This document shows, one piece after another, positions 1 through 64,000 of a stretch of DNA of 64,000 bases (its first letter is position 1; each line of letters begins with the position of its first letter). This DNA is from Shinella granuli (lineage in GTDB: Bacteria > Pseudomonadota > Alphaproteobacteria > Rhizobiales > Rhizobiaceae). The notes beneath the pieces were generated by a model that saw only the letters and a list, made by a program, of their open reading frames with translations, was not told the DNA's origin and did not search any database. A program made the translations under genes and the position numbers. The stretch lies in contig NZ_SLVX01000007.1 of the NCBI RefSeq assembly GCF_004341885.1, positions 62,001 through 126,000 on the forward strand, in the 5' to 3' direction.

Positions 1-129
1 ATGCTCGCCGACGGTTCGCTGCGCGCCGAGGGTTTCGTCCGCCAGGAGGAAATCGCCCTCGACACCTTCCTCGCCAACCGTTTCGGTCACTACTACGCCC
101 AGGAAAACCACGGCGCCCGCGCCGCCTGA
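1..129 (+). CDS. C-terminal end of a probable saccharopine dehydrogenase-family protein (5' truncated)
   Basis: Only the last 42 codons lie in the window, read in frame 1 to TGA at 127-129; the real start is upstream of base 1. The tail contains GFVRQEEIALDTFLANRFG, which I associate from memory with the C-terminus of saccharopine dehydrogenase-like proteins of alphaproteobacteria. In lysine degradation such an enzyme cleaves saccharopine to glutamate and 2-aminoadipate 6-semialdehyde. That assignment gains weight from the following genes, which encode every later step from that semialdehyde to 2-oxoglutarate. The fragment is too short for a certain family call; the context is suggestive, not proof. 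A good hairpin terminator follows 20 bases after the stop codon. Confidence 0.45.
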   Translation: MLADGSLRAEGFVRQEEIALDTFLANRFGHYYAQENHGARAA

Positions 130-148
130 CCTTCCAGACCCTTCAGAC

Positions 149-173
149 GCCCCGGTTCGGACCGGGGCGTTTT
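149..173 (+). terminator. Rho-independent terminator after the truncated first gene
   Basis: A perfect 8-bp stem (149-156 with 161-168, GCCCCGGT/ACCGGGGC) closes a TCGG loop and is followed by GTTTT. It lies 20 bases after the stop codon of the first gene. Confidence 0.8.
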
Positions 174-234
174 CGCATCTGTGGCTCGGCCGCGGGGAAG
201 TAGAGAACGCCACAAGGCGCGGATCCATAAAAAT

Positions 235-263
235 GGGGCCTCTTTCGAGGCCCCTTTTCTTTT
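235..263. terminator. Bidirectional terminator between convergent genes
   Basis: A perfect 8-bp stem (235-242 with 247-254, GGGGCCTC/GAGGCCCC) has T-rich flanks on both sides: TTTTCTTTT on the plus strand and ATTTTTAT on the minus strand. It sits 20 bases beyond the stop of the minus-strand aminotransferase, so it probably ends the lysine-degradation operon. Confidence 0.8.
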
Positions 264-282
264 GTCCGATTGGTGATGCGGC

Positions 283-1521
<1,239 letters not shown>

Positions 1522-3045
1522 CTACTCGATGTCGAAGGAGACGCCCTGGGCGAGCGGCAGAGCCTTCGAATAGTTCACCGTGTTGGTGGCGCGGCGCATA
1601 TAGGCCTTCCACGCGTCGGAGCCGCTCTCGCGGCCGCCGCCGGTTTCCTTCTCGCCGCCAAACGCGCCGCCGATTTCCGCGCCCGAAGTGCCGATGTTGA
1701 CATTGGCGATGCCGCAATCCGAGCCGTCGGCGGCGAGGAAGCGTTCGGCTTCCTGCATGTTCAGCGTGAAGATCGACGAGGAGAGGCCGGCCGAAACGGC
1801 GTTGTGATCGTCCAGGACGGCGTCGAAGTCGGAATATTTCATGACATAGAGGATCGGCGCGAAGGTCTCTTCGAGAACCGGGCCGGCCTGCTTCGGCATT
1901 TCGACGATGGCGGGCTTGACGTAGTAGGCCGTGTCCTTCCCGGCTTCCGCGACGCGTTCGCCGCCGGTGACGGAACCGCCTTCGGCCTTGGCTGCTGCCA
2001 GCGCCTTCTGCATGCCGTCGAAGGCCTGCTTGTCGACGAGCGGGCCGACGAGCGCCGAGGTTTCCAGCGGGTTGCCGACGGAAACGCTGGTATAGGCCTT
2101 CTTCAGGCGCGGCACGAGCTGGTCGTAGACGCTGTCATGCACGAAGAGGCGGCGCAGCGTCGTGCAGCGCTGGCCGGCGGTGCCCATCGCGCCGAAGGCA
2201 ATCGCGCGCAGCGCCATGTCGAGGTCGGCCGAGGGGCAGACGATGCCGGCATTGTTGCCGCCGAGTTCGAGGATCGAGCGGGCAAAGCGCTTGGCAAGAC
2301 GCGGGCCGACTTCCTTGCCCATGCGGGTGGAGCCGGTGGCCGAGACGAGCGCGACCTTGGAATTGTCGACGAGGGCTTCGCCGATGGCGCGGTCGCCGAT
2401 GAGGACCTGCGACAGGTTCGCCGGGGCGTCGCCGAAGCGGGCGAGGGCGCGCTCGAAGATCGCCTGCGATGCAAGGGCGGTCAGCGGGGTCTTTTCGGAC
2501 GGCTTCCAGACGATGGAATTGCCGGCGACCAGCGCCAGCGCGGCGTTCCACGACCAGACGGCGACCGGGAAGTTGAAGGCCGAGATGATGCCGACGACGC
2601 CGAGCGGGTGCCAGGTCTCCATCATGCGGTGGCCGGGGCGTTCGGTGGCGATCGTCAGGCCGTAGAGCTGGCGGGAGAGGCCGACGGCGAAATCGCAGAT
2701 GTCGATCATTTCCTGCACTTCGCCGAGGCCTTCGGAGGTGATCTTGCCGGCCTCGATGGAGACGAGGCGGCCGAGATCGGCCTTGGCGGCGCGCAGTTCC
2801 TCGCCGAGCAGGCGGACGAGTTCGCCGCGCTTCGGTGCGGGAACGAGACGCCAGGCCTTGAAGGCGTCGTGGGCGGCGTCGATCGCCTTGTCGGCCTCGG
2901 CGGCCGAAACGGTCTTCAGCTTGCCGATCTCCTCGCCGGTGACCGGGCTGTAGGAGGCCATGTCGCCGCCCTGCCAGGCGCTGCGCGCGACGCCGAGCTT
3001 GTCGAGAAGGGTTTCGGTTTCCTGTTTCACGTCGACTTTCGTCAT
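1522..3045 (-). CDS. amaB: L-2-aminoadipate 6-semialdehyde dehydrogenase (ALDH7 family, AmaB-like)
   Basis: An NAD(P)-dependent aldehyde dehydrogenase of 507 residues. It carries the ALDH7/antiquitin signatures: LELGGNNAGIV with the general base E260, and GTAGQRCTTLRRL with the catalytic C294. ALDH7 enzymes oxidise 2-aminoadipate 6-semialdehyde (in equilibrium with piperideine-6-carboxylate) to 2-aminoadipate, the meeting point of the saccharopine and pipecolate routes of lysine breakdown. The ATG at 3045 is preceded by GGGAGACACCCC, a good ribosome site. The gene lies 21 bases after the flavoprotein gene and directly before the aminotransferase gene, in pathway-consistent company. ALDH7 membership is clear from the motifs; the substrate follows from family and context. 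Confidence 0.9.
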   Translation of the reverse strand: MTKVDVKQETETLLDKLGVARSAWQGGDMASYSPVTGEEIGKLKTVSAAEADKAIDAAHDAFKAWRLVPAPKRGELVRLLGEELRAAKADLGRLVSIEAGKITSEGLGEVQEMIDICDFAVGLSRQLYGLTIATERPGHRMMETWHPLGVVGIISAFNFPVAVWSWNAALALVAGNSIVWKPSEKTPLTALASQAIFERALARFGDAPANLSQVLIGDRAIGEALVDNSKVALVSATGSTRMGKEVGPRLAKRFARSILELGGNNAGIVCPSADLDMALRAIAFGAMGTAGQRCTTLRRLFVHDSVYDQLVPRLKKAYTSVSVGNPLETSALVGPLVDKQAFDGMQKALAAAKAEGGSVTGGERVAEAGKDTAYYVKPAIVEMPKQAGPVLEETFAPILYVMKYSDFDAVLDDHNAVSAGLSSSIFTLNMQEAERFLAADGSDCGIANVNIGTSGAEIGGAFGGEKETGGGRESGSDAWKAYMRRATNTVNYSKALPLAQGVSFDIE

Positions 3046-3066
3046 GGGGTGTCTCCCTGTCTGTTT

Positions 3067-4485
3067 TTAGAATGTGATGGTGCCGAGCGGGCCCGGCGAG
3101 GTGATGGTTTTCAGCCCGGCCGCAAGCGCGCGGAGCTTTTCCGGGGTGTATCTGTCGTAGAAGGCCTGGTTCTTGCGGCCGATGGCGTGTTCCGCGCTGA
3201 AGCTGCCGCCGAATTGCTCGACCGCGACGGTGAAGACCCATTCGCGCAGGTCCGCCTCGAAATCGGGATCGGCAAGCCGTGGGTCGTCCTTCGCGACGAC
3301 CAGGTTGAAGTGCACGCCGCCGTCGCCGATATGGCCGAAGTCGCAGATCGTGACGTCCTCGAAGTGATCAGGCATTTCCGCCTTCATATGGGCGAGGAAG
3401 GGCATGATGTCACCCCGGCGGAAGGACAGATCGAAGGCGATCAATCGCCCGCGATGCTTCACGCCCTCCGAGAGCGCATGGCGCAGCGCCCAGATCTCGT
3501 GCGGCGGGCCGACGAAGGCGTCGGCGAGCGGTGCGTCCTCGCGCTCCCAGATCGCGGCGAGCACCTCTTCCAGCACCGCGTCGAGCGGCTGCTCGCCAGC
3601 GCGCGGCGGAGTGGAGCGGGAGATTTCCGCGAGGATGACGAAGTCGGGCACCACGCCGCCCTGGAAGGGATTGCGCAGCGACGGCACATGATCGAGCGCG
3701 GCGGCGACCGCGTTGCCGGACATGCCCTCGAAGGCCGAGAGATAGCTGCCGAGCGCGTCTTCCATGGCGACGAGCAGCGTCGCGACCTGGTCTGCCGAGG
3801 CGGGCACGAGCAGGGCGGTGGCGGACTGTTTCGGGGCGGGTTCGAGGTTCAGCACGCATTCGGTGACGACGCCGAAGGCGCCCGACGTGCCGATGAAGAG
3901 CTGCTTCCAGTCGACGCCGGTATTGTTCTTGCGCAGGTCCGAGGAGAGGTCGAGCACGGTGCCGGCCTCGTCGGCGAGCACCACGGTGAGGCCGAGAACA
4001 TTGCGGCGCACATCGCCGTAGCGCAGGAACCGCGAGCCGCCGGTGTTCGTCGCGATCATGCCGCCGAGGCGCGGGTCGGCGCCGAGGTCGATCGGGAAGA
4101 AGAGGCCGCTGTCTTCCAGCTTGCCGTTGAGGTCGGAAAGGCGCAGGCCCGCCCCGGCCCTGACCGAGCGGTTCACCCGGTCGAGGTCGAAGGGGGCGGT
4201 CAGGCGGTCGAGGCTGAGCACGCCCTGTCGGCCGCTCCCGTCGGGCGTCGAGCCGGAGACGAGGCCGGTATTGCCGGACTGCGGCACGAGCGCGATGGCG
4301 TTCCGCACGCAATAGGAGACGATGGCGGAGGCCTCCGCCGTCGTGGCCGGGCGGGCGACGAAGGCGGCGCGGCCCCTGTCGTAGCGCGCGCCGGTCTCGT
4401 AGGCGGCCATGTCGGCTTCTTCGGTGAGAAGACCCTTCTCGCCGGCAAGGCCCTTCAGCGCTTCGATATGGCGTGCCTCGATCAT
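3067..4485 (-). CDS. FAD-binding oxidoreductase, probable D-2-hydroxyglutarate dehydrogenase
   Basis: A 472-residue FAD-linked oxidase of the GlcD/D-2-hydroxyglutarate dehydrogenase type. It has an N-terminal PCMH FAD-binding domain (about 35-215, with SGNTGLVSGS near 70 and NTGG near 147), and a C-terminal oxidase domain with the GHIGDGG motif at 384-390 and AEHAIGRK near 431. The likely reaction is D-2-hydroxyglutarate to 2-oxoglutarate, consuming the product of the neighbouring HglS. In P. putida this step is assigned to the much larger YdiJ, so a single-module enzyme here would be a simpler alternative. ATG 4485 is chosen because GGAAG lies just upstream of it; an in-frame GTG at 4500 overlaps the HglS stop and would add five residues. 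A lactate or glycolate specificity cannot be excluded. Confidence 0.82.
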   Translation of the reverse strand: MIEARHIEALKGLAGEKGLLTEEADMAAYETGARYDRGRAAFVARPATTAEASAIVSYCVRNAIALVPQSGNTGLVSGSTPDGSGRQGVLSLDRLTAPFDLDRVNRSVRAGAGLRLSDLNGKLEDSGLFFPIDLGADPRLGGMIATNTGGSRFLRYGDVRRNVLGLTVVLADEAGTVLDLSSDLRKNNTGVDWKQLFIGTSGAFGVVTECVLNLEPAPKQSATALLVPASADQVATLLVAMEDALGSYLSAFEGMSGNAVAAALDHVPSLRNPFQGGVVPDFVILAEISRSTPPRAGEQPLDAVLEEVLAAIWEREDAPLADAFVGPPHEIWALRHALSEGVKHRGRLIAFDLSFRRGDIMPFLAHMKAEMPDHFEDVTICDFGHIGDGGVHFNLVVAKDDPRLADPDFEADLREWVFTVAVEQFGGSFSAEHAIGRKNQAFYDRYTPEKLRALAAGLKTITSPGPLGTITF

Positions 4486-4496
4486 GCGCTCTTCCG

Positions 4497-5894
4497 TCAC
4501 TCCGCAGCGGCAGCCATGTTGACGATGCCGAGGCACATTTCAAGCGACGCGCGCTGGATGGCGGCATAGTGGGCGAATTCGTCGAGGACGGCATGGCCGA
4601 GATCGCGCTCGAACATCACCTGGTTCGGGCTGGCGACGAAGTCCTGGGTCGCGTCGTCGCCGAGGTTCGACTGGAAGATGCCCGCGGCGCTGACCGGCAG
4701 GAAATCCTCGTAGACGATCGGGTCGAAGCGGATGAGGCCGGCTTCGATCGCCGTTTCGAGATCGGCGTTGCGGCCGGTGCCGGACTTGCCCTTCTCCGTC
4801 AGGCAATAGGTGAAATAGCCGAGGCCCGCCTTGCGGATGCCGTCCCAGTCATCCGGGAAGGCCTTGAAGACGTCGGCGAGCGCGGCCTCGTATTCGGCGG
4901 CATTGGAGCCGTCGGCGGCCGGGCGCACGCGGGCGCGCGTCTCGGTGAGCAGCCGGTCGTAGAGCGCGCGGCCCTTCGGCGTCAGTGCCACGCCGCGCTG
5001 CTCGATCTCGCCGAAGCGGGCCGTGTGGGAGCCTTGCTGCCAGGCGCCGTCGGCGCCGATGAAGGAGACGGCCTCCTCCAGCGCCTTGAACGAGGTCTGG
5101 CGCAGGAGGATCGGGCAGGTGCGGGTCGGCGGGCCCTCGACGACGGCCTTCGGGGCGATGCCCTCTTCCGGCATGCGGGCCTGTACCTTGTCGATGTCGA
5201 GCGTGCGCGGTGTCAGGTGGTTGATGTGCGGACCCTTGAAGGAGACGACGTCGGCGATCAGGCGATGCGCCTCGTGCAGGCGCTTGTACATGTCGGCGCT
5301 GACGATGGCCTGGTCGTGCCAGCGGAAGGTTTCCAGCACTTCGCTGACGAAATGGGCGGCATCGGCTTCATCGAGGCCGCCGTCACGCTCGGCCTTCTCG
5401 ACGAGCCTGACGGCCTCGTCGGTGAAGATCTTTCGTGCGGCGAGCACGTCGGCCGCTTCTTCACGCAGTTTTTCGTCGGCGATGAGATCGAGGCGCAGCA
5501 GCGAGGTGAAGACGCGGAAGGGGTTGAGGCTGAGGCTTTCGGCGCCGACCGGGCGGAAGGCGGTGGAGTGCACGGGAACGCCGGCGGTGGAGAGGTCGTA
5601 GTAGCCGACCGGGAACATGCCCATGACGGCGAAGACGCGGCGCATCATGGAAAGCTCGCCCGGCGTGCCGAGGCGGATGGCGCCATGGCGTTCCTCGGAG
5701 ATGCGCTCCAGCGTGTCTGTCGCCTCCAGGCGCTCCCTGAGGACGGGGTCGGCGGCAAGCGTCTCGGCGTTCACCTCGGCCACCAGCGACATCAGCGTGC
5801 CATAGGCGGGAACCTCGTTGCGGTACATGGCGGACATCGCGGCGGAGAAGTCCGCGCGGATCTTGTCGGCGGAAACGTGCGAATTTGCTTTCAT
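4497..5894 (-). CDS. hglS: 2-oxoadipate dioxygenase/decarboxylase HglS (DUF1338)
   Basis: A 465-residue DUF1338 protein that, from memory, follows P. putida HglS (PP_5260) almost end to end, including FKGPHINHLTPRTLDID and YEDFLPVSAAGIFQSNLG. HglS is a metal-dependent VOC-fold enzyme that converts 2-oxoadipate, with O2, to D-2-hydroxyglutarate and CO2. The residues I remember for metal binding and substrate contact are present: H70 in EERHGAIR, R74, H226 in the GPHINH motif, and E296 in FGEIEQR. The start ATG 5894 matches the homologue N-terminus (MxANxxVSxDxIRAxFSAAMS); an upstream TTG at 5924 and ATG at 5909 would only add residues, and none of the three has a strong ribosome site. First gene of the minus-strand operon, divergent from the LysR gene. 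Confidence 0.93.
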   Translation of the reverse strand: MKANSHVSADKIRADFSAAMSAMYRNEVPAYGTLMSLVAEVNAETLAADPVLRERLEATDTLERISEERHGAIRLGTPGELSMMRRVFAVMGMFPVGYYDLSTAGVPVHSTAFRPVGAESLSLNPFRVFTSLLRLDLIADEKLREEAADVLAARKIFTDEAVRLVEKAERDGGLDEADAAHFVSEVLETFRWHDQAIVSADMYKRLHEAHRLIADVVSFKGPHINHLTPRTLDIDKVQARMPEEGIAPKAVVEGPPTRTCPILLRQTSFKALEEAVSFIGADGAWQQGSHTARFGEIEQRGVALTPKGRALYDRLLTETRARVRPAADGSNAAEYEAALADVFKAFPDDWDGIRKAGLGYFTYCLTEKGKSGTGRNADLETAIEAGLIRFDPIVYEDFLPVSAAGIFQSNLGDDATQDFVASPNQVMFERDLGHAVLDEFAHYAAIQRASLEMCLGIVNMAAAAE

Positions 5895-5996
5895 GGCGAG
5901 CGGTCTCATCTCGATGTTGCGCAATTCCGCATGGAAAACCGCTTCACACTTTTCCTGGAATTGCTTTAGAAGGGTGGGAGGCCCTGATCATTCTCA

Positions 5997-6019
5997 AAAC
6001 GGATCATACCGGATCGTTT
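5997..6019. promoter_or_regulatory. Candidate LysR operator in the hglS/LysR divergent promoter region
   Basis: The 171-base gap between hglS and the divergent LysR gene contains an imperfect dyad: AAACG at 5997-6001 and CGTTT at 6015-6019, with two internal GATC copies. LysR regulators usually bind such sites beside their own gene and the target operon. Which factor binds it is inference from position. Confidence 0.4.
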
Positions 6020-6065
6020 CTTGCCGCGATTGCGACCGTTCTGACTATGTTGATGCGAGGAAAGA

Positions 6066-6962
6066 ATGAAGCTCAGTCGAAGGCTGATCCCCGACGTCAC
6101 CACGCTGCAGGCGTTCGAATGCGCCGCGCGCCACGGCAGCTTCACGCAGGCGGCCCATGAGCTGAACCTCACCCAGAGCGCCGTCAGCCGCCAGATCAAG
6201 GACCTGGAGGAACAGCTGGGCGTGCTGCTGTTCGAGCGCGTGCGCCAGCGCGTGGTGCTCTCTGACGATGGCCGCCGTTTCCTGCCGGAAGTGCGCAAGC
6301 TGCTGCACCAGACGGAGGAGACCATGCTGCGCGCCATGGCATCGGCCTCCTCCGAGCACAGCCTTTCCATCGCGACGCTGCCGACCTTCGGCAGCCGCTG
6401 GCTGACGCCGCGCATTCCGGGCTTCCTTGCGGAAAATCCCGGCACGATCATCAACATCGCCTCGCGCTCGGCGCCGTTCGATTTCGACGAGGAGAATTTC
6501 GACCTCGCGATCCACTACGGCCAGCCAGTCTGGGCGCGGGCGGCCTGTACCTATCTGTGCAGCGAGGTCATTCTCCCCGCGGCAAGCCCGGAGCTGGTGA
6601 AATCCTGGAACCTTGCCGAGCCGAAGGACCTGGAGCGGGCGCCGCTCCTGCATCTTGCGACGCGCCCGAAGCTCTGGGCGCAATGGTTCGAGCTGAACGG
6701 CGGCTCGGCGGATACGGCCTATCGTGGCCATCGCTTCGACCAGTTCTCCATGGTCATCGAGACGGCCGTCGCGGGGCTCGGCTTCGCGCTGCTGCCGCAT
6801 TACCTGATCGAGCAGGAGCTGGCGAGCGGCCGGCTCGCCGTCGTCTTCGACCGGCCGATGGAGACGGAGAACAGCTATTATCTCGTCGTGCCGGAAGGAA
6901 AGCTCGAAAATCCGCTGAGCCAGGCGTTTCGCGCCTGGATTTCCCGGCAGGTCCCGGCATAG
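6066..6962 (+). CDS. LysR-family transcriptional regulator (GcvA-like), probable regulator of the lysine-degradation operon
   Basis: A 298-residue LysR-type regulator. The N-terminal winged helix-turn-helix (about residues 10-70) includes FTQAAHELNLTQSAVSRQIKDLE, followed by a periplasmic-binding-protein-like effector domain from about 90. The PTFGSRWLTPRI segment is typical of the GcvA-like subgroup. GAGG precedes ATG 6066 at good spacing. It is transcribed divergently from hglS and lies between the operon and the pipecolate-oxidase-like gene, so it probably controls one or both. The effector is unknown; lysine, aminoadipate or a pathway intermediate would make sense. Confidence 0.88.
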   Translation: MKLSRRLIPDVTTLQAFECAARHGSFTQAAHELNLTQSAVSRQIKDLEEQLGVLLFERVRQRVVLSDDGRRFLPEVRKLLHQTEETMLRAMASASSEHSLSIATLPTFGSRWLTPRIPGFLAENPGTIINIASRSAPFDFDEENFDLAIHYGQPVWARAACTYLCSEVILPAASPELVKSWNLAEPKDLERAPLLHLATRPKLWAQWFELNGGSADTAYRGHRFDQFSMVIETAVAGLGFALLPHYLIEQELASGRLAVVFDRPMETENSYYLVVPEGKLENPLSQAFRAWISRQVPA

Positions 6963-7084
6963 GATTTTCGCGGCCGATCATGCGGCGGGGGCATGACCCC
7001 GTTCTCATTTTTTGCTTTAGTCGTCGGGCCGCATGGCCGATTGTGCGGCGAGAAATCCTTCTCCTCCGGAAAAGACTGACGCCC

Positions 7085-8368
7085 ATGCTCAACGACCCGC
7101 GCTCCCATGGCCTTTGGGAGATGACCGCTCCGCCCGCCCCCGAAACCGTCGCCTTTTCCGGCAGGGCGGAGGCGGATGTCGTCATCGTCGGCGGCGGGTA
7201 TACCGGTTTCTCGACGGCGCTGCATCTGGCCGAGCGCGGCACGCGGGTCATCCTGCTCGAAGGGGCGGAGATCGGCTACGGCGGCTCGGGCCGCAATGTC
7301 GGCCTCGTCAATGCCGGCATGTGGGTGATGCCCGACGAACTGCCCGGCGTGCTCGGCGACCTGTACGGCAGCCGGCTGCTGGAACTTCTCGGCAATGCGC
7401 CGCGTGCCGTGTTCGACCTCGTCGAAAAGCATGCGATCGATTGCGAGATCAACCCGGCCGGCACGCTGCATTGCGCCGTCGGCCAATCCGGTCTCGACGA
7501 ACTGAAGCAGCGCGCCGAGCAATGGGCCCGCCGCGGCGCGCTGGTGCGCCTGCTGGACGCGGCCGAGACGGCGGCGAAGGTGGGCACGGAGGCCTATGCG
7601 GGCTCGCTCCTCGACCTGCGCGCCGGCACGATCCAGCCGCTCGCCTATGCGCGCGGCCTTGCCCGCGCGGCGATTGCGGCCGGCGCTGCGGTCTTCACGG
7701 CAAGCCCGGTGACGGGTGCGGAGCGGACGGGAAAACGGTGGACGGTGACGACCGCGCGCGGCTCCGTCACGGCGGACTGGGTGGTCGTCGCCACCAATGC
7801 CTATACGGTGGCGCCTTGGAACGAGGTGCGCAGCGAGCTCGTGCACCTGCCCTATTTCAACTTCGCCACCGCGCCGCTTTCGCCCGAGATGCAGGCGAAG
7901 ATCCTGCCGGAGCGGCAGGGTGCCTGGGACACGAAGGAAGTCCTCTCCTCCTTCCGCTTCGACAAGCGCGGCCGGCTGGTGTTCGGCAGCGTCGGCGCGT
8001 TGCGCGGCACGGGCACCGGCGTTCACAAGGCCTGGGCGCGGCGCGCGCTGAAAAAGCTCTTCCCCGCGATCGGCGATGTCCCCTTCGAGGCGGAATGGTA
8101 CGGCAAGATCGGCATGACGACGGACAACCTGCCGCGCTTCCACCGCCTTGCCGAGAACGTCATCGGCTTTTCCGGCTACAACGGCCGCGGCATCGCGCCC
8201 GGCACGGTCTTCGGCCGCACGCTGGCGGAGCTCATTTCCGGTGAGATCGCCGAGACGGACCTGCCGCTGCCGGTGAGCGCGCCCGAGGCGCAGTCCTTCC
8301 GCTCGATGCGCGAGGGCTATTACGAACTCGGCGCGCAGATCGCCCATTTCGCCGGCGCCCGCTTCTGA
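7085..8368 (+). CDS. FAD-dependent amino-acid oxidoreductase, probable L-pipecolate oxidase (AmaA-like)
   Basis: A 427-residue DAO-type flavoprotein with a Rossmann FAD motif VVIVGGGYTGFST at about 32-44, the second conserved stretch YGGSGRNVGLVNAG, and the C-terminal FAD-contact segment FSGYNGRGIAPGTVFGR. The overall pattern resembles P. putida AmaA (L-pipecolate oxidase) and PuuB-type gamma-glutamylputrescine oxidases. Given ALDH7 and HglS next door, oxidation of L-pipecolate to piperideine-6-carboxylate is the best guess; sarcosine- or putrescine-type substrates remain possible. ATG 7085 starts the conserved N-terminus, although the purine-rich GGAAAAG upstream is further away than ideal. 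A long hairpin follows the stop. There is no membrane anchor, so it is likely peripheral or cytosolic. Confidence 0.8.
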   Translation: MLNDPRSHGLWEMTAPPAPETVAFSGRAEADVVIVGGGYTGFSTALHLAERGTRVILLEGAEIGYGGSGRNVGLVNAGMWVMPDELPGVLGDLYGSRLLELLGNAPRAVFDLVEKHAIDCEINPAGTLHCAVGQSGLDELKQRAEQWARRGALVRLLDAAETAAKVGTEAYAGSLLDLRAGTIQPLAYARGLARAAIAAGAAVFTASPVTGAERTGKRWTVTTARGSVTADWVVVATNAYTVAPWNEVRSELVHLPYFNFATAPLSPEMQAKILPERQGAWDTKEVLSSFRFDKRGRLVFGSVGALRGTGTGVHKAWARRALKKLFPAIGDVPFEAEWYGKIGMTTDNLPRFHRLAENVIGFSGYNGRGIAPGTVFGRTLAELISGEIAETDLPLPVSAPEAQSFRSMREGYYELGAQIAHFAGARF

Positions 8369-8381
8369 TTTCGGGGCCGCG

Positions 8382-8415
8382 CCCGCCTGTTTCCTGCGAA
8401 ACAGCGGCAGGCGGG
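8382..8415 (+). terminator. Hairpin after the pipecolate-oxidase-like gene
   Basis: An 8-bp GC stem (CCCGCCTG 8382-8389 with CAGGCGGG 8408-8415), with a possible inner TTTC/GAAA pairing, lies 14 bases past the stop codon. There is no T-run, so termination efficiency is uncertain. Confidence 0.5.
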
Positions 8416-8430
8416 ACGATGTGAGATCTT

Positions 8431-8479
8431 CTGATCACCGGATGAGAGAGGCTCATCCCCAACAAGAGATCAGGAGAGA
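8431..8479 (+). promoter_or_regulatory. Structured 5' leader of the small secreted protein gene (copy 1)
   Basis: Two nested stems precede the gene. The outer pair is CTGATC (8431-8436) with GATCAG (8468-8473); the inner pair is GGATGAG (8440-8446) with CTCATCC (8452-8458), loop AGAGG. The 3' arm of the outer stem runs straight into the ribosome site GGAGAG (8473-8478), so folding could affect translation. The same arrangement recurs at 61023-61076 before a paralogous gene. Confidence 0.6.
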
Positions 8480-8483
8480 CCCC

Positions 8484-8660
8484 ATGCGCAAGATCATCGT
8501 TTCCGCCACCGTCGCCCTCATTGCCGCCGTCTCCTTCGCCGCCCCCTCGCAGGCCGGCTACTACAGCTACGGCTACAAGCCGCACTGCTTCATCAAGAAG
8601 GTCAAGGCCTACGACTACTACGGCAATGTCATCTTCAAGACGGTCAAGGTCTGCAAGTAA
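8484..8660 (+). CDS. Small secreted Tyr-rich protein (58 residues), paralogue of the protein at 61080
   Basis: A 58-residue protein with a clear signal peptide: a basic start (MRK), a hydrophobic core and a probable cleavage site at PSQA|GYY near residue 24. The mature part is about 34 residues, rich in Tyr and Lys, with two cysteines that could form a disulfide (one in PHCF, one at the C-terminus in KVCK). I do not recognise a functional family. The signal peptide is nearly the same as that of the 82-residue protein at 61080-61328, and both genes share a structured leader and a 3' hairpin. ATG 8484 follows the ribosome site GGAGAG. Export to periplasm, surface or medium is inferred. Confidence 0.8.
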   Translation: MRKIIVSATVALIAAVSFAAPSQAGYYSYGYKPHCFIKKVKAYDYYGNVIFKTVKVCK

Positions 8661-8683
8661 GCGCTTTTCCCGCTGACCTCCCC

Positions 8684-8716
8684 GAAGGCCCGGATGTCCC
8701 CTGCATTCGGGTCTTC
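8684..8716 (+). terminator. 3' hairpin of small secreted protein gene (copy 1)
   Basis: GAAGGCCCGGATG (8684-8696) pairs imperfectly with CATTCGGGTCTTC (8704-8716). The sequence that follows, TGCCGTTTC, resembles the bases after the stronger hairpin downstream of the paralogue (61350-61384). It probably ends or stabilises the transcript. Confidence 0.55.
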
Positions 8717-8780
8717 TGCCGTTTCTGGCGACGCTGGCGGTCGACAACGGCTGCGGTGCCGAATGCCTGCGCAACGCCAC

Positions 8781-8829
8781 TGCGCTTACGGTGCGCATGG
8801 CAAGGCGCTTCCAGCGGATGCCGTAAGCG
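8781..8829 (-). terminator. Hairpin beyond the CobW-family gene
   Basis: A 10-bp perfect inverted repeat, GCGCTTACGG (8781-8790) with CCGTAAGCGC (8820-8829), lies just past the stop of the minus-strand GTPase gene. A competing 8-bp stem uses 8802-8809 with 8824-8831. There is no T-run, so it is a possible terminator or RNA stabiliser. Confidence 0.4.
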
Positions 8830-8845
8830 CCTGCCCCGCCCGGTA

Positions 8846-10024
8846 TCAGAGGCGCAGGCCCGGAATGGCGAGGGGATTGTCGGACAGCGCGGCGCGGTCC
8901 GGCCGGTCGATCTTCGGCGTGCCGGTGAAGGCATCGAAGAGATCGCGTACGAAGGCTTCCGGCAGGTCCCTGGTGATCAGCACCAGCCGCGTGCGACGGT
9001 CGGCCGGGTCGGGCCAGGCGGAAAGGCGCTCCGGCGGATGGAAGACGCTCTGCACGCCCTGCAGCACCAGCGGCCGCTCCGGATTGTTGGACATCAGCAC
9101 GATGCCCTTCATGCGCAGGAGCTTTTCCCCGTGCGCGGAGCGCAGGAGATCGATGAACATCTCCAGCGCCATCGGATCGACCGGCCGGTCGTGCACGATG
9201 CTGAAGGAGCGGATCGTCGCGTCGTGGCGGGTCACGTCATGGGCGTGCTGGTGGGCATGATGGTGATGATGCCCGTGGTCATGGCCGTGATGGTGGTGGT
9301 CATGATCGTGGTGATGCGCGTGATCGTGCCCATGATCATGCTGGTCGTGCGCCTCTTCGTGCAGCCATCGGCGGACGTCGGGGATCTTGCTGCCGGGATC
9401 GTAGAGGCCGTTGGCGAGGAGGGCCGGGCCGACGAGGCCGGGCGTGTCGATGTCCGAGACGCTCGCCCGCGGATTGAGTGCGGCGATCTCCCGCTGCACC
9501 GCTTCCACCGCCGCGGCATCGGCAAGCGAGATCTTGCTGATCAGCACGCGGTCGGCGACGGCGACCTGCTTGACCGCCTCGGGATGGTTGGCGAGCGTCG
9601 ACAGGCCGTGGACGGCATCGACCACGGTGATCACGCCGTCGAGGCTGAAGGACTGGCTGAGCACCGGATTGCCCATGACGGATTGCAGCACCGGCGCGGG
9701 ATCGGCAAGGCCGGTCGTCTCGATCACCACGCGCTTCAGCGGCTGGATCCTGCCCGTCTGCATGCGGTCCATCAGGTCGGCGAGCGTATCGACCAGCTCG
9801 CCGCGGATCGTGCAGCACAGGCATCCGTCGGAAAGCTCGATGACGCCGTCGCTCGACTGTTCGACGAGCAGGTGATCGATGCCGACCTCGCCGAATTCGT
9901 TGATGATGACGGCCGTGTCGGTGAGCGTCGGGTCCTTCAGCAGCCGGTTGAGCAGGGTCGTCTTGCCCGCGCCCAGAAATCCGGTCAGCACGGAAACCGG
10001 CACGCGCCGCTCAGCAGGGGTCAT
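8846..10024 (-). CDS. CobW/COG0523-family G3E GTPase metallochaperone with a long His-rich segment
   Basis: A 392-residue G3E GTPase. Walker A is GFLGAGKTT at 15-23. The metal-binding CxCC is C68-L-C70-C71 in DGCLCCTIRGEL. IETTGLADP lies near 101, and SKIS stands in the NKxD position near 163. A CobW C-terminal domain follows from about 270. Between the domains (residues 226-262) is a stretch with 23 histidines in 37 residues, interspersed with Asp and Gly. Such proteins hand over or insert metals (Zn, Co, Ni); His-rich members are often linked to zinc limitation, but no Zur site was identified here. ATG 10024 is preferred because GGAAAGACC sits just before it; the longer reading adds 13 residues without support. 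The target protein is unknown. Confidence 0.88.
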   Translation of the reverse strand: MTPAERRVPVSVLTGFLGAGKTTLLNRLLKDPTLTDTAVIINEFGEVGIDHLLVEQSSDGVIELSDGCLCCTIRGELVDTLADLMDRMQTGRIQPLKRVVIETTGLADPAPVLQSVMGNPVLSQSFSLDGVITVVDAVHGLSTLANHPEAVKQVAVADRVLISKISLADAAAVEAVQREIAALNPRASVSDIDTPGLVGPALLANGLYDPGSKIPDVRRWLHEEAHDQHDHGHDHAHHHDHDHHHHGHDHGHHHHHAHQHAHDVTRHDATIRSFSIVHDRPVDPMALEMFIDLLRSAHGEKLLRMKGIVLMSNNPERPLVLQGVQSVFHPPERLSAWPDPADRRTRLVLITRDLPEAFVRDLFDAFTGTPKIDRPDRAALSDNPLAIPGLRL

Positions 10025-10063
10025 GGTCTTTCCAATCACATGGGGCCAATCGAATGGGGCCAA

Positions 10064-11179
10064 TCAGAAGGTGGTGGGACGCGGGATCGGGATCGGCACG
10101 TTGGCAAGGCCGCCGGTGTCGCCGACGGCGACCTGTTCGTTGCCCGCGGGCTTGGCCGTGTCCCCGCCGATAAGGCCCGCGAAGACCAGCTTCAGCGGCC
10201 GGTTCAGCTCATGGATATAGGGCGAGACGAGCTTTTGCCGCCCGGCCTCGTCGCGGCTTTCGCTGCGCACCTTGGCCGCGTGTTTCGAGCAGATCTCCTG
10301 CGAAACGTCGGCGACGATGTCGCGCGTCTCGCCATAGGGGCGCAACTGGCCGAGTGTCGGCACATTGCCTGCCTGCTTCGTCAGGCCCTTTTCCAGCATG
10401 CCGGCGGAAATGTCCGCGCGCGCGCCGAGGCTGTCGGAGCCGAGCACGACGGAGACGACGCTGCGGCCGTTGCGGGTGGCCGAGGACACCTGGTTGAAGC
10501 CGGAGGCGCAGATGAAGCCGGTCTTCATGCCGTCCGCGCCGTCGAAGCGGCCGATCAGCATGTTGAAGTTCGGATATTGCTTCTTGCCGGTGGTGAAACC
10601 TTCCAGCGCGAAATAGGAGGCGTATTGCGGGAATTCGCGCTTCAGCGTCACGGCAAGCACGGCAAGGTCGCGCGCCGTCGTGTACTGGCCCTTGCCGGGC
10701 AGGCCGTGCGGATTGATGAAATGCGAGGAACTCATGCCGATGCGGGCGGCTTCGGCATTCATGCGGGCGACGAAAGCCTGTTCCGAGCCGGCGACGGATT
10801 CGCCGATCGCCACGGCGACGTCGTTGGCCGATTTCACCAGGATGATCTTCAGCGCACTGTCGAGCGTCATCTTCTGGCCGGGCTTGTAGTACATCTTGCT
10901 CGGCGGCTCGGCGGCGGCGTTCTTCGTCATCGTCACCGTGCTTTCCAGCGAGACCTCGCCGGCCTTGATCGCGCGGAAGACGGTGTAGGCGGTCATCAGC
11001 TTGGTCAGCGAGGCCGGATACCAGCGCTGGAAGGCATCCTCGTGCTCGATGACCTTCAGCGTGTTGACGTCCACAAGGATGCGCGGGGCGGCGGTTGCCG
11101 CGGTTGCCAGAAGGGTGGCTGCGAGCAGCAGGCTGGAGCCCAAAAACCATGCGCTCCGGCGCGTCGTTCGTCCGTTCAT
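10064..11179 (-). CDS. D-alanyl-D-alanine carboxypeptidase (S11 penicillin-binding protein, DacF-like)
   Basis: A 371-residue exported S11 serine peptidase. An N-terminal signal peptide (hydrophobic core about 10-28, AAATA-type cleavage near 30) is followed by the catalytic triad of motifs: S57-L-T-K60 in YPASLTKLM, S-A-N in VKSANDVAV, and K-T-G in GMKTGFICASG. It removes the terminal D-Ala from peptidoglycan pentapeptides in the periplasm. The C-terminal tail is Pro-rich and has no obvious amphipathic anchor. ATG 11179 is chosen over the TTG two codons upstream (11185). The ribosome site is weak. The CobW-family gene follows 39 bases later and could be co-transcribed. Confidence 0.9.
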   Translation of the reverse strand: MNGRTTRRSAWFLGSSLLLAATLLATAATAAPRILVDVNTLKVIEHEDAFQRWYPASLTKLMTAYTVFRAIKAGEVSLESTVTMTKNAAAEPPSKMYYKPGQKMTLDSALKIILVKSANDVAVAIGESVAGSEQAFVARMNAEAARIGMSSSHFINPHGLPGKGQYTTARDLAVLAVTLKREFPQYASYFALEGFTTGKKQYPNFNMLIGRFDGADGMKTGFICASGFNQVSSATRNGRSVVSVVLGSDSLGARADISAGMLEKGLTKQAGNVPTLGQLRPYGETRDIVADVSQEICSKHAAKVRSESRDEAGRQKLVSPYIHELNRPLKLVFAGLIGGDTAKPAGNEQVAVGDTGGLANVPIPIPRPTTF

Positions 11180-11310
11180 CTGCAAGGCTGTGTCCTCGAA
11201 ATCGGGAGTTGTCTCGAACCGTCGCCCTATTTAACCTATATGGCACCGTGATGGCAAAGCCATCGAATGCAGATGGCCGGTTTTGCGGCCGAAATGACAG
11301 GAAGTGTTGC

Positions 11311-12471
11311 ATGCCCATCCTCAACCGCGCCGCAGAGATGCAGGACGAAATCGCTGAATGGCGCAGGCAGATCCACCGGGAGCCGGAAATCCTCTTCGCC
11401 GTGGAAAAGACCGCCGCCTTCGTGGCCGGGAAGCTGCGCGAATTCGGCGTCGACGAAATCGTGACCGGCATCGGCCGCACGGGCGTCGTCGGCCTCATCC
11501 GCGGCAAGGGCGAGGGGCGCACGATCGGCCTTCGCGCCGACATGGATGCGCTGCCGATCGAGGAGGCGAGCGGAAAACCCTGGGCCTCGACCGCCAAGGG
11601 CAAGATGCATGCCTGCGGCCATGACGGCCACACGGCCATGCTGCTCGGCGCGGCGAAATACCTTGCCGAGACGCGCAATTTCTCCGGCAATGTCGCGGTC
11701 ATCTTCCAGCCGGCCGAAGAGGGCGGCGGCGGCGGCAACGAGATGGTCAAGGACGGCATGATGGAGCGCTTCGGCATTGCCGAGGTCTACGGCATGCACA
11801 ACCTGCCGGGCATGCCGGTCGGCTCCTTCGGCACGCGCCCCGGCCCGATCATGGCGGCGACCGACGAGTTCAGCATCACGGTCAGGGGCCGCGGCGGCCA
11901 TGCCGCCCTGCCGCACAAGACGGTCGATCCGATCGTCATCGGCGCCCAGGTGGTTTCCGCGCTCCAGACCATCGTCTCGCGCGTCGCCGATCCGATCGCG
12001 TCCCTCGTCGTCTCCGTCACCAAGTTCAACGCCGGCTTCGCCCACAACGTCATCCCGGAGACGGCGCAGCTTGCCGGCACCGTGCGCACCCTGAGCGCCG
12101 AGATGCGCCAGGAGGCGGAAACCCGCATCCGCCAGATCTGCGATGGCCTTGCGGCCGCCCACGGCGCCGAGATCACGGTCGGCTACCACCGCAACTATCC
12201 CGTCACGGCCAACCACCCCGAGGAGACCGGCCATGCCGTCGCCGTCGCGCGCGAGATCGCCGGCGAGGCCGCGGTCGACCCGTCGCTCGATCCGATGATG
12301 GGCGGCGAGGATTTCTCCTACATGCTGCTCGCCCGCCCCGGCGCCTTCATCTTCCTGGGCAACGGCGACAGCGCGGGCCTGCACCATCCGGCCTACGATT
12401 TCAACGACGATGCCATACCCCATGGGGTGAGCTACTGGGTCAAGCTCGCCGAAAGCCGCCTCGCGGCCTGA
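11311..12471 (+). CDS. M20-family amidohydrolase (hippurate/N-acyl amino acid hydrolase type)
   Basis: A 386-residue zinc peptidase of the M20D aminoacylase/hippuricase type. Metal and catalytic motifs are visible: RADMDALPIEE, HACGHDGHTAMLLG, and PAEEGGGGGNEMV with the catalytic glutamates, plus a C-terminal metal site in MMGGEDFSYML. The dimerisation (lid) domain spans about residues 185-295. It hydrolyses N-acylated amino acids or peptides in the cytosol; the exact substrate cannot be read from sequence. ATG 11311 follows AGGAAG at good spacing. It is divergent from the carboxypeptidase gene, and a short hairpin with a T4 tail follows. Confidence 0.9.
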   Translation: MPILNRAAEMQDEIAEWRRQIHREPEILFAVEKTAAFVAGKLREFGVDEIVTGIGRTGVVGLIRGKGEGRTIGLRADMDALPIEEASGKPWASTAKGKMHACGHDGHTAMLLGAAKYLAETRNFSGNVAVIFQPAEEGGGGGNEMVKDGMMERFGIAEVYGMHNLPGMPVGSFGTRPGPIMAATDEFSITVRGRGGHAALPHKTVDPIVIGAQVVSALQTIVSRVADPIASLVVSVTKFNAGFAHNVIPETAQLAGTVRTLSAEMRQEAETRIRQICDGLAAAHGAEITVGYHRNYPVTANHPEETGHAVAVAREIAGEAAVDPSLDPMMGGEDFSYMLLARPGAFIFLGNGDSAGLHHPAYDFNDDAIPHGVSYWVKLAESRLAA

Positions 12472-12484
12472 AAACCACTTGGCT

Positions 12485-12500
12485 AAAAGCCCCGGCTTTT
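12485..12500 (+). terminator. Short terminator after the M20 amidohydrolase
   Basis: AAAAGC (12485-12490) pairs with GCTTTT (12495-12500) around a CCCG loop, 14 bases past the stop. The 3' arm supplies the T-run. Confidence 0.5.
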
Positions 12501-12517
12501 GTATGGGTGCAGTCAGT

Positions 12518-12594
12518 GGTCCCGTAGCTCAGCAGGATAGAGCACCAGATTCCTAATCTGGGGGTCCCGCGTTCGAATCGCGGCGGGATCACCA
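12518..12594 (+). tRNA. tRNA-Arg (anticodon CCU)
   Basis: A full 77-base cloverleaf. The acceptor GGTCCCG (12518-12524) pairs with CGGGATC before A and an encoded CCA end. The D-arm contains GCTC...GAGC. The anticodon stem CCAGA/TCTGG encloses TTCCTAA (anticodon CCT), and the T-arm is CCGCG TTCGAAT CGCGG. It reads AGG arginine codons. Confidence 0.97.
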
Positions 12595-12698
12595 CTTGCT
12601 TCTGAGTCGCGGCGCGCTGTTCGCAAGCGCAGAGGATGCGGTGCGGCCGCCACGCTTGTGGCCTTTCGTCCAAGATACCTTCAGCCTGTGCACCACCT

Positions 12699-12812
12699 TT
12701 ACTTCGCCTCGCACTCGACGAGGTCGGCGGGCGTGACGACGCAGTTTGCCGGGCGGCCGGCGGTGCAGGCGCCGAGCAAGGCGAGGGCGGCGACAAGAAT
12801 GAGGTGGCGCAT
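12699..12812 (-). CDS. Tiny predicted lipoprotein (37 residues)
   Basis: A 37-residue reading frame from ATG 12812 to TAA at 12699-12701. It begins MRHLILVAALALLGAC, a textbook lipoprotein signal with lipobox LGAC and the acylated Cys at position 16. The mature part is only 22 residues, with two further cysteines (NCVV and VECEAK). GGAGA lies five bases before the ATG, and GC-rich codon use fits the neighbourhood. I recognise no named family; small rhizobial lipoproteins of this kind are common and uncharacterised. It lies downstream of, and on the same strand as, the next two genes. Confidence 0.7.
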   Translation of the reverse strand: MRHLILVAALALLGACTAGRPANCVVTPADLVECEAK

Positions 12813-12902
12813 GGGGGTCTCCATCGTGCGGATATTGCTCCCTCGCGTGCCCACGTCGTGGAGCCGGATCGCGCGGCGGGGGTCACCGTTCCCCGAATGT
12901 CG

Positions 12903-13283
12903 TCAGACGTCTTCCTTCTCGCGCTCCGGCGTGACGACACGGGGCTTGGTGCGGATGGACGGCACGATCGAAGGTTTGGTGACGACCTTCGGCTGCGGGG
13001 CCTTGAGGCCGAGGAGGCTGCGGATGCGATCGGACACGAGCGGGCGGAAGCGGCTGGCGCGGAAGGGCATGTCGTCGGCGCCGTAGCCTTCCGGGCCGTC
13101 GTCCTTGCCGCGGTAGAGCTCCATCAGCTTGATGCCGTAGAAGTCGCCGTCGACATAGTGGCGGTAGTGGCCGGTCCAGCGGACCGTGTAGACCTGCCCC
13201 TTGCGGATGCCCTGGTCGATCGAGACGTTCTTGAAGCGGTCGTTGATGCAGACGACCTTCTGTCCGACGCGGAATGTGGGCAT
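12903..13283 (-). CDS. Conserved hypothetical protein, 126 residues, possible SH3-like fold
   Basis: A 126-residue protein with no signal peptide or membrane segment. The first half (about 1-60: FRVGQKVVCINDRF... KGQVYTVRWTGHYRHYVDGDFYGIKLMEL) looks like a compact all-beta, SH3-like module found in many short rhizobial and phage proteins. The basic Pro/Val/Lys-rich tail (about 90-120) appears disordered. I cannot assign a function. ATG 13283 has a strong GGAGGGG ribosome site. It lies 28 bases downstream of the META-MliC gene and may be its operon partner. Confidence 0.75.
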   Translation of the reverse strand: MPTFRVGQKVVCINDRFKNVSIDQGIRKGQVYTVRWTGHYRHYVDGDFYGIKLMELYRGKDDGPEGYGADDMPFRASRFRPLVSDRIRSLLGLKAPQPKVVTKPSIVPSIRTKPRVVTPEREKEDV

Positions 13284-13311
13284 GCGATGTCCCCTCCAAT
13301 GACCGGCCGGC

Positions 13312-14028
13312 TCAGCCGGTCTTGCGGCAGCTGACGCCCGGCGCGTTCTCGCCCCCGGTCAGGTCGTAGAGCGTCGCCTCGTCGCCCTTCGTCCACCATT
13401 CATACTGGCCGCCGGCATATTTGGCGCCGGAGGCCGAGAGCACGTTGGCGGCGATGACCGTCTCTTCGGCGATCCTCAGGACGGCGAGCGAATTGGCGCC
13501 GGCATTGATGTATTCGACGACGACGCGTTGCTCAGCGTCGCACTGGTAGTTGATCGTTTCGCGCGCCACGCTCTGTTCGGGGCCCGGCAGGCGGATGACG
13601 ATGTCGGTGTTGTTCTTGAGGCCGGCAAGGCGGATCGCGGGTGCGCCTTCCTTGCCCGTCAGGTGCAGGATGCCGTTTTCGAGCTTCCACGAGGTCACGG
13701 TGCCGAGCGCGTCGAAGAACTTCTGCTCCTGGTCCATGATGGCCGGCGCGCACATCTTGCGCGTCGCGGCGGCGGGGGCGAAGGCGATGTTGCCGTTCTG
13801 CACCTTCAGCTTGCCGCGATAGGTGTTGCAGCCGCCATTGCCGCCATAGGAGCCGTCCGGCTTGATTTCCAGCGTCGTCTGCAGGTCGTCGATGACACCG
13901 TTGCCGCCGATATCCTCGGCAAGCCAGGTGCCGCCGAGACCACCCGGGACCGGCTCGTCGGCATAGGCCGGAGCTGCCGCCATGAAGGCGAGGCAGGCGA
14001 GGGTCCATACTCTCAGGCGTCGGTGCAC
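13312..14028 (-). CDS. Secreted META-domain protein fused to an MliC-like lysozyme-inhibitor domain
   Basis: A 238-residue exported protein. A signal peptide ends near AYA|DEP (residue 22). Residues about 30-125 form a META/HslJ domain (GTWLAEDI, GGNGGCNTYRGKL, ATRKMC and a terminal ILHLTG strand). Residues about 155-235 look like MliC/PliC, the membrane-bound inhibitor of C-type lysozyme: a Tyr-Gln-Cys start, VLSASGAKYAGG, and the hallmark YEWWTKGDEATLYD. MliC proteins protect peptidoglycan by inserting the conserved SGxxY loop into lysozyme. The start is set at GTG 14028, which follows TTGGAGAAATCT; a TTG at 14040 overlaps that ribosome site. The domain calls are from pattern memory. The fusion may place a lysozyme inhibitor in the periplasm or on the surface. 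Confidence 0.82.
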   Translation of the reverse strand: MHRRLRVWTLACLAFMAAAPAYADEPVPGGLGGTWLAEDIGGNGVIDDLQTTLEIKPDGSYGGNGGCNTYRGKLKVQNGNIAFAPAAATRKMCAPAIMDQEQKFFDALGTVTSWKLENGILHLTGKEGAPAIRLAGLKNNTDIVIRLPGPEQSVARETINYQCDAEQRVVVEYINAGANSLAVLRIAEETVIAANVLSASGAKYAGGQYEWWTKGDEATLYDLTGGENAPGVSCRKTG

Positions 14029-14218
14029 AGATTTCTCCAATCGCGTCAGCGCGGAAGACCGCTTTGCCGGGACGTTATGGCCGTCCGGGCGAAAAGGTCA
14101 AGCCGCGGGGTTGCGAAGACGGGCGCAGCCTTCGCTTTACAGCATTTCCATGACTTGTTGCAGGCGCCTTTCGCCTGTAGAGCCTTCTGTCGATAACAAG
14201 AAAATCGCGGACTTCACC

Positions 14219-15394
14219 ATGGCTCCCGACGCGCGGCAAAAGCGCCGCATCACCATTCTCGGCTCGACAGGCTCCATCGGCACCAGCACGCTCGACGTGG
14301 TGCGCCAGCTCGGCGGGCAGGATCGCTACGAGGTCCTGGCGCTGACCGGCAACGGCAATGTCGATCTCCTCGCCGCGCAGGCGAAGGACTGCGGGGCGAG
14401 GATGGCGGTGACGGCGGACGAGAGCCGCTACGGCGCGCTGAAGGAGGCTCTTGCCGGCAGCGGCATCGAAGCGGCGGCGGGACGCTCGGCGCTGCTGGAA
14501 GCGGCCTCCGGCGAAGCGGACTGGGTGATGGCGGCGATCGTCGGCACGGCCGGCCTTGCGCCGACGCTGGCGGCGGCGAGGAAGGGCGCGGACATCGCGC
14601 TCGCCAACAAGGAATGCCTCGTCTCGGCCGGCGACCTCTTCGTCCGGGCCGTCGCTGCGGGCGGCGGGCGGCTCATCCCGGTCGACAGCGAACACAGCGC
14701 GATCTTCCAGGCGCTGGAGGACGACCAGCGCCACGCGGTCGAGCGCATCGTGCTGACGGCTTCCGGCGGGCCGTTCCGCACCTGGAGCCGCGCGCAGATG
14801 GCCGATGTCACCGCCGATATCGCCCGGGCTCATCCCAACTGGTCGATGGGCCTCAAAATCTCGATCGGCAGCGCCTCCATGTTCAACAAGGCCCTGGAGA
14901 TGATCGAGGCGAAGCACCTCTTCGATGTCAGGCCGGACCAGATCGAGGTGGTGGTGCATCCGCAGTCGATCATCCATTCGATGGTCGGTTATGTCGACGG
15001 CTCGGTGCTGGCGCAGCTCGGCGCGCCGGACATGCGCACGGCGATCGGCTATGCGCTGACCTATCCCGGGCGTTCGCCGCTCAATGTCGACCGGCTGGAT
15101 TTCGCAAAACTGTCGCGGCTCGATTTCGAGGCGCCGGATGAAGAGCGCTTCCCGGCGCTGCGCCTGGCCCGCACGGCGCTGGAGCGCGGCGGCCTGCAGG
15201 GCGCGGTGATGAATGCGGCCGAGGAGGTGGCGTTCCATGCCTTTGTCGGCGGGCGCATCGGTTTCCTCGCAATGGCCGATATTGCCGAGGCGGTGATGGA
15301 CAGGCTCACGCATCTGCCGCCGGCCGCGTCCATGGACGACGTCTTCGCCGCGGACGAAGAAGCCCGGCGGGTGGCCGCCGGGCTCATCGGATAG
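14219..15394 (+). CDS. dxr: 1-deoxy-D-xylulose 5-phosphate reductoisomerase
   Basis: A 391-residue DXR, full length. It converts DXP to 2-C-methyl-D-erythritol 4-phosphate with NADPH, the committed step of the MEP isoprenoid pathway. Visible are the NADPH-binding GSTGSIGTSTLDVV near residue 14, NKECLVSAG, the metal- and substrate-binding PVDSEHSAIFQ, and TASGGPFR and HPNWSMGLKISIGSASMFNK further on. ATG 14219 has only a weak ribosome site; the N-terminal MAPDARQKRRITILGSTG is consistent with homologues. It stands alone, not in the uppS-cdsA-rseP-bamA cluster where many alphaproteobacteria keep it. It converges on hemA with a 20-base gap and no visible terminator between them. Confidence 0.95.
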   Translation: MAPDARQKRRITILGSTGSIGTSTLDVVRQLGGQDRYEVLALTGNGNVDLLAAQAKDCGARMAVTADESRYGALKEALAGSGIEAAAGRSALLEAASGEADWVMAAIVGTAGLAPTLAAARKGADIALANKECLVSAGDLFVRAVAAGGGRLIPVDSEHSAIFQALEDDQRHAVERIVLTASGGPFRTWSRAQMADVTADIARAHPNWSMGLKISIGSASMFNKALEMIEAKHLFDVRPDQIEVVVHPQSIIHSMVGYVDGSVLAQLGAPDMRTAIGYALTYPGRSPLNVDRLDFAKLSRLDFEAPDEERFPALRLARTALERGGLQGAVMNAAEEVAFHAFVGGRIGFLAMADIAEAVMDRLTHLPPAASMDDVFAADEEARRVAAGLIG

Positions 15395-15414
15395 TGCTGG
15401 CTTACGCCGATCCG

Positions 15415-16629
15415 TCAGGCGACGGCGCGGGCGAGCGCACAGCGCGACCAGAGCGAATGCAGGGCACTGACGAGGTGCTCGATATCGGCATCGTCATGCA
15501 GCGGCGTCGGCGTGATGCGCAGGCGCTCGGTCTTCTTCGGCACGGTCGGATAGTTGATCGGCTGGACGTAGATACCGAAATTGTCGAGCAGCAGGTCCGA
15601 GATCCACTTGCACTTGGCCGCATCGCCCACCATGACCGGCACGATATGGCTCGGATTGGGCATGTGCGGAATGCCGTTGCGGTCGAGCAGGCTGCGCAGC
15701 TTGCGCACGCGCTCCTGGTGGGCGAAGCGTTCGACCTGGCTTTCCTTGAGATGGCGGATGGCCGCGGCCGCGCCGGCGGCGATCGCCGGCGGCAGCGACG
15801 TCGTGAAGATGAAGCCGGAGGCGAAGGAGCGCACGAAGTCGCAGAGCGCCGCCGAGCCGGCAATGTAGCCGCCCATGACGCCGAAGGCCTTGCCGAGCGT
15901 GCCCTCGATGAGGGTCAGGCGGTGCATCAGGCCTTCGCGTTCGGCAATGCCGCCGCCGCGCGGGCCGTACATGCCGACGGCATGCACTTCATCGAGATAG
16001 GTCATCGCGCCGTATTTGTCGGCGAGGTCACAGATCTCCTTGATGGGGGCGATGTCGCCGTCCATGGAATAGACCGATTCGAAGGCGATCAGCTTCGGCG
16101 CCTTCGGATCGGCCGCGGAAAGCTTGGCTTCGAGGTCCTTCAGGTCGTTGTGCTTCCAGATCACCCGCTCGCATTTCGAATGGCGGATGCCCTCGATCAT
16201 CGAGGCGTGGTTGCCGGCATCGGAGAAACAGATGATGCCGGGGATCCTGGAACAGAGCGTGCCGAGCGCAGCCCAGTTTGACACGTAGCCCGAGGTGAAG
16301 AGCAGGGCCGATTCCTTGCCGTGCAGGTCGGCGAGCTCGCGCTCAAGGATGACGTGATAGTGGTTGGTGCCGGAGATGTTGCGAGTGCCGCCGGCACCGG
16401 CGCCACACTGGTCGATGGCGAGCTTCATCGCCTCGGTCACCTTGGGATGCTGGCCCATGCCGAGATAGTCGTTCGAGCACCAGACCGTGACGTCCTGCGG
16501 GCCGTTCGCCGTGTGGCGGGTCGCTTTCGGGAAATTGCCCTTCTGGCGCTCCAGGTCGGCGAAAACGCGATAGCGGCCTTCCTGATGCAGGCCGTCCAGC
16601 TCGTTCTTGAAGTAGGTCTCGAAGTCCAT
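15415..16629 (-). CDS. hemA: 5-aminolevulinate synthase
   Basis: A 404-residue alpha-oxoamine synthase, the usual size for alphaproteobacterial ALAS. It condenses glycine and succinyl-CoA to 5-aminolevulinate, the first step of tetrapyrrole synthesis by the Shemin route. Characteristic segments are [55 protein letters not shown], and the PLP lysine in [13 protein letters not shown]. The start ATG 16629 has AGGAG at proper spacing; the longer reading adds 13 unlikely residues. An FNR/FixK-like box lies about 165 bases upstream, which would fit the oxygen control of hemA known in relatives. Confidence 0.96.
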
Positions 16630-16791
16630 CCAGAGTCTCCTGTCCGGCGGAAACCCGGACATCATCATCGTTGGCGGTCGTTCAATCGGCTATATCAGGC
16701 GCCCTTTTCCCGCAACGGTATCCGCTGCGGCAAATCGGCGCCACCTTTGAACCATTCCAATGTATCCTAAGCCCCCAAAGGCCATTTCCTG

Positions 16792-16805
16792 TTGATGCAT
16801 GTCAA
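16792..16805. promoter_or_regulatory. FNR/FixK-type box upstream of hemA
   Basis: TTGATGCATGTCAA matches the anaerobox consensus TTGAT-N4-ATCAA with a single mismatch. It lies about 165 bases before the hemA start, on the far side of which is the coxM terminator, so hemA is the only sensible target. FnrL/FixK control of hemA is established in some alphaproteobacteria; here it is a prediction. Confidence 0.45.
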
Positions 16806-16814
16806 GTCTGCATG

Positions 16815-16840
16815 AAAAAAGGACGGCCTCAACCGTCCTT
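16815..16840 (-). terminator. Rho-independent terminator of the coxSLM operon
   Basis: An 8-bp perfect stem (AAGGACGG 16819-16826 with CCGTCCTT 16833-16840) is followed on the minus strand by a run of six T. It lies 31 bases past the coxM stop. Confidence 0.85.
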
Positions 16841-16871
16841 TTAATCGAACAGTTTCAAGTTTTTCGAGGGG

Positions 16872-17669
16872 TCAGGCGGCGGCGACGGCGCGCTTGGCCA
16901 TGACCTTCACGAGATTGGCGCGATATTCCGCGCTGCCGTGGATGTCCGAGAGCAGGTCGCCGGCATCGACGGTCACGCCCGCTGCGGCATCGGCTGACCA
17001 GTCGGCGGAAAGCGCGGCTTCCAGCCCGGCATGGCGGAAGACGCCGTTGGCGCCGGCGCCTGTCACCGCCACCCGCACGCTGCCGTCCTGCGCCTTCGCC
17101 ACGAAGACGCCGGTCATGGCATAACGCGAGGCCGGGTTCGGGAACTTGGAATAGGCGGCTTTCGCAGGCATGTCGAAGGTCACCGCGACGACGATGTCGC
17201 CGTCTTCCAGCGCCGTCTCGAAGAGGCCGGTGAAGAAGTCGTCGGCCGGAATCTCCCTGGCATTGGTGACGATCGTCGCGCCCAGCGCCAGCATGGCGGA
17301 GGGGTAGTCGGCGGCCGGGTCGTTGTTGGCGATGGAGCCGCCGATCGTGCCCATATGCCGCACATGCGGGTCGCCGATATGGGCGGCGAGGTGGCAGATC
17401 GCCGGGCAGGCGGCCGCAAGCTCGGGCGAGGCCGAGACCTCGGCATGCGTCGTGCCGGCCCCGATGCGCACCCGGCTGGCGTTGACGGAGATGCCCTTCA
17501 ACTCCGCGATGTGGCGGAGATCGACGAGATCGGACGGGGCGGCGAGGCGCTGTTTCATGGTGGGAATCAGCGTCATGCCGCCGGAGACGTATTTCGCCTC
17601 ATTGGAAGCGGACTGCAGGGCGACGGCCTCGGCGATCGAGGAGGGGCGATGGTAATTCGTGGCGTACAT
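16872..17669 (-). CDS. coxM: CoxM-like FAD-binding medium subunit of a form II CO-dehydrogenase-like molybdenum hydroxylase
   Basis: A 265-residue subunit with the FAD-binding fold of the xanthine dehydrogenase family. Recognisable segments are YVSGGMTLIPTMKQRL near residue 27, the FAD-binding GDPHVRHMGTIGGSIANNDPAADYP near 92-116, and a C-terminal CO_deh_flav_C domain from about 165. It passes electrons from the iron-sulfur subunit to an acceptor. It is the last gene of the coxS-coxL-coxM operon, the order typical of form II clusters, 11 bases after coxL. The substrate of form II enzymes is generally unproven. Confidence 0.9.
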   Translation of the reverse strand: MYATNYHRPSSIAEAVALQSASNEAKYVSGGMTLIPTMKQRLAAPSDLVDLRHIAELKGISVNASRVRIGAGTTHAEVSASPELAAACPAICHLAAHIGDPHVRHMGTIGGSIANNDPAADYPSAMLALGATIVTNAREIPADDFFTGLFETALEDGDIVVAVTFDMPAKAAYSKFPNPASRYAMTGVFVAKAQDGSVRVAVTGAGANGVFRHAGLEAALSADWSADAAAGVTVDAGDLLSDIHGSAEYRANLVKVMAKRAVAAA

Positions 17670-17680
17670 GGCGTCCTCCG

Positions 17681-20032
17681 TCAGTTGCCGGCGGCCAGCG
17701 CCGCCGCCCAGACCTTCTGGGGCGTTGCCGGCATGGTGAGGTCATTGTTGCCGATGGCGTCGGTGATGGCGTTGATCAGCGCCGGCGGCGAGCCGATGGC
17801 GCCGGCCTCGCCGCAGCCCTTGATGCCGAGCGGATTGCCCGGGCAGGGCGTCACCTGGTGCGAGACCTTGAAGGAGGGCAGGTCGTCGGCACGCGGCATG
17901 GTGTAGTCCATGTAGCTCGCCGTGAGAAGCTGGCCCGTCTCCGGATCGTAGTGCACGCCTTCGAGCAGCGCCTGGCCGATGCCCTGGGCGATGCCGCCAT
18001 GCACCTGGCCCTCGACGATCATCGGGTTGATGATGTTGCCGAAATCGTCGGCGGCGACGAACTGGACGATCGTCGTCTTGCCGGTTTCCGGATCGACCTC
18101 GACTTCCGCGATGTAGCAGCCGGCCGGGAAGGTGAAGTTGGACGGGTCGTAGAAGGCGCCTTCCTTAAGGCCCGGCTCCATGCCGGAGGGCAGGTTGTGC
18201 GCGGTATAGGCGGCCAGCGCCATCTGGAACCACGGCACCGACTTGTCCGTGCCGGCGACCTTCAGCGCGCCGTTCTCGATGACGATGTCGCTCTCGTCGG
18301 CCTCCATCAGGTGGGCGGCGATCTTCTTGGCCTTGGCCTCCACCTTGTCGAGCGCCTTGACGATGGCGGACATGCCGACGGCGCCGGAGCGCGAGCCGTA
18401 GGTGCCCATGCCCATCTGCACCTTGTCGGTGTCGCCGTGCACGATGGAGACGCTGTCGATCGGCACGCCGAAGCGTTCGGCGACGAGCTGGGCGAAGGTC
18501 GTCTCATGGCCCTGGCCGTGGCTGTGCGAGCCGGTCAGAACCTCGATCGTGCCGACGGCGTTGACGCGCACCTCGGCCGATTCCCAGAGGCCGACGCCGG
18601 CACCGAGCGAGCCGACCGCCGCCGACGGCGCGATGCCGCAGGCCTCGATATAGCAGCTCATGCCGATGCCCCGCTTCATGCCGCGGCTTGCGGCTTCCGC
18701 CTTGCGGGCGGGAAAGCCGTTCCAGTCGGCGGCCGCCATGGCGGCTTCCAGCGAGGCCTCGTAGTCGCCGGCGTCATAATTCATGATGACGGGCGTCTGG
18801 TGGGGGAAGGCGCGGATGAAATTGATGCGGCGAAGCTCCGCCGGCGAGACGCCGAGTTCGCGCGCGGCCGTCTCCACGGTGCGTTCGAGCAGGTAGGTCG
18901 CTTCCGGCCGGCCGGCGCCGCGATAGGCGTCGACGGCGGCGGTGTTGGTGTAGACCGCACGCACATTGGCATGGATGGCCGGGATGGCGTACTGGCCGGA
19001 GAGCAGGGTGGCATAGAGATAGGTCGGCACCGAGGAGGAGAAGAGCGACATGTAGGCGCCGAAATTGGCGATCGTGTCGACCTTCAGGGCCGTGATGCGG
19101 TTGTCGGCATCGAAGGCCATCTTGACGGTCGAGACATGGTCGCGGCCGTGCGCATCGGTGAGGAAGGCCTCGGTGCGGTCGCTCGTCCATTTCACCGGCA
19201 CGCCCGCGCGCTTGGACGCCCACAGACAGACGATCTCCTCCGGATAGATGAAGATCTTCGAGCCGAAACCGCCGCCGACATCCGGGGCGATGACCCGCAG
19301 CTTGTTTTCCGGCGCGACATTGTAGAAGGCGCTCATGACGAGGCGGGCGACATGCGGGTTCTGGCTGGTCGTGTAGCAGGTGTAGTGGTCCTCGGCGGAA
19401 TCATAGATGCCGAGCGCGGCGCGCGGTTCCATCGGGTTCGGCGCGAGCCGGTTGTTGACGATCCGCATCTCCGTGACATGGGCGGCCGCGGCGATGGCCG
19501 CATCGGTGGCGTCGGAATCGCCGAGCTGCCAGTCGAAGATGAGGTTGCCGGGCGCCTCGGGGTGGAGCTGCGGCTGGCCGGCTTCAAGTGCCCTGACGGC
19601 GTCGGTGACGGCCGGCAGCACCTCGTAGTCGACGAGGACGGCCTCGGCCGCATCGCGCGCTTCGCCCATGCTGTCGGCGACAACCACGGCGACGGCGTCG
19701 CCGACATAGCGCACCGTCTCGTGCGCGATCGGCCGCCAGGCGCCCATCTTCATCGGCGAACCGTCCTTGGAATGGATCATCCAGCCGCAGATCAGGTTGC
19801 CGATGCCGTCGTCGAGCATCTCTCTGCCGGTGAGCACGGCGATGACGCCGGGCATGTCCTTCGCCGCCGACGTATCGATGCTCCTGATCTTCGCGTGCGC
19901 ATGCGGCGAGCGCACGAAGGCCGCATAACGCATGCCCGGCACGGACATGTCGTCCGTGTAGCGGCCCTGGCCCATGAGAAACCGCTTGTCTTCCTTTCGC
20001 GCGACACGCGCGCCGATGCCTTCGACACCCAT
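17681..20032 (-). CDS. coxL: CoxL-like molybdopterin-binding large subunit, form II
   Basis: A 783-residue molybdenum hydroxylase large subunit (Ald_Xan_dh_C at about 20-130, then the Mo-cofactor binding domains). The active-site loop reads [10 protein letters not shown], the form II signature; true CO-oxidising form I enzymes have AYRCSFR with the Cu-binding Cys. The terminal [12 protein letters not shown] carries the conserved catalytic Glu. So this is a CODH-like hydroxylase of unknown substrate rather than a proven CO dehydrogenase. Two ATGs compete: 20032 is chosen because GGAGGAG lies at ideal distance, while 20038 is too close to it. An inverted repeat fills the gap to coxS. Confidence 0.9.
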
Positions 20033-20055
20033 CTTCATCTCCTCCAGAGAAGTGA

Positions 20056-20147
20056 GGCAGTAGGCTTTAGCCAATAGGCGCTGGGGATTTCACCGTCGCG
20101 CAATTGGCCGCCCTGCTGGCTACTGCCTATTGCCTAACGCCTATTCC
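20056..20147. repeat. Imperfect inverted repeat between coxS and coxL
   Basis: Arms at 20056-20080 and 20124-20147 share GCCTATTG-x-CTAA-x-GCCTA in opposite orientation, separated by about 43 bases. It fills the gap between coxS and coxL and overlaps the coxS stop codon. The composition (lower GC, GCCTATTG units) differs from the flanks, so it resembles a dispersed intergenic palindromic element. It could form a long RNA hairpin that tunes expression of coxS relative to coxL. Confidence 0.55.
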
Positions 20148-20632
20148 GCTGCCTGCCGGCCTGCCGCGCCCATTTCCGCGGCGGCGGCCAGGATGGCTTT
20201 CACGATGTTGTGGTAGCCGGTGCATCGACAGATATTGCCTTCGAGGTTTTCCCGCACCGTCTTCTCGTCGAGCCTTGCGCCGTAGCGGTTGATCATGTCG
20301 ACCGCACTCATCACCATGCCGGGCGTACAGAAGCCGCATTGCAGGCCGTGATTGGCCTTGAAGGCGGCCTGGACGGGGTGCAGCTCGCCATTGGCCGCAA
20401 GGCCCTCGATGGTGAGGATCTCGGCGCCGGCGGCCTGGGCTGCCAGGATCGAACAGCTCTTCACCGCCTTGCCGTCCATATGCACGACGCAGGCCCCGCA
20501 CTGGGACGTATCGCAGCCGACATGGGTTCCGGTAAGACTGAGCTGGTCGCGGATGAAATGAACGAGCAGCGTGCGGTCCTCGCACTCGCGGCTCACCTTC
20601 CGGCCGTTGACGGTCATTGCCACTTTCGCCAT
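20141..20632 (-). CDS. coxS: CoxS-like [2Fe-2S] small subunit, form II
   Basis: A 163-residue iron-sulfur subunit. The N-terminal plant-ferredoxin-type cluster uses [12 protein letters not shown] and a following Cys in KSCSIL. The C-terminal cluster uses CGFCTPGM and ICRCTGY. It relays electrons from the Mo site in CoxL to FAD in CoxM. ATG 20632 starts the conserved [15 protein letters not shown] lies upstream (AGGGAGGAACGC). It is the first gene of the minus-strand operon, with a 455-base gene-free stretch in front that should hold the promoter. Confidence 0.93.
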
Positions 20633-21088
20633 GCGTTCCTCCCTGGCGGTTCATTGTCCGCTGGGGCGATCGATCCGACGTCACATGCAGCGGGCGTCCT
20701 CACGACGCGGGCCTGGGATCAAACGACACCAGCATTGTCTGCACTGTATTCGTAGCGGGAATGCCGCCGGCCGTTCCTCCGACCGCCGGTGCGGCATCAA
20801 CAGTCATATCATTTGACTTTTTGCGGCGGCGATCAACCGGTACTTTCAGGCAACCGCGAAATTTCTCGTGACCGGTCGAAGTGTCGGGGCCAATCAAACG
20901 AAATGGAAACGATATTTATTCGCACGCCAAAAAAATACTTCAATGCCATGGACTTCCCGATTTCCGGGTATATTTTCGACCTTGGACAAACCTGACCGTT
21001 GAAGACGGCCGGGGTATGTTGCCTGAGTAGAAGGGGATAGGGCGGACCCGGCAAACGTGGCCGCCGCTCAACTTTGGAGAACATCTTC
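20633..21088. other. Gene-free divergent promoter region between coxS and the small lipoprotein
   Basis: A 456-base stretch with no convincing coding sequence. A 65-codon minus-strand reading frame (20700-20897) has no ribosome site or recognisable features. The middle part (about 20890-20980) is clearly AT-richer than the surroundings, consistent with promoters for both flanking genes. I could not pick defined -35/-10 pairs with confidence. Confidence 0.5.
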
Positions 21089-21352
21089 ATGAAGAAAGTC
21101 ATTGCGCTCGTTCTGGTCGGCCTGGCCGTGGCCAGCTGCACGCAGACCGAAAAGGGTGCGGGTATCGGCGCCGTCTCCGGCGCGATCATCGGTGGCGCGG
21201 TTACGGGTAACGTGCGCGGTGCCGCCGTCGGCGCGGCCATCGGCGGTGTCTCGGGTGCTGTCATCGGCAGCGTCTCCGAACAGCCGGGCCAGTGCTACTA
21301 CCGTGACCGCTATGGCCGCCGCTACATCGACCGTTGCCCGTCAGGTTACTGA
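21089..21352 (+). CDS. Small glycine-zipper outer membrane lipoprotein
   Basis: An 87-residue lipoprotein. The signal MKKVIALVLVGLAVASC has a lipobox with the acylated Cys at 17. Residues about 24-64 form a glycine-zipper (repeated GxxxG/GxxxA pairs: GAGIGAVSGAIIGGAV, then GAAIGGVSGAVIG) like those of SlyB/17-kDa surface antigen proteins, able to pack as a membrane hairpin. The short tail has paired Cys and Tyr/Arg residues (CYYRDRYGRRYIDRC). ATG 21089 follows TTTGGAGAAC. A strong terminator follows, so it is a single-gene unit. Envelope stability or stress is the likely theme, but no specific role can be read. Confidence 0.85.
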   Translation: MKKVIALVLVGLAVASCTQTEKGAGIGAVSGAIIGGAVTGNVRGAAVGAAIGGVSGAVIGSVSEQPGQCYYRDRYGRRYIDRCPSGY

Positions 21353-21377
21353 TAGTCGGTTCATGCAACCTATGCGA

Positions 21378-21409
21378 AGCCCCGGAGTGTCTCCGGGGCT
21401 TTTGCTTTT
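21378..21409 (+). terminator. Rho-independent terminator after the glycine-zipper lipoprotein
   Basis: A perfect 10-bp stem (AGCCCCGGAG 21378-21387 with CTCCGGGGCT 21391-21400), loop TGT, followed by TTTGCTTTT. Confidence 0.9.
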
Positions 21410-21491
21410 ACGGGTGTGGCGTAAAATCACCGCTGCGGTGCTTCAAATCTTGTCTCCATCCGTGTAAAACCGCCGTTAACATTACGGAAAA

Positions 21492-21505
21492 CCTAACGCG
21501 TTAGG
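21492..21505. promoter_or_regulatory. Perfect 14-bp palindrome upstream of tamA
   Basis: CCTAACGCGTTAGG is a perfect palindrome 116 bases before the tamA start, in the gap after the preceding terminator. It looks like a dimeric transcription-factor site; I do not recognise the factor. Confidence 0.45.
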
Positions 21506-21620
21506 GTCTTTTCCTGCCTGAAAGCTCCGTATGAGACGGGGCGCCTGAAGTCTGTGACGGAAAGCTGTCGGTCCGCCGCGCGCACCGCACCTGAAGGAGA
21601 AAGGCGACGGATAGCTGCGG

Positions 21621-23549
21621 ATGCGGGATAAAGTGAACCGGCCGGAAAAGAGTATTGCGTTTCTGAGAGCTGGCACCGCGCTCGCGGTTGCTGCTGCGCT
21701 GGTGTGCGGTCCCTTGTCGGCTCCGCCAGCCTCTGCCTTCGAGCTCTTCGGCATGAAGTTCTTCGAGGGTGACGACGAGGAGGCGGCCGCCGCCGTCATC
21801 GATCCCGTGAACTACACGCTGACGCTCGATCCCGGCACGGACGACGACGATCTCAAGCAAGCGATCGAGAACACCGCGCGTCTCAAGCAGGACGAGGGAA
21901 CGCCGGTCTCCGGCGATCTCGGCCTCGTCATCAAGGCGCGCGACGACCGCGACCGCATCCTCGCCGCGCTTTATGAAAAGGCCCGCTACGGCGGCGTGGT
22001 GACCGTGACGGTCGGCGGGCGGGACCTCGATTCGCTGCCGCCCAACCCCGAATTCAACCAGCGTGGCGCCGTTCCGGTGACGATCAGCGTCGAGCCCGGT
22101 CCGGCCTTCACCTTCGGCGAGGTCGCCTTTTCCGGCGATGCGGAGGGGCGCAATCCGGCCGATTACGGGCTGGTGCCCGGCGCGCGGGCCGATTCCACCC
22201 TCATCCTGAAGGCCGGCGAAAAGGTCGTCGTCGACCTGAAGGCCGAAGGCCGGCCGCTGGCCAGGCTCACCGAGCGCAACGCGACGGCGGACCACAAGAC
22301 GCAGACCGTCGACGTGGTGATCGCGGCCGAGGGCGGGCCGGTCGCGCCCGTCGGCGAGGTCGGCGTTTCCGGCACCAAGACGGTCGATCCGGATTTCGTG
22401 CAGCGCTATTCGCGCATCAATGCCGGCCAGCCCTATTCGCCGGAAGCGCTCACCAAGGCGGCCGAGCGGCTTCGCACGCTCGGCGTCTTCTCCAGCGTGA
22501 CGATCCGCGAGGCCGACAAGCTGGCGCCGGACGGTTCGCTGCCGATGACCATCGAGGTCTCCGAAGGCAAGCACCGCTATTTCGGCGTCGGCGCGCAATA
22601 TTCGAACACGGACGGCCTGGGCCTGCAGGGCTACTGGGGCCACCGCAATCTTTTCGGCCAGGCCGAATCCCTGCGCCTCGAAGGGTCGGTCAACCGGATC
22701 GGCGAGTCGGATATCGGCAATCTCGACTATTCGGTGGGCATCCTCTTCTCCAAGCCCGGGGCGTTCGGGCCGGCCTCGACCTTCAATGCCAGCCTCAAGG
22801 CCTCGATCGTCGATCCCGATGCCTACAAGGCGTTCACCACCACGGCCGCCGCCGGCGTCAGCGTCGAGCTTTCCGACAGGGACACGGTCAGTGCGGGCGG
22901 CGAGGTTATGTGGAGCGATGTCGAGGATGCCTTCGGCAAGAACAAGTACCTCACGCTCGCCATCCCGATCGAATATGTGCGCGACACGCGCGACGACAAG
23001 CTGAACCCGACCGAGGGTTATCGCGCGATGATCAGTGCGAAGCCGAGCTACGAGATCGAGCGCGGCACCTTCTTCTCCAGCTTCGAAGGCGCGATCACCG
23101 GTTACCAGGCGTTCGGCGAGGAGAAACGCTTCGTGCTGGCGGGGAAGCTTGCCGCCGGCACGATCATCGGCGGCGACGAACTCTCGGACATTCCGGCGAC
23201 GCGGCGCTTCTTCCTCGGCGGCGGCGGCACGGTGCGCGGCTACGGTTACCAGGAGATCTCGCCGCGCGACGGCCGCAACAAGCTGCTCGGCGGTCGTTCC
23301 TATGTCGCGGCCACGGCCGAGGCGCGCATCGGCGTCACCGAGACGATCGGCGTCGTGCCCTTCATCGACGTCGGCACGGTCTCGACCGACAAAGTGCCCG
23401 ATTTCAAGGACATCCGGGCCGGTGCGGGCATCGGCCTGCGCTATGCGACGCCGTTCGGGCCGCTGCGTCTCGATGTCGCCGTGCCGCTGAAGAAATATCC
23501 CGGCGGCACCTCCTTCGGCGTCTATGCCGGCATCGGCCAATCCTTCTGA
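21621..23549 (+). CDS. tamA: TamA-like outer membrane assembly protein (Omp85 family)
   Basis: A 642-residue Omp85 protein. A signal peptide (hydrophobic stretch about 14-36, ending PPASA|FEL) is followed by POTRA-type repeats (about 60-330) and a C-terminal 16-strand Bac_surface_Ag barrel. In the barrel, GGGGTVRGYGYQE is the conserved VRGY-type lid-lock motif, and the chain ends in the usual terminal Phe (GIGQSF). TamA works with TamB in inserting or exporting certain outer membrane proteins and in lipid transport. The directly following tamB confirms the assignment over BamA. ATG 21621 has no strong ribosome site; AAGGAG lies about 20 bases upstream. Confidence 0.93.
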   Translation: MRDKVNRPEKSIAFLRAGTALAVAAALVCGPLSAPPASAFELFGMKFFEGDDEEAAAAVIDPVNYTLTLDPGTDDDDLKQAIENTARLKQDEGTPVSGDLGLVIKARDDRDRILAALYEKARYGGVVTVTVGGRDLDSLPPNPEFNQRGAVPVTISVEPGPAFTFGEVAFSGDAEGRNPADYGLVPGARADSTLILKAGEKVVVDLKAEGRPLARLTERNATADHKTQTVDVVIAAEGGPVAPVGEVGVSGTKTVDPDFVQRYSRINAGQPYSPEALTKAAERLRTLGVFSSVTIREADKLAPDGSLPMTIEVSEGKHRYFGVGAQYSNTDGLGLQGYWGHRNLFGQAESLRLEGSVNRIGESDIGNLDYSVGILFSKPGAFGPASTFNASLKASIVDPDAYKAFTTTAAAGVSVELSDRDTVSAGGEVMWSDVEDAFGKNKYLTLAIPIEYVRDTRDDKLNPTEGYRAMISAKPSYEIERGTFFSSFEGAITGYQAFGEEKRFVLAGKLAAGTIIGGDELSDIPATRRFFLGGGGTVRGYGYQEISPRDGRNKLLGGRSYVAATAEARIGVTETIGVVPFIDVGTVSTDKVPDFKDIRAGAGIGLRYATPFGPLRLDVAVPLKKYPGGTSFGVYAGIGQSF

Positions 23550-23653
23550 CTGTCGCCTCAATTTTCGTCTAGACTCTTGATCGGCCGCGCGATTCAGATT
23601 CAAGACGGACCGGAGCGATTCCTTGCGCTCTTCGCACGCGAAATGGATAAGGC

Positions 23654-26600
23654 ATGAACAGGCTGTCCCGAATTCTCCGCGCCACGCTCCGTTATCTCGG
23701 TTATGGCCTTGCCATTCTCCTGGTTCTTCTTGTCGCGGTCATCGGTTTCGTCGGTTTTACCGATGCGGGCGCGCGTTTTGCCGTCTCGCAGGTGGAAAAG
23801 ATCGCCGCGGCGAGCGGGCAGGTGATCTCGATCAGCGAGCCCTCGGGCCTGCTCACGGGCAAGCTCCGGGCCGGCACGATCACGGTGGGGGACGCGAAGG
23901 GCACCTATGCGGAAATCCGCGACCTTGCCGTCGACTGGTCGCCCTGGGAGCTTCTGTTCTTCAGCTTCGAGGCCGAGCGCGTCTCCGCCTCTTCCGTTTC
24001 CCTGCTGCGCCTGCCGGAGCCGAAGGCCGATGCGGAGCCATCGGACAAACCGTTCACCCTGCCGGTGGAGGTGCATGTCGGCGCGCTGGCGATCCCGGAG
24101 CTTTTCGTCTCCGGCACGGTCGCCGGGCGGGACCAGCGCATCGTCGTTGCCGGCAGCGGCGATGCGACCGCCGAGAGCGTCGCGATAAAACTTTCGGCTT
24201 CCGAGAAGGCGCGGCCGGATGCCCGGGTCGCCGCCGACATCGTCTTCAATCCGGCCGGTAACGAGCTTCGCCTCGAAGCCGACGTCGCCGAGCCGCAGGG
24301 CGGGCTGCTCGCAGCGCTGCTCAAGCTGCCGAACGACCCCGCCGTGGCGATCCGCCTGACGGGGGACGGCCCGCTCTCGCAATGGACGGGCCGGCTGTCC
24401 GCATCGCTCGACGGCACGGAAATGCTGAGGGTCGACGGCCGCCACGATCTTTCGGCGAACGGCCTGCACACGATCGCCCTCATTGGCGGCGGCACCTTCG
24501 ACGCGCTGATGCCGCCGCAGCTTCGCCCGCTCTTTGCCGGCGACACGGGCATCGATGTTGTGGCCGCCTTCGATGGTTCGGACATGCTGCGCATCGAGAA
24601 GGGTTCGATCTCGACGGGCGCCATGACGCTGGCCGCCTCGGGCACCGTCAGTGCCAAGGGCGCGAACGATCTCGACGTCAAGCTTTCCGGCAAGGACGGG
24701 CCGATCGATTTCCGCTGGCCGCTTGCCGAGGGCGATGCGCGCGTGCTGATCGAGGGCGCCGATATCTCGCTGACCGGCGAGGCGAGCGCTGCGGCGCTTG
24801 AGGCCAATGCCACCGTGGTTTCCGCCGAACTGCCGGCCGGCCGGGTGGAGAACATCCGCCTGACGGCCAGGAGCGATGCCTTCAACGTCGCAAGCCAGTC
24901 CGGCCGCATCGACGCGACGCTCGAAACCGGGCTGACGGCCTTTGCCAACGCCGATCTCGACCGCATGGTGAAGGGGCCGGCGAAGCTGATCGCGACGCTG
25001 AATATCTCGCCGGATGAGATCGCCTTCGATCCCGCGACGCTCGAAAGCGCCAGCATCGGCGGCACGCTCTCCGGCCGCTACGGGCTGGCGAGCCGGGAGG
25101 CCGACGTCAATTTCCGCCTCTTCGCGCTGCCTGCCGTGCTGCCGCCGGCGCTGGCCGGCAAGTTCGACACGACGATCGCGATGGAGGGGCGGGTCCAGGT
25201 GGCGGGTGACGGCGCCGTTCAGGTTTCCGGCCTCCAGGTCAAGTCCGGCACGCTGGAGACGGCGGGCACGGTCTCGCTCGGCAACGGCACGCTCGATGCC
25301 GCGCTGACCGGCAAGGTGCTGGACCTCGGCAAGCTGCTCGCCGATGCGGCGGGTGAGGCGGCCTTCGAACTCTCCGCCACCGGCCCCGTCGCGGGGCTCG
25401 ATGTGTCCGCCAAGGTCACGTCGAGCGGGGCGACCCTCTCCGGCCGCACGCTCAGCGACCTCGTCGTGACGCTGACCGGCAAGGCCGTCGCCGACAGCCC
25501 GTCCGGCGAGCTGACGGCGACCGGTGCGCTCGACGGCCAGCCGATCAATGTGCGCTCCAGCATCACCTCGCAGGGCGGGCGCATCTCCGTGCCGGTACTG
25601 GAGGCGGAGATCGGCCCGAACACGCTGAAGGGCTCGCTCGCGCTGGCGGAGAACTTCATGCCTGATGGCACGATCCGCTTCGATTTCCCCGATCTCGGCC
25701 TGCTCGCCGCCATGGCGGGGCAGCAGGCGGCCGGCGATCTTTCCGGTCAGGTGGAAATCGCGACCGGCAATGGCAGGACGTCCGCGACCATCCAGGCTTC
25801 GGGCTCCGCCATCCGGCGCGATACGCTGAGCATCACCAGGCCGGTCGTCGATCTCACCATTGCCGATCTCGCCACCGCCGCGATATCAGGCACGGTGCGC
25901 GCCGAGCGGGTCGCTTCGGGCGAGAACCGGCTGGACGCGCTGAAGCTCGACTTTTCACGCGAAGGGCAGGCGAGCAATTTCGACCTGACCGGCCGCCTCG
26001 ACGACGCGCCGCTTCTGACGAAGGGCAAGGTCATCCAGCGCGACGGCGGGCTGGATGTCGCCCTTGAGGCCTTCGAGGCGGCACCGCGGGGCATCGCCTT
26101 GAAACTGGCCAAGCCGACGACGATCGGTGTTGTCAACGGTGTCGCCGCGCTCGACGGGCTGACGATCCAGGCCGGCCGCGGCTCCATCGCGGTCTCCGGC
26201 CGGGCGGGCGAGACGCTGGATCTGTCCGCCCGCCTTACGGCGCTGCCGGCTGCGCTCGTCAACAATTTCGCCGCCGGCCTCGGTGCGGAGGGCACGATCG
26301 ACGGCACGGTCACGGTGAAGGGCCGCGCGTCGGCGCCGGTCGTCACTTATGCGCTGGACTGGGACGGGGCGGCGACGAGCCAGACCCGCGGCGCAGGCAT
26401 CGGGGTGCTTTCCATCAATGCCAAGGGTGAATATTCCAACAACCAGGTGCGGCTCGATACGGTGCTTTCGGGCGGCGGCGGCCTCTCCTTCCGCGGCGGC
26501 GGCACCGTCGGCATCGGTGGGGCGACGCCGCTCGGGCTCAAGTTCAACGGTACGGTGCCGTTCGGCCTGCTGCAGGGCCAGCTTTCCGCCCAGGGCTTCG

Positions 26601-27823
26601 TCCTGACCGGCAATGCCGATGTCGATGTCTCCATCGGCGGCACGGCGGCCGCGCCCTCGATCACCGGCAGCATCACGGCCGGCGGCGCGCGGCTCGTCGA
26701 TGTGCGCCGCAACCTCGCGGTGGAGAACCTGACGATCCGCGTCACCATGGACGGGCGGCAGGCGGTGATCGAGACGGTTTCCGGCCGGCTCGCCAGCGGC
26801 GGCCAGCTTTCGGCCAGCGGGCGCGTGGGCATCGATCCGGCGAGCGGTTTTCCGGTGGATGTCGCCGTCAAGCTCGGCGACATCACCTATGTCGACGGCA
26901 CGCTGGTGACGGCGAATGTCGCGGGCGACCTGACGCTGAAGGGGCCGGTGGCCGGACTTTCGCTCGGCGGCAAGCTGCGCATCAACAAGGCGAACATCAC
27001 CATTCCGCAGAAACTGCCGGCCTCGCTCTCCGAAATCGACATCAAGCACCGCAACGCGCCCGCCGATGTCAAGCGCATGACGGCGGACGTGCAGCGTGAC
27101 CAGGGCAGCAGCGGCGCCTCGCGCGGCATCGCGCTGGACCTTACCATCGAGGCGCCGGGCCAGCTCTTCGTGCGCGGCCGGGGCATCAATGCGGAACTCG
27201 GCGGCAGCCTGAAGATCACCGGCACCTCCGCCGCGCCGGTCGTGTCAGGCGGTTTCGAACTGGAGCGCGGGCGCATGGAGATCCTGACGCGCCGCCTCGA
27301 CTTCACCAGCGCCCATATCGGCTTTGCGGGGGGGCTCGTGCCGACGGTCAATCTGGTGGCCGGCAGCACGGTCGGCTCGACGGAAATCACGGTGACGGTG
27401 GCCGGCCTTGCCAACAACCCGACGGTCACTTTCGCCTCCTCGCCCTCGCTGCCGCAGGATGAGATCCTGGCGCAGCTCATCTTCAACCGCTCGATGTCGA
27501 ACCTTTCGGCGGTGCAGATCGCCCAGCTCGCCTCGGCTGCCAGCCAGCTTGCCGGCGGCAGCTCGACCGGCCTGCTCGACAGCCTGCGCAGCAAGCTCGG
27601 CGTTGACGATCTAGACATCACGACGGATGCGGAAGGCCGGGCGGCGGTCTCGGCGGGGAAGTATCTCAACGAGCGAACCTATATCGAGCTGAAGCAGGAC
27701 CCGGAGACGAACGGCGCCAAGGCGGTCATCAACCTCGATGTCGGCCGCGGCCTGAAGCTGCGCGGCGAGGCCGGCAGCGGTGGCAGCGCGGGAGCGGGCA
27801 TCTTCTACGAGAAGGAATATTGA
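23654..27823 (+). CDS. tamB: TamB-like translocation and assembly module protein (DUF490/AsmA-like)
   Basis: A 1389-residue protein with one N-terminal membrane anchor (about residues 14-35, LGYGLAILLVLLVAVIGFV) and a very long periplasmic part of repeated beta segments (AsmA-like groove), ending in a DUF490 domain (about 1030-1389) with the terminal GAGIFYEKEY. Members span the periplasm from the inner membrane to TamA and are thought to move phospholipids or assist outer membrane protein assembly. ATG 23654 follows AAGG. The 104-base gap to tamA shows no terminator, so co-transcription is likely. The size fits rhizobial TamB. Confidence 0.94.
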   Translation: MNRLSRILRATLRYLGYGLAILLVLLVAVIGFVGFTDAGARFAVSQVEKIAAASGQVISISEPSGLLTGKLRAGTITVGDAKGTYAEIRDLAVDWSPWELLFFSFEAERVSASSVSLLRLPEPKADAEPSDKPFTLPVEVHVGALAIPELFVSGTVAGRDQRIVVAGSGDATAESVAIKLSASEKARPDARVAADIVFNPAGNELRLEADVAEPQGGLLAALLKLPNDPAVAIRLTGDGPLSQWTGRLSASLDGTEMLRVDGRHDLSANGLHTIALIGGGTFDALMPPQLRPLFAGDTGIDVVAAFDGSDMLRIEKGSISTGAMTLAASGTVSAKGANDLDVKLSGKDGPIDFRWPLAEGDARVLIEGADISLTGEASAAALEANATVVSAELPAGRVENIRLTARSDAFNVASQSGRIDATLETGLTAFANADLDRMVKGPAKLIATLNISPDEIAFDPATLESASIGGTLSGRYGLASREADVNFRLFALPAVLPPALAGKFDTTIAMEGRVQVAGDGAVQVSGLQVKSGTLETAGTVSLGNGTLDAALTGKVLDLGKLLADAAGEAAFELSATGPVAGLDVSAKVTSSGATLSGRTLSDLVVTLTGKAVADSPSGELTATGALDGQPINVRSSITSQGGRISVPVLEAEIGPNTLKGSLALAENFMPDGTIRFDFPDLGLLAAMAGQQAAGDLSGQVEIATGNGRTSATIQASGSAIRRDTLSITRPVVDLTIADLATAAISGTVRAERVASGENRLDALKLDFSREGQASNFDLTGRLDDAPLLTKGKVIQRDGGLDVALEAFEAAPRGIALKLAKPTTIGVVNGVAALDGLTIQAGRGSIAVSGRAGETLDLSARLTALPAALVNNFAAGLGAEGTIDGTVTVKGRASAPVVTYALDWDGAATSQTRGAGIGVLSINAKGEYSNNQVRLDTVLSGGGGLSFRGGGTVGIGGATPLGLKFNGTVPFGLLQGQLSAQGFVLTGNADVDVSIGGTAAAPSITGSITAGGARLVDVRRNLAVENLTIRVTMDGRQAVIETVSGRLASGGQLSASGRVGIDPASGFPVDVAVKLGDITYVDGTLVTANVAGDLTLKGPVAGLSLGGKLRINKANITIPQKLPASLSEIDIKHRNAPADVKRMTADVQRDQGSSGASRGIALDLTIEAPGQLFVRGRGINAELGGSLKITGTSAAPVVSGGFELERGRMEILTRRLDFTSAHIGFAGGLVPTVNLVAGSTVGSTEITVTVAGLANNPTVTFASSPSLPQDEILAQLIFNRSMSNLSAVQIAQLASAASQLAGGSSTGLLDSLRSKLGVDDLDITTDAEGRAAVSAGKYLNERTYIELKQDPETNGAKAVINLDVGRGLKLRGEAGSGGSAGAGIFYEKEY

Positions 27824-27969
27824 GGGCACGGCGGAGGCTGCCGGGTGCTTTCGCGGTGACGCGGGGCCTTTTGCATGCGGGGCGCAACAAACCGCGGCGC
27901 GTTTGAAAGATTTTAACCAGGCCGTGCATAGGATCGGGGCACGAAGCAGATGAAACTGGAAAGACCCCG

Positions 27970-28446
27970 ATGACCTCCATCAAGACGGCCGGCTTTGCCG
28001 GCGACACGCTCGAAATCATCGCATTCCGCCTGCACGATCAGGAATTCTGTGTGAAGACGACGACGATCCGCGAAATCCGCGGCTGGGCACCGTCCACGCC
28101 GATCCCGCATTCCCCGCCTGATGTCATCGGCGTGATGAACCTGCGCGGCACCGTGATCCCGATCATCGATCTCGCCCACAAGCTCGGCATGAAGAGCACC
28201 GAAGCGAACGAGCGCAGCGCCATCGTGGTTGCCGAAGTGCACAGCATGGTCGTCGGCCTCGTCGTCGATCGCGTCTCCGACATCCTCACCATCCGCAGCG
28301 AGCAGATCCAGCCGGTGCCGGAAGTGACGACCTCCTTCGACAAGGTCTATGCGGAAGGCATCATCGCCCATGAGAACGGCATGATCTGCTTCCTCAACCT
28401 GGCGCGCATGTTCAAGGAGCGCGACGTGGAAGACATGGCGGCCTGA
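27970..28446 (+). CDS. cheW: Chemotaxis coupling protein CheW
   Basis: A 158-residue single-domain CheW. It follows the family pattern: IIAFRLHDQEFCVKTTTIREI at the start, PPDVIGVMNLRGTVIPIIDL in the middle (the conserved NLRG turn), VGLVVDRVSDIL, and the closing GMICFLNLARMF. It bridges receptors to the CheA kinase in the cytoplasm. GGAAAG precedes ATG 27970. A good terminator follows, and the soluble chemoreceptor downstream is transcribed in the same direction, so this is a small accessory chemotaxis locus away from any main che operon. Confidence 0.93.
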   Translation: MTSIKTAGFAGDTLEIIAFRLHDQEFCVKTTTIREIRGWAPSTPIPHSPPDVIGVMNLRGTVIPIIDLAHKLGMKSTEANERSAIVVAEVHSMVVGLVVDRVSDILTIRSEQIQPVPEVTTSFDKVYAEGIIAHENGMICFLNLARMFKERDVEDMAA

Positions 28447-28475
28447 CCCGTCCCGAACATCGTTGGAATAAAGAG

Positions 28476-28503
28476 CCGCCGTGCGATTGTCCGGCGGTTT
28501 TTT
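28476..28503 (+). terminator. Rho-independent terminator of cheW
   Basis: CCGCCG (28476-28481) pairs with CGGCGG (28492-28497), followed directly by six T. Confidence 0.85.
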
Positions 28504-28838
28504 GTTGCCGGTTTTTTATGCAACTTTACCGATAGTTTGCTTATGCGCAGGATGGAGCTCACCTAACGTAACTTGAGTTCCGAGCTCCAGGATCAGGCGT
28601 AAGGCATTGTTATATAGTATCTTCATAATCTTGCCGTTCGATTTTCATGGATTTTTAAGCCTGCAATGCCATCTTTGATTGTAGATGCGCATTTCTTCGC
28701 TCCGGCATGAAGCCTCTCGCGAAGATTGTTTTCACCGCTGCCAGTGCGCGATCGCCGCGGCGTCCGCGCCTGAGTGTCAACACATGAGGATCGCCATGCG
28801 CGCAATCCCGGCCGCGGCATCGCACAGAGGGACAGGTC
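28504..28838 (+). other. Gene-free leader/promoter region of the chemoreceptor gene
   Basis: A 335-base stretch with no credible gene. It is unusually AT-rich around 28605-28680 (TTATATAGTATC and a later ATTTTTAAG), a natural place for the chemoreceptor promoter. An 8-bp inverted repeat, TGGAGCTC (28553-28560) with GAGCTCCA (28582-28589), lies just upstream and may be a regulator site or RNA hairpin. Confidence 0.5.
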
Positions 28839-30608
28839 ATGCTTTCATTCGCAAAATCCATGGATGCGGGCCATATCTTCGACGCGCTGTCGCGCTCGCA
28901 GGCCGTGATCCAGTTCGATCTCACCGGTACGATCCTGACCGCCAACGAGAACTTCTGCCGGACGCTCGGCTACGAGCTGAAGGAGATCGTCGGCAAGCAT
29001 CATCGCATGTTCTGCGAGGCGGCCTATACGGCCAGCGAGGAATACCGCCAGTTCTGGGCGCGGCTGGCGCGGGGCGAATACGATTCGAACAGCTACAAGC
29101 GTCTGCGCAAGGACGGCGGCGAGATCTGGATCCAGGCGACCTACAATCCGGTCTTCCGCGGTGGCAAACCCTACAAGGTCGTCAAGTTCGCCTCCGACAT
29201 CACAGAGGCGAGGAAGCGGGCGGCGGAGGATGCCAGCAAGCTCGACGCGATCGCCCGCTCGCAGGCGGTGATCGAATTCACGCCGACCGGCGAGATCCTG
29301 ACCGCCAACGAGAATTTCTGCGCGGCGCTCGGCTATGACCTTTCCGAAATCCGCGGCAAGCATCATCGCATGTTCTGCGACCCCGCCTATGTGCAGACCG
29401 CGGCCTATGCGGATTTCTGGAGAAGCTTGGCCGAGGGCCGCTTCATCTCCAACGAATTCGTGCGTTACGGCAAGGGCGGGCGCGAGATCTGGATCCAGGC
29501 GGCCTATAACCCGATCCGCGACCTTTCCGGCCGGGTCTACAAGGTGGTCAAGTTCGCGACGGATGTGACTGAGCGCATGTCGGCGATCAACGCGCTCGGC
29601 GGTGCGCTGAAGGCGCTGGCCGAGGGGGACCTGACGCAGACCCTCGCCACGGCCTTCGTGCCGTCGATGGAGACGGTGCGCAAGGACTTCAACGAGGCGG
29701 TGGCCGGCCTGCACGAGGCGATGCGCACGGTCGAGAGCAACGCCAATGCGATCGCCTCTGGTGCGCAGCAGATCCGCTCGGCCGCCGACGACCTGGCGAG
29801 GCGCACCGAGCAGCAGGCGGCTTCCGTCGAGGAAACCGCTGCCGCCCTCGACGAGATCACCACGACGGTCGGCGATTCGAGCCGGCGGGCCGACGAGGCC
29901 GGCATGCTGGTCGGCAAGACCCGGGCGGGCGCGGAACAATCCGGCGCGGTCGTCAAGAAGGCGATCGACGCGATGGGCCAGATCGAGCAGTCCTCGCGTG
30001 AGATCTCCAACATCATCGGCGTCATCGATGACATCGCCTTCCAGACCAACCTCCTGGCGCTCAATGCCGGTGTCGAGGCGGCACGGGCGGGCGAGGCGGG
30101 CAAGGGCTTCGCCGTCGTGGCACAGGAAGTGCGCGAGCTCGCCCAGCGGTCCGCCAGCGCCGCCAAGGATATCAAGGCGCTGATCACCACCTCCGGCGAG
30201 CAGGTCAGGAGCGGCGTGGCACTGGTCGACGAGACGGGGCGGGCGCTTCAGGAGATCCTGGTGCAGGTGCAGGACGTGCACGCCAACGTGGTGGCGATCG
30301 TCGAGGCTTCGCGGGAGCAATCGACCGGGCTTCGCGAGATCAACCAGTCGGTCAATGCGATGGACCAGGCGACGCAGCAGAATGCGGCGATGGTGGAAGA
30401 GAGCACGGCGGCAAGCCACGCCATGGCGCGCGAGGCGGAGGCGCTGCATGCCCTCATCCGCCGGTTCCGGCTTGCGGGCAACCCCGCCCAGCCGGTGCAG
30501 CGCACGCCGTCGCCCACCCCCGTATCGCAGCTTCATGCCATGGCGCGCGCCCTGCGTGCGCCGCGCGGCTCCACGGCGCCGGCAGCGGAGAACTGGGAAG
30601 AGTTCTGA
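28839..30608 (+). CDS. Soluble methyl-accepting chemotaxis protein with tandem PAS domains
   Basis: A 589-residue chemoreceptor with no membrane segment. Two near-duplicate PAS domains (about 10-125 and 133-247) each contain SRSQAVI/ARSQAVI, TANENFC, GKHHRMFC and YKVVKFA, so they arose by internal duplication. A HAMP-like linker (about 250-300) leads to the MCP signalling hairpin, whose tip reads IDDIAFQTNLLALNAGVEAARAGE. The protein ends in NWEEF, a CheR/CheB tethering pentapeptide like the NWETF of enterobacterial Tsr and Tar. It probably senses redox or a soluble ligand inside the cell, Aer-like, but no cofactor residues can be named. ATG 28839 follows a weak AGG-containing leader. Confidence 0.92.
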   Translation: MLSFAKSMDAGHIFDALSRSQAVIQFDLTGTILTANENFCRTLGYELKEIVGKHHRMFCEAAYTASEEYRQFWARLARGEYDSNSYKRLRKDGGEIWIQATYNPVFRGGKPYKVVKFASDITEARKRAAEDASKLDAIARSQAVIEFTPTGEILTANENFCAALGYDLSEIRGKHHRMFCDPAYVQTAAYADFWRSLAEGRFISNEFVRYGKGGREIWIQAAYNPIRDLSGRVYKVVKFATDVTERMSAINALGGALKALAEGDLTQTLATAFVPSMETVRKDFNEAVAGLHEAMRTVESNANAIASGAQQIRSAADDLARRTEQQAASVEETAAALDEITTTVGDSSRRADEAGMLVGKTRAGAEQSGAVVKKAIDAMGQIEQSSREISNIIGVIDDIAFQTNLLALNAGVEAARAGEAGKGFAVVAQEVRELAQRSASAAKDIKALITTSGEQVRSGVALVDETGRALQEILVQVQDVHANVVAIVEASREQSTGLREINQSVNAMDQATQQNAAMVEESTAASHAMAREAEALHALIRRFRLAGNPAQPVQRTPSPTPVSQLHAMARALRAPRGSTAPAAENWEEF

Positions 30609-30625
30609 GGGCACCGCGGCATGAA

Positions 30626-30651
30626 AACGGCCGGCAGCAATGCCGGCCGTT
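30626..30651. terminator. Terminator hairpin between the chemoreceptor and the fds operon
   Basis: A perfect 11-bp stem (AACGGCCGGCA 30626-30636 with TGCCGGCCGTT 30641-30651) has loop GCAA. On the minus strand the stem ends in TTTT, so it best serves the formate dehydrogenase operon; it may also stop chemoreceptor transcription. Confidence 0.75.
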
Positions 30652-30669
30652 CGCGTTCTCGGGATGGAA

Positions 30670-30939
30670 TCAATGGGCGGCGGCGTTGCCGGCCCGTGCT
30701 GCCGGCGGCACTTCGGCTGGCGGCGGGCGGTGGATCAGCGGCGCGGCCTCAAGGACGAGGCTGTCGAGCCCTTCGCCGCCATGGTTGTCGACGATGTCGA
30801 AGAATTGCCGGCGCATGCGCGGCTCCCAGAACTTGTTGATATGGGTCGCTACGCCGTTCGCCGCCTCGCTCGCCGGCTGCGAGTGGAAGAAGGTGGCGAT
30901 CTGGTTTGCCATCCTGACGAGCTTGTTGCCTTCCGACAT
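30670..30939 (-). CDS. fdsD: NAD-dependent formate dehydrogenase delta subunit
   Basis: An 89-residue FdsD. The pattern KLVRMANQIATFF and the following AAxxVAxHINKFWEPRMRR are the family core; the tail is Pro/Ala-rich. FdsD is a small subunit needed for assembly or activity of the soluble molybdenum formate dehydrogenase FdsABG. ATG 30939 has AGGAGACAGGA before it. It is the last gene of the operon, directly after fdhD, with the bidirectional terminator 19 bases beyond. Confidence 0.92.
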   Translation of the reverse strand: MSEGNKLVRMANQIATFFHSQPASEAANGVATHINKFWEPRMRRQFFDIVDNHGGEGLDSLVLEAAPLIHRPPPAEVPPAARAGNAAAH

Positions 30940-30948
30940 TCCTGTCTC

Positions 30949-31782
30949 CTAACCGTTGCCGATCCGGCGTTGCGTGCCGGAGACGATGCGCTCCGCGCCA
31001 GTGAAAATCTCGAATTCCTCGCCGCGCACCAGCGCGATCAGCGTCATGCCGGCCTCTTCGGCGGTGCGGATGGCGAGCGCCGTCGGCGCGGAAATGGCGA
31101 TGATGAAGGGGCTGCCGATGATCGCGGTCTTCTGCACCATCTCGACGGAAACGCGGCTCGTCACCACGACGGCGCCGGTGCTGCCCGCATGGCCCGCCCG
31201 CCGCGCGGCGCCGACGAGCTTGTCGAGCGCATTGTGCCGGCCGACATCCTCCCGCACGGCGATGAGGCCTTCGCCCGGGACGTAGAACCCGGCGCCATGC
31301 ACGGCGCGCGTCACCATGTGCAGCGGCTGCTGGCCGTTCAGCAGGCGTACCGCCTCGACGACCGCATCTTCGCTGAGCGTAAGGGAGGAGGCACGCACCG
31401 AGGGCGTCACGCGCACGGCCTGCTCGATCGATTCGATGCCGCAGAGCCCGCAGCCGACGGGGCCGGCCATGTGGCGGCGGCGGGCGGTCAGCGCGTCGTT
31501 CTGCGTGTCCGCCAGCCGGATCTGCACGTCGATGCCCTTGTCCTCGGCCAGCACCTCGATGGTCTCGATCTCGCCGGGATCGGTGATGATGCCCTCCGTC
31601 AGGCTGAAGCCGACGGCGAAATCATCGAGGTCGGCGGGCGTCGCCATCATCACGGCATGGGTCGAGCCGGCATAGGAGAAGGCGACCGGGGTTTCCTCCG
31701 GCACGAAGCGCTCGCCCTCCGCGAGCCGCCCGTTGCGGCGGGCGATCTCGGCGACCTTGGTCGTGGTGGAAAAATCCGGCAC
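30949..31782 (-). CDS. fdhD: Formate dehydrogenase accessory sulfurtransferase FdhD
   Basis: A 277-residue FdhD. It carries the sulfur-relay CxxC in GPVGCGLCGIESI near residue 110, plus DLDDFAVGFSLTEGII and the C-terminal SRVSVEMVQKTAIIG. FdhD moves sulfur from a cysteine desulfurase to the molybdenum cofactor, giving the sulfido ligand that formate dehydrogenase needs. The start is GTG 31782, supported by AGGA seven bases upstream and by its position nine bases after fdsA. Its presence inside the operon supports the formate dehydrogenase assignment of the large subunit. Confidence 0.94.
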   Translation of the reverse strand: MPDFSTTTKVAEIARRNGRLAEGERFVPEETPVAFSYAGSTHAVMMATPADLDDFAVGFSLTEGIITDPGEIETIEVLAEDKGIDVQIRLADTQNDALTARRRHMAGPVGCGLCGIESIEQAVRVTPSVRASSLTLSEDAVVEAVRLLNGQQPLHMVTRAVHGAGFYVPGEGLIAVREDVGRHNALDKLVGAARRAGHAGSTGAVVVTSRVSVEMVQKTAIIGSPFIIAISAPTALAIRTAEEAGMTLIALVRGEEFEIFTGAERIVSGTQRRIGNG

Positions 31783-31791
31783 GCCGCTATC

Positions 31792-34671
31792 CTACTCCGC
31801 TGCCTCCAGCTTGCCCCTGATCCGGCGCGAGCGGCGGGCCAGTTCGTCATATTCGATCTGCCAGTCGGACGGGCCGTTCGACGGCGAGATCTGCACGGCG
31901 GTCACCTTATACTCCGGACAGTTCGTCGCCCAGTCGGAGAAATCGGTGGTGATGACGTTTGCCTGTGTCGTCGGGTGGTGGAAGGTCGTGTAGACGACGC
32001 CCGGCGCGACGCGATCGGTGACGAGGGCCCGCAGCGTCGTCTCGCCGGCGCGGCTGGCGAGGCGCACCCAGTCGCCGTCGCGAATGCCGCGGTTTTCCGC
32101 ATCGTGCGGGTGGATCTCCAGCCGGTCCTCCTCGTGCCAGACGACGTTTTCCGTACGCCGCGTCTGGGCGCCGACATTGTACTGGCTGAGGATGCGGCCG
32201 GTGGTGAGCAGCAGCGGGAAGCGCGGGCCGGTCTTCTCGTCCGTCGCGACATATTCCGTGCGGATGAACTTACCCTTGCCGCGCACGAAGCCGTTGATGT
32301 GCATGATCGGCGAGCCCTGCGGGTTCTTCTCGTTGCAGGGCCACTGCACCGAGCCGTTCTTCTCCAGATAGTCGTAGGAGACGAGGGCGAAGCTCGGCGT
32401 CGTCGCGGCGATCTCGTCCATGATCTCGGAGGGATGGCTGTAGTTCCAGGCAAGGCCCATGGCCCTGGCGAGGTTCTGGGTGACCTCCCAGTCCGCATAG
32501 CCGTTCTTCGGCGTCATCACGCGGCGCACGCGGTTGATGCGGCGCTCGGCATTGGTGAAGGTGCCGTCCTTTTCGAGGAAGGTCGAGCCCGGCAGGAAGA
32601 CATGGGCGTAGTTCGCCGTCTCGTTGAGGAAGAGGTCCTGCACGACGACGCATTCCATGGCGGCCAGGCCTGCGGAGACGTGCCTGGTGTCCGGGTCGGA
32701 CTGGAGGATGTCCTCGCCCTGGATGTAGAGGCCCTTGAACGTGCCCTCGACGGCGGCGTCCAGCATGTTGGGGATGCGCAGGCCCGGTTCGTTGTTGAGC
32801 GTCACGCCCCACAGCTTCTCGAAGATCTCGCGCGTCGCGTCGTCGGAGATATGGCGGTAGCCCGGCAGTTCATGCGGGAAGGAGCCCATGTCGCACGAGC
32901 CCTGCACGTTGTTCTGGCCGCGCAGCGGGTTCACGCCGACGCCCTCGCGGCCGATATTGCCGGTCGCCATGGCAAGGTTGGCGATCGCCATGACGGTGGT
33001 CGAGCCCTGGCTGTGCTCGGTGACGCCGAGGCCGTAATAGATCGAGCCGTTGCCGCCGGTGGCGAACAGGCGGGCGGCGCCGCGCAGCGTCTCCGCCGGC
33101 ACGCCGGTGAAGGCTTCGGTTTCCTCGGGGCTGTGGCGCGGCTCGGCGACGAAGGCGGCCCAGTCCTCGAACTCCGACCAGTCGCAGCGCTCGCGGATGA
33201 ATTTTTCGTCGTAGAGGCCTTCCGTCACGATGACATGGGCGAGCGCCGTGACGACGGCGACGTTCGTGCCGGGCTTCAGCGGCAGGTGATAGGACGCCTT
33301 GATGTGCGGCGAGGAGACGAGCTCGATGCGGCGCGGATCAATGACGATCAGCTTGGCGCCCTGGCGCAGGCGCTTCTTCAGGCGCGAGGCGAAGACCGGG
33401 TGGCCGTCCGTCGGGTTGGCGCCGATGACGATGACGACATCCGTGTGCTCGACGCTGTCGAAATTCTGCGTGCCGGCGGAGGTGCCGAAGGCCTGGCCGA
33501 GGCCGTAGCCCGTCGGCGAATGACAGACGCGGGCGCAGGTGTCGACATTGTTGTTGCCGAAGCCGGCGCGGATCAGCTTCTGGACGAGGAAGGTCTCCTC
33601 GTTGGTGCAGCGCGAGGAGGTGATGCCGCCGATCGAATCCCGGCCGTACTGGTACTGGATGCGGCGGAACTCGGCGGCGACATGGGCATTGGCTTCTTCC
33701 CAGGTCACCTCGCACCACGGGTCCGAGATCTTCTCGCGGATCATCGGGTTGAGGATGCGCTCCTTGTGGGTCGAGTAGCCATAGGCGAAGCGGCCCTTGA
33801 CGCAGGAATGGCCGCGGTTCGCCTGGCCATCCTTCCAGGGCACCATGCGCACCAGCTCCTCGCCGCGCATTTCCGCCTTGAAGGAGCAGCCGACGCCGCA
33901 ATAGGCGCAGGTCGTGACGACGGAATGCTCCGGCTGGCCGATCTCGATGACGGATTTCTCGGTCAGCGTCGCCGTCGGGCAGGCCTGCACGCAGGCGCCG
34001 CAGGAGACGCATTCGGATTCGAGGAAATGCTCATGCATGCCGGGCGAGACGCGGCTGTCGAAGCCGCGGCCCTCGATGGTCAGCGCGAAGGTGCCCTGCA
34101 CCTCCTCGCAGGCCCGCACGCAGCGCGAGCAGACGATGCATTTCGACGGATCGTAGGTGAAATAAGGGTTCGATTCGTCCTTCGGCATCCAGCGGGCGTT
34201 GATCTCGCCGTTGTTGCGGGCCTTGACGTGGTTGTCGCCCTCGTAGCCGTAGCGCACGTCGCGCAGGCCGACCGCCCCGGCCATGTCCTGCAGCTCGCAG
34301 TCGCCGTTCGCCGCGCAGGTGAGACAGTCGAGCGGGTGGTCGGAGATGTAGAGCTCCATCACGCCCTTGCGGATGTCTTTGAGCCGGCTCGTCTGGGTGT
34401 GGACGACGAGGCCGGGCGCCACCGGGGTCGTGCAGGAGGCGGGCGTGCCGTTGCGGCCCTCGATCTCGACGAGGCAGAGCCGGCAGGAGCCGAAGGCATC
34501 CACCATGTCGGTGGCGCAGAGTTTCGGCACCTTTATGCCGGCCTCCATCGAGGCGCGCATGATGGAGGTGCCCTCGGGAACGGTGATCTCGTTCCCGTCG
34601 ATGGTGAGCGTCACCATCCTTTCCGAGCGGGAGGCGGGAGTGCCAAAGTCGATTTCTGGAACGAGGGGCAT
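31792..34671 (-). CDS. fdsA: NAD-dependent formate dehydrogenase alpha subunit (molybdenum, Cys form)
   Basis: A 959-residue catalytic subunit. The order is: NuoG-like [2Fe-2S] domain (about 20-100, CRLCLVEIEG and CAANGDCELQ), His/Cys cluster region, two [4Fe-4S] motifs (CIVCSRCVRAC and CVSCGACVQACP, about 170-230), an N-terminal CxxCGVGC cluster, then the molybdopterin domains. The Mo ligand is a cysteine, C383 in CARVCHSPTG, not selenocysteine. The terminal molydopterin-dinucleotide-binding domain lies at about 840-950. The reaction is formate + NAD+ to CO2 + NADH, in the cytoplasm. ATG 34671 follows GGAGG. The enzyme would allow formate use as an energy source or detoxification. Confidence 0.95.
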   Translation of the reverse strand: MPLVPEIDFGTPASRSERMVTLTIDGNEITVPEGTSIMRASMEAGIKVPKLCATDMVDAFGSCRLCLVEIEGRNGTPASCTTPVAPGLVVHTQTSRLKDIRKGVMELYISDHPLDCLTCAANGDCELQDMAGAVGLRDVRYGYEGDNHVKARNNGEINARWMPKDESNPYFTYDPSKCIVCSRCVRACEEVQGTFALTIEGRGFDSRVSPGMHEHFLESECVSCGACVQACPTATLTEKSVIEIGQPEHSVVTTCAYCGVGCSFKAEMRGEELVRMVPWKDGQANRGHSCVKGRFAYGYSTHKERILNPMIREKISDPWCEVTWEEANAHVAAEFRRIQYQYGRDSIGGITSSRCTNEETFLVQKLIRAGFGNNNVDTCARVCHSPTGYGLGQAFGTSAGTQNFDSVEHTDVVIVIGANPTDGHPVFASRLKKRLRQGAKLIVIDPRRIELVSSPHIKASYHLPLKPGTNVAVVTALAHVIVTEGLYDEKFIRERCDWSEFEDWAAFVAEPRHSPEETEAFTGVPAETLRGAARLFATGGNGSIYYGLGVTEHSQGSTTVMAIANLAMATGNIGREGVGVNPLRGQNNVQGSCDMGSFPHELPGYRHISDDATREIFEKLWGVTLNNEPGLRIPNMLDAAVEGTFKGLYIQGEDILQSDPDTRHVSAGLAAMECVVVQDLFLNETANYAHVFLPGSTFLEKDGTFTNAERRINRVRRVMTPKNGYADWEVTQNLARAMGLAWNYSHPSEIMDEIAATTPSFALVSYDYLEKNGSVQWPCNEKNPQGSPIMHINGFVRGKGKFIRTEYVATDEKTGPRFPLLLTTGRILSQYNVGAQTRRTENVVWHEEDRLEIHPHDAENRGIRDGDWVRLASRAGETTLRALVTDRVAPGVVYTTFHHPTTQANVITTDFSDWATNCPEYKVTAVQISPSNGPSDWQIEYDELARRSRRIRGKLEAAE

Positions 34672-34726
34672 GGGAACCTCCGGGTCAATCCGTTGCGCCG
34701 CGGGTGGGCGGCGACTTCACTTGTTT

Positions 34727-34942
34727 CTACGACGTCTTCTCGGCGAGCGTCGCCGCGACGAGCGCATTGGCATGGCCATGGCCGAGGCCGTGCGTTTCCT
34801 TGAGGAACGTGACGATCTGCATATGCGCCTTGCCGTCCTGCGCGCGGATGATCTCTTTCCAGTGCTCGATCGGCTGACCGTAGGTCTTCTCGATCGAGGG
34901 GAAGTAGGATGCCGGGCCCTTGACCTTTTCCGTCGCGCTCAT
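34727..34942 (-). CDS. DUF4287 small protein embedded in the fds operon
   Basis: A 71-residue protein that I recognise as DUF4287 (YFPSIEKTYGQPIEHWKEII, then ETHGLGHGHANALVAA). The ATG at 34942 overlaps the fdsB stop as ATGA, so it is translationally coupled to fdsB; fdsA begins 56 bases after its stop. DUF4287 proteins are usually free-standing with unknown function. In this position a role linked to formate dehydrogenase, such as assembly or DNA-unrelated scaffolding, is conceivable but not shown. No Cys, no membrane segment; HGHAN gives two histidines. Confidence 0.82.
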   Translation of the reverse strand: MSATEKVKGPASYFPSIEKTYGQPIEHWKEIIRAQDGKAHMQIVTFLKETHGLGHGHANALVAATLAEKTS

Positions 34943-36495
34943 TCCGCCGCCTCCACCATCGGGGCCGGGGAAAAATCCTCCGGGAAATGCGTCATGGCGC
35001 TCATGACGGGATAGGGCGTGAAGCCGCCGAGTGCGCAGAGCGAACCGAACTTCATGGTGTTGCAGAGGTCGGCGAGCAGTTCGCGGTTCTTCTCCGGCTC
35101 GATGCCTCGGGCGATCTTGTCCGCGGTCTCGACGCCGCGCGTCGAACCGATGCGGCAGGGCGTGCACTTGCCGCAGCTTTCGACGGCGCAGAATTCCATG
35201 GCGAAGCGCGCCTGCTTCAGCATGTCGACGGTATCGTCGAAGACGGTGATGCCGGCATGGCCGATGAGGCCGTCCTTCGCGGCGAAGGCCTCGTAGTCGA
35301 AGGGCGTGTCGAACAGGGCGCGCGGGAAATAGGCGCCGAGCGGGCCGCCGACCTGGACGGCGCGGACCGGCCTTCCGGAGGCGGTGCCGCCGCCAATCGT
35401 GTCGACGATCTCGCCGAGCGTCAGGCCGAAGGCGGTTTCGTAGAGCCCGCCATGCTGGACGTTGCCGGCGATCTGGATCGGGATCGTGCCGCGCGAGCGA
35501 CCCATGCCGAAATCGCGGTAATAGGCGGCGCCCTTGTCCATGACGATCGGCACGGAGGCGAGCGAGATGACGTTGTTGACCACCGTGGGACGGCCCAGGA
35601 AACCCTGCAGGGCCGGCAGCGGCGGCTTGGCGCGCACGATGCCGCGCTTGCCTTCCAGGCTGTTGAGCAGCGCCGTCTCCTCGCCGCAGACATAGGCGCC
35701 GGCGCCGACGCGGATTTCCATGTCGAACGCCCTGCCGGAGCCGAGCACGGACGGGCCGAGCATGCCAGCGGCGCGCGCGATGGCGACGGCCTCGTTCATC
35801 ACGGCGACGGCGTGCGGATATTCGGAACGGGTGTAGACGTAACCCTTGGTGGCGCCGGTGGCGAGGCCCGCGATCGCCATGCCCTCGATCAGCACGAAGG
35901 GGTCACCCTCCATGATCATGCGGTCGGCGAAGGTGCCGCTGTCGCCCTCGTCGGCATTGCAGACAATGTATTTTTGGTCACCCGGCGCATCGAGAACCGT
36001 CTTCCATTTGATGCCCGTCGGAAAGCCCGCGCCGCCGCGGCCGCGCAGGCCGCTGTCGGTGACTTCCTTGACGATGTCGGCGGGCGCCATCGCGATGGCC
36101 TTTTCGAGGCCCCGGAGGCCGCCATGGGTCTTGTAGTCCTCGAGCGAGACGGGATCGATGACGCCGCAGCGGGCGAAGGTGAGGCGGGTCTGGTTCTTCA
36201 GGAACGGAATCTCTTCCGTTCCGCCAAGACAGAGCGGGTGGGCCTTGCCGTCCAGCAGGCCGGCATCGAGCAGGCCGGGCACGTCGGAGGGCCTGACGGG
36301 CCCGTAGGCGATGCGGCCTTCAGCCGTCTCGACCTCGACCAGCGGCTCCAGCCAGTGCATGCCGCGCGAGCCGTTGCGCACGATCGTGATGTCCAGCCCG
36401 CGGGCCTCCGCCTCGCGGGAGAAGGCCTTGGCGACGCGGTCTGCACCGAGCGCAAGGGCTGCGGCATCGCGGGGAACGTAGAGACGAACGGTCAT
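34939..36495 (-). CDS. fdsB: NAD-dependent formate dehydrogenase beta subunit (NuoF-like diaphorase)
   Basis: A 518-residue FMN/NAD(H)-binding subunit. A thioredoxin-like N-terminal part (about 1-100) precedes the NuoF-like core: the FMN/NADH loop GLRGRGGAGFPTGIKW near 168, NADEGDSGTFADR, and the C-terminal [4Fe-4S] motif ESCGKCTPCRIG near 440. It accepts electrons from FdsA and reduces NAD+. ATG 36495 overlaps the fdsG stop (ATGA), and its own stop overlaps the DUF4287 start, indicating tight coupling in the order fdsG-fdsB-DUF4287-fdsA-fdhD-fdsD. Confidence 0.95.
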   Translation of the reverse strand: MTVRLYVPRDAAALALGADRVAKAFSREAEARGLDITIVRNGSRGMHWLEPLVEVETAEGRIAYGPVRPSDVPGLLDAGLLDGKAHPLCLGGTEEIPFLKNQTRLTFARCGVIDPVSLEDYKTHGGLRGLEKAIAMAPADIVKEVTDSGLRGRGGAGFPTGIKWKTVLDAPGDQKYIVCNADEGDSGTFADRMIMEGDPFVLIEGMAIAGLATGATKGYVYTRSEYPHAVAVMNEAVAIARAAGMLGPSVLGSGRAFDMEIRVGAGAYVCGEETALLNSLEGKRGIVRAKPPLPALQGFLGRPTVVNNVISLASVPIVMDKGAAYYRDFGMGRSRGTIPIQIAGNVQHGGLYETAFGLTLGEIVDTIGGGTASGRPVRAVQVGGPLGAYFPRALFDTPFDYEAFAAKDGLIGHAGITVFDDTVDMLKQARFAMEFCAVESCGKCTPCRIGSTRGVETADKIARGIEPEKNRELLADLCNTMKFGSLCALGGFTPYPVMSAMTHFPEDFSPAPMVEAAE

Positions 36496-36971
36496 CGGCG
36501 TGCCTCCGCGACGAGTTCCTTCGCCAGATCCGCATCGACCCGTCCATGCACCTCGCCGTCGAGCATCGCGGCGGGTGCGCAGGAACAGAGCCCGAGACAG
36601 TAGATCGGTTCGAGCGTGACGGCGCCGTCCAGCGTCGTCTGGTGGAAATCGATGCCGAGCAGCGCCTTCACGCGCTCGGCCAGCTCGTTCCCGCCCATCG
36701 ACTGACAGGCCTCGGCGCGACAGAGCTTCAGCACATGCCGCCCGGTCGGATGGTCGCGATAGTCGTGATAGAAGGTGACGACGCCATGCACCTCGGCGCG
36801 CGACAGGTTGAGTTCGCGCGCGATCACCGGCAGGCTCTCCTGCGGCACGAAGCCGAACTCCGCCTGGATCTCGTGCAGGATGGGAAGAAGCGGCCCTTCG
36901 AGCCCCTTCAGTTCGCTGACGATCGCCAGCGTTCTTGCGCCGACATCGCTGCCGGATACGTGCACATTCAT
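36492..36971 (-). CDS. fdsG: NAD-dependent formate dehydrogenase gamma subunit (NuoE-like)
   Basis: A 159-residue NuoE-type [2Fe-2S] subunit. The ligands are visible in LKLCRAEACQSMGG and in CLGLCSCAPAAMLDG; the N-terminal helical part has the usual LPILHEIQAEFGFVP. It passes electrons between FdsB and FdsA. ATG 36971 is preferred, since GGAGG lies eight bases upstream; the longer reading starts inside that ribosome site region. It is the first gene of the formate dehydrogenase operon, behind a LysR gene on the same strand. Confidence 0.94.
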   Translation of the reverse strand: MNVHVSGSDVGARTLAIVSELKGLEGPLLPILHEIQAEFGFVPQESLPVIARELNLSRAEVHGVVTFYHDYRDHPTGRHVLKLCRAEACQSMGGNELAERVKALLGIDFHQTTLDGAVTLEPIYCLGLCSCAPAAMLDGEVHGRVDADLAKELVAEARR

Positions 36972-37136
36972 CGTCAGGCCTCCCAACCGACACGAATGAA
37001 CCGCAAGGCCTCCGGGTTCTGTCGCGCCGATACCATTGAAACTGCTCGGCGAAGACCGGAACCCTGTCGATCCACGCGTTATTCTAACAGCTTCTCAGCC
37101 AGGAGACGACCGGTCAATAAAGCAAAGCCGTTGATC

Positions 37137-37153
37137 GATAGAAAAATCCTATC
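37137..37153. promoter_or_regulatory. Candidate LysR operator upstream of the fds operon
   Basis: GATAG (37137-37141) and CTATC (37149-37153) form a perfect interrupted dyad with a 7-base spacer, embedded in further GATCGAT repeats. It overlaps the stop of the LysR gene and lies about 166 bases before fdsG, in line with a LysR-type recognition site. Binding by that regulator is inferred. Confidence 0.5.
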
Positions 37154-38045
37154 AATCGATCCCCTTCTCCGCCAACACGCGCGCTTCGTGCAGCAGGGCG
37201 GATACGAGCGGGGTGAAGGGCTCGCGATGGGTGGCGACGAGGCCGACGGTATGGTGCGGCTCGGGCTCGACAAGGGAAACCATACTTATTTCGTCAGGAA
37301 ATCCAAACGATTTTGCGACGTTTCGCGGCATGATGCTCGCCCAGCGTCCCGTGCGCACATGGGAGAACAGCACGATCATCGAGTTGGCTTCCAGCGAGGG
37401 TTCCACCGAAACGCCGGCTTCGGCAAAGTGTCGGTTGATGATGCGGCGGTTCTGCATGTCGGCGGTCAATAGGCAAAGCCTAACGCTGCCGGCTTCCTGC
37501 CAGGTCACGGTCGCGCGATCGGCAAAGGGCGTGCCCTTGGCGGTGACGAGGCAATAGTGCTCGTGCAGCAGCGGCACGCTCGTCACGCGGCCGAGCGGCT
37601 CGTTCTCCAGATAGGTGAGGCCGGCGTCGATCTCCAGGTTCTCCAGGAGGCCGAGGATCTTGATCGACGTGGTCGAGACGATGGAGAAGGTGACGTCGGG
37701 GTGCTTTTCCTGGAAGGGAGCGGTGATGCGCGGCACCATGGCGAGCGTCGTCGGGATGGCGGCAAGGCGGATATGGCCGGACAGGCCCTTGCGCGCCGCG
37801 CGCATCTCCTCGCGCATGGTGCGCGTGTCGCCGACGATGCGGCGGGCCCATTCGAGCACGCGCTGGCCTTCCGGTGTCAGGCCCTGGTAGCGCGAGCCGC
37901 GCACGACGAGCATCACGCCCAGGTGGTCCTCCAGCTGGCGGATCGCCGCCGAAAGCGTCGGCTGCGAGATGCCAAGTTCTTCCGCCGCCCGGGCGAAATG
38001 TTTCTCGCGGGCGAGCGCAATGAAGTATTCGAGCTTGTCTATCAT
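37152..38045 (-). CDS. LysR-family transcriptional regulator, probable formate dehydrogenase regulator
   Basis: A 297-residue LysR regulator. The helix-turn-helix (about 15-58) includes HFARAAEELGISQPTLSAAIRQLE; the effector domain begins near 90. It sits directly upstream of and co-directional with fdsG, the arrangement of FdsR-type regulators of soluble formate dehydrogenases. ATG 38045 opens the conserved MIDKLEYFIALARE; the ribosome site (GGCACGGG) is weak. The effector may be formate. A dyad overlapping its stop codon may be its binding site at the fds promoter. Confidence 0.86.
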   Translation of the reverse strand: MIDKLEYFIALAREKHFARAAEELGISQPTLSAAIRQLEDHLGVMLVVRGSRYQGLTPEGQRVLEWARRIVGDTRTMREEMRAARKGLSGHIRLAAIPTTLAMVPRITAPFQEKHPDVTFSIVSTTSIKILGLLENLEIDAGLTYLENEPLGRVTSVPLLHEHYCLVTAKGTPFADRATVTWQEAGSVRLCLLTADMQNRRIINRHFAEAGVSVEPSLEANSMIVLFSHVRTGRWASIMPRNVAKSFGFPDEISMVSLVEPEPHHTVGLVATHREPFTPLVSALLHEARVLAEKGID

Positions 38046-38141
38046 CCCGTGCCTCCGCGTCCTTGATACAAAAGAACAGTGGCGGCACCAATGCCCCGCG
38101 CCCTATATCTGGGACGAATGGATGAGCACGAGGAGGGCGCC

Positions 38142-39137
38142 ATGACGTTTCAGGCATTGCTGGTCGAAAAGGATGCAGATGGCGCGGTTTCCGCATCGGT
38201 TCGGGAACTGGAGGATTCGCGGCTTCCGGACGGCGATGTCACCGTCGCCGTCGAATATTCGACGCTCAACTACAAGGATGGGCTCTGCATCAGCGGCAAG
38301 GGCGGCCTTGTGCGCACCTTCCCCCATGTGCCGGGCGTCGATTTCGCCGGCACGGTCGAAGCCTCGGACGATCGGCGCTACCGGCCGGGCGACCGGGTGG
38401 TGCTGACCGGCTGGCGGGTCGGCGAAGTCTGGTGGGGCGGGTACGCGACGCGGGCGAAGGTCAAGGCCGACTGGCTGGTGCCGCTGCCCGAGGAGCTTTC
38501 GACCCGGCAGGCCATGGCGATCGGCACGGCGGGGCTCACCTCCATGATGTCCGTCATCGCGCTGGAAGAGGCCGGGCTCTCGCCGCTGAAGGGCGAGGTG
38601 CTGGTGACGGGCGCGGCGGGCGGCGTCGGCTCGGTGGCGGTCGCGCTGCTGGCACGGCTCGGCTATTCGGTCGCCGCCCTCACGGGGCGGCCGGAAACGG
38701 CGGGCTACCTGAAGGAACTGGGTGCCGAAACGATCGTCGACCGCGGTGAGCTGTCGGAGGCGAGCAGCAAGCCGCTGGAATCGGAGCGCTGGGCCGGTGC
38801 CGTCGATGCGGTCGGCGGCGACATGCTGGCGCGGGTGCTCAAGCAGATGAAATATGACGGCGCCGTCGCCGCGGTCGGCCTTGCCGCCGGTGCTGCGGTT
38901 CCCTCCTTCACCGTCATCCCGTTCCTCCTGCGTGGTGTCAGCCTGCTCGGCATCGATTCGGTCATGCGGCCCTACGACCAGCGCGTCGATGCCTGGAACC
39001 GCATCGCCGCCGACCTGCCGATGGACAAGCTGGAGGCCATGGTGGTGGAGCACCGGCTGTCCGACCTGCCGGAGCTGGCCGGCAGGATCCTCGAGGGCAA
39101 GGTGAAAGGCCGCGTCGTCATCGACGTCAATGCCTGA
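38142..39137 (+). CDS. AcuI/YhdH-type zinc-independent MDR oxidoreductase (acrylyl-CoA reductase-like)
   Basis: A 331-residue medium-chain reductase of the YhdH/AcuI subgroup. Family marks are YSTLNYKDGLCISGKG near residue 41, HVPGVDFAGTV, the NADPH-binding TGAAGGVGSVAVALLARLG near 153, and GIDSVMRP near 272. AcuI reduces toxic acryloyl-CoA to propionyl-CoA with NADPH in 3-hydroxypropionate and DMSP metabolism. GAGGAGGGCGCC precedes ATG 38142. It is a single gene divergent from the LysR gene. The physiological substrate here is not revealed by its neighbours. Confidence 0.88.
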   Translation: MTFQALLVEKDADGAVSASVRELEDSRLPDGDVTVAVEYSTLNYKDGLCISGKGGLVRTFPHVPGVDFAGTVEASDDRRYRPGDRVVLTGWRVGEVWWGGYATRAKVKADWLVPLPEELSTRQAMAIGTAGLTSMMSVIALEEAGLSPLKGEVLVTGAAGGVGSVAVALLARLGYSVAALTGRPETAGYLKELGAETIVDRGELSEASSKPLESERWAGAVDAVGGDMLARVLKQMKYDGAVAAVGLAAGAAVPSFTVIPFLLRGVSLLGIDSVMRPYDQRVDAWNRIAADLPMDKLEAMVVEHRLSDLPELAGRILEGKVKGRVVIDVNA

Positions 39138-39150
39138 TCGAGGCCTGATC

Positions 39151-39921
39151 TCAGCAGATCAACTGGCCGCCGTTCACCTCCAGCACCTGGCCGGTGATAT
39201 AGCCGGAAAGGGCCTTGGAGGCGAGGAAGAGATAGGCGGGGGCGCAGTCCTCCGCCGTGCCGAGCCGCTGCAGCGGAATGGTCTTGCGCGTCGCCTCCAG
39301 CTTTTCGGCCGATGAATAGCGCGAATGGAAGTCGGTGGTGATCGTGCCCGGCGAGACGCAGTTGACGCGGATGCCGTCCGGCGCGAGCTCGCGTGCCAGC
39401 CCCTTGGAATAGGTCGAAACGAACGCCTTGGTCGCCGAATAGATCGCCGAACCCGGGCTGCCGCCGGTGAGCGCCGAGATCGAGACCGTGTTGACGATGG
39501 CGGCGCTTGGCGCCCGGCGCAATGAGGGCAGTAGCGCGCGCGTCACCTCGACGACGGAGGTCTGGTTGAGGCGCACGATGGTTTCGTACTGTTCGTCCGT
39601 CAGCTCGGCGGCCGGGAAGCGGCCGACCATCGTGCCGGCATTGTTGATCAGCACGTCGACATGCGGGAAGAGGCTGTCCACCCGCTGCAGGATCGCCCCG
39701 ATGCCGCCTTCGACGAGGAAGTCCGAATAGACGATATGGGCACGGGCCTCCGCGACGGCGGCTTCCAGGAAATCGGGCAGGGGACCGGATGCCGCGCGCC
39801 CGCCATGCAGCAGCACATGGGCACCGCAATCGAGGAACTGCCGGGCGGTTTCCAGGCCGATGCCGCGCCCCGCGCCCGTCACGACGACGTTCGCCCCCTT
39901 GAACAAGGCTGGATGAAACAT
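39151..39921 (-). CDS. Short-chain dehydrogenase/reductase
   Basis: A 256-residue classical SDR. The cofactor motif is TGAGRGIGLE near residue 15, NNAG near 90, the catalytic Ser in VSIS, Tyr and Lys in YSATK, and a PGTITTDF segment after it. The lack of an acidic residue pattern that I can rely on leaves NADH versus NADPH open. ATG 39921 follows GGAGGACAGCAC; the longer reading is unsupported. It is divergent from glpR, and the two share an intergenic region with a DeoR-type operator, so control by GlpR is possible. The substrate is unknown. Confidence 0.87.
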   Translation of the reverse strand: MFHPALFKGANVVVTGAGRGIGLETARQFLDCGAHVLLHGGRAASGPLPDFLEAAVAEARAHIVYSDFLVEGGIGAILQRVDSLFPHVDVLINNAGTMVGRFPAAELTDEQYETIVRLNQTSVVEVTRALLPSLRRAPSAAIVNTVSISALTGGSPGSAIYSATKAFVSTYSKGLARELAPDGIRVNCVSPGTITTDFHSRYSSAEKLEATRKTIPLQRLGTAEDCAPAYLFLASKALSGYITGQVLEVNGGQLIC

Positions 39922-40015
39922 GTGCTGTCCTCCGATGCTGGCCGCGACCTGCTGCCCGCCCAGTATCACAAAAAGTGGGGCGCACTCCAAGAAGGCGGGG
40001 CGGATCAATTGATGT

Positions 40016-40052
40016 GCTTTCGTTTTTGCATATTATGAAAACAAACGAAAGC
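40016..40052. promoter_or_regulatory. Probable GlpR operator in the SDR/glpR intergenic region
   Basis: A perfect 10-bp inverted repeat, GCTTTCGTTT (40016-40025) with AAACGAAAGC (40043-40052), lies right before glpR. TTTCG/CGAAA half-sites match what DeoR-family regulators such as GlpR bind. The position suggests autoregulation and possible co-control of the divergent SDR gene. Confidence 0.65.
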
Positions 40053-40066
40053 AATGGGAGGAGCCG

Positions 40067-40837
40067 ATGTTTCTGACAGGTCGCCAGGCGGAGATCCTCG
40101 ATCTCGCCAAGGCCGAGGGCCGCGTGCTCGTGGAAGACCTTGCGGCACGCTTCTCCGTGACGCCGCAGACCATCCGCAAGGATCTCAACGATCTCTGCGA
40201 TAACAAGGTGTTGACGCGCATCCATGGCGGGGCGCTGTTCCCGAGCGGCAACGAAAACGTCAAATACGAGGCGCGCCGCTCCATCGCCGCGCCGGAAAAA
40301 CAGGCGATCGGCCGCGCCGCCGCCGCCATGATCCCGGACAATTCCTCGCTCTTCATCAATATCGGCACGACGACGGAGGCGGTGGGCGAGGCGCTGCTCG
40401 ATCACAAGGAATTGATGGTCATCACCAATAATATCAACGTCGCCAACCGTTTGCGCGTCTATCCCTCGATCGAGGTGGTGATCGCCGGCGGCGTCGTGCG
40501 CGGCGCGGACGGCGGCATCGTCGGCGAGGCGGCGGTCGATTTCATCCGCCAGTTCAAGGTGGACTATGCCGTCATTGGCGTTTCCGCGATCGATGAGGAC
40601 GGCGCGCTGCTCGACTTCGACTATCGCGAGGTGAAGGTGGCGCAGGCGATCATCGCGAATGCGCGTCATGTCATCCTGGTTTCGGATTCGACGAAATTCG
40701 AAAGGACCGCGCCGGTTCGCATCGGCCACCTTTCGCAGGTTCACACCTTCATCACCGACAACTGTCCTTTCGAGGGCATTCGCAGCATTTGCCAGGAGCA
40801 TGACGTGCGTCTCGTGGAGACGTCTTCGCTCGCCTGA
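40067..40837 (+). CDS. glpR: DeoR-family glycerol-3-phosphate regulon repressor
   Basis: A 256-residue DeoR-type repressor. The N-terminal HTH (about 5-57) contains VEDLAARFSVTPQTIRKDLNDLC, and the sugar-phosphate sensor domain (about 75-235) has FINIGTTTEAV, VITNNINVA, and the conserved SAID stretch. It should repress glpD and the glycerol transporter until glycerol 3-phosphate binds. ATG 40067 is preceded by GGGAGGAGCCG. An inverted repeat lies in front of the gene and further TTCG half-sites lie between it and glpD, supporting the call. Confidence 0.92.
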   Translation: MFLTGRQAEILDLAKAEGRVLVEDLAARFSVTPQTIRKDLNDLCDNKVLTRIHGGALFPSGNENVKYEARRSIAAPEKQAIGRAAAAMIPDNSSLFINIGTTTEAVGEALLDHKELMVITNNINVANRLRVYPSIEVVIAGGVVRGADGGIVGEAAVDFIRQFKVDYAVIGVSAIDEDGALLDFDYREVKVAQAIIANARHVILVSDSTKFERTAPVRIGHLSQVHTFITDNCPFEGIRSICQEHDVRLVETSSLA

Positions 40838-40863
40838 AAGGAGGGAACGGTATTTTCACTCGC

Positions 40864-40894
40864 ATTCGTTTGACATTCGAAATATTTTCGTTTT
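40864..40894. promoter_or_regulatory. Cluster of GlpR-like half-sites before glpD
   Basis: ATTCGTTT (40864-40871), CATTCGAAAT (40874-40883) and TTTTCGTTTT (40885-40894) repeat the TTCG core seen in the operator before glpR, in a locally AT-rich stretch about 60-90 bases upstream of glpD. A likely repressor region of the glp operon. Confidence 0.55.
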
Positions 40895-40953
40895 AACTCC
40901 ACTGGCTTTCGCAACTGCGCAGGATTTGTGCGATGCGAAATGGGGAGGGAACT

Positions 40954-42471
40954 TTGAACGGCGACGTGATCCGCGATATTTTCGTTATCGGTGGCGGCAT
41001 CAACGGCTGCGGCATCGCGCGCGATGCGGCGGGCCGTGGTTATTCGGTCGTGCTTGCCGAGATGAAGGACTTTGCGTCGGGCACGTCCTCGGCCTCCACC
41101 AAGCTCATCCATGGCGGCCTGCGCTATCTCGAACATTACGAATTCCGCCTGGTGCGCGAGGCGCTGATGGAGCGCGAAGTGCTCTGGGCCATGGCGCCGC
41201 ACGTCATCTGGCCGATGCGCTTCGTGCTGCCCTTCCAGAAGGGCGGCCTGCGCCCGGCCTGGCTCATCCGCCTCGGCCTGTTCCTGTATGACTATATCGG
41301 CGGGCGCAAGCTGTTGCCGGCCACCCGCACGCTCGACCTTGCAAAGGACCCGGCCGGAGGGCCGCTGAAGAAGCTCTTCCGCAAGGCCTTCGAATATTCC
41401 GACGGCTGGGTGGACGATGCGCGCCTCGTCGTCCTGAATGCCCGTGACGCCGCCGATCGCGGCGCGGATATCCGCACCGGTACCAAGGTCGTCACCGCGC
41501 GCCGCGAAAACGGCCACTGGACCGTCGAGACCGAGAATGTCGAGACGGGCGCGCGTGAAAACGTCCGCGCGCGCATGCTGGTCAATGCGGCAGGCCCCTG
41601 GATCGACAAGGTCCTCTCAACCGCCTTCGGCCGAAACGACGTGCACAATGTCCGCCTCGTGCAGGGCAGTCACATCGTCGTGAAGAGGAAGTTCTCCGAT
41701 CCGCGCGCATACTTCTTCCAGAACCCGGACGGGCGTATCATGTTCGCCATTCCCTACCAGGAAGAATTCACGCTGATCGGCACGACCGACCAGGACTATC
41801 AGGGCGATCCCCGGGATGTTCGCATCAGCGACGCGGAAATCGATTATCTTTGCGCCTCGGCGAGCGAATATTTCGCCGAACCCGTGACGCGGAACGACAT
41901 CGTCTGGACCTATTCCGGCGTGCGCCCGCTCTTCGACGACGGCGCCAGCAAGGCGCAGGAAGCGACGCGCGACTACGTGCTGAAGGTCGAGGGCGGCGAT
42001 GGCCAGGCACCGCTGCTCAACATCTTCGGCGGCAAGCTCACCACCTACCGGCGCCTCGCCGAATCGGCGCTGGAGAAGATCGAGGATGCGATCGGCGCGA
42101 AGGGAGATCGCTGGACGGCCGGCTCACGCCTGCCCGGTGGCGATTTCAAGGTCGACGGGTTCGATGTCGAGGTGAAGGCGCTTTCCGCGCGGTTCGCCTT
42201 CCTCGCCCCGGCCCATGCCCGCCGGCTCGTTCGGCTCTACGGCACGCGGGCGGCAGCGATGCTGGACGGTGCGAAGGGCATCGACGATCTCGGCCGGCAT
42301 TTCGGCAGCGACCTCTATGAGCGTGAAGTGCGCTGGCTGATGAAGGAGGAATGGGCCCGGCATGCCGAGGACGTGCTGTGGCGGCGGACCAAACGCGGAT
42401 TGCATCTGACGGCCGCGGAGGCGGCCGCACTGGAAGACTACATGGCGGCCGCACAGGCGGCTCCCCACTAG
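40954..42471 (+). CDS. glpD: Glycerol-3-phosphate dehydrogenase (aerobic, FAD-dependent)
   Basis: A 505-residue GlpD. The FAD motif is DIFVIGGGINGCGIARDAA near residue 8, then TSSASTKLIHGGLRYLE, and the DAO-type C-terminal contact NIFGGKLTTYR near 356, followed by the GlpD C-terminal helical domain. It oxidises glycerol 3-phosphate to dihydroxyacetone phosphate at the membrane and feeds the quinone pool. The start is placed at TTG 40954, five bases after GGAGGG; the ATG at 40933 lies upstream of that ribosome site and has none of its own. It leads the glycerol operon. Confidence 0.94.
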   Translation: MNGDVIRDIFVIGGGINGCGIARDAAGRGYSVVLAEMKDFASGTSSASTKLIHGGLRYLEHYEFRLVREALMEREVLWAMAPHVIWPMRFVLPFQKGGLRPAWLIRLGLFLYDYIGGRKLLPATRTLDLAKDPAGGPLKKLFRKAFEYSDGWVDDARLVVLNARDAADRGADIRTGTKVVTARRENGHWTVETENVETGARENVRARMLVNAAGPWIDKVLSTAFGRNDVHNVRLVQGSHIVVKRKFSDPRAYFFQNPDGRIMFAIPYQEEFTLIGTTDQDYQGDPRDVRISDAEIDYLCASASEYFAEPVTRNDIVWTYSGVRPLFDDGASKAQEATRDYVLKVEGGDGQAPLLNIFGGKLTTYRRLAESALEKIEDAIGAKGDRWTAGSRLPGGDFKVDGFDVEVKALSARFAFLAPAHARRLVRLYGTRAAAMLDGAKGIDDLGRHFGSDLYEREVRWLMKEEWARHAEDVLWRRTKRGLHLTAAEAAALEDYMAAAQAAPH

Positions 42472-42511
42472 CGCCCTCATCCGGTGGCTGGGAGGAACGA
42501 CGGAGACAGGA

Positions 42512-43594
42512 ATGCTGGAACTTAAGAACATCGCGAAGGTGGCGGGGGCGGAGACGCATATCCATCCGACCAACCTCGTGCTCGAGCGCGGCTCGCTCAA
42601 CGTGCTGCTCGGCCCGACGCTTTCGGGCAAAACCTCGCTGATGCGGTTGATGGCCGGCCTCGACAAGCCGACATCTGGTTCCGTCTGGTTCGACGGCAAG
42701 GACGTGACGGGCGTGCGCGTGCAGGATCGCGGCGTCGCCATGGTCTACCAGCAGTTCATCAACTATCCGGCGCTGACCGTCTACGAGAACATCGCCTCGC
42801 CGATGCGCATCAAGGGCGCCGATAGCGCGACCATCGACCGGGAAGTGCGCAAGGCGGCCGATCTTCTGAAGCTGACACCCTATCTCGACCGCACGCCGCT
42901 CAACCTTTCGGGCGGCCAGCAGCAGCGAACGGCGCTCGCCCGCGCCATCGTCAAGAATGCCAGCCTCGTGCTGCTCGACGAGCCGCTCGCCAATCTCGAC
43001 TACAAGCTGCGCGAGGAACTGCGCCTCGAACTGCCGAAGATCTTCGCCGCCTCCGGCGCGATCTTCGTCTATGCGACGACGGAACCCTCCGAGGCCCTGC
43101 TGCTCGGCGGCAACACGGCGACGCTGTCGGAGGGCCGCATCACGCAGTTCGGCCGCACGATCGACGTCTATCGCCGTCCGAACGATCTTCTGACGGCCCG
43201 CACCTTCGCGGACCCGCCGCTCAACACCATGCAGGTGCTGAAGAACGGTGGCCATTTCGAGATCGGCGGCAAGCCGGTCCTGCCGGTGCCGGCGCATCTC
43301 GCGGCGCTTCCGGACGGCCCCTGCACCATCGCCTTCCACCCGCATCACCTGGCGCTTGCGAGCCAGCATCCGGCTTCCGCAAACCTTCAGGCGCGCACCG
43401 CGATTTCCGAAATCGCTGGCTCGGAAAGCTTCATTCACATCGAATTCGAGGGCAGCCGCTGGGTCATGCTCTCGCCGGGCATCCATGACATCGAGCCGGA
43501 CGCGGTCATCACCGTCCATGTCGACACGCGCCACCTGATGGCCTTCGGCACGGATGGCAGGGCGATCGCGGAACCCGCGGCCGCGGCGGCCTGA
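42512..43594 (+). CDS. glpS: Glycerol ABC transporter ATP-binding protein GlpS (non-canonical H-loop)
   Basis: A 360-residue ATPase of the sugar-importer (MalK/UgpC) type. Walker A is GPTLSGKTS near 35, the signature LSGGQQQR near 135 is intact, and Walker B is LVLLDEPLANLD. The switch (H-loop) position reads ATTEPSEAL, so the usual catalytic His of VTHD is missing. The C-terminal TOBE-type regulatory domain spans about 235-350. Together with GlpT it should form a heterodimer that drives GlpPQ. It follows glpD by 40 bases. GGAGGAACGACGGAGACAGGA gives an ample ribosome site. Confidence 0.92.
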   Translation: MLELKNIAKVAGAETHIHPTNLVLERGSLNVLLGPTLSGKTSLMRLMAGLDKPTSGSVWFDGKDVTGVRVQDRGVAMVYQQFINYPALTVYENIASPMRIKGADSATIDREVRKAADLLKLTPYLDRTPLNLSGGQQQRTALARAIVKNASLVLLDEPLANLDYKLREELRLELPKIFAASGAIFVYATTEPSEALLLGGNTATLSEGRITQFGRTIDVYRRPNDLLTARTFADPPLNTMQVLKNGGHFEIGGKPVLPVPAHLAALPDGPCTIAFHPHHLALASQHPASANLQARTAISEIAGSESFIHIEFEGSRWVMLSPGIHDIEPDAVITVHVDTRHLMAFGTDGRAIAEPAAAAA

Positions 43595-43604
43595 GGAGGA
43601 GACC

Positions 43605-44675
<1,071 letters not shown>

Positions 44676-44677
44676 CG

Positions 44678-45544
44678 ATGAACAAGACCTGGAACAACAA
44701 GGCCTGGTTCATGGTCCTGCCCGTGCTGCTGCTCGTCGCCTTCTCGGCGGTGATCCCGCTGATGACGGTGGTGAACTATTCGGTCCAGGACACGTTCGGC
44801 AACAACCAGTTCTTCTGGAACGGCGTCGGCTGGTTCTCGGACGTTCTGGAATCCGACCGCTTCTGGCAGGCGCTCGGCCGTAACCTGCTCTTTTCCGGCA
44901 TCATCCTTTCCATCGAGATCCCGCTCGGCATCCTGATCGCGCTCAACATGCCGAAGAAGGGTCTCGGCGTGCCGGTCTGCCTCGTCCTGATGGCGTTGCC
45001 GCTGCTCATTCCGTGGAACGTCGTCGGCACGATCTGGCAGGTCTTCGGCCGCGTCGACATCGGCCTGCTCGGCCGCACGCTCCATTCGCTCGGCATCAAC
45101 TACAACTATGTCAATAATGTCTTCGATGCCTGGATGACGCTGATCATCATGGACGTCTGGCACTGGACGAGCCTTGTCGTGCTGCTGTGCTATGCCGGCC
45201 TCGTCTCGATCCCGGAGGCCTATTACCAGGCCGCCAAGATCGACGGCGCGTCGCGCTGGGCGGTGTTCCGCTACATCCAGCTTCCGAAGATGAAGCGCGT
45301 GCTGCTCATCGCCTTCCTGCTGCGCTTCATGGACAGTTTCATGATCTATACCGAGCCCTTCGTCGTCACCGGCGGCGGCCCCGGCAATTCGACCACCTTC
45401 CTGTCGATCGACCTCGTCAAGATGGCGATCGGCCAGTTCGACCTCGGCCCGGCCGCGGCCATGTCCATCATCTACTTCCTGATCATCCTGCTGCTGTCGT
45501 GGATCTTCTACACGGTCATGACCAGCAGCGACGAACAGGCGTGA
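44678..45544 (+). CDS. glpP: Glycerol ABC transporter permease GlpP
   Basis: A 288-residue inner membrane permease of the MalF/UgpA type with six predicted membrane helices (first about 10-32). The cytoplasmic coupling (EAA) loop is EAYYQAAKIDGASRWAVFRYI near residue 182. It starts two bases after the glpT stop, with GGGAGGGCTGACG ahead. It pairs with GlpQ to form the channel for glycerol. Confidence 0.92.
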   Translation: MNKTWNNKAWFMVLPVLLLVAFSAVIPLMTVVNYSVQDTFGNNQFFWNGVGWFSDVLESDRFWQALGRNLLFSGIILSIEIPLGILIALNMPKKGLGVPVCLVLMALPLLIPWNVVGTIWQVFGRVDIGLLGRTLHSLGINYNYVNNVFDAWMTLIIMDVWHWTSLVVLLCYAGLVSIPEAYYQAAKIDGASRWAVFRYIQLPKMKRVLLIAFLLRFMDSFMIYTEPFVVTGGGPGNSTTFLSIDLVKMAIGQFDLGPAAAMSIIYFLIILLLSWIFYTVMTSSDEQA

Positions 45545-45555
45545 GGGAGGAAACC

Positions 45556-46436
<881 letters not shown>

Positions 46437-46437
<1 letters not shown>

Positions 46438-46856
46438 TGGCCGCCGTCGCAAACCGCAACAACCGCTGGCCGGTGGCGCTTGCCGCCGTGCTCGCCGCCT
46501 ATGCCGTCATCACCGGCCTCCTCGTCATGGCGATCCCCGTCAAGGACGGCGCGCGCGACTGGTTCGCCTCGCTCATTCCGGGCGGCTGGATGGCCTGGTC
46601 GTTCCCGACGGCCATGTTCTTCCTGACGATCTTCACGCTGATCGCGCTGATGGCGGTGTGGGAATATGCCCGTCCGGGCGGGTCCCCGCGCGTCGGCATC
46701 CTGCGCTTCGAGACGACCCGCGGCGACCGGCTCTTCGTGTCGCTGCTCGGCTCGGCGTTCATTCATCTCGCATGGCTGGGGCTCGTCGGTCCCAACCTGT
46801 GGTGGGCTCTTGCCTTGTCCGTGGTCTACGCCATCGGCGTGTTCCGCTTCGTCTAG
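46437..46856 (+). CDS. glpU: Small membrane protein GlpU (DUF2160) of the glycerol transporter operon
   Basis: A 139-residue DUF2160 protein with about four membrane helices (near 12-33, 50-75, 98-115, 117-137). The middle carries the conserved EYARPGGSPRVGILRFETTRGDRLF. It is always found in rhizobial glycerol transporter operons between the permease and the binding-protein genes. Its start overlaps the glpQ stop by one base, showing translational coupling. The exact role (assembly or accessory transport) is not established as far as I know. Confidence 0.88.
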
Positions 46857-46931
46857 GCAAAGGAAAGGGAGGCCCCGGGGAGAATAGGGGCCTTCGCGCA
46901 TGCAATCGCAAAACCCTAAGGGAGGATCAAT

Positions 46932-48653
46932 ATGCGAAAGCAACTTCTGACGACGACGGCAGTCATGCTGCTGGCGTTCACCGGTTCCGCATTCGCGGAC
47001 ATGGACGCCGCCACGAAATTCCTCGATGCGGAAATCGGCGACCTGTCCACGCTTGACCGCGCCGGCCAGGAAGCGGAGATGCAGTGGTTCATCGATGCCG
47101 CCAAGCCCTTCGCCGGCATGGAGATCAAGGTCGTCTCCGAAACGATCACCACGCATGAATACGAATCGAAGGTCCTTGCGCCGGCCTTCACCGCCATCAC
47201 CGGCATCAAGATCACCCACGACCTGATCGGCGAAGGCGACGTCATCGAGAAGCTCCAGACGCAGATGCAGTCGGGCGAGAACATCTACGACGCCTATGTC
47301 AACGATTCGGACCTCATCGGCACGCACTGGCGCTACCAGCAGGCCCGCTCGCTGACCGACTGGATGGAGAACGAGGGCAAGGACGTCACCAATCCCGGCC
47401 TCGACCTCGACGACTTCATCGGCAAGTCCTTCACGACCGCGCCGGATGGAAAACTCTACCAGCTGCCCGACCAGCAGTTCGCGAACCTCTACTGGTTCCG
47501 CTACGACTGGTTCAACGACGAGAAGAACAAGGCGGACTTCAAGGAGAAGTACGGCTACGACCTCGGCGTTCCGGTCAACTGGTCGGCCTATGAGGACATC
47601 GCCGAGTTCTTCACCGGCCGCGAGATCGACGGCAAGAAGGTCTATGGCCACATGGACTACGGCAAGAAGGACCCGTCGCTCGGCTGGCGCTTCACCGATG
47701 CCTGGCTCTCGATGGCCGGCAACGGCGACAAGGGCATCCCGAACGGCCTGCCGGTCGACGAATGGGGCATCAAGGTCGACGAGAATTCTCGTCCGGTCGG
47801 CTCGTGCGTCGCCCGCGGCGGCGACACCAACGGCCCGGCTTCGGTCTATGCCATCCAGAAGTACCTCGACTGGCTGAAGGCCTATGCACCGGCAGCAGCC
47901 GGCGGCATGACCTTCTCCGAATCCGGCCCGGTCCCCTCGCAGGGCGAAGTCGCCCAGCAGATGTTCACCTATACGGCGTTCACCGCCGACTTCGTGAAGG
48001 AAGGCCTGCCGGTCGTTAACGAGGACGGCACGCCGAAGTGGCGCTTCGCCCCGTCGCCGCACGGCGTCTACTGGAAGGACGGCATGAAGCTCGGCTATCA
48101 GGACGTGGGTTCCTGGACGCTGTTGAAGTCGACGCCTGAAGACCGCGCCAAGGCTGCCTGGCTCTATGCGCAGTTCGTCGTCTCCAAGACGGTCGACGTC
48201 AAGAAGAGCCATGTCGGCCTGACGCTCATCCGCGAATCCTCGATCGCCCATCCGTCCTTCACGGAGCGGGCGCCGAAGCTGGGCGGTCTGATCGAGTTCT
48301 ACCGTTCGCCGGCCCGCGTGCAGTGGTCGCCGACCGGCACGAACATCCCGGACTATCCCAAGCTGGCACAGCTGTGGTGGCAGGCGATCGGCGATGCCTC
48401 CTCGGGCGCCAAGAGCGCGCAGGAAGCCATGGATTCGCTGTGCGCCGAGCAGGAGAAGGTGCTGGAGCGCCTCGAACGCGCCGGCGTCATGGGCGACATG
48501 GGTCCGAAGCTCGCCGAGGAGCACGATCTCGAATACTGGAACAAGGATGCCGTCGCAAAGGGCAACCTTGCGCCGCAGCTCAAGATCGAGAACGAGAAGG
48601 AACAGCCGCTCACCGTCAATTACGACGAACTCGTCAAGAGCTGGCAGAAGTAA
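46932..48653 (+). CDS. glpV: Glycerol ABC transporter periplasmic binding protein GlpV
   Basis: A 573-residue binding protein, longer than the usual 400-450 of sugar-binding proteins. A Sec signal peptide ends at AFA|DMD (residue 22). The mature protein is aromatic-rich (RYDWFND, YWKDGMKLGYQDVGSW), as expected for polyol binding. GlpV-type proteins capture glycerol in the periplasm for GlpSTPQ. AGGGAGGATCAAT precedes ATG 46932. A strong hairpin follows the stop. Confidence 0.92.
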   Translation: MRKQLLTTTAVMLLAFTGSAFADMDAATKFLDAEIGDLSTLDRAGQEAEMQWFIDAAKPFAGMEIKVVSETITTHEYESKVLAPAFTAITGIKITHDLIGEGDVIEKLQTQMQSGENIYDAYVNDSDLIGTHWRYQQARSLTDWMENEGKDVTNPGLDLDDFIGKSFTTAPDGKLYQLPDQQFANLYWFRYDWFNDEKNKADFKEKYGYDLGVPVNWSAYEDIAEFFTGREIDGKKVYGHMDYGKKDPSLGWRFTDAWLSMAGNGDKGIPNGLPVDEWGIKVDENSRPVGSCVARGGDTNGPASVYAIQKYLDWLKAYAPAAAGGMTFSESGPVPSQGEVAQQMFTYTAFTADFVKEGLPVVNEDGTPKWRFAPSPHGVYWKDGMKLGYQDVGSWTLLKSTPEDRAKAAWLYAQFVVSKTVDVKKSHVGLTLIRESSIAHPSFTERAPKLGGLIEFYRSPARVQWSPTGTNIPDYPKLAQLWWQAIGDASSGAKSAQEAMDSLCAEQEKVLERLERAGVMGDMGPKLAEEHDLEYWNKDAVAKGNLAPQLKIENEKEQPLTVNYDELVKSWQK

Positions 48654-48661
48654 GCCGAACC

Positions 48662-48690
48662 GGCCGCGGGCGTTTTTCGCCCGCGGCCTT
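48662..48690 (+). terminator. Terminator hairpin of the glp operon
   Basis: A perfect 11-bp stem (GGCCGCGGGCG 48662-48672 with CGCCCGCGGCC 48678-48688) has loop TTTTT. It lies eight bases past the glpV stop; the T-run after it is short. Confidence 0.75.
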
Positions 48691-48709
48691 CATCATCCGA
48701 TCCCCTTTA

Positions 48710-48738
48710 CCCGCGTGCCGGAAGGTGCGCGGGTCTTT
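48710..48738 (+). terminator. Second terminator downstream of glpV
   Basis: CCCGCG (48710-48715) pairs with CGCGGG (48728-48733), followed by TCTTTTC. It backs up the preceding hairpin. Confidence 0.65.
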
Positions 48739-48770
48739 TCGTCTCAGCCGGAATCCATGCATTGCGCAGC

Positions 48771-48797
48771 GCGGGGTCTTCCGCTAAGAGACCCCGC
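48771..48797 (+). promoter_or_regulatory. Hairpin in the lysC leader
   Basis: GCGGGGTCT (48771-48779) pairs perfectly with AGACCCCGC (48789-48797), 50 bases before lysC, and is followed by GGTTT. It may be a third terminator of the glp unit or part of a lysC leader; I see no leader peptide or lysine riboswitch. Confidence 0.4.
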
Positions 48798-48846
48798 GGT
48801 TTCTCCCGCGCGCTCGCGCGAAACATTGAAAATAGCGGTACACACC

Positions 48847-50121
48847 ATGGCACGCATCGTGATGAAATTCGGCGGAACGTCCGTCGCTGACCTCGACCGT
48901 ATCCACAATGTGGCCCGCCATGTGAAACGCGAGGTCGATGCCGGCCACGAGGTCGCCGTCGTCGTCTCGGCCATGTCCGGCAAGACGAACGAACTGGTCG
49001 CCTGGGTGCAGAACATGCCGAAGGTGACGGGCGCGAACTCCCCCTTCTACGACGCGCGCGAATATGACGCGATCGTCGCCTCCGGCGAACTGGTGACGGC
49101 AGGGCTGCTCGCCATCGCGCTCCAGTCGATGGACATCAATGCCCGCTCCTGGCAGGGCTGGCAGATTCCGATCCGGACCGACAATGCGCACGGCGCAGCC
49201 CGCATCCTCGATATCGACGGCGCGGAGATCATCCGCCGCATGGGCGAGGGCCAGGTCGCGGTCGTCGCCGGCTTCCAGGGCCTCGGCCCGGACAACCGCG
49301 TCGCAACGCTCGGCCGCGGCGGCTCGGACACCTCCGCCGTCGCCATCGCCGCCGCCGTCAAGGCGGACCGCTGCGACATCTATACCGACGTCGACGGCGT
49401 CTACACGACCGACCCGCGCATCGAGCCGAAGGCCCGGCGCCTGAAGAAAATCGCCTTCGAGGAAATGCTCGAAATGGCCTCGCTCGGCGCCAAGGTCCTG
49501 CAGGTGCGCTCGGTGGAGCTTGCCATGGTGCACAAGGTGCGCACCTTCGTTCGTTCCTCTTTCGAGGATCCCGATGCGCCGGGCATGGGCGATCTTCTGA
49601 ACCCGCCCGGTACGCTGATTTGTGATGAGGATGAGATCGTGGAACAGGAAGTCGTAACCGGCATCGCCTATGCCAAGGATGAAGCGCAGATCTCGCTCCG
49701 CCGCGTCGCCGACCGGCCGGGCGTCTCGGCCGCGATCTTCGGCCCGCTCGCCGAGGCGCATATCAATGTCGACATGATCGTCCAGAACATTTCCGAGGAC
49801 GGCTCCAAGACCGACATGACCTTCACGGTTCCCTCGGGCGACATGGAGAAGGCGCTCAAGGTGCTGGAAGGCGCCAAGGAAAAGGTCGGTTTCGACGTGA
49901 TCCAGCACGAGACGGGCCTCGTCAAGGTGTCGGTCATCGGCATCGGCATGCGCAGCCATGCGGGCGTTGCCGCCTCCGCCTTCCAGGCGCTGGCGGAAAA
50001 GGGCATCAACATCAAGGCGATCACCACTTCGGAAATCAAGATTTCCATCCTGATCGACGGTCCCTATGCCGAACTCGCCGTTCGGACTTTGCATTCCGTC
50101 TACGGTCTCGATAAGAAGTAA
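48847..50121 (+). CDS. lysC: Aspartate kinase
   Basis: A 424-residue monofunctional aspartokinase. The kinase core starts [15 protein letters not shown], with [16 protein letters not shown] near 157 and the substrate-binding [12 protein letters not shown] near 180. Two C-terminal ACT domains (about 270-340 and 345-415) sense end products; residues for lysine or threonine specificity cannot be judged by eye. It phosphorylates aspartate at the entry to Lys, Thr and Met synthesis. ATG 48847 fits homologues though its ribosome site is weak. It is followed by ptsP, an arrangement common in rhizobia. Confidence 0.96.
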
Positions 50122-50207
50122 GGACCGGCCGACTCGGCGCCGATCTTCTGATCGCCGGCGTGGCCCGCGCCGGCAAGGGTAGTGTTATTTTCGGGAGACG
50201 CCACGCG

Positions 50208-52475
50208 ATGAGAGACCTCTCCGCGGGTCCGCGCGTTCTTCTCAAGCGGCTGCGCGAATTGATGGCGGAGCCGCTCGAGCCGCAGGAGCGCCTTGACCAG
50301 ATCGTGCGCCAGATCGCGCAGAACATGGTCGCGGAAGTGTGTTCCGTCTACGTGCTGCGCTCCGATGGCGTGCTCGAACTCTATGCGACCGAAGGTCTCA
50401 ATCCCGGTGCCGTCCACCTCGCCCAGCTCAAGATGGGCCAGGGCCTTGTGGGCACCATCGCCGCCTCCGCGCGGCCGCTGAACCTCTCCGACGCCCAGTC
50501 GCATCCCGCCTTCACCTACCTGCCGGAAACGGGCGAGGAGATCTACCACTCCTTCCTCGGCGTTCCTATCTTGCGCACCGGCAGGGCGCTCGGCGTGCTT
50601 GTCGTGCAGAACAAGGCGAGCCGCACCTACCGCGAAGACGAGGTGGAGGCGCTCGAAACGACGGCGATGGTGATTGCGGAAATGGTGGCGACCGGGGAGC
50701 TGAAGAAGCTCACCAAGCCCGGCCTGGAGCTGGACCTGTCCCGTCCCGTCGCGATCGAGGGGTCGAGCTTCGGCGAGGGCATCGGCCTCGGCTATGTCGT
50801 GCTGCACGAGCCGCGCATCGTCGTCACCAACCTTCTGAACGAGGATTCCGAACACGAACTCGGCCGGCTTGCCGAAGCGCTCGGGTCGCTACGCATCTCG
50901 ATCGACGACATGCTGTCGCGCCGTGAAGTGTCGATGGAGGGCGAGCACCGCGAGGTGCTGGAAACCTACCGCATGTTCGCGCATGACCGCGGCTGGGTGA
51001 GGAAGCTCGAAGAGGCGATCCGCAACGGCCTGACCGCGGAAGCGGCGGTCGAGCGCGTGCAGAGCGAGACCAAGGCGCGCATGATCCGCCTGACGGATCC
51101 CTATCTGCGCGAGCGCATGCACGATTTCGACGATCTCGCCAATCGCCTGCTGCGCCAGCTCACCGGCTATGGCGCGAAGCTTTCGGCCAGCAGCTTCCCG
51201 AACGATGCGATCGTCGTGGCGCGCGCCATGGGGGCGGCGGAGCTGCTCGATTATCCGCGGCAGAACGTGCGCGGTCTGGTGCTTGAGGAAGGTGCCGTCA
51301 CCAGCCATGTGGTGATCGTCGCGCGGGCCATGGGCATTCCGGTGGTCGGCCAGGCGGCCGGCGCCGTGGCGCTGGCGGAAAACGGCGACCCGATCATTAT
51401 CGACGGGGACGACGGCCGGGTGCATCTGCGGCCGCTGCCGGACCTCCAGCGCTCCTACGAGGAGAAGGTGCGCTTCCGCGCCCGCCGGCAGGAGCAGTAC
51501 CGGGCGCTGCGCGCAGTCGAGCCTGTCACGAAGGATGGCCGCGCGATCAGCCTCCAGATGAATGCAGGCCTGCTCGTCGATCTGCCGCATCTCAACGAAT
51601 CCGGCGCATCCGGCATCGGCCTCTTCCGCACCGAGCTCCAGTTCATGATCGCCTCGACCATGCCGAAGGCGGAGGAGCAGGAGGCGTTCTATCGCAACGT
51701 GCTGAAGCAAGCCGGCGGCCGCCCCGTCACCTTCCGCACGCTCGATATCGGCGGCGACAAGGTCGTGCCCTATTTCCGCGCGGCGGAGGAAGAGAACCCG
51801 GCGCTCGGCTGGCGGGCCATCCGCCTGTCGCTCGACCGGCCGGGCCTCCTGCGCACCCAGCTTCGCGCCATGCTGCGCGCCGCGGCGGGCGCCGATCTGC
51901 GGCTGATGCTGCCGATGGTGACCGAGGTTTCCGAACTGAAGGAGGTCCGCGACCTTCTCCAGAAGGAAATCCAGCGCCAGTCGAAGATCGGCGAGCAACT
52001 GCCCAAGAAGCTGCAGTTCGGCGCCATGCTGGAGGTGCCGGCGCTGCTCTGGCAGCTCGACGAGCTGATGGCCGAGGTCGATTTCGTCTCGGTCGGCTCG
52101 AACGACCTCTTCCAGTTCGCCATGGCTGTCGACCGCGGCAATGCCCGCGTCTCCGACCGCTTCGACACGCTCGGCCGGCCGTTCCTGCGCATCCTGCGCG
52201 ATATCGTGCGCGCCGGCATACGCAACGACACGCCAGTGACGCTTTGCGGCGAGATGGCGAGCAAGCCGATCTCGGCCATGGCGCTGCTCGGCATCGGCTT
52301 CCGCTCGGTCTCAATGTCGCCGGCGGCGATCGGCCCGGTCAAGTCGATGCTGCTGTCGCTCGATGCGGGCAAGCTCGAAGCGGTGCTGATGCCGGCGCTC
52401 GACGACACCAGGCCGACGGCCTCGATCCGCCAGATCCTCACGGATTTCGCGGCCGAGAACGGCGTTCCGCTTTAA
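50208..52475 (+). CDS. ptsP: Phosphoenolpyruvate-protein phosphotransferase PtsP (Enzyme I-Ntr)
   Basis: A 755-residue EI-Ntr. A GAF sensor domain (about 20-160) leads to the PEP-utilising N-domain, the phosphohistidine domain with H367 in TSHVVIVARAMG, and the C-terminal TIM barrel (ASGIGLFRTELQFM, GSNDLFQFAMAVDR, LCGEMAS). It starts the nitrogen-related PTS: PEP to EI-Ntr to NPr to EIIA-Ntr. The GAF domain senses glutamine in relatives. ATG 50208 is preferred with GGGAGA upstream; a GTG at 50160 would add 16 unlikely residues. In Bradyrhizobium japonicum EI-Ntr was reported to bind aspartokinase, which makes the lysC neighbour notable. Confidence 0.95.
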   Translation: MRDLSAGPRVLLKRLRELMAEPLEPQERLDQIVRQIAQNMVAEVCSVYVLRSDGVLELYATEGLNPGAVHLAQLKMGQGLVGTIAASARPLNLSDAQSHPAFTYLPETGEEIYHSFLGVPILRTGRALGVLVVQNKASRTYREDEVEALETTAMVIAEMVATGELKKLTKPGLELDLSRPVAIEGSSFGEGIGLGYVVLHEPRIVVTNLLNEDSEHELGRLAEALGSLRISIDDMLSRREVSMEGEHREVLETYRMFAHDRGWVRKLEEAIRNGLTAEAAVERVQSETKARMIRLTDPYLRERMHDFDDLANRLLRQLTGYGAKLSASSFPNDAIVVARAMGAAELLDYPRQNVRGLVLEEGAVTSHVVIVARAMGIPVVGQAAGAVALAENGDPIIIDGDDGRVHLRPLPDLQRSYEEKVRFRARRQEQYRALRAVEPVTKDGRAISLQMNAGLLVDLPHLNESGASGIGLFRTELQFMIASTMPKAEEQEAFYRNVLKQAGGRPVTFRTLDIGGDKVVPYFRAAEEENPALGWRAIRLSLDRPGLLRTQLRAMLRAAAGADLRLMLPMVTEVSELKEVRDLLQKEIQRQSKIGEQLPKKLQFGAMLEVPALLWQLDELMAEVDFVSVGSNDLFQFAMAVDRGNARVSDRFDTLGRPFLRILRDIVRAGIRNDTPVTLCGEMASKPISAMALLGIGFRSVSMSPAAIGPVKSMLLSLDAGKLEAVLMPALDDTRPTASIRQILTDFAAENGVPL

Positions 52476-52497
52476 AGACCTGACTGGAGTTTGAACG

Positions 52498-53580
52498 GTG
52501 GCGAAGCTTCCCGTTGAAAAGATGCGCGAACTCGAACGCCGTTTCGGCGAGATCGAGGCGCGCATGTCGGCGGGACCGGATTCGGAGACCTATGTGCGTC
52601 TTGCCTCCGAATATTCCGAGCTTCAGCCCGTTGTGGCGAAGATCCGCGAATACCAGAAGGTCAGCGGCGAGATCGCCGATCTCGACGCGCTGCTTGCCGA
52701 CAAGGCGACGGATCGCGAGATGCGCGATCTTGCGGAGATGGAACTGCCGGAGCTGAAGGAACGGCTGGAGGGCCTGGAAAAGGAGATGCAGATCCTGCTT
52801 CTCCCGAAGGATGCCGCCGACGAGAAGAGCGCGATCCTCGAGATCCGCGCCGGCACGGGCGGCTCGGAAGCCGCGCTCTTTGCCGGTGACCTTTTCCGCA
52901 TGTACGAGCGTTATGCCGCCGCGCATGGCTGGAAAGTGGAGGTCCTGTCTTCCAGCGAGGGCGAGGCCGGTGGCTTCAAGGAAATCATCGCGACCATCAC
53001 CGGGCGCGGCGTCTTCGCCAAGCTGAAGTTCGAATCGGGTGTGCACCGCGTCCAGCGTGTTCCGGAGACCGAGGCGAGCGGGCGCATCCATACCTCGGCG
53101 GCGACCGTCGCCGTGTTGCCGGAGGCGGAGGAAATCGACATCGAGATCCGTCCGGAGGATATCCGCGTCGACACGATGCGCTCCTCGGGCGCCGGCGGCC
53201 AGCACGTCAACACGACGGACTCGGCCGTGCGCATCACCCACCTGCCGACCGGCCTCGTCGTGACGAGTTCGGAAAAGTCGCAGCACCAGAACCGCGCCAA
53301 GGCCATGCAGGTGCTGCGCTCGCGGCTTTACGACATCGAGCGCCAGCGCGCGGAAAGCGAGCGCTCCGCCGACCGCAAGAGCCAGGTCGGCTCGGGTGAC
53401 CGTTCCGAGCGCATCCGCACCTACAATTTCCCGCAGGGCCGTGTCACGGACCACCGCATCAACCTGACGCTCTACAAGCTCGACCGCATGATGGTCGGCG
53501 AGATCGATGAGGTGGTCGATGCCCTGGTCGCCGACTATCAGGCGGGCCTCCTCGCGCAGCTCGGCGAACAGGGCCGATGA
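52498..53580 (+). CDS. prfA: Peptide chain release factor 1
   Basis: A 360-residue RF1. The catalytic G233-G234-Q235 lies in [15 protein letters not shown], and the C-terminal domain ends with the conserved RITDHR-type segment ([14 protein letters not shown]). It releases nascent chains at UAA and UAG. The start is GTG 52498, 22 bases after ptsP, following a GGAGTTTGAAC ribosome site. The stop overlaps the prmC start as ATGA. Confidence 0.97.
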
Positions 53581-54449
53581 ACGGCGCGACGCTCGCCGAG
53601 GTGCTGGCCGCGGCGCGGCGCCGGCTTGCCGGGGCGGGCATCACAGACCCAGCCGGCGATGCGCGAACCCTGCTCATGGGTCTGCTGGACCTGACGCCGA
53701 CATCCTTCATAACCGAGGGCAATCGCGTCCTGGGGGAGGGCGAGCGACAGGCCGTCGACGACGCGCTCGCCCGCCGTATCGCGCGCGAACCGGTCCACCG
53801 CATCCTTGGCCGCCGGGCCTTTTCCCGGCTCGACCTGGCGCTGTCGCCGCAAACGCTGGAACCGCGGCCGGACACCGAGGTCCTCGTCGATGCACTCGTG
53901 CCCCATGCAGAGCGGATCGTGCGTGCGACGGGCGGTTGCCGCATCCTCGATCTCGGCACCGGAACGGGTGCGATCTGCCTGGCCCTCCTTGATCTCGTGC
54001 CCGGGGCGACCGGGGTGGGGGTCGATCTTTCGGCCGGCGCCCTTGAAACGGCGCGGCGCAATGCCGATATCAACGGGGTCGCGGATCGCTTCGAGGCGGT
54101 CGAGAGCGACTGGTTTGCAGCCGTGACCGGGGTGTTCGACATCATCGTGTCAAATCCCCCCTATATCGTCCGCTCCGTGGTCGGAACGCTGGACGACGAG
54201 GTCCGGCTCCACGATCCGATACTGGCACTGGATGGCGGGGAAGATGGGCTCGATGCCTATCGCGCCATCGCTGCCGGAGCGGGCGATCATATCAGGGATA
54301 ACGGCCTGGTGGCTTACGAAATCGGTTACGACCAGAAGGATCAGGTCACGGCGATCATGCGTGAAAAGGGTTTTCCGCGGATTGCGGCGATCAAGGATCT
54401 TGGCGGCAACGACCGTGTTCTTCTCTTTACAAGGGCGGTTGCCCTGTAA
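53577..54449 (+). CDS. prmC: Peptide chain release factor N(5)-glutamine methyltransferase
   Basis: A 290-residue PrmC. The SAM-binding motif is [16 protein letters not shown] near residue 123, and the glutamine-recognising NPPYI lies near 195. The N-terminal helical domain (about 1-85) binds the release factor. It methylates the Gln of the GGQ motif in RF1 and RF2. Its ATG overlaps the prfA stop, coupling enzyme and substrate. A 9-bp hairpin begins at its stop codon. Confidence 0.95.
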
Positions 54450-54473
54450 TTTGCTGCGCAAGCACAGCAAATT
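54448..54473 (+). terminator. Hairpin at the end of prmC
   Basis: A perfect 9-bp repeat, AATTTGCTG (54448-54456) with CAGCAAATT (54465-54473), overlaps the last two bases of the prmC stop codon. The A/T-rich base of the stem replaces a T-run. Confidence 0.55.
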
Positions 54474-54777
54474 CTGCGACCGCAAAGAAAAGGCTTGGAA
54501 TCGGGAAGGAAGCGGGATAGGTTGCGGCCACGCACTGGGCAAGCGGTCATGGCACAGAGATTCGTTCCTGCATGACCCGATCGCGAGGATTGCTCTCTCG
54601 AAGAGTTGCTAGGGTTGAAGACTGCCTAGTGCGGGTACCTGTTAATTTGACGTCTTACGGCGACAGGACCACCGACCGGCGTGGTTTGCCCGCGGGTAAG
54701 GATGCTTGATCTGGCGTGGCCCGATCAGGCGTCAAGACACATGATCATCAAGACACGATACGTTAGGTGAGTGACAT
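54474..54777 (+). other. Gene-free region before the DUF4167 gene
   Basis: About 300 bases without a credible gene. It should hold the promoter of the DUF4167 gene; AGGTGAG just before 54778 is the ribosome site. I see no tRNA, strong hairpin or known regulatory box in it. Confidence 0.5.
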
Positions 54778-55455
54778 ATGAGGCCAGGACAGCAAAACAA
54801 GCGCGGCCGCGGGCGTAACAACAACAATAATAACAACAATAACAACAACCAACACCGCAAGGGCGGAAATCCTCTGACACGGACCTACGACAGTTCCGGT
54901 CCGGACGTGAAGATCAGGGGCACGGCCCAGCATATCGCCGAGAAATATTCAGCGCTTGCCCGCGACGCCCAGAGCGCCGGCGATCGCGTCATGGCGGAAA
55001 ACTATCTGCAGCATGCCGAGCACTACAACCGCATCATTGCCGCCGCCCAGGCGCAGATGCAGGACCGCTTCCCGCGGGACGAGCGCTCCGACAATGCCGA
55101 GCGGACCGATTATAACGACCGCGACGGTTTCGAGCGGGACTCCGACGAGATCGATTCGATGGCCGTCGACGAGCCCGCACCCGTTGCCGCTGCTGCGCCG
55201 ACCCCGGTCGCTGCGGCTCCCGCCGCAGTCGAACAGCCCGTCATCGATGGCACCGGCCCGCAGCCGGTGATCGAAGGTACGCCGGCCGAGGTCTCGCTCG
55301 AGGACGAAGCTGCAGCTCCCGCCGCCGGCCGTGCTCCGGCGCGCCGCCGCAGCACGCCCCGCCCGCGCCGTCCGCGCCGCGGCGAGGCCGAGGCCGCCGG
55401 TGAGGGCGCACAGCCCGCCGGCGATGCCGCTCCGGCCCTCGAAGCCTCGGAATAA
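54778..55455 (+). CDS. DUF4167 protein with N-terminal poly-Asn tract
   Basis: A 225-residue Rhizobiales-type protein. It starts with a basic RG-rich segment (MRPGQQNKRGRGR), then 11 Asn in a row (residues 14-24), then the conserved DUF4167 core at about 31-100 (PLTRTYDSSGPDVKIRGTA, AEKYxxLARDAQ, AENYLQHAEHYNRI). The rest is disordered, Ala/Pro/Glu-rich, ending with a basic RRRSTPRPRRPRRGE cluster and an acidic tail. The Arg/Gly and Asn-rich ends suggest RNA binding or condensation; homologues in Brucella and Agrobacterium have been little studied, as far as I recall. ATG 54778. Confidence 0.88.
   Translation: MRPGQQNKRGRGRNNNNNNNNNNNQHRKGGNPLTRTYDSSGPDVKIRGTAQHIAEKYSALARDAQSAGDRVMAENYLQHAEHYNRIIAAAQAQMQDRFPRDERSDNAERTDYNDRDGFERDSDEIDSMAVDEPAPVAAAAPTPVAAAPAAVEQPVIDGTGPQPVIEGTPAEVSLEDEAAAPAAGRAPARRRSTPRPRRPRRGEAEAAGEGAQPAGDAAPALEASE
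54817..54849 (+). repeat. AAC/AAT trinucleotide tract encoding 11 Asn
   Basis: Eleven consecutive AAC or AAT codons within the DUF4167 gene. The mixture of both codons suggests selection for Asn rather than recent slippage alone, but length variation between strains would be expected. Confidence 0.85.
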
Positions 55456-55476
55456 CGGCATTTCGATACCCCAGAA

Positions 55477-55505
55477 GAACCCGGCCTCGTGCCGGGTTCT
55501 TGCGT
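55477..55505 (+). terminator. Rho-independent terminator of the DUF4167 gene
   Basis: GAACCCGGC (55477-55485) pairs with GCCGGGTTC (55491-55499) around a CTCGT loop, followed by TTGCGTTT. Confidence 0.8.
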
Positions 55506-55707
55506 TTCGCAAGGCGCCTGCGAAAAATCTCGAACGGCGGCCGGACGCTCCCTTTAATTCGGAAAAACCTCCACCATATTCGCTTCAGGCGGTTGATCGG
55601 TCGCAAGGCCGGACGATCGCAAGCATGACAGGCTCGCCTTGATGGGGGCCTTATCCTGAAACGTCGACCGGTGCCTCGAAGGGCCGGCCGAGTCCTGGAG
55701 GTGAATG

Positions 55708-58314
<2,607 letters not shown>

Positions 58315-58339
58315 GGCAGGCTCCGGTCCTGACCAGAAC

Positions 58340-58370
58340 GAAGCGCGGGCTCTGCCCGCGCTTCTTGCGT
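58340..58370 (+). terminator. Rho-independent terminator of clpB
   Basis: A perfect 11-bp stem (GAAGCGCGGGC 58340-58350 with GCCCGCGCTTC 58354-58364), loop TCT, then TTGCGTTTC. Confidence 0.85.
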
Positions 58371-58453
58371 TTCATGCCTTCCGCCGGCCATGCCTTGCCC
58401 TTCGGCCGCAAAATCTTTCCCTTTCTGAAGAACATGCGCTAAGGGCATCAGCC

Positions 58454-59119
58454 ATGACCATGCCGGTATCGACAGACCCGAAATTCGTCGTCCTTCTCGG
58501 GGGCGCGCTCATCGTGACGCCGCGTCTTCGCGCGGACATGGCCGGCGCGCGCGTCGTCGCCGCGGATGGCGGCATGCGGCATGCGGAAAGCCTCGGTGCC
58601 GTGCCGGAACTCTGGGTGGGCGATTTCGATTCGACCCCGCCCGAGCTTGTCGCCGCCTGGCCGCAGGTCGAGCGACAGCTCTATCCCGCTGCCAAGAACG
58701 AGACCGACGGGGCGCTTGCCGTCTCGGTCGCGGCCGAGCGCGGGGCACGCGCCATCCTGCTCGCCGGCGCGCTCGGCGGCGAGCGCAGCGACCATGCGCT
58801 GATGCATCTCCTCCATGCCGTCTCGCTGGAGGAGATGGGGTTCGCTGTGAAGCTCACCTCCGGGGAGGAGGAGGCCTGGCCCCTGCTGCCGGGCCGTCGC
58901 GACATCGACCTGCCGAAAGGCAGCCTCTTCTCCATTCTCGGCCTTGCGCCCCTTTCGGGCCTCACCATCGACAATGCGCGCTATCCGCTGAAGGACTTTT
59001 CGCTGCCCTTCGGCTCCTCGCGCACCATCTCCAACGTGGCGGAAGGCCCCATCCGCCTTTCGCTCGCCGCCGGCCGCGCCATCCTCATCGCCCGGCCCTA
59101 CGATCTTTCAGGAGCCTGA
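58454..59119 (+). CDS. Thiamine pyrophosphokinase
   Basis: A 221-residue TPK. The N-terminal catalytic domain shows AADGGMRHAESLG near 36, the metal-binding GDFDSTPPEL near 56, and KNETDGALA near 80; the C-terminal thiamine-binding beta domain (about 140-215) ends with SNVAEGPIRLSL. It converts thiamine plus ATP to thiamine diphosphate. ATG 58454 follows AAGGGCATC. The next gene starts three bases after its stop, so the two are co-transcribed. Confidence 0.9.
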   Translation: MTMPVSTDPKFVVLLGGALIVTPRLRADMAGARVVAADGGMRHAESLGAVPELWVGDFDSTPPELVAAWPQVERQLYPAAKNETDGALAVSVAAERGARAILLAGALGGERSDHALMHLLHAVSLEEMGFAVKLTSGEEEAWPLLPGRRDIDLPKGSLFSILGLAPLSGLTIDNARYPLKDFSLPFGSSRTISNVAEGPIRLSLAAGRAILIARPYDLSGA

Positions 59120-59122
59120 CCC

Positions 59123-60949
59123 TTGGCACCGCCCATTCTCAAACTCGACGACATCTTCCTCAGCTTCGGTGGCACGCCGCTGCTGGCCGGCGCCAGCCTG
59201 CAGGTGGAGCCGGGCGACCGCATCTCACTCGTCGGCCGCAACGGCTCGGGCAAGTCGACGCTGATGAAGATCGCCGCTGGCCTTGCCGAGGCGCAGTCCG
59301 GCGAGGTGTTCCGCCATCCTTCCGCGACCATCCGCTACCTGCACCAGGCCCCGGATTTCGACGGCTACGACACGGTCGCGTCCTATGCGGAGGCGGGCCT
59401 CGGGCCGAGCGACGATCCCTATCGCGTCACCTATCTGCTCGAACATCTCGGGCTCACCGGCAGCGAGGATCCGAAATCGCTGTCGGGCGGCGAGGCGCGC
59501 CGGGCGGCGCTGGCCCGGGTGATGGCGCCGGAGCCGGACATCCTTCTCCTCGACGAGCCGACCAACCATCTCGATCTTCCGACCATCGAATGGCTGGAAG
59601 GCGAGCTGCAGTCCACCCGCTCGGCCCTCGTCGTCATCTCGCACGACCGCCGCTTCCTCGAAAAGGTGTCTAACGCCACCGTCTGGCTGGATCGCGGCCA
59701 GTCGCGGCGGCTCAACCGCGGCTTCGGCCATTTTGAGGCCTGGCGCGACGAGGTGCTGGAGGCCGAGGAGCTGGAGCAGCACAAGCTCGGCAAGGCGATC
59801 GAGCGCGAGGAGCACTGGCTGCGCTACGGCGTCACCGCAAGGCGCAAGCGCAACATGCGCCGCCTCGGCGCGCTGCACGACCTTCGCGCCCGCTATCGCG
59901 GCCACAAGGGGCCGCAGGGCAGCGTGCAGGCCAGCGCCTCCGATGCGCAGGAATCCGGCAAGCTGGTGATCGAGGCGGAGAAGATCACCAAGGCCTATGG
60001 CGAGCGCACCATCGTCGCGCCCTTCTCGATCCGCGTGCATCGCGGCGATTGCATCGGCCTCGTCGGCCCGAACGGCGCCGGAAAGACGACGCTGCTCAAG
60101 ATGCTGACCGGGCAACTGGCGCCCGACAGCGGCATCGTCAAGCTCGGCACGAACCTGGAGATCGCCACGCTCGACCAGCGCCGCGAGGACCTCAACCTCG
60201 ACGACACGCTCGCCCATTACCTCACGGACGGGCGCGGCGAGACGCTGCTCGTCAACGGCGAACAGCGGCACGTCACCGGCTACATGAAGGAGTTCCTGTT
60301 CCAGCCCGAGCAGGCCCGCACGCCGATCCGCAACCTCTCGGGTGGCGAGCGCGCCCGGCTGATGCTGGCGCGCATCCTGTCGCGGCCGACAAACCTCCTC
60401 ATCCTCGACGAGCCGACCAACGACCTCGACATCGAGACGCTTGACCTCCTGCAGGAGATCGTCGCGGGCTTTGCCGGCACCGTGCTGCTCGTCAGCCACG
60501 ACCGCGACTTCCTCGACCGCACCGTCACCTCGACCATCGCGCCCGCCGACCCGGAAAGCCCCGACGGTCGCTGGATCGAATATGCCGGCGGCTATTCCGA
60601 CATGATGGCGCAGCGCCGCGGCGCGATCGAGGAGAAGCGCAAGGCGGAAAAGGCCGAGAAGGCGAAGGCGGCCGAGACATCCGCCGTGGCCTCGGCGGAG
60701 AACAGGGGCAAGGCGAAGCTCTCCTACAAGCAGAAATTCGCCCTGGAGAACCTGCCGAAGGAAATGGAGAAGGCGGAAAAGGAGATCGCCGCCCGCGAGG
60801 CGAAGATGGCCGATCCCGCCCTCTTCACCAAGGATCCCGCCACCTTCAACAGGCTGGCCGCGGAGATGGAAAAGCTGCGCCAATCCCTGACGGCGATGGA
60901 GGAGGAATGGCTGGAACTGGAAATGCTGCGCGAGGAGTTGGAAGGGTAG
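59123..60949 (+). CDS. ABC-F family ATPase (Uup-like)
   Basis: A 608-residue ABC-F protein: two ATPase domains without membrane segments. Domain 1 has Walker A GRNGSGKST near 33 and LSGGEARR; domain 2 has GPNGAGKTT near 315 and LSGGERAR. The linker between them (about 200-280) is the ribosome-contacting arm. A C-terminal coiled coil (about 500-608, rich in Lys/Glu/Ala) marks the Uup subgroup, which binds ribosomes or branched DNA. The start is TTG 59123, supported by CAGGAG nine bases upstream and by the N-terminal LAPPILKLDDIFLSF. Confidence 0.9.
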   Translation: MAPPILKLDDIFLSFGGTPLLAGASLQVEPGDRISLVGRNGSGKSTLMKIAAGLAEAQSGEVFRHPSATIRYLHQAPDFDGYDTVASYAEAGLGPSDDPYRVTYLLEHLGLTGSEDPKSLSGGEARRAALARVMAPEPDILLLDEPTNHLDLPTIEWLEGELQSTRSALVVISHDRRFLEKVSNATVWLDRGQSRRLNRGFGHFEAWRDEVLEAEELEQHKLGKAIEREEHWLRYGVTARRKRNMRRLGALHDLRARYRGHKGPQGSVQASASDAQESGKLVIEAEKITKAYGERTIVAPFSIRVHRGDCIGLVGPNGAGKTTLLKMLTGQLAPDSGIVKLGTNLEIATLDQRREDLNLDDTLAHYLTDGRGETLLVNGEQRHVTGYMKEFLFQPEQARTPIRNLSGGERARLMLARILSRPTNLLILDEPTNDLDIETLDLLQEIVAGFAGTVLLVSHDRDFLDRTVTSTIAPADPESPDGRWIEYAGGYSDMMAQRRGAIEEKRKAEKAEKAKAAETSAVASAENRGKAKLSYKQKFALENLPKEMEKAEKEIAAREAKMADPALFTKDPATFNRLAAEMEKLRQSLTAMEEEWLELEMLREELEG

Positions 60950-61022
60950 GGGACCTCGAAATCAGGGTCACCGGCGCCGTGTTCCATCCGGAACAGCGCC
61001 GTGTCCGGCAATATGGGACAGT

Positions 61023-61076
61023 CTGATCACTGGATGAGAGGAGCTCATCCTGTAACCCGGAAGAGATCAGGAGAGT
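61023..61076 (+). promoter_or_regulatory. Structured 5' leader of the second small secreted protein gene (copy 2)
   Basis: Same plan as at 8431: outer stem CTGATC (61023-61028) with GATCAG (61065-61070), inner stem GGATGAG (61032-61038) with CTCATCC (61044-61050), and the ribosome site GGAGAG directly after the outer 3' arm. The spacer between stems differs in length, while all four arms are unchanged, which points to conserved RNA structure. Confidence 0.65.
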
Positions 61077-61079
61077 CCC

Positions 61080-61328
61080 ATGCGCAAGTTCGTCATTTCC
61101 GCCGTCGTCGCCGTCGTCGCCGCTGTTTCCTTCGCCGCCCCGTCGCAGGCCGGCTATTACGGTTACGGCCACAAGAGCTACGGCTGGAAGAGCTACGGCC
61201 ACGGCCATCACGGCTACAAGAAGCACTACCGCGTCAAGCGCCACCATGACGGCTACTACGGCCATCGCTGGGGCGGCGGTTGGGGCGGCAAGGTCTATTA
61301 CAAGAAGCGTTACTACAGCTACTACTGA
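61080..61328 (+). CDS. Small secreted Gly/Tyr/His/Lys-rich protein (82 residues), paralogue of the protein at 8484
   Basis: An 82-residue exported protein. The signal peptide (MRKFVISAVVAVVAAVSFAAPSQA, cleavage near 24) is nearly identical to that of the 58-residue paralogue. The mature 58 residues are built from Gly, Tyr, His and Lys in short imperfect repeats (YGYGHKSYGWKSYGHGHHGYKK, later GWGGGWGGK and YYKKRYYSYY), with no Cys. Such composition suggests a disordered, cell-surface or metal-binding peptide, but I know no family function. The ATG at 61080 follows GGAGAG. A 15-bp perfect hairpin lies 21 bases after the stop. Confidence 0.8.
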   Translation: MRKFVISAVVAVVAAVSFAAPSQAGYYGYGHKSYGWKSYGHGHHGYKKHYRVKRHHDGYYGHRWGGGWGGKVYYKKRYYSYY

Positions 61329-61349
61329 GCTGCCGCCTTTTTTGTAGAA

Positions 61350-61384
61350 GCAAGGCCCGGATGCCCGTCGCATCCGGGCCTTGC
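61350..61384 (+). terminator. Strong 3' hairpin of small secreted protein gene (copy 2)
   Basis: A perfect 15-bp stem (61350-61364 with 61370-61384) with loop CCGTC. It contains AAGGCCCGGATG as does the hairpin after copy 1, and the next bases (CCGTTTC) also match. There is no T-run after the stem; a T7 run lies just before it. Confidence 0.7.
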
Positions 61385-61436
61385 CCGTTTCCGGCCATGG
61401 ATTGATTCATCGCCTGACTAGCGCTATTTAAACGGC

Positions 61437-61490
61437 TCGTGGTGATTTGGCCGGCCGGCTTGCAGCCACGTTAAACAAGTCGCTAAAGGG
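61437..61490 (+). promoter_or_regulatory. SAM-II riboswitch (metA leader)
   Basis: The sequence matches the SAM-II consensus closely: TCGTGGTGATTTG at 61437-61449, CTTGCAGCCACG at 61459-61470, and TTAAACAAGTCGCTAAA at 61471-61487. Stem 1 is formed by CGTGG with CCACG, and the 3' part folds back as the classic H-type pseudoknot. SAM-II binds S-adenosylmethionine and represses methionine synthesis genes in alphaproteobacteria. It lies 76 bases before metA, followed by a terminator hairpin. Confidence 0.95.
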
Positions 61491-61515
61491 CCGCGCGAGG
61501 AAAAACCTTCCGTGG

Positions 61516-61551
61516 ACCGGTTGCGACACTGTTGCGGCCGGTTTTGTTTTT
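61516..61551 (+). terminator. Expression-platform terminator between the SAM-II riboswitch and metA
   Basis: A long hairpin (61516-61542, ACCGGTTGCGACA with TGTTGCGGCCGGT, several G-T pairs) runs into GTTTTGTTTTT just before the metA ribosome site. Its location suggests SAM-dependent premature termination. Confidence 0.75.
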
Positions 61552-61565
61552 CGATCGAGTGAGAC

Positions 61566-62489
61566 ATGCCCATCAAGATTCCCGATACGCTTCCCGCCTT
61601 CGAAACCCTCGTCAACGAGGGCGTGCGGGTGATGACCGAGACGGTGGCGATCCGGCAGGATATCCGCCCCTTGCAGATCGGGCTGCTCAACCTCATGCCG
61701 AACAAGATCAAGACGGAAGTGCAGATGGCGCGCCTCGTCGGCGCCTCCCCGCTGCAGGTCGAGCTGTCGCTGGTGCGCGTCGGCGGACACCGGGCGAAGA
61801 ATACGTCGGAAGAGCACCTGCTCGCCTTCTACGATACGTGGGAGGAGGTGCGGCACCGCAAGTTCGACGGTTTCATCATCACCGGCGCGCCTGTCGAGAC
61901 GCTCGACTACGAGGACGTCACCTATTGGGACGAGATGAAGCAGATTCTCGACTGGACCACGACCAACGTCCATTCGACGCTGAATGTCTGCTGGGGCGCG
62001 ATGGCGGCGATCTATCATTTCCACGGCGTGCCGAAGCACACGCTGGAGGAAAAGGCCTTCGGCGTCTACCGCCATCACAACCGCAAGCCTTCGTCGGTCT
62101 ATCTCAACGGTTTCTCCGACAATTTCGAGGTGCCGGTCTCGCGCTGGACGGAAATCCGCATCGAGGACATCCGGGCGGTGCCGGAACTCGACATCCTGCT
62201 CGATTCCGACGAGACCGGCGTCTGCCTCGTGCGGGAGCAGGCCGGAAACCGCCTCTATATCTTCAACCATGTGGAATATGATTCCACCTCGCTCGCCGAC
62301 GAATATTTCCGCGATGTCTCGGCCGGCGTGCCGATCAAGCTGCCGAAGAACTATTTCCCGCACAACGATCCGTCACTGCCGCCGCAGAACCGCTGGCGCG
62401 GCCATGCGCATTTGCTCTTCGGCAACTGGATCAACGAGATCTACCAGACCACACCCTACGATCTGGAAAAGATCGGAACCGGAGCCTGA
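61566..62489 (+). CDS. metA: Homoserine O-acyltransferase MetA, predicted acetyl-CoA-specific
   Basis: A 307-residue MetA. The catalytic triad aligns with the E. coli numbering: C142 in [10 protein letters not shown]235 and E237 in FNHVEYDS. Residue 111 is Glu (in [11 protein letters not shown]), where E. coli has Gly; in the family Glu at 111 favours acetyl-CoA, so the product is probably O-acetylhomoserine rather than O-succinylhomoserine. This is the first committed step of methionine synthesis. GAGTGAGAC lies before ATG 61566. Control by the SAM-II riboswitch is expected. The GNAT gene follows three bases later. Confidence 0.94.
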
Positions 62490-62492
62490 CCC

Positions 62493-62945
62493 ATGAGCCG
62501 TGTCGTCATTCGCCCGCTGCATGAAGATGATGAAGGCGAATGGCGACGCCTGTGGACCGCCTATCTCGCCTTCTACGAGACGGTGCTGCCGGAAGAGATC
62601 TATGTCACCACCTTCGCCCGGCTGACGGGCGAGGCATCGGAGGGCGAGTATCGGGGCCTCTTCGCCACGCTCGACGGCAAGCCCGTCGGCCTTGCGCACT
62701 ACCTCTTCCATCGCTCCTGCTGGACGATCGGCAATGTCTGCTACCTGCAGGATCTCTTTGCTGATCCCGACGTGCGCGGCTCCGGCATCGGCCGGGCGTT
62801 GATCGAAGGCGTCTATGCCAAGGCAAAAGAGGCGGGCTCGCCCGAGGTTTACTGGATGACGCAGGCGTTCAACACGACGGCGCGCCAGCTCTATGACCGC
62901 ATCGCCGACAAGACGCCCTTCATCATCTACCAGAAATCCTTCTGA
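62493..62945 (+). CDS. GNAT-family N-acetyltransferase
   Basis: A 150-residue GNAT protein. The N-terminus VVIRPLHEDDEGEWRRLW is typical, and the acetyl-CoA loop follows in LYFLQDLFADPDVRGSGIGRALIE-like form (QDLFADPDVRGSGIGRAL near 85-102). The C-terminal YWMTQAFNTTARQLYDRIADKTPFI is also family-like. ATG 62493 lies three bases after metA, so it is co-transcribed and falls under the SAM-II riboswitch. The substrate is unknown; amines or amino acids are usual. Confidence 0.88.
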   Translation: MSRVVIRPLHEDDEGEWRRLWTAYLAFYETVLPEEIYVTTFARLTGEASEGEYRGLFATLDGKPVGLAHYLFHRSCWTIGNVCYLQDLFADPDVRGSGIGRALIEGVYAKAKEAGSPEVYWMTQAFNTTARQLYDRIADKTPFIIYQKSF

Positions 62946-62957
62946 ACAGGGTCGTCG

Positions 62958-62974
62958 AAAAGTATGACTTTTCT
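62958..62974 (+). terminator. Weak hairpin after the GNAT gene
   Basis: GAAAAGT (62958-62964) pairs with ACTTTTC (62968-62974) around ATG; flanking AACAG and CTGTT could extend it. Possible terminator of the metA-GNAT unit. Confidence 0.4.
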
Positions 62975-63042
62975 GTTGCGGATGAAGGGGAATTGCAGCA
63001 GGTTGCCGCGCCGGACCGGCGACCAGCGGAGGAGAGGCGAGC

Positions 63043-64000
63043 GTGGGCAGCGGAAATGAAATCTTCGGGCGCCTGGAGAATGGCGAAACGGTCGAGCGGA
63101 TCCGCCTTGCCGGCGGCGGGCTGACGGCGCATGTCCTCACCTGGGGGGCGGTCATCCAGGACCTGCGGCTTGACGGGCACGATGCGCCGCTGGTGCTCGG
63201 CTTCGAGGACCTTGCCGGCTATCTCCATCACTCGCCCTATTTCGGCGCGACGCCCGGGCGCTGCGCCAACCGCATCAAGGACGGGCGTTTCTCGATCGAC
63301 GGCGCGGATTTCCAGCTCGAATGCAACGAGGGTGGGGTCACCCATCTGCATGGCGGCAGAGACGGCATCGGTCGGCAGAACTGGCGCATCGCCGCACAAG
63401 ACACCGACGTCGTCACCCTGTCGCTGATCGACCCCGCTGGCCGCGCCGGCTATCCCGGCAATTGTGCCATCACCTGCACCTACAGGCTTTCCGGCGAGGG
63501 CGTGCTCTCCGTCGTCTATGAGGCCACGACGGATGCGCCGACTCCCGTCAACCTTTGCCAGCACAGCTATTTCAGCCTCGATGGCAGCCCCGACGCGCTC
63601 GGCCACGAGATTCGTGTCGCGGCGGAACATTACCTGCCCGTCGATGAAAGACTGATTCCGACCGGCGAGATCCGCCCCGTCGCCGGCACGCCCTTCGATC
63701 TGCGGCAATGGACGCCGCTGCGCCGGCAGACGGAGGCGGGCGGGATCGCCTTCGACCACAATTTCTGCCTCTCGCCGCGGCGGCAAGCGAAACGGCCGGT
63801 GGCCGAGGTCCGTAGCCCGCAGTCCGGCGTCTCGCTGGAGGTGGCGACCACCGAGCCCGGCGTGCAGCTCTATACCGGCGCCAAGGTCGCCCCGGCCGTT
63901 CCGGGGCTGGAAGGCCGCCGTTATGGGGCTTTTGCCGGTTTCTGCCTCGAAACGCAGGTCTGGCCGGACGCCGTCAACCACGGCCATTTTCCGAATGCCG
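63043..64000 (+). CDS. Aldose 1-epimerase, 3' end outside the window
   Basis: At least 319 codons, open to the end of the window. A GalM-type mutarotase: FGATPGRCANRIKDGRF near 69-85 holds the conserved substrate Arg, H174 in CQHSYFSLDG and E303 in CLETQVWPDAVNH are the catalytic acid and base, and THLHGGRDG lies near 103. It interconverts alpha and beta anomers of aldohexoses. The start is GTG 63043, supported by GGAGGAG eight bases before it. The missing part should be short, since family members have about 340 residues. Confidence 0.9.
   Translation, partial: MGSGNEIFGRLENGETVERIRLAGGGLTAHVLTWGAVIQDLRLDGHDAPLVLGFEDLAGYLHHSPYFGATPGRCANRIKDGRFSIDGADFQLECNEGGVTHLHGGRDGIGRQNWRIAAQDTDVVTLSLIDPAGRAGYPGNCAITCTYRLSGEGVLSVVYEATTDAPTPVNLCQHSYFSLDGSPDALGHEIRVAAEHYLPVDERLIPTGEIRPVAGTPFDLRQWTPLRRQTEAGGIAFDHNFCLSPRRQAKRPVAEVRSPQSGVSLEVATTEPGVQLYTGAKVAPAVPGLEGRRYGAFAGFCLETQVWPDAVNHGHFPNA

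Follow-up and report, generated by a model that had tools for sequence, protein, structure and literature searches.

In Shinella granuli, the first 8,368 nucleotides of the window (the whole 64,000-nucleotide stretch analysed here) very probably hold a gene cluster for the breakdown of L-lysine and L-pipecolate, with a second D-2-hydroxyglutarate dehydrogenase (D2HGDH) relative and YdiJ, both encoded elsewhere in the genome, as backup for the final reaction. Lysine, by the action of a lysine 6-dehydrogenase, and pipecolate, by that of an AmaA-type oxidase, would both be converted to aminoadipate semialdehyde/piperideine-6-carboxylate, from which ALDH7 would produce 2-aminoadipate. An AatB-type aminotransferase would then give 2-oxoadipate, HglS (Fe(II), O2) would decarboxylate and hydroxylate this to D-2-hydroxyglutarate, and a D2HGDH-like flavoprotein would yield 2-oxoglutarate. 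The cluster is real, conserved and composed mostly of known enzymes; it is a sound and largely expected arrangement, not a novel type of system, and would provide a physical location in many Rhizobiales for the route from lysine to 2-oxoglutarate that bypasses glutarate.

A preliminary description had regarded the module as complete. This holds for the middle steps, which lead from aminoadipate semialdehyde by way of 2-aminoadipate and 2-oxoadipate to D-2-hydroxyglutarate and are well supported, but less so at the ends, where the last enzyme lacks Lys401 of the human protein and the steps from D-lysine to pipecolate lie outside the block.

Operon structure and central enzymes

The enzyme classes named in that description are all present where it placed them, although not as one operon with its regulator. 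Four genes form a tight minus-strand operon: hglS (4497..5894), the D2HGDH-like gene (3067..4485), the ALDH7 gene (1522..3045) and the AatB-type class I aminotransferase gene (283..1518), with gaps of 11, 21 and 3 bp for the start codons picked in this analysis. A LysR-type regulator gene (6066..6962; Pfam PF00126, PF03466) and an AmaA-like FAD oxidoreductase gene (7085..8368), both on the plus strand, diverge from this operon, and a plus-strand gene of the saccharopine dehydrogenase family (3′ end at 1..129) converges on it. Terminator-like hairpins lie between the convergent genes (235..254, bidirectional, a consensus match only) and between lysR and the FAD gene (6984-7003); each counts as weak evidence, since 12 such sites were found in 8.8 kb where 5.9 are expected.

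HglS, the 2-oxoadipate dioxygenase/decarboxylase, scores 757 bits against the curated equivalog NF049974 (cut-off 550) and matches 6w1g with an E-value of 2.3e-170. The longest frame extends to 5924, encoding 475 amino acids; the alignment with P. putida HglS begins at residue 11 of this frame, and the likely start is the ATG at 5894. All six P. putida active-site residues that were checked are kept, with His70, Arg74, His226, Glu294, Val402 and Ser403 corresponding to His80, Arg84, His236, Glu306, Val411 and Ser412 of the 475-residue frame. His70, His226 and Glu294 form the metal triad and are named as HglS residues together with Arg74, Val402 and Ser403 in PMC7286885, according to which fitness data from S. 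meliloti also back the role of HglS. ALDH7, the L-piperidine-6-carboxylate / aminoadipate semialdehyde dehydrogenase (AmaB), is similarly clear: it reaches 822.8 bits against the curated equivalog NF050084 (cut-off 730), and its solved relatives are ALDH7 proteins.

The last step and the aminotransferase

The operon’s D2HGDH-like protein, whose likely start is the ATG at 4485, likely oxidises D-2-hydroxyglutarate to 2-oxoglutarate; this assignment is not proven, because the genome also encodes a closer D2HGDH relative and YdiJ. The zinc and catalytic residues (Arg386, His434, His441, Glu475 and His476) are kept in the S. granuli protein and in 54/54 cluster homologues (47 of them distinct), though they are common also to D-lactate dehydrogenases (PMC7801405). 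Lys401 and Asn443, by comparison, bind the C5 carboxylate and are strictly conserved in D2HGDH orthologues, Lys401 being essential in the human enzyme, while alanine at the Lys401 position is the state reported for D-lactate dehydrogenases (PMC7801405). Asn443 is retained in all 54 homologues, but the pair is broken through Lys401, which is replaced by Ala in 50 and by Gly in four, and by Ala in the S. granuli protein. Thr390 has become Ser and Tyr432 Phe throughout the 54; as the genome’s second D2HGDH relative (L313, contig 6) likewise has Ser and Phe, Lys401 alone distinguishes the clade.

L313 keeps both Lys401 and Asn443 and is more similar to human D2HGDH (292.5 bits, vs 187 bits for the cluster protein), and YdiJ (contig 5) scores above its family cut-off. 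Either could be the enzyme that oxidises D-2-hydroxyglutarate, leaving the operon’s protein to act on another 2-hydroxyacid, as the loss of Lys401 and the existence of clusters without a D2HGDH-like gene in R. tropici and Ochrobactrum would suggest. We consider this unlikely. The gene comes immediately after hglS, in the order hglS-D2H-ALDH7-AAT, in 18 of 49 other loci of the family and in 17 of 80 named loci (the best-scoring 80 of at least 590 confirmed stretches, overlapping with the family loci), and the second C5 binder, Asn443, is invariant. Its nearest solved folds are 6lpn (human D2HGDH) and 3pm9, D-lactate dehydrogenase following by less than 3 Z, and three arginines that do not vary within the clade (Arg290, Arg357 and Arg414) could replace Lys401.

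Beyond the preferred role in D-2-hydroxyglutarate oxidation, we suggest tentatively, as a possibility that falls a little short of probable, that the D2HGDH-like proteins of alphaproteobacterial hglS operons form a separate, HglS-dedicated subfamily, which has lost Lys401 and either holds the C5 carboxylate by clade-specific arginines (Arg290, Arg357 or Arg414) or has another hydroxyacid as its substrate. The comparison brings to light a D2HGDH-like clade without the lysine required by the human enzyme.

The best solved relative of the aminotransferase is 6f35, Aspartate aminotransferase B (739 bits), which we take to originate from S. meliloti; its score against NF004769 (561.3) is below the cut-off of 617. 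In Ensifer adhaerens, the corresponding protein of the hglS operon aligns with 6f35 over its full length at 844 bits. From its position in the operon, we propose that the S. granuli enzyme is a 2-aminoadipate aminotransferase, suggesting a physiological role on this substrate for the long-known AatB. The name under which 6f35 is filed would also suit a housekeeping aspartate/prephenate enzyme located here by accident, but this appears improbable for the last gene of a tight operon, retained within 9 kb of hglS in 24 of the 49 family loci and 43 of the best 80 named loci, in a genome where two paralogues (73% and 69% DNA identity) could do the housekeeping.

Entry of lysine and pipecolate

Read whole, the gene that ends at the start of the window (L009:11029-12129; 972 bases before the window, 129 inside) has 366 codons plus stop and encodes PF03435 and PF16653 domains. 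Its expected membership of the saccharopine dehydrogenase family was confirmed, but not its identity as saccharopine dehydrogenase. The best full-length solved relative is 3abi, the L-lysine dehydrogenase of P. horikoshii (E 2.4e-21; profile 6.3e-25), ahead of the saccharopine dehydrogenases of human (about 4e-11; 5e-13), yeast (8e-8; 5e-8) and Magnaporthe (3e-6; 2e-6). Lysine-ketoglutarate reductase (LKR) was sought genome-wide with PF05222, which we assume to recognise bacterial LKR; no evident candidate was found, the five matches being one alanine dehydrogenase, two PntA transhydrogenases and two contig-end N-terminal fragments with PntA as best match. Because of the 3abi match, this LKR result and the frequency with which alphaproteobacterial relatives precede ALDH7 (among the 30 best-scoring loci of the class, 11 have the gene directly upstream of ALDH7 and in tandem with it), the product is probably an L-lysine 6-dehydrogenase. 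That the gene encodes a true saccharopine dehydrogenase supplied by an LKR elsewhere, as its Pfam domain names and its top match (3ic5, a 118-aa N-terminal domain titled ‘putative saccharopine dehydrogenase’) imply, is highly improbable against the lead of 3abi over all three enzymes, the want of an LKR candidate among the PF05222 matches and a length of 366 aa, near the 365 of 3abi rather than the 450-467 of fungal saccharopine dehydrogenases.

The lysine dehydrogenase-like (lysDH-like) gene and hglS tend to occur together. Of 151 genomes of the family, 35 have hglS accompanied by a lysDH-like orthologue with at least 64% identity, each gene occurs alone in 15 and neither in 86 (Fisher p 3e-11, kinship not corrected for). 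The two are less than 9 kb apart in just 8 of the 49 other family loci. A screen for LKR beside 60 lysDH loci (the 30 best-scoring of the family and of the class, not a random draw) relied on BLAST with alanine dehydrogenase and PntA as queries, and is a weak test. A class sample of 387 genomes, searched for Ruegeria neighbours of 3ic5, contained no match above 56% identity. A structure model of the lysDH-like protein, based on 16 close sequences of named loci, was too poor beyond the N-terminal domain (mean pLDDT 46.6), and its fold ranking therefore served solely as the source of the 3abi title. ‘Saccharopine dehydrogenase’ labels beside hglS probably denote lysine 6-dehydrogenases.

The FAD oxidoreductase is a probable L-pipecolate oxidase. 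It scores 467.1 bits against NF050086 (type ‘exception’), with the next family at 134 bits, and is named AmaA-like because the cut-off of that family is 600. None of the D-lysine-to-pipecolate steps is encoded in the block, and a search for DpkA / piperideine-2-carboxylate reductase elsewhere in the genome returned five Ldh_2-family (PF02615) genes, not one of which exceeds an NCBIfam cut-off. Two entries seem to converge on ALDH7, as had been proposed, but as lysine 6-dehydrogenase plus pipecolate oxidase.

Conservation, known systems and regulation

The core of the cluster recurs across Rhizobiales, and since it does so in many genomes the arrangement is more than chance. Within 9 kb of hglS, ALDH7 was found in 43 of the 49 family loci and 68 of the best 80 named loci, LysR in 43 and 70, the FAD gene in 26 and 34, and the D2HGDH-like gene in 21 and 31; distant homologues count as absent, as these calls rest on BLAST with the window proteins and identity cut-offs, and 7 of the 80 named loci have less than 6 kb on one side. 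All six companions occur together in 6 of the 49, and among the best-scoring 80 named loci in S. sumterensis, S. curvata, Mycoplana dimorpha and Rhizobium alarense. Full-length HglS was found in 39 places, the 20-kb neighbourhoods of two genomes (G173 and G256) being left out.

Ensifer hglS-D2H-ALDH7-aatB operons share the gene order and the divergent LysR of S. granuli, and the shorter hglS-ALDH7-aatB operons of Rhizobium share the same order and divergent LysR, although most operons in both genera are without an adjoining lysDH-like gene or without the FAD gene. None of the literature titles retrieved, which cover the field in part, concerned such a cluster in rhizobia, and we make no claim that it is unreported.

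In P. putida the same chemistry leads from pipecolate to D-2-hydroxyglutarate. Unlike in that organism, whose aminotransferase and D2HGDH genes we take to be PP_4108 and PP_4493, the S. granuli operon includes both an aminotransferase and a D2HGDH-like gene, and a lysDH-like gene adjoins it. The description of the P. putida genes as scattered is partly true: these two lie elsewhere, but by locus tag the pipecolate oxidase, ALDH7 and HglS genes are clustered as amaA-amaB-(PP_5259)-hglS. In a racemase mutant, PP_5257, PP_5258 and PP_5260 change together (PMC6034422). R. pomeroyi likewise has lysine dehydrogenase (SPO0234, lysdh) beside aminoadipate semialdehyde dehydrogenase (SPO0235, aasadh), a likeness of gene order and description, both functions having been re-annotated from experiments. 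The portion of that source available to us makes no mention of hglS and places lkr at SPO3307 (PMC4334477), whose counterpart was not found in the S. granuli genome.

From their adjacency, LysR may control the divergent pair of units, and an Lrp-type regulator may control lysDH. A divergent LysR lies beside hglS in 41 of the 49 family loci, and a divergent Lrp beside the lysDH-like gene in all 30 best-scoring family loci, the S. granuli locus (Lrp/AsnC gene at L009:10476-10928) among them. Scanning of positions 1-8800 yielded no promoter, and Rfam at gathering thresholds gave no match in the block. The hglS leader carries a copy of a dispersed hairpin repeat (5917..5970; fold z-score -2.41), with 41 genome matches among those listed by a DNA search, an exact pattern being too strict (2 matches). 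Among 97 distinct intergenic regions, drawn from 109 loci in which LysR is divergent and the aligned ends are 80-420 bp apart, the 8-mer CGCATCAA is present in 50; it adjoins the ribosome-binding region of lysR and is suggestive of a candidate LysR operator.

Organisation of the hglS region

In the 6.59 Mb, 97-contig assembly, where the window spans bases 62001-126000 of contig 7, hglS (about 5894-4497) opens a minus-strand series that continues with a D-2-hydroxyglutarate dehydrogenase (D2HGDH)-like gene (4485-3067), ALDH7 (3045-1522) and, last, an aminotransferase gene (1518-283), separated by gaps of 11, 21 and 3 bp. On the plus strand, lysR (6066-6962), divergent from hglS, and an AmaA-like FAD gene (7085-8368), likewise divergent from the minus-strand genes, are separated by a terminator-like hairpin (6984-7003). 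A saccharopine-dehydrogenase-family gene converges on the series from the plus strand, ending at base 129, with a bidirectional terminator-like hairpin (235-254) between the convergent genes; terminator-like sites number 12 in 8.8 kb, against 5.9 expected. The fetched upstream DNA (L009) holds this gene whole (L009:11029-12129, 366 codons plus stop) and a divergent Lrp/AsnC gene. Past the Lrp/AsnC gene, a second AmaA-like oxidase accompanies a glutamine-synthetase-like gene, and a DadA-like gene accompanies a GntR gene. The preliminary description placed everything, regulator included, in one operon; the divergent and convergent strands, together with the upstream genes, instead give at least three transcription units.

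The block at L009:5559-10367, encoding the DadA-like oxidase, GntR regulator, glutamine-synthetase-like protein and second AmaA-like FAD oxidase (199.8 bits against NF050086), presumably resembles gamma-glutamyl-amine catabolism and may feed the same route as the hglS cluster. Just past the cluster, a frame with a histidine-rich stretch (8846-10063), which we take to encode a CobW-like GTP-binding protein, is a possible metal chaperone. The window also holds a tRNA gene (12518-12591; Rfam, 65.2 bits) and a SAM-alpha riboswitch aptamer (61429-61506, 80.4 bits).

The entry enzyme

The gene ending at base 129 had been read as the probable end of a saccharopine dehydrogenase gene. The family assignment stands, but the encoded enzyme is nearer to 3abi, titled L-lysine dehydrogenase of P. 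horikoshii (E 2.4e-21), than to the saccharopine dehydrogenases of human (about 4e-11), yeast (8e-8) and Magnaporthe (3e-6). A profile built from 16 relatives left the ranking of solved relatives unchanged; first in both searches comes 3ic5, which comprises just a 118-aa N-terminal domain ('putative saccharopine dehydrogenase'). Two further PF16653 members are encoded in the genome, one of which, with no NCBIfam match at 1e-20, we read as a probable homospermidine synthase, while the other is carboxynorspermidine synthase-like (446.7 bits, cut-off 800). Lysine-ketoglutarate reductase, suggested earlier as a nearby search target, was sought genome-wide, and none was evident among the five AlaDh_PNT_N matches: an alanine dehydrogenase (522.2 bits, cut-off 391.85), two PntA (802.7 and 398.2 bits, cut-off 383) and two contig-end fragments closest to PntA. 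The latter stretches, PntA-like and N-terminal, close contigs 3 and 24; since their final bases look alike, the assembly may be interrupted there by a pnt copy that is repeated.

A divergent Lrp gene adjoins the putative lysine dehydrogenase gene in 30/30 best-scoring Rhizobiaceae loci and 13/30 best-scoring class loci, and ALDH7 follows it directly in tandem in 11 of the latter 30. The R. pomeroyi genes lysdh and aasadh have consecutive locus tags, SPO0234 and SPO0235, and its lkr has the tag SPO3307 (PMC4334477). The closer match to 3abi, the lack of an evident lysine-ketoglutarate reductase, the Lrp and ALDH7 neighbourhoods and the R. pomeroyi lysdh-aasadh pair lead us to favour a predicted L-lysine 6-dehydrogenase for the gene beside the operon.

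Cluster enzymes and known systems

Both ALDH7 and HglS score above the cut-offs of curated equivalog families, and HglS retains the P. putida residues His70, Arg74, His226, Glu294, Val402 and Ser403, a set named in PMC7286885. Among the matches listed, the named sequences nearest to HglS come from Shinella sumterensis (91%) and S. curvata (90%), which makes Shinella or a very near relative the probable source of the genome. For the FAD protein, the top curated family is L-pipecolate oxidase AmaA (467 bits, cut-off 600; next family 134). Among solved structures, the aminotransferase comes closest to 6f35 (739 bits), an Aspartate aminotransferase B that we take to be an S. meliloti protein. Because the hglS-operon aminotransferase of E. 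adhaerens matches 6f35 end to end (844 bits), AatB is very probably a member of this operon in Ensifer as well.

In P. putida, PP_5257, PP_5258 and PP_5260, whose locus tags are neighbours, are each lower in a racemase mutant than in wild type (PMC6034422), and according to the HglS structure paper published S. meliloti fitness data back the same role for HglS (PMC7286885). The cluster therefore represents a known pathway in extended form, and the present analysis adds the corrected entry enzyme, the AatB link and the absence of Lys401 (human D2HGDH) from the D2HGDH-like protein.

Distribution and leader palindrome

PF07063 matches occur in 50/151 sampled family genomes and 73/299 phylum genomes; in the latter set we count 39 full-length occurrences spread over 37 genomes, and what remains are short distant forms. 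Within 9 kb of hglS, LysR and ALDH7 are each present at 43/49 family loci and the putative lysine dehydrogenase gene at 8/49. All six companions lie within that distance at 6/49 family loci and 4/80 best-scoring named loci, sets that overlap and both leave out the window; at the identity cut-offs used, three of the 49 family loci have none. Orthologues of the dehydrogenase gene, taken at 64% identity or more, co-occur with hglS: of the 151 family genomes, 35 carry both, 15 only hglS, 15 only the orthologue and 86 neither, counts uncorrected for kinship. Five loci from Ciceribacter and R. daejeonense (L178, L179, L181, L189, L197) run from hglS and the D2HGDH-like gene directly to the aminotransferase, ALDH7 being absent from its usual place.

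The hglS leader holds, at 5917-5970, a dispersed palindrome of 46-54 bp with at least 41 genome matches among those listed, the leader copy and 40 other places (40/65 candidates scored). Among 30 copies viewed, its inner stem alternates between GGAAAA/TTTTCC and GCAAAA/TTTTGC, as if pairing were retained.
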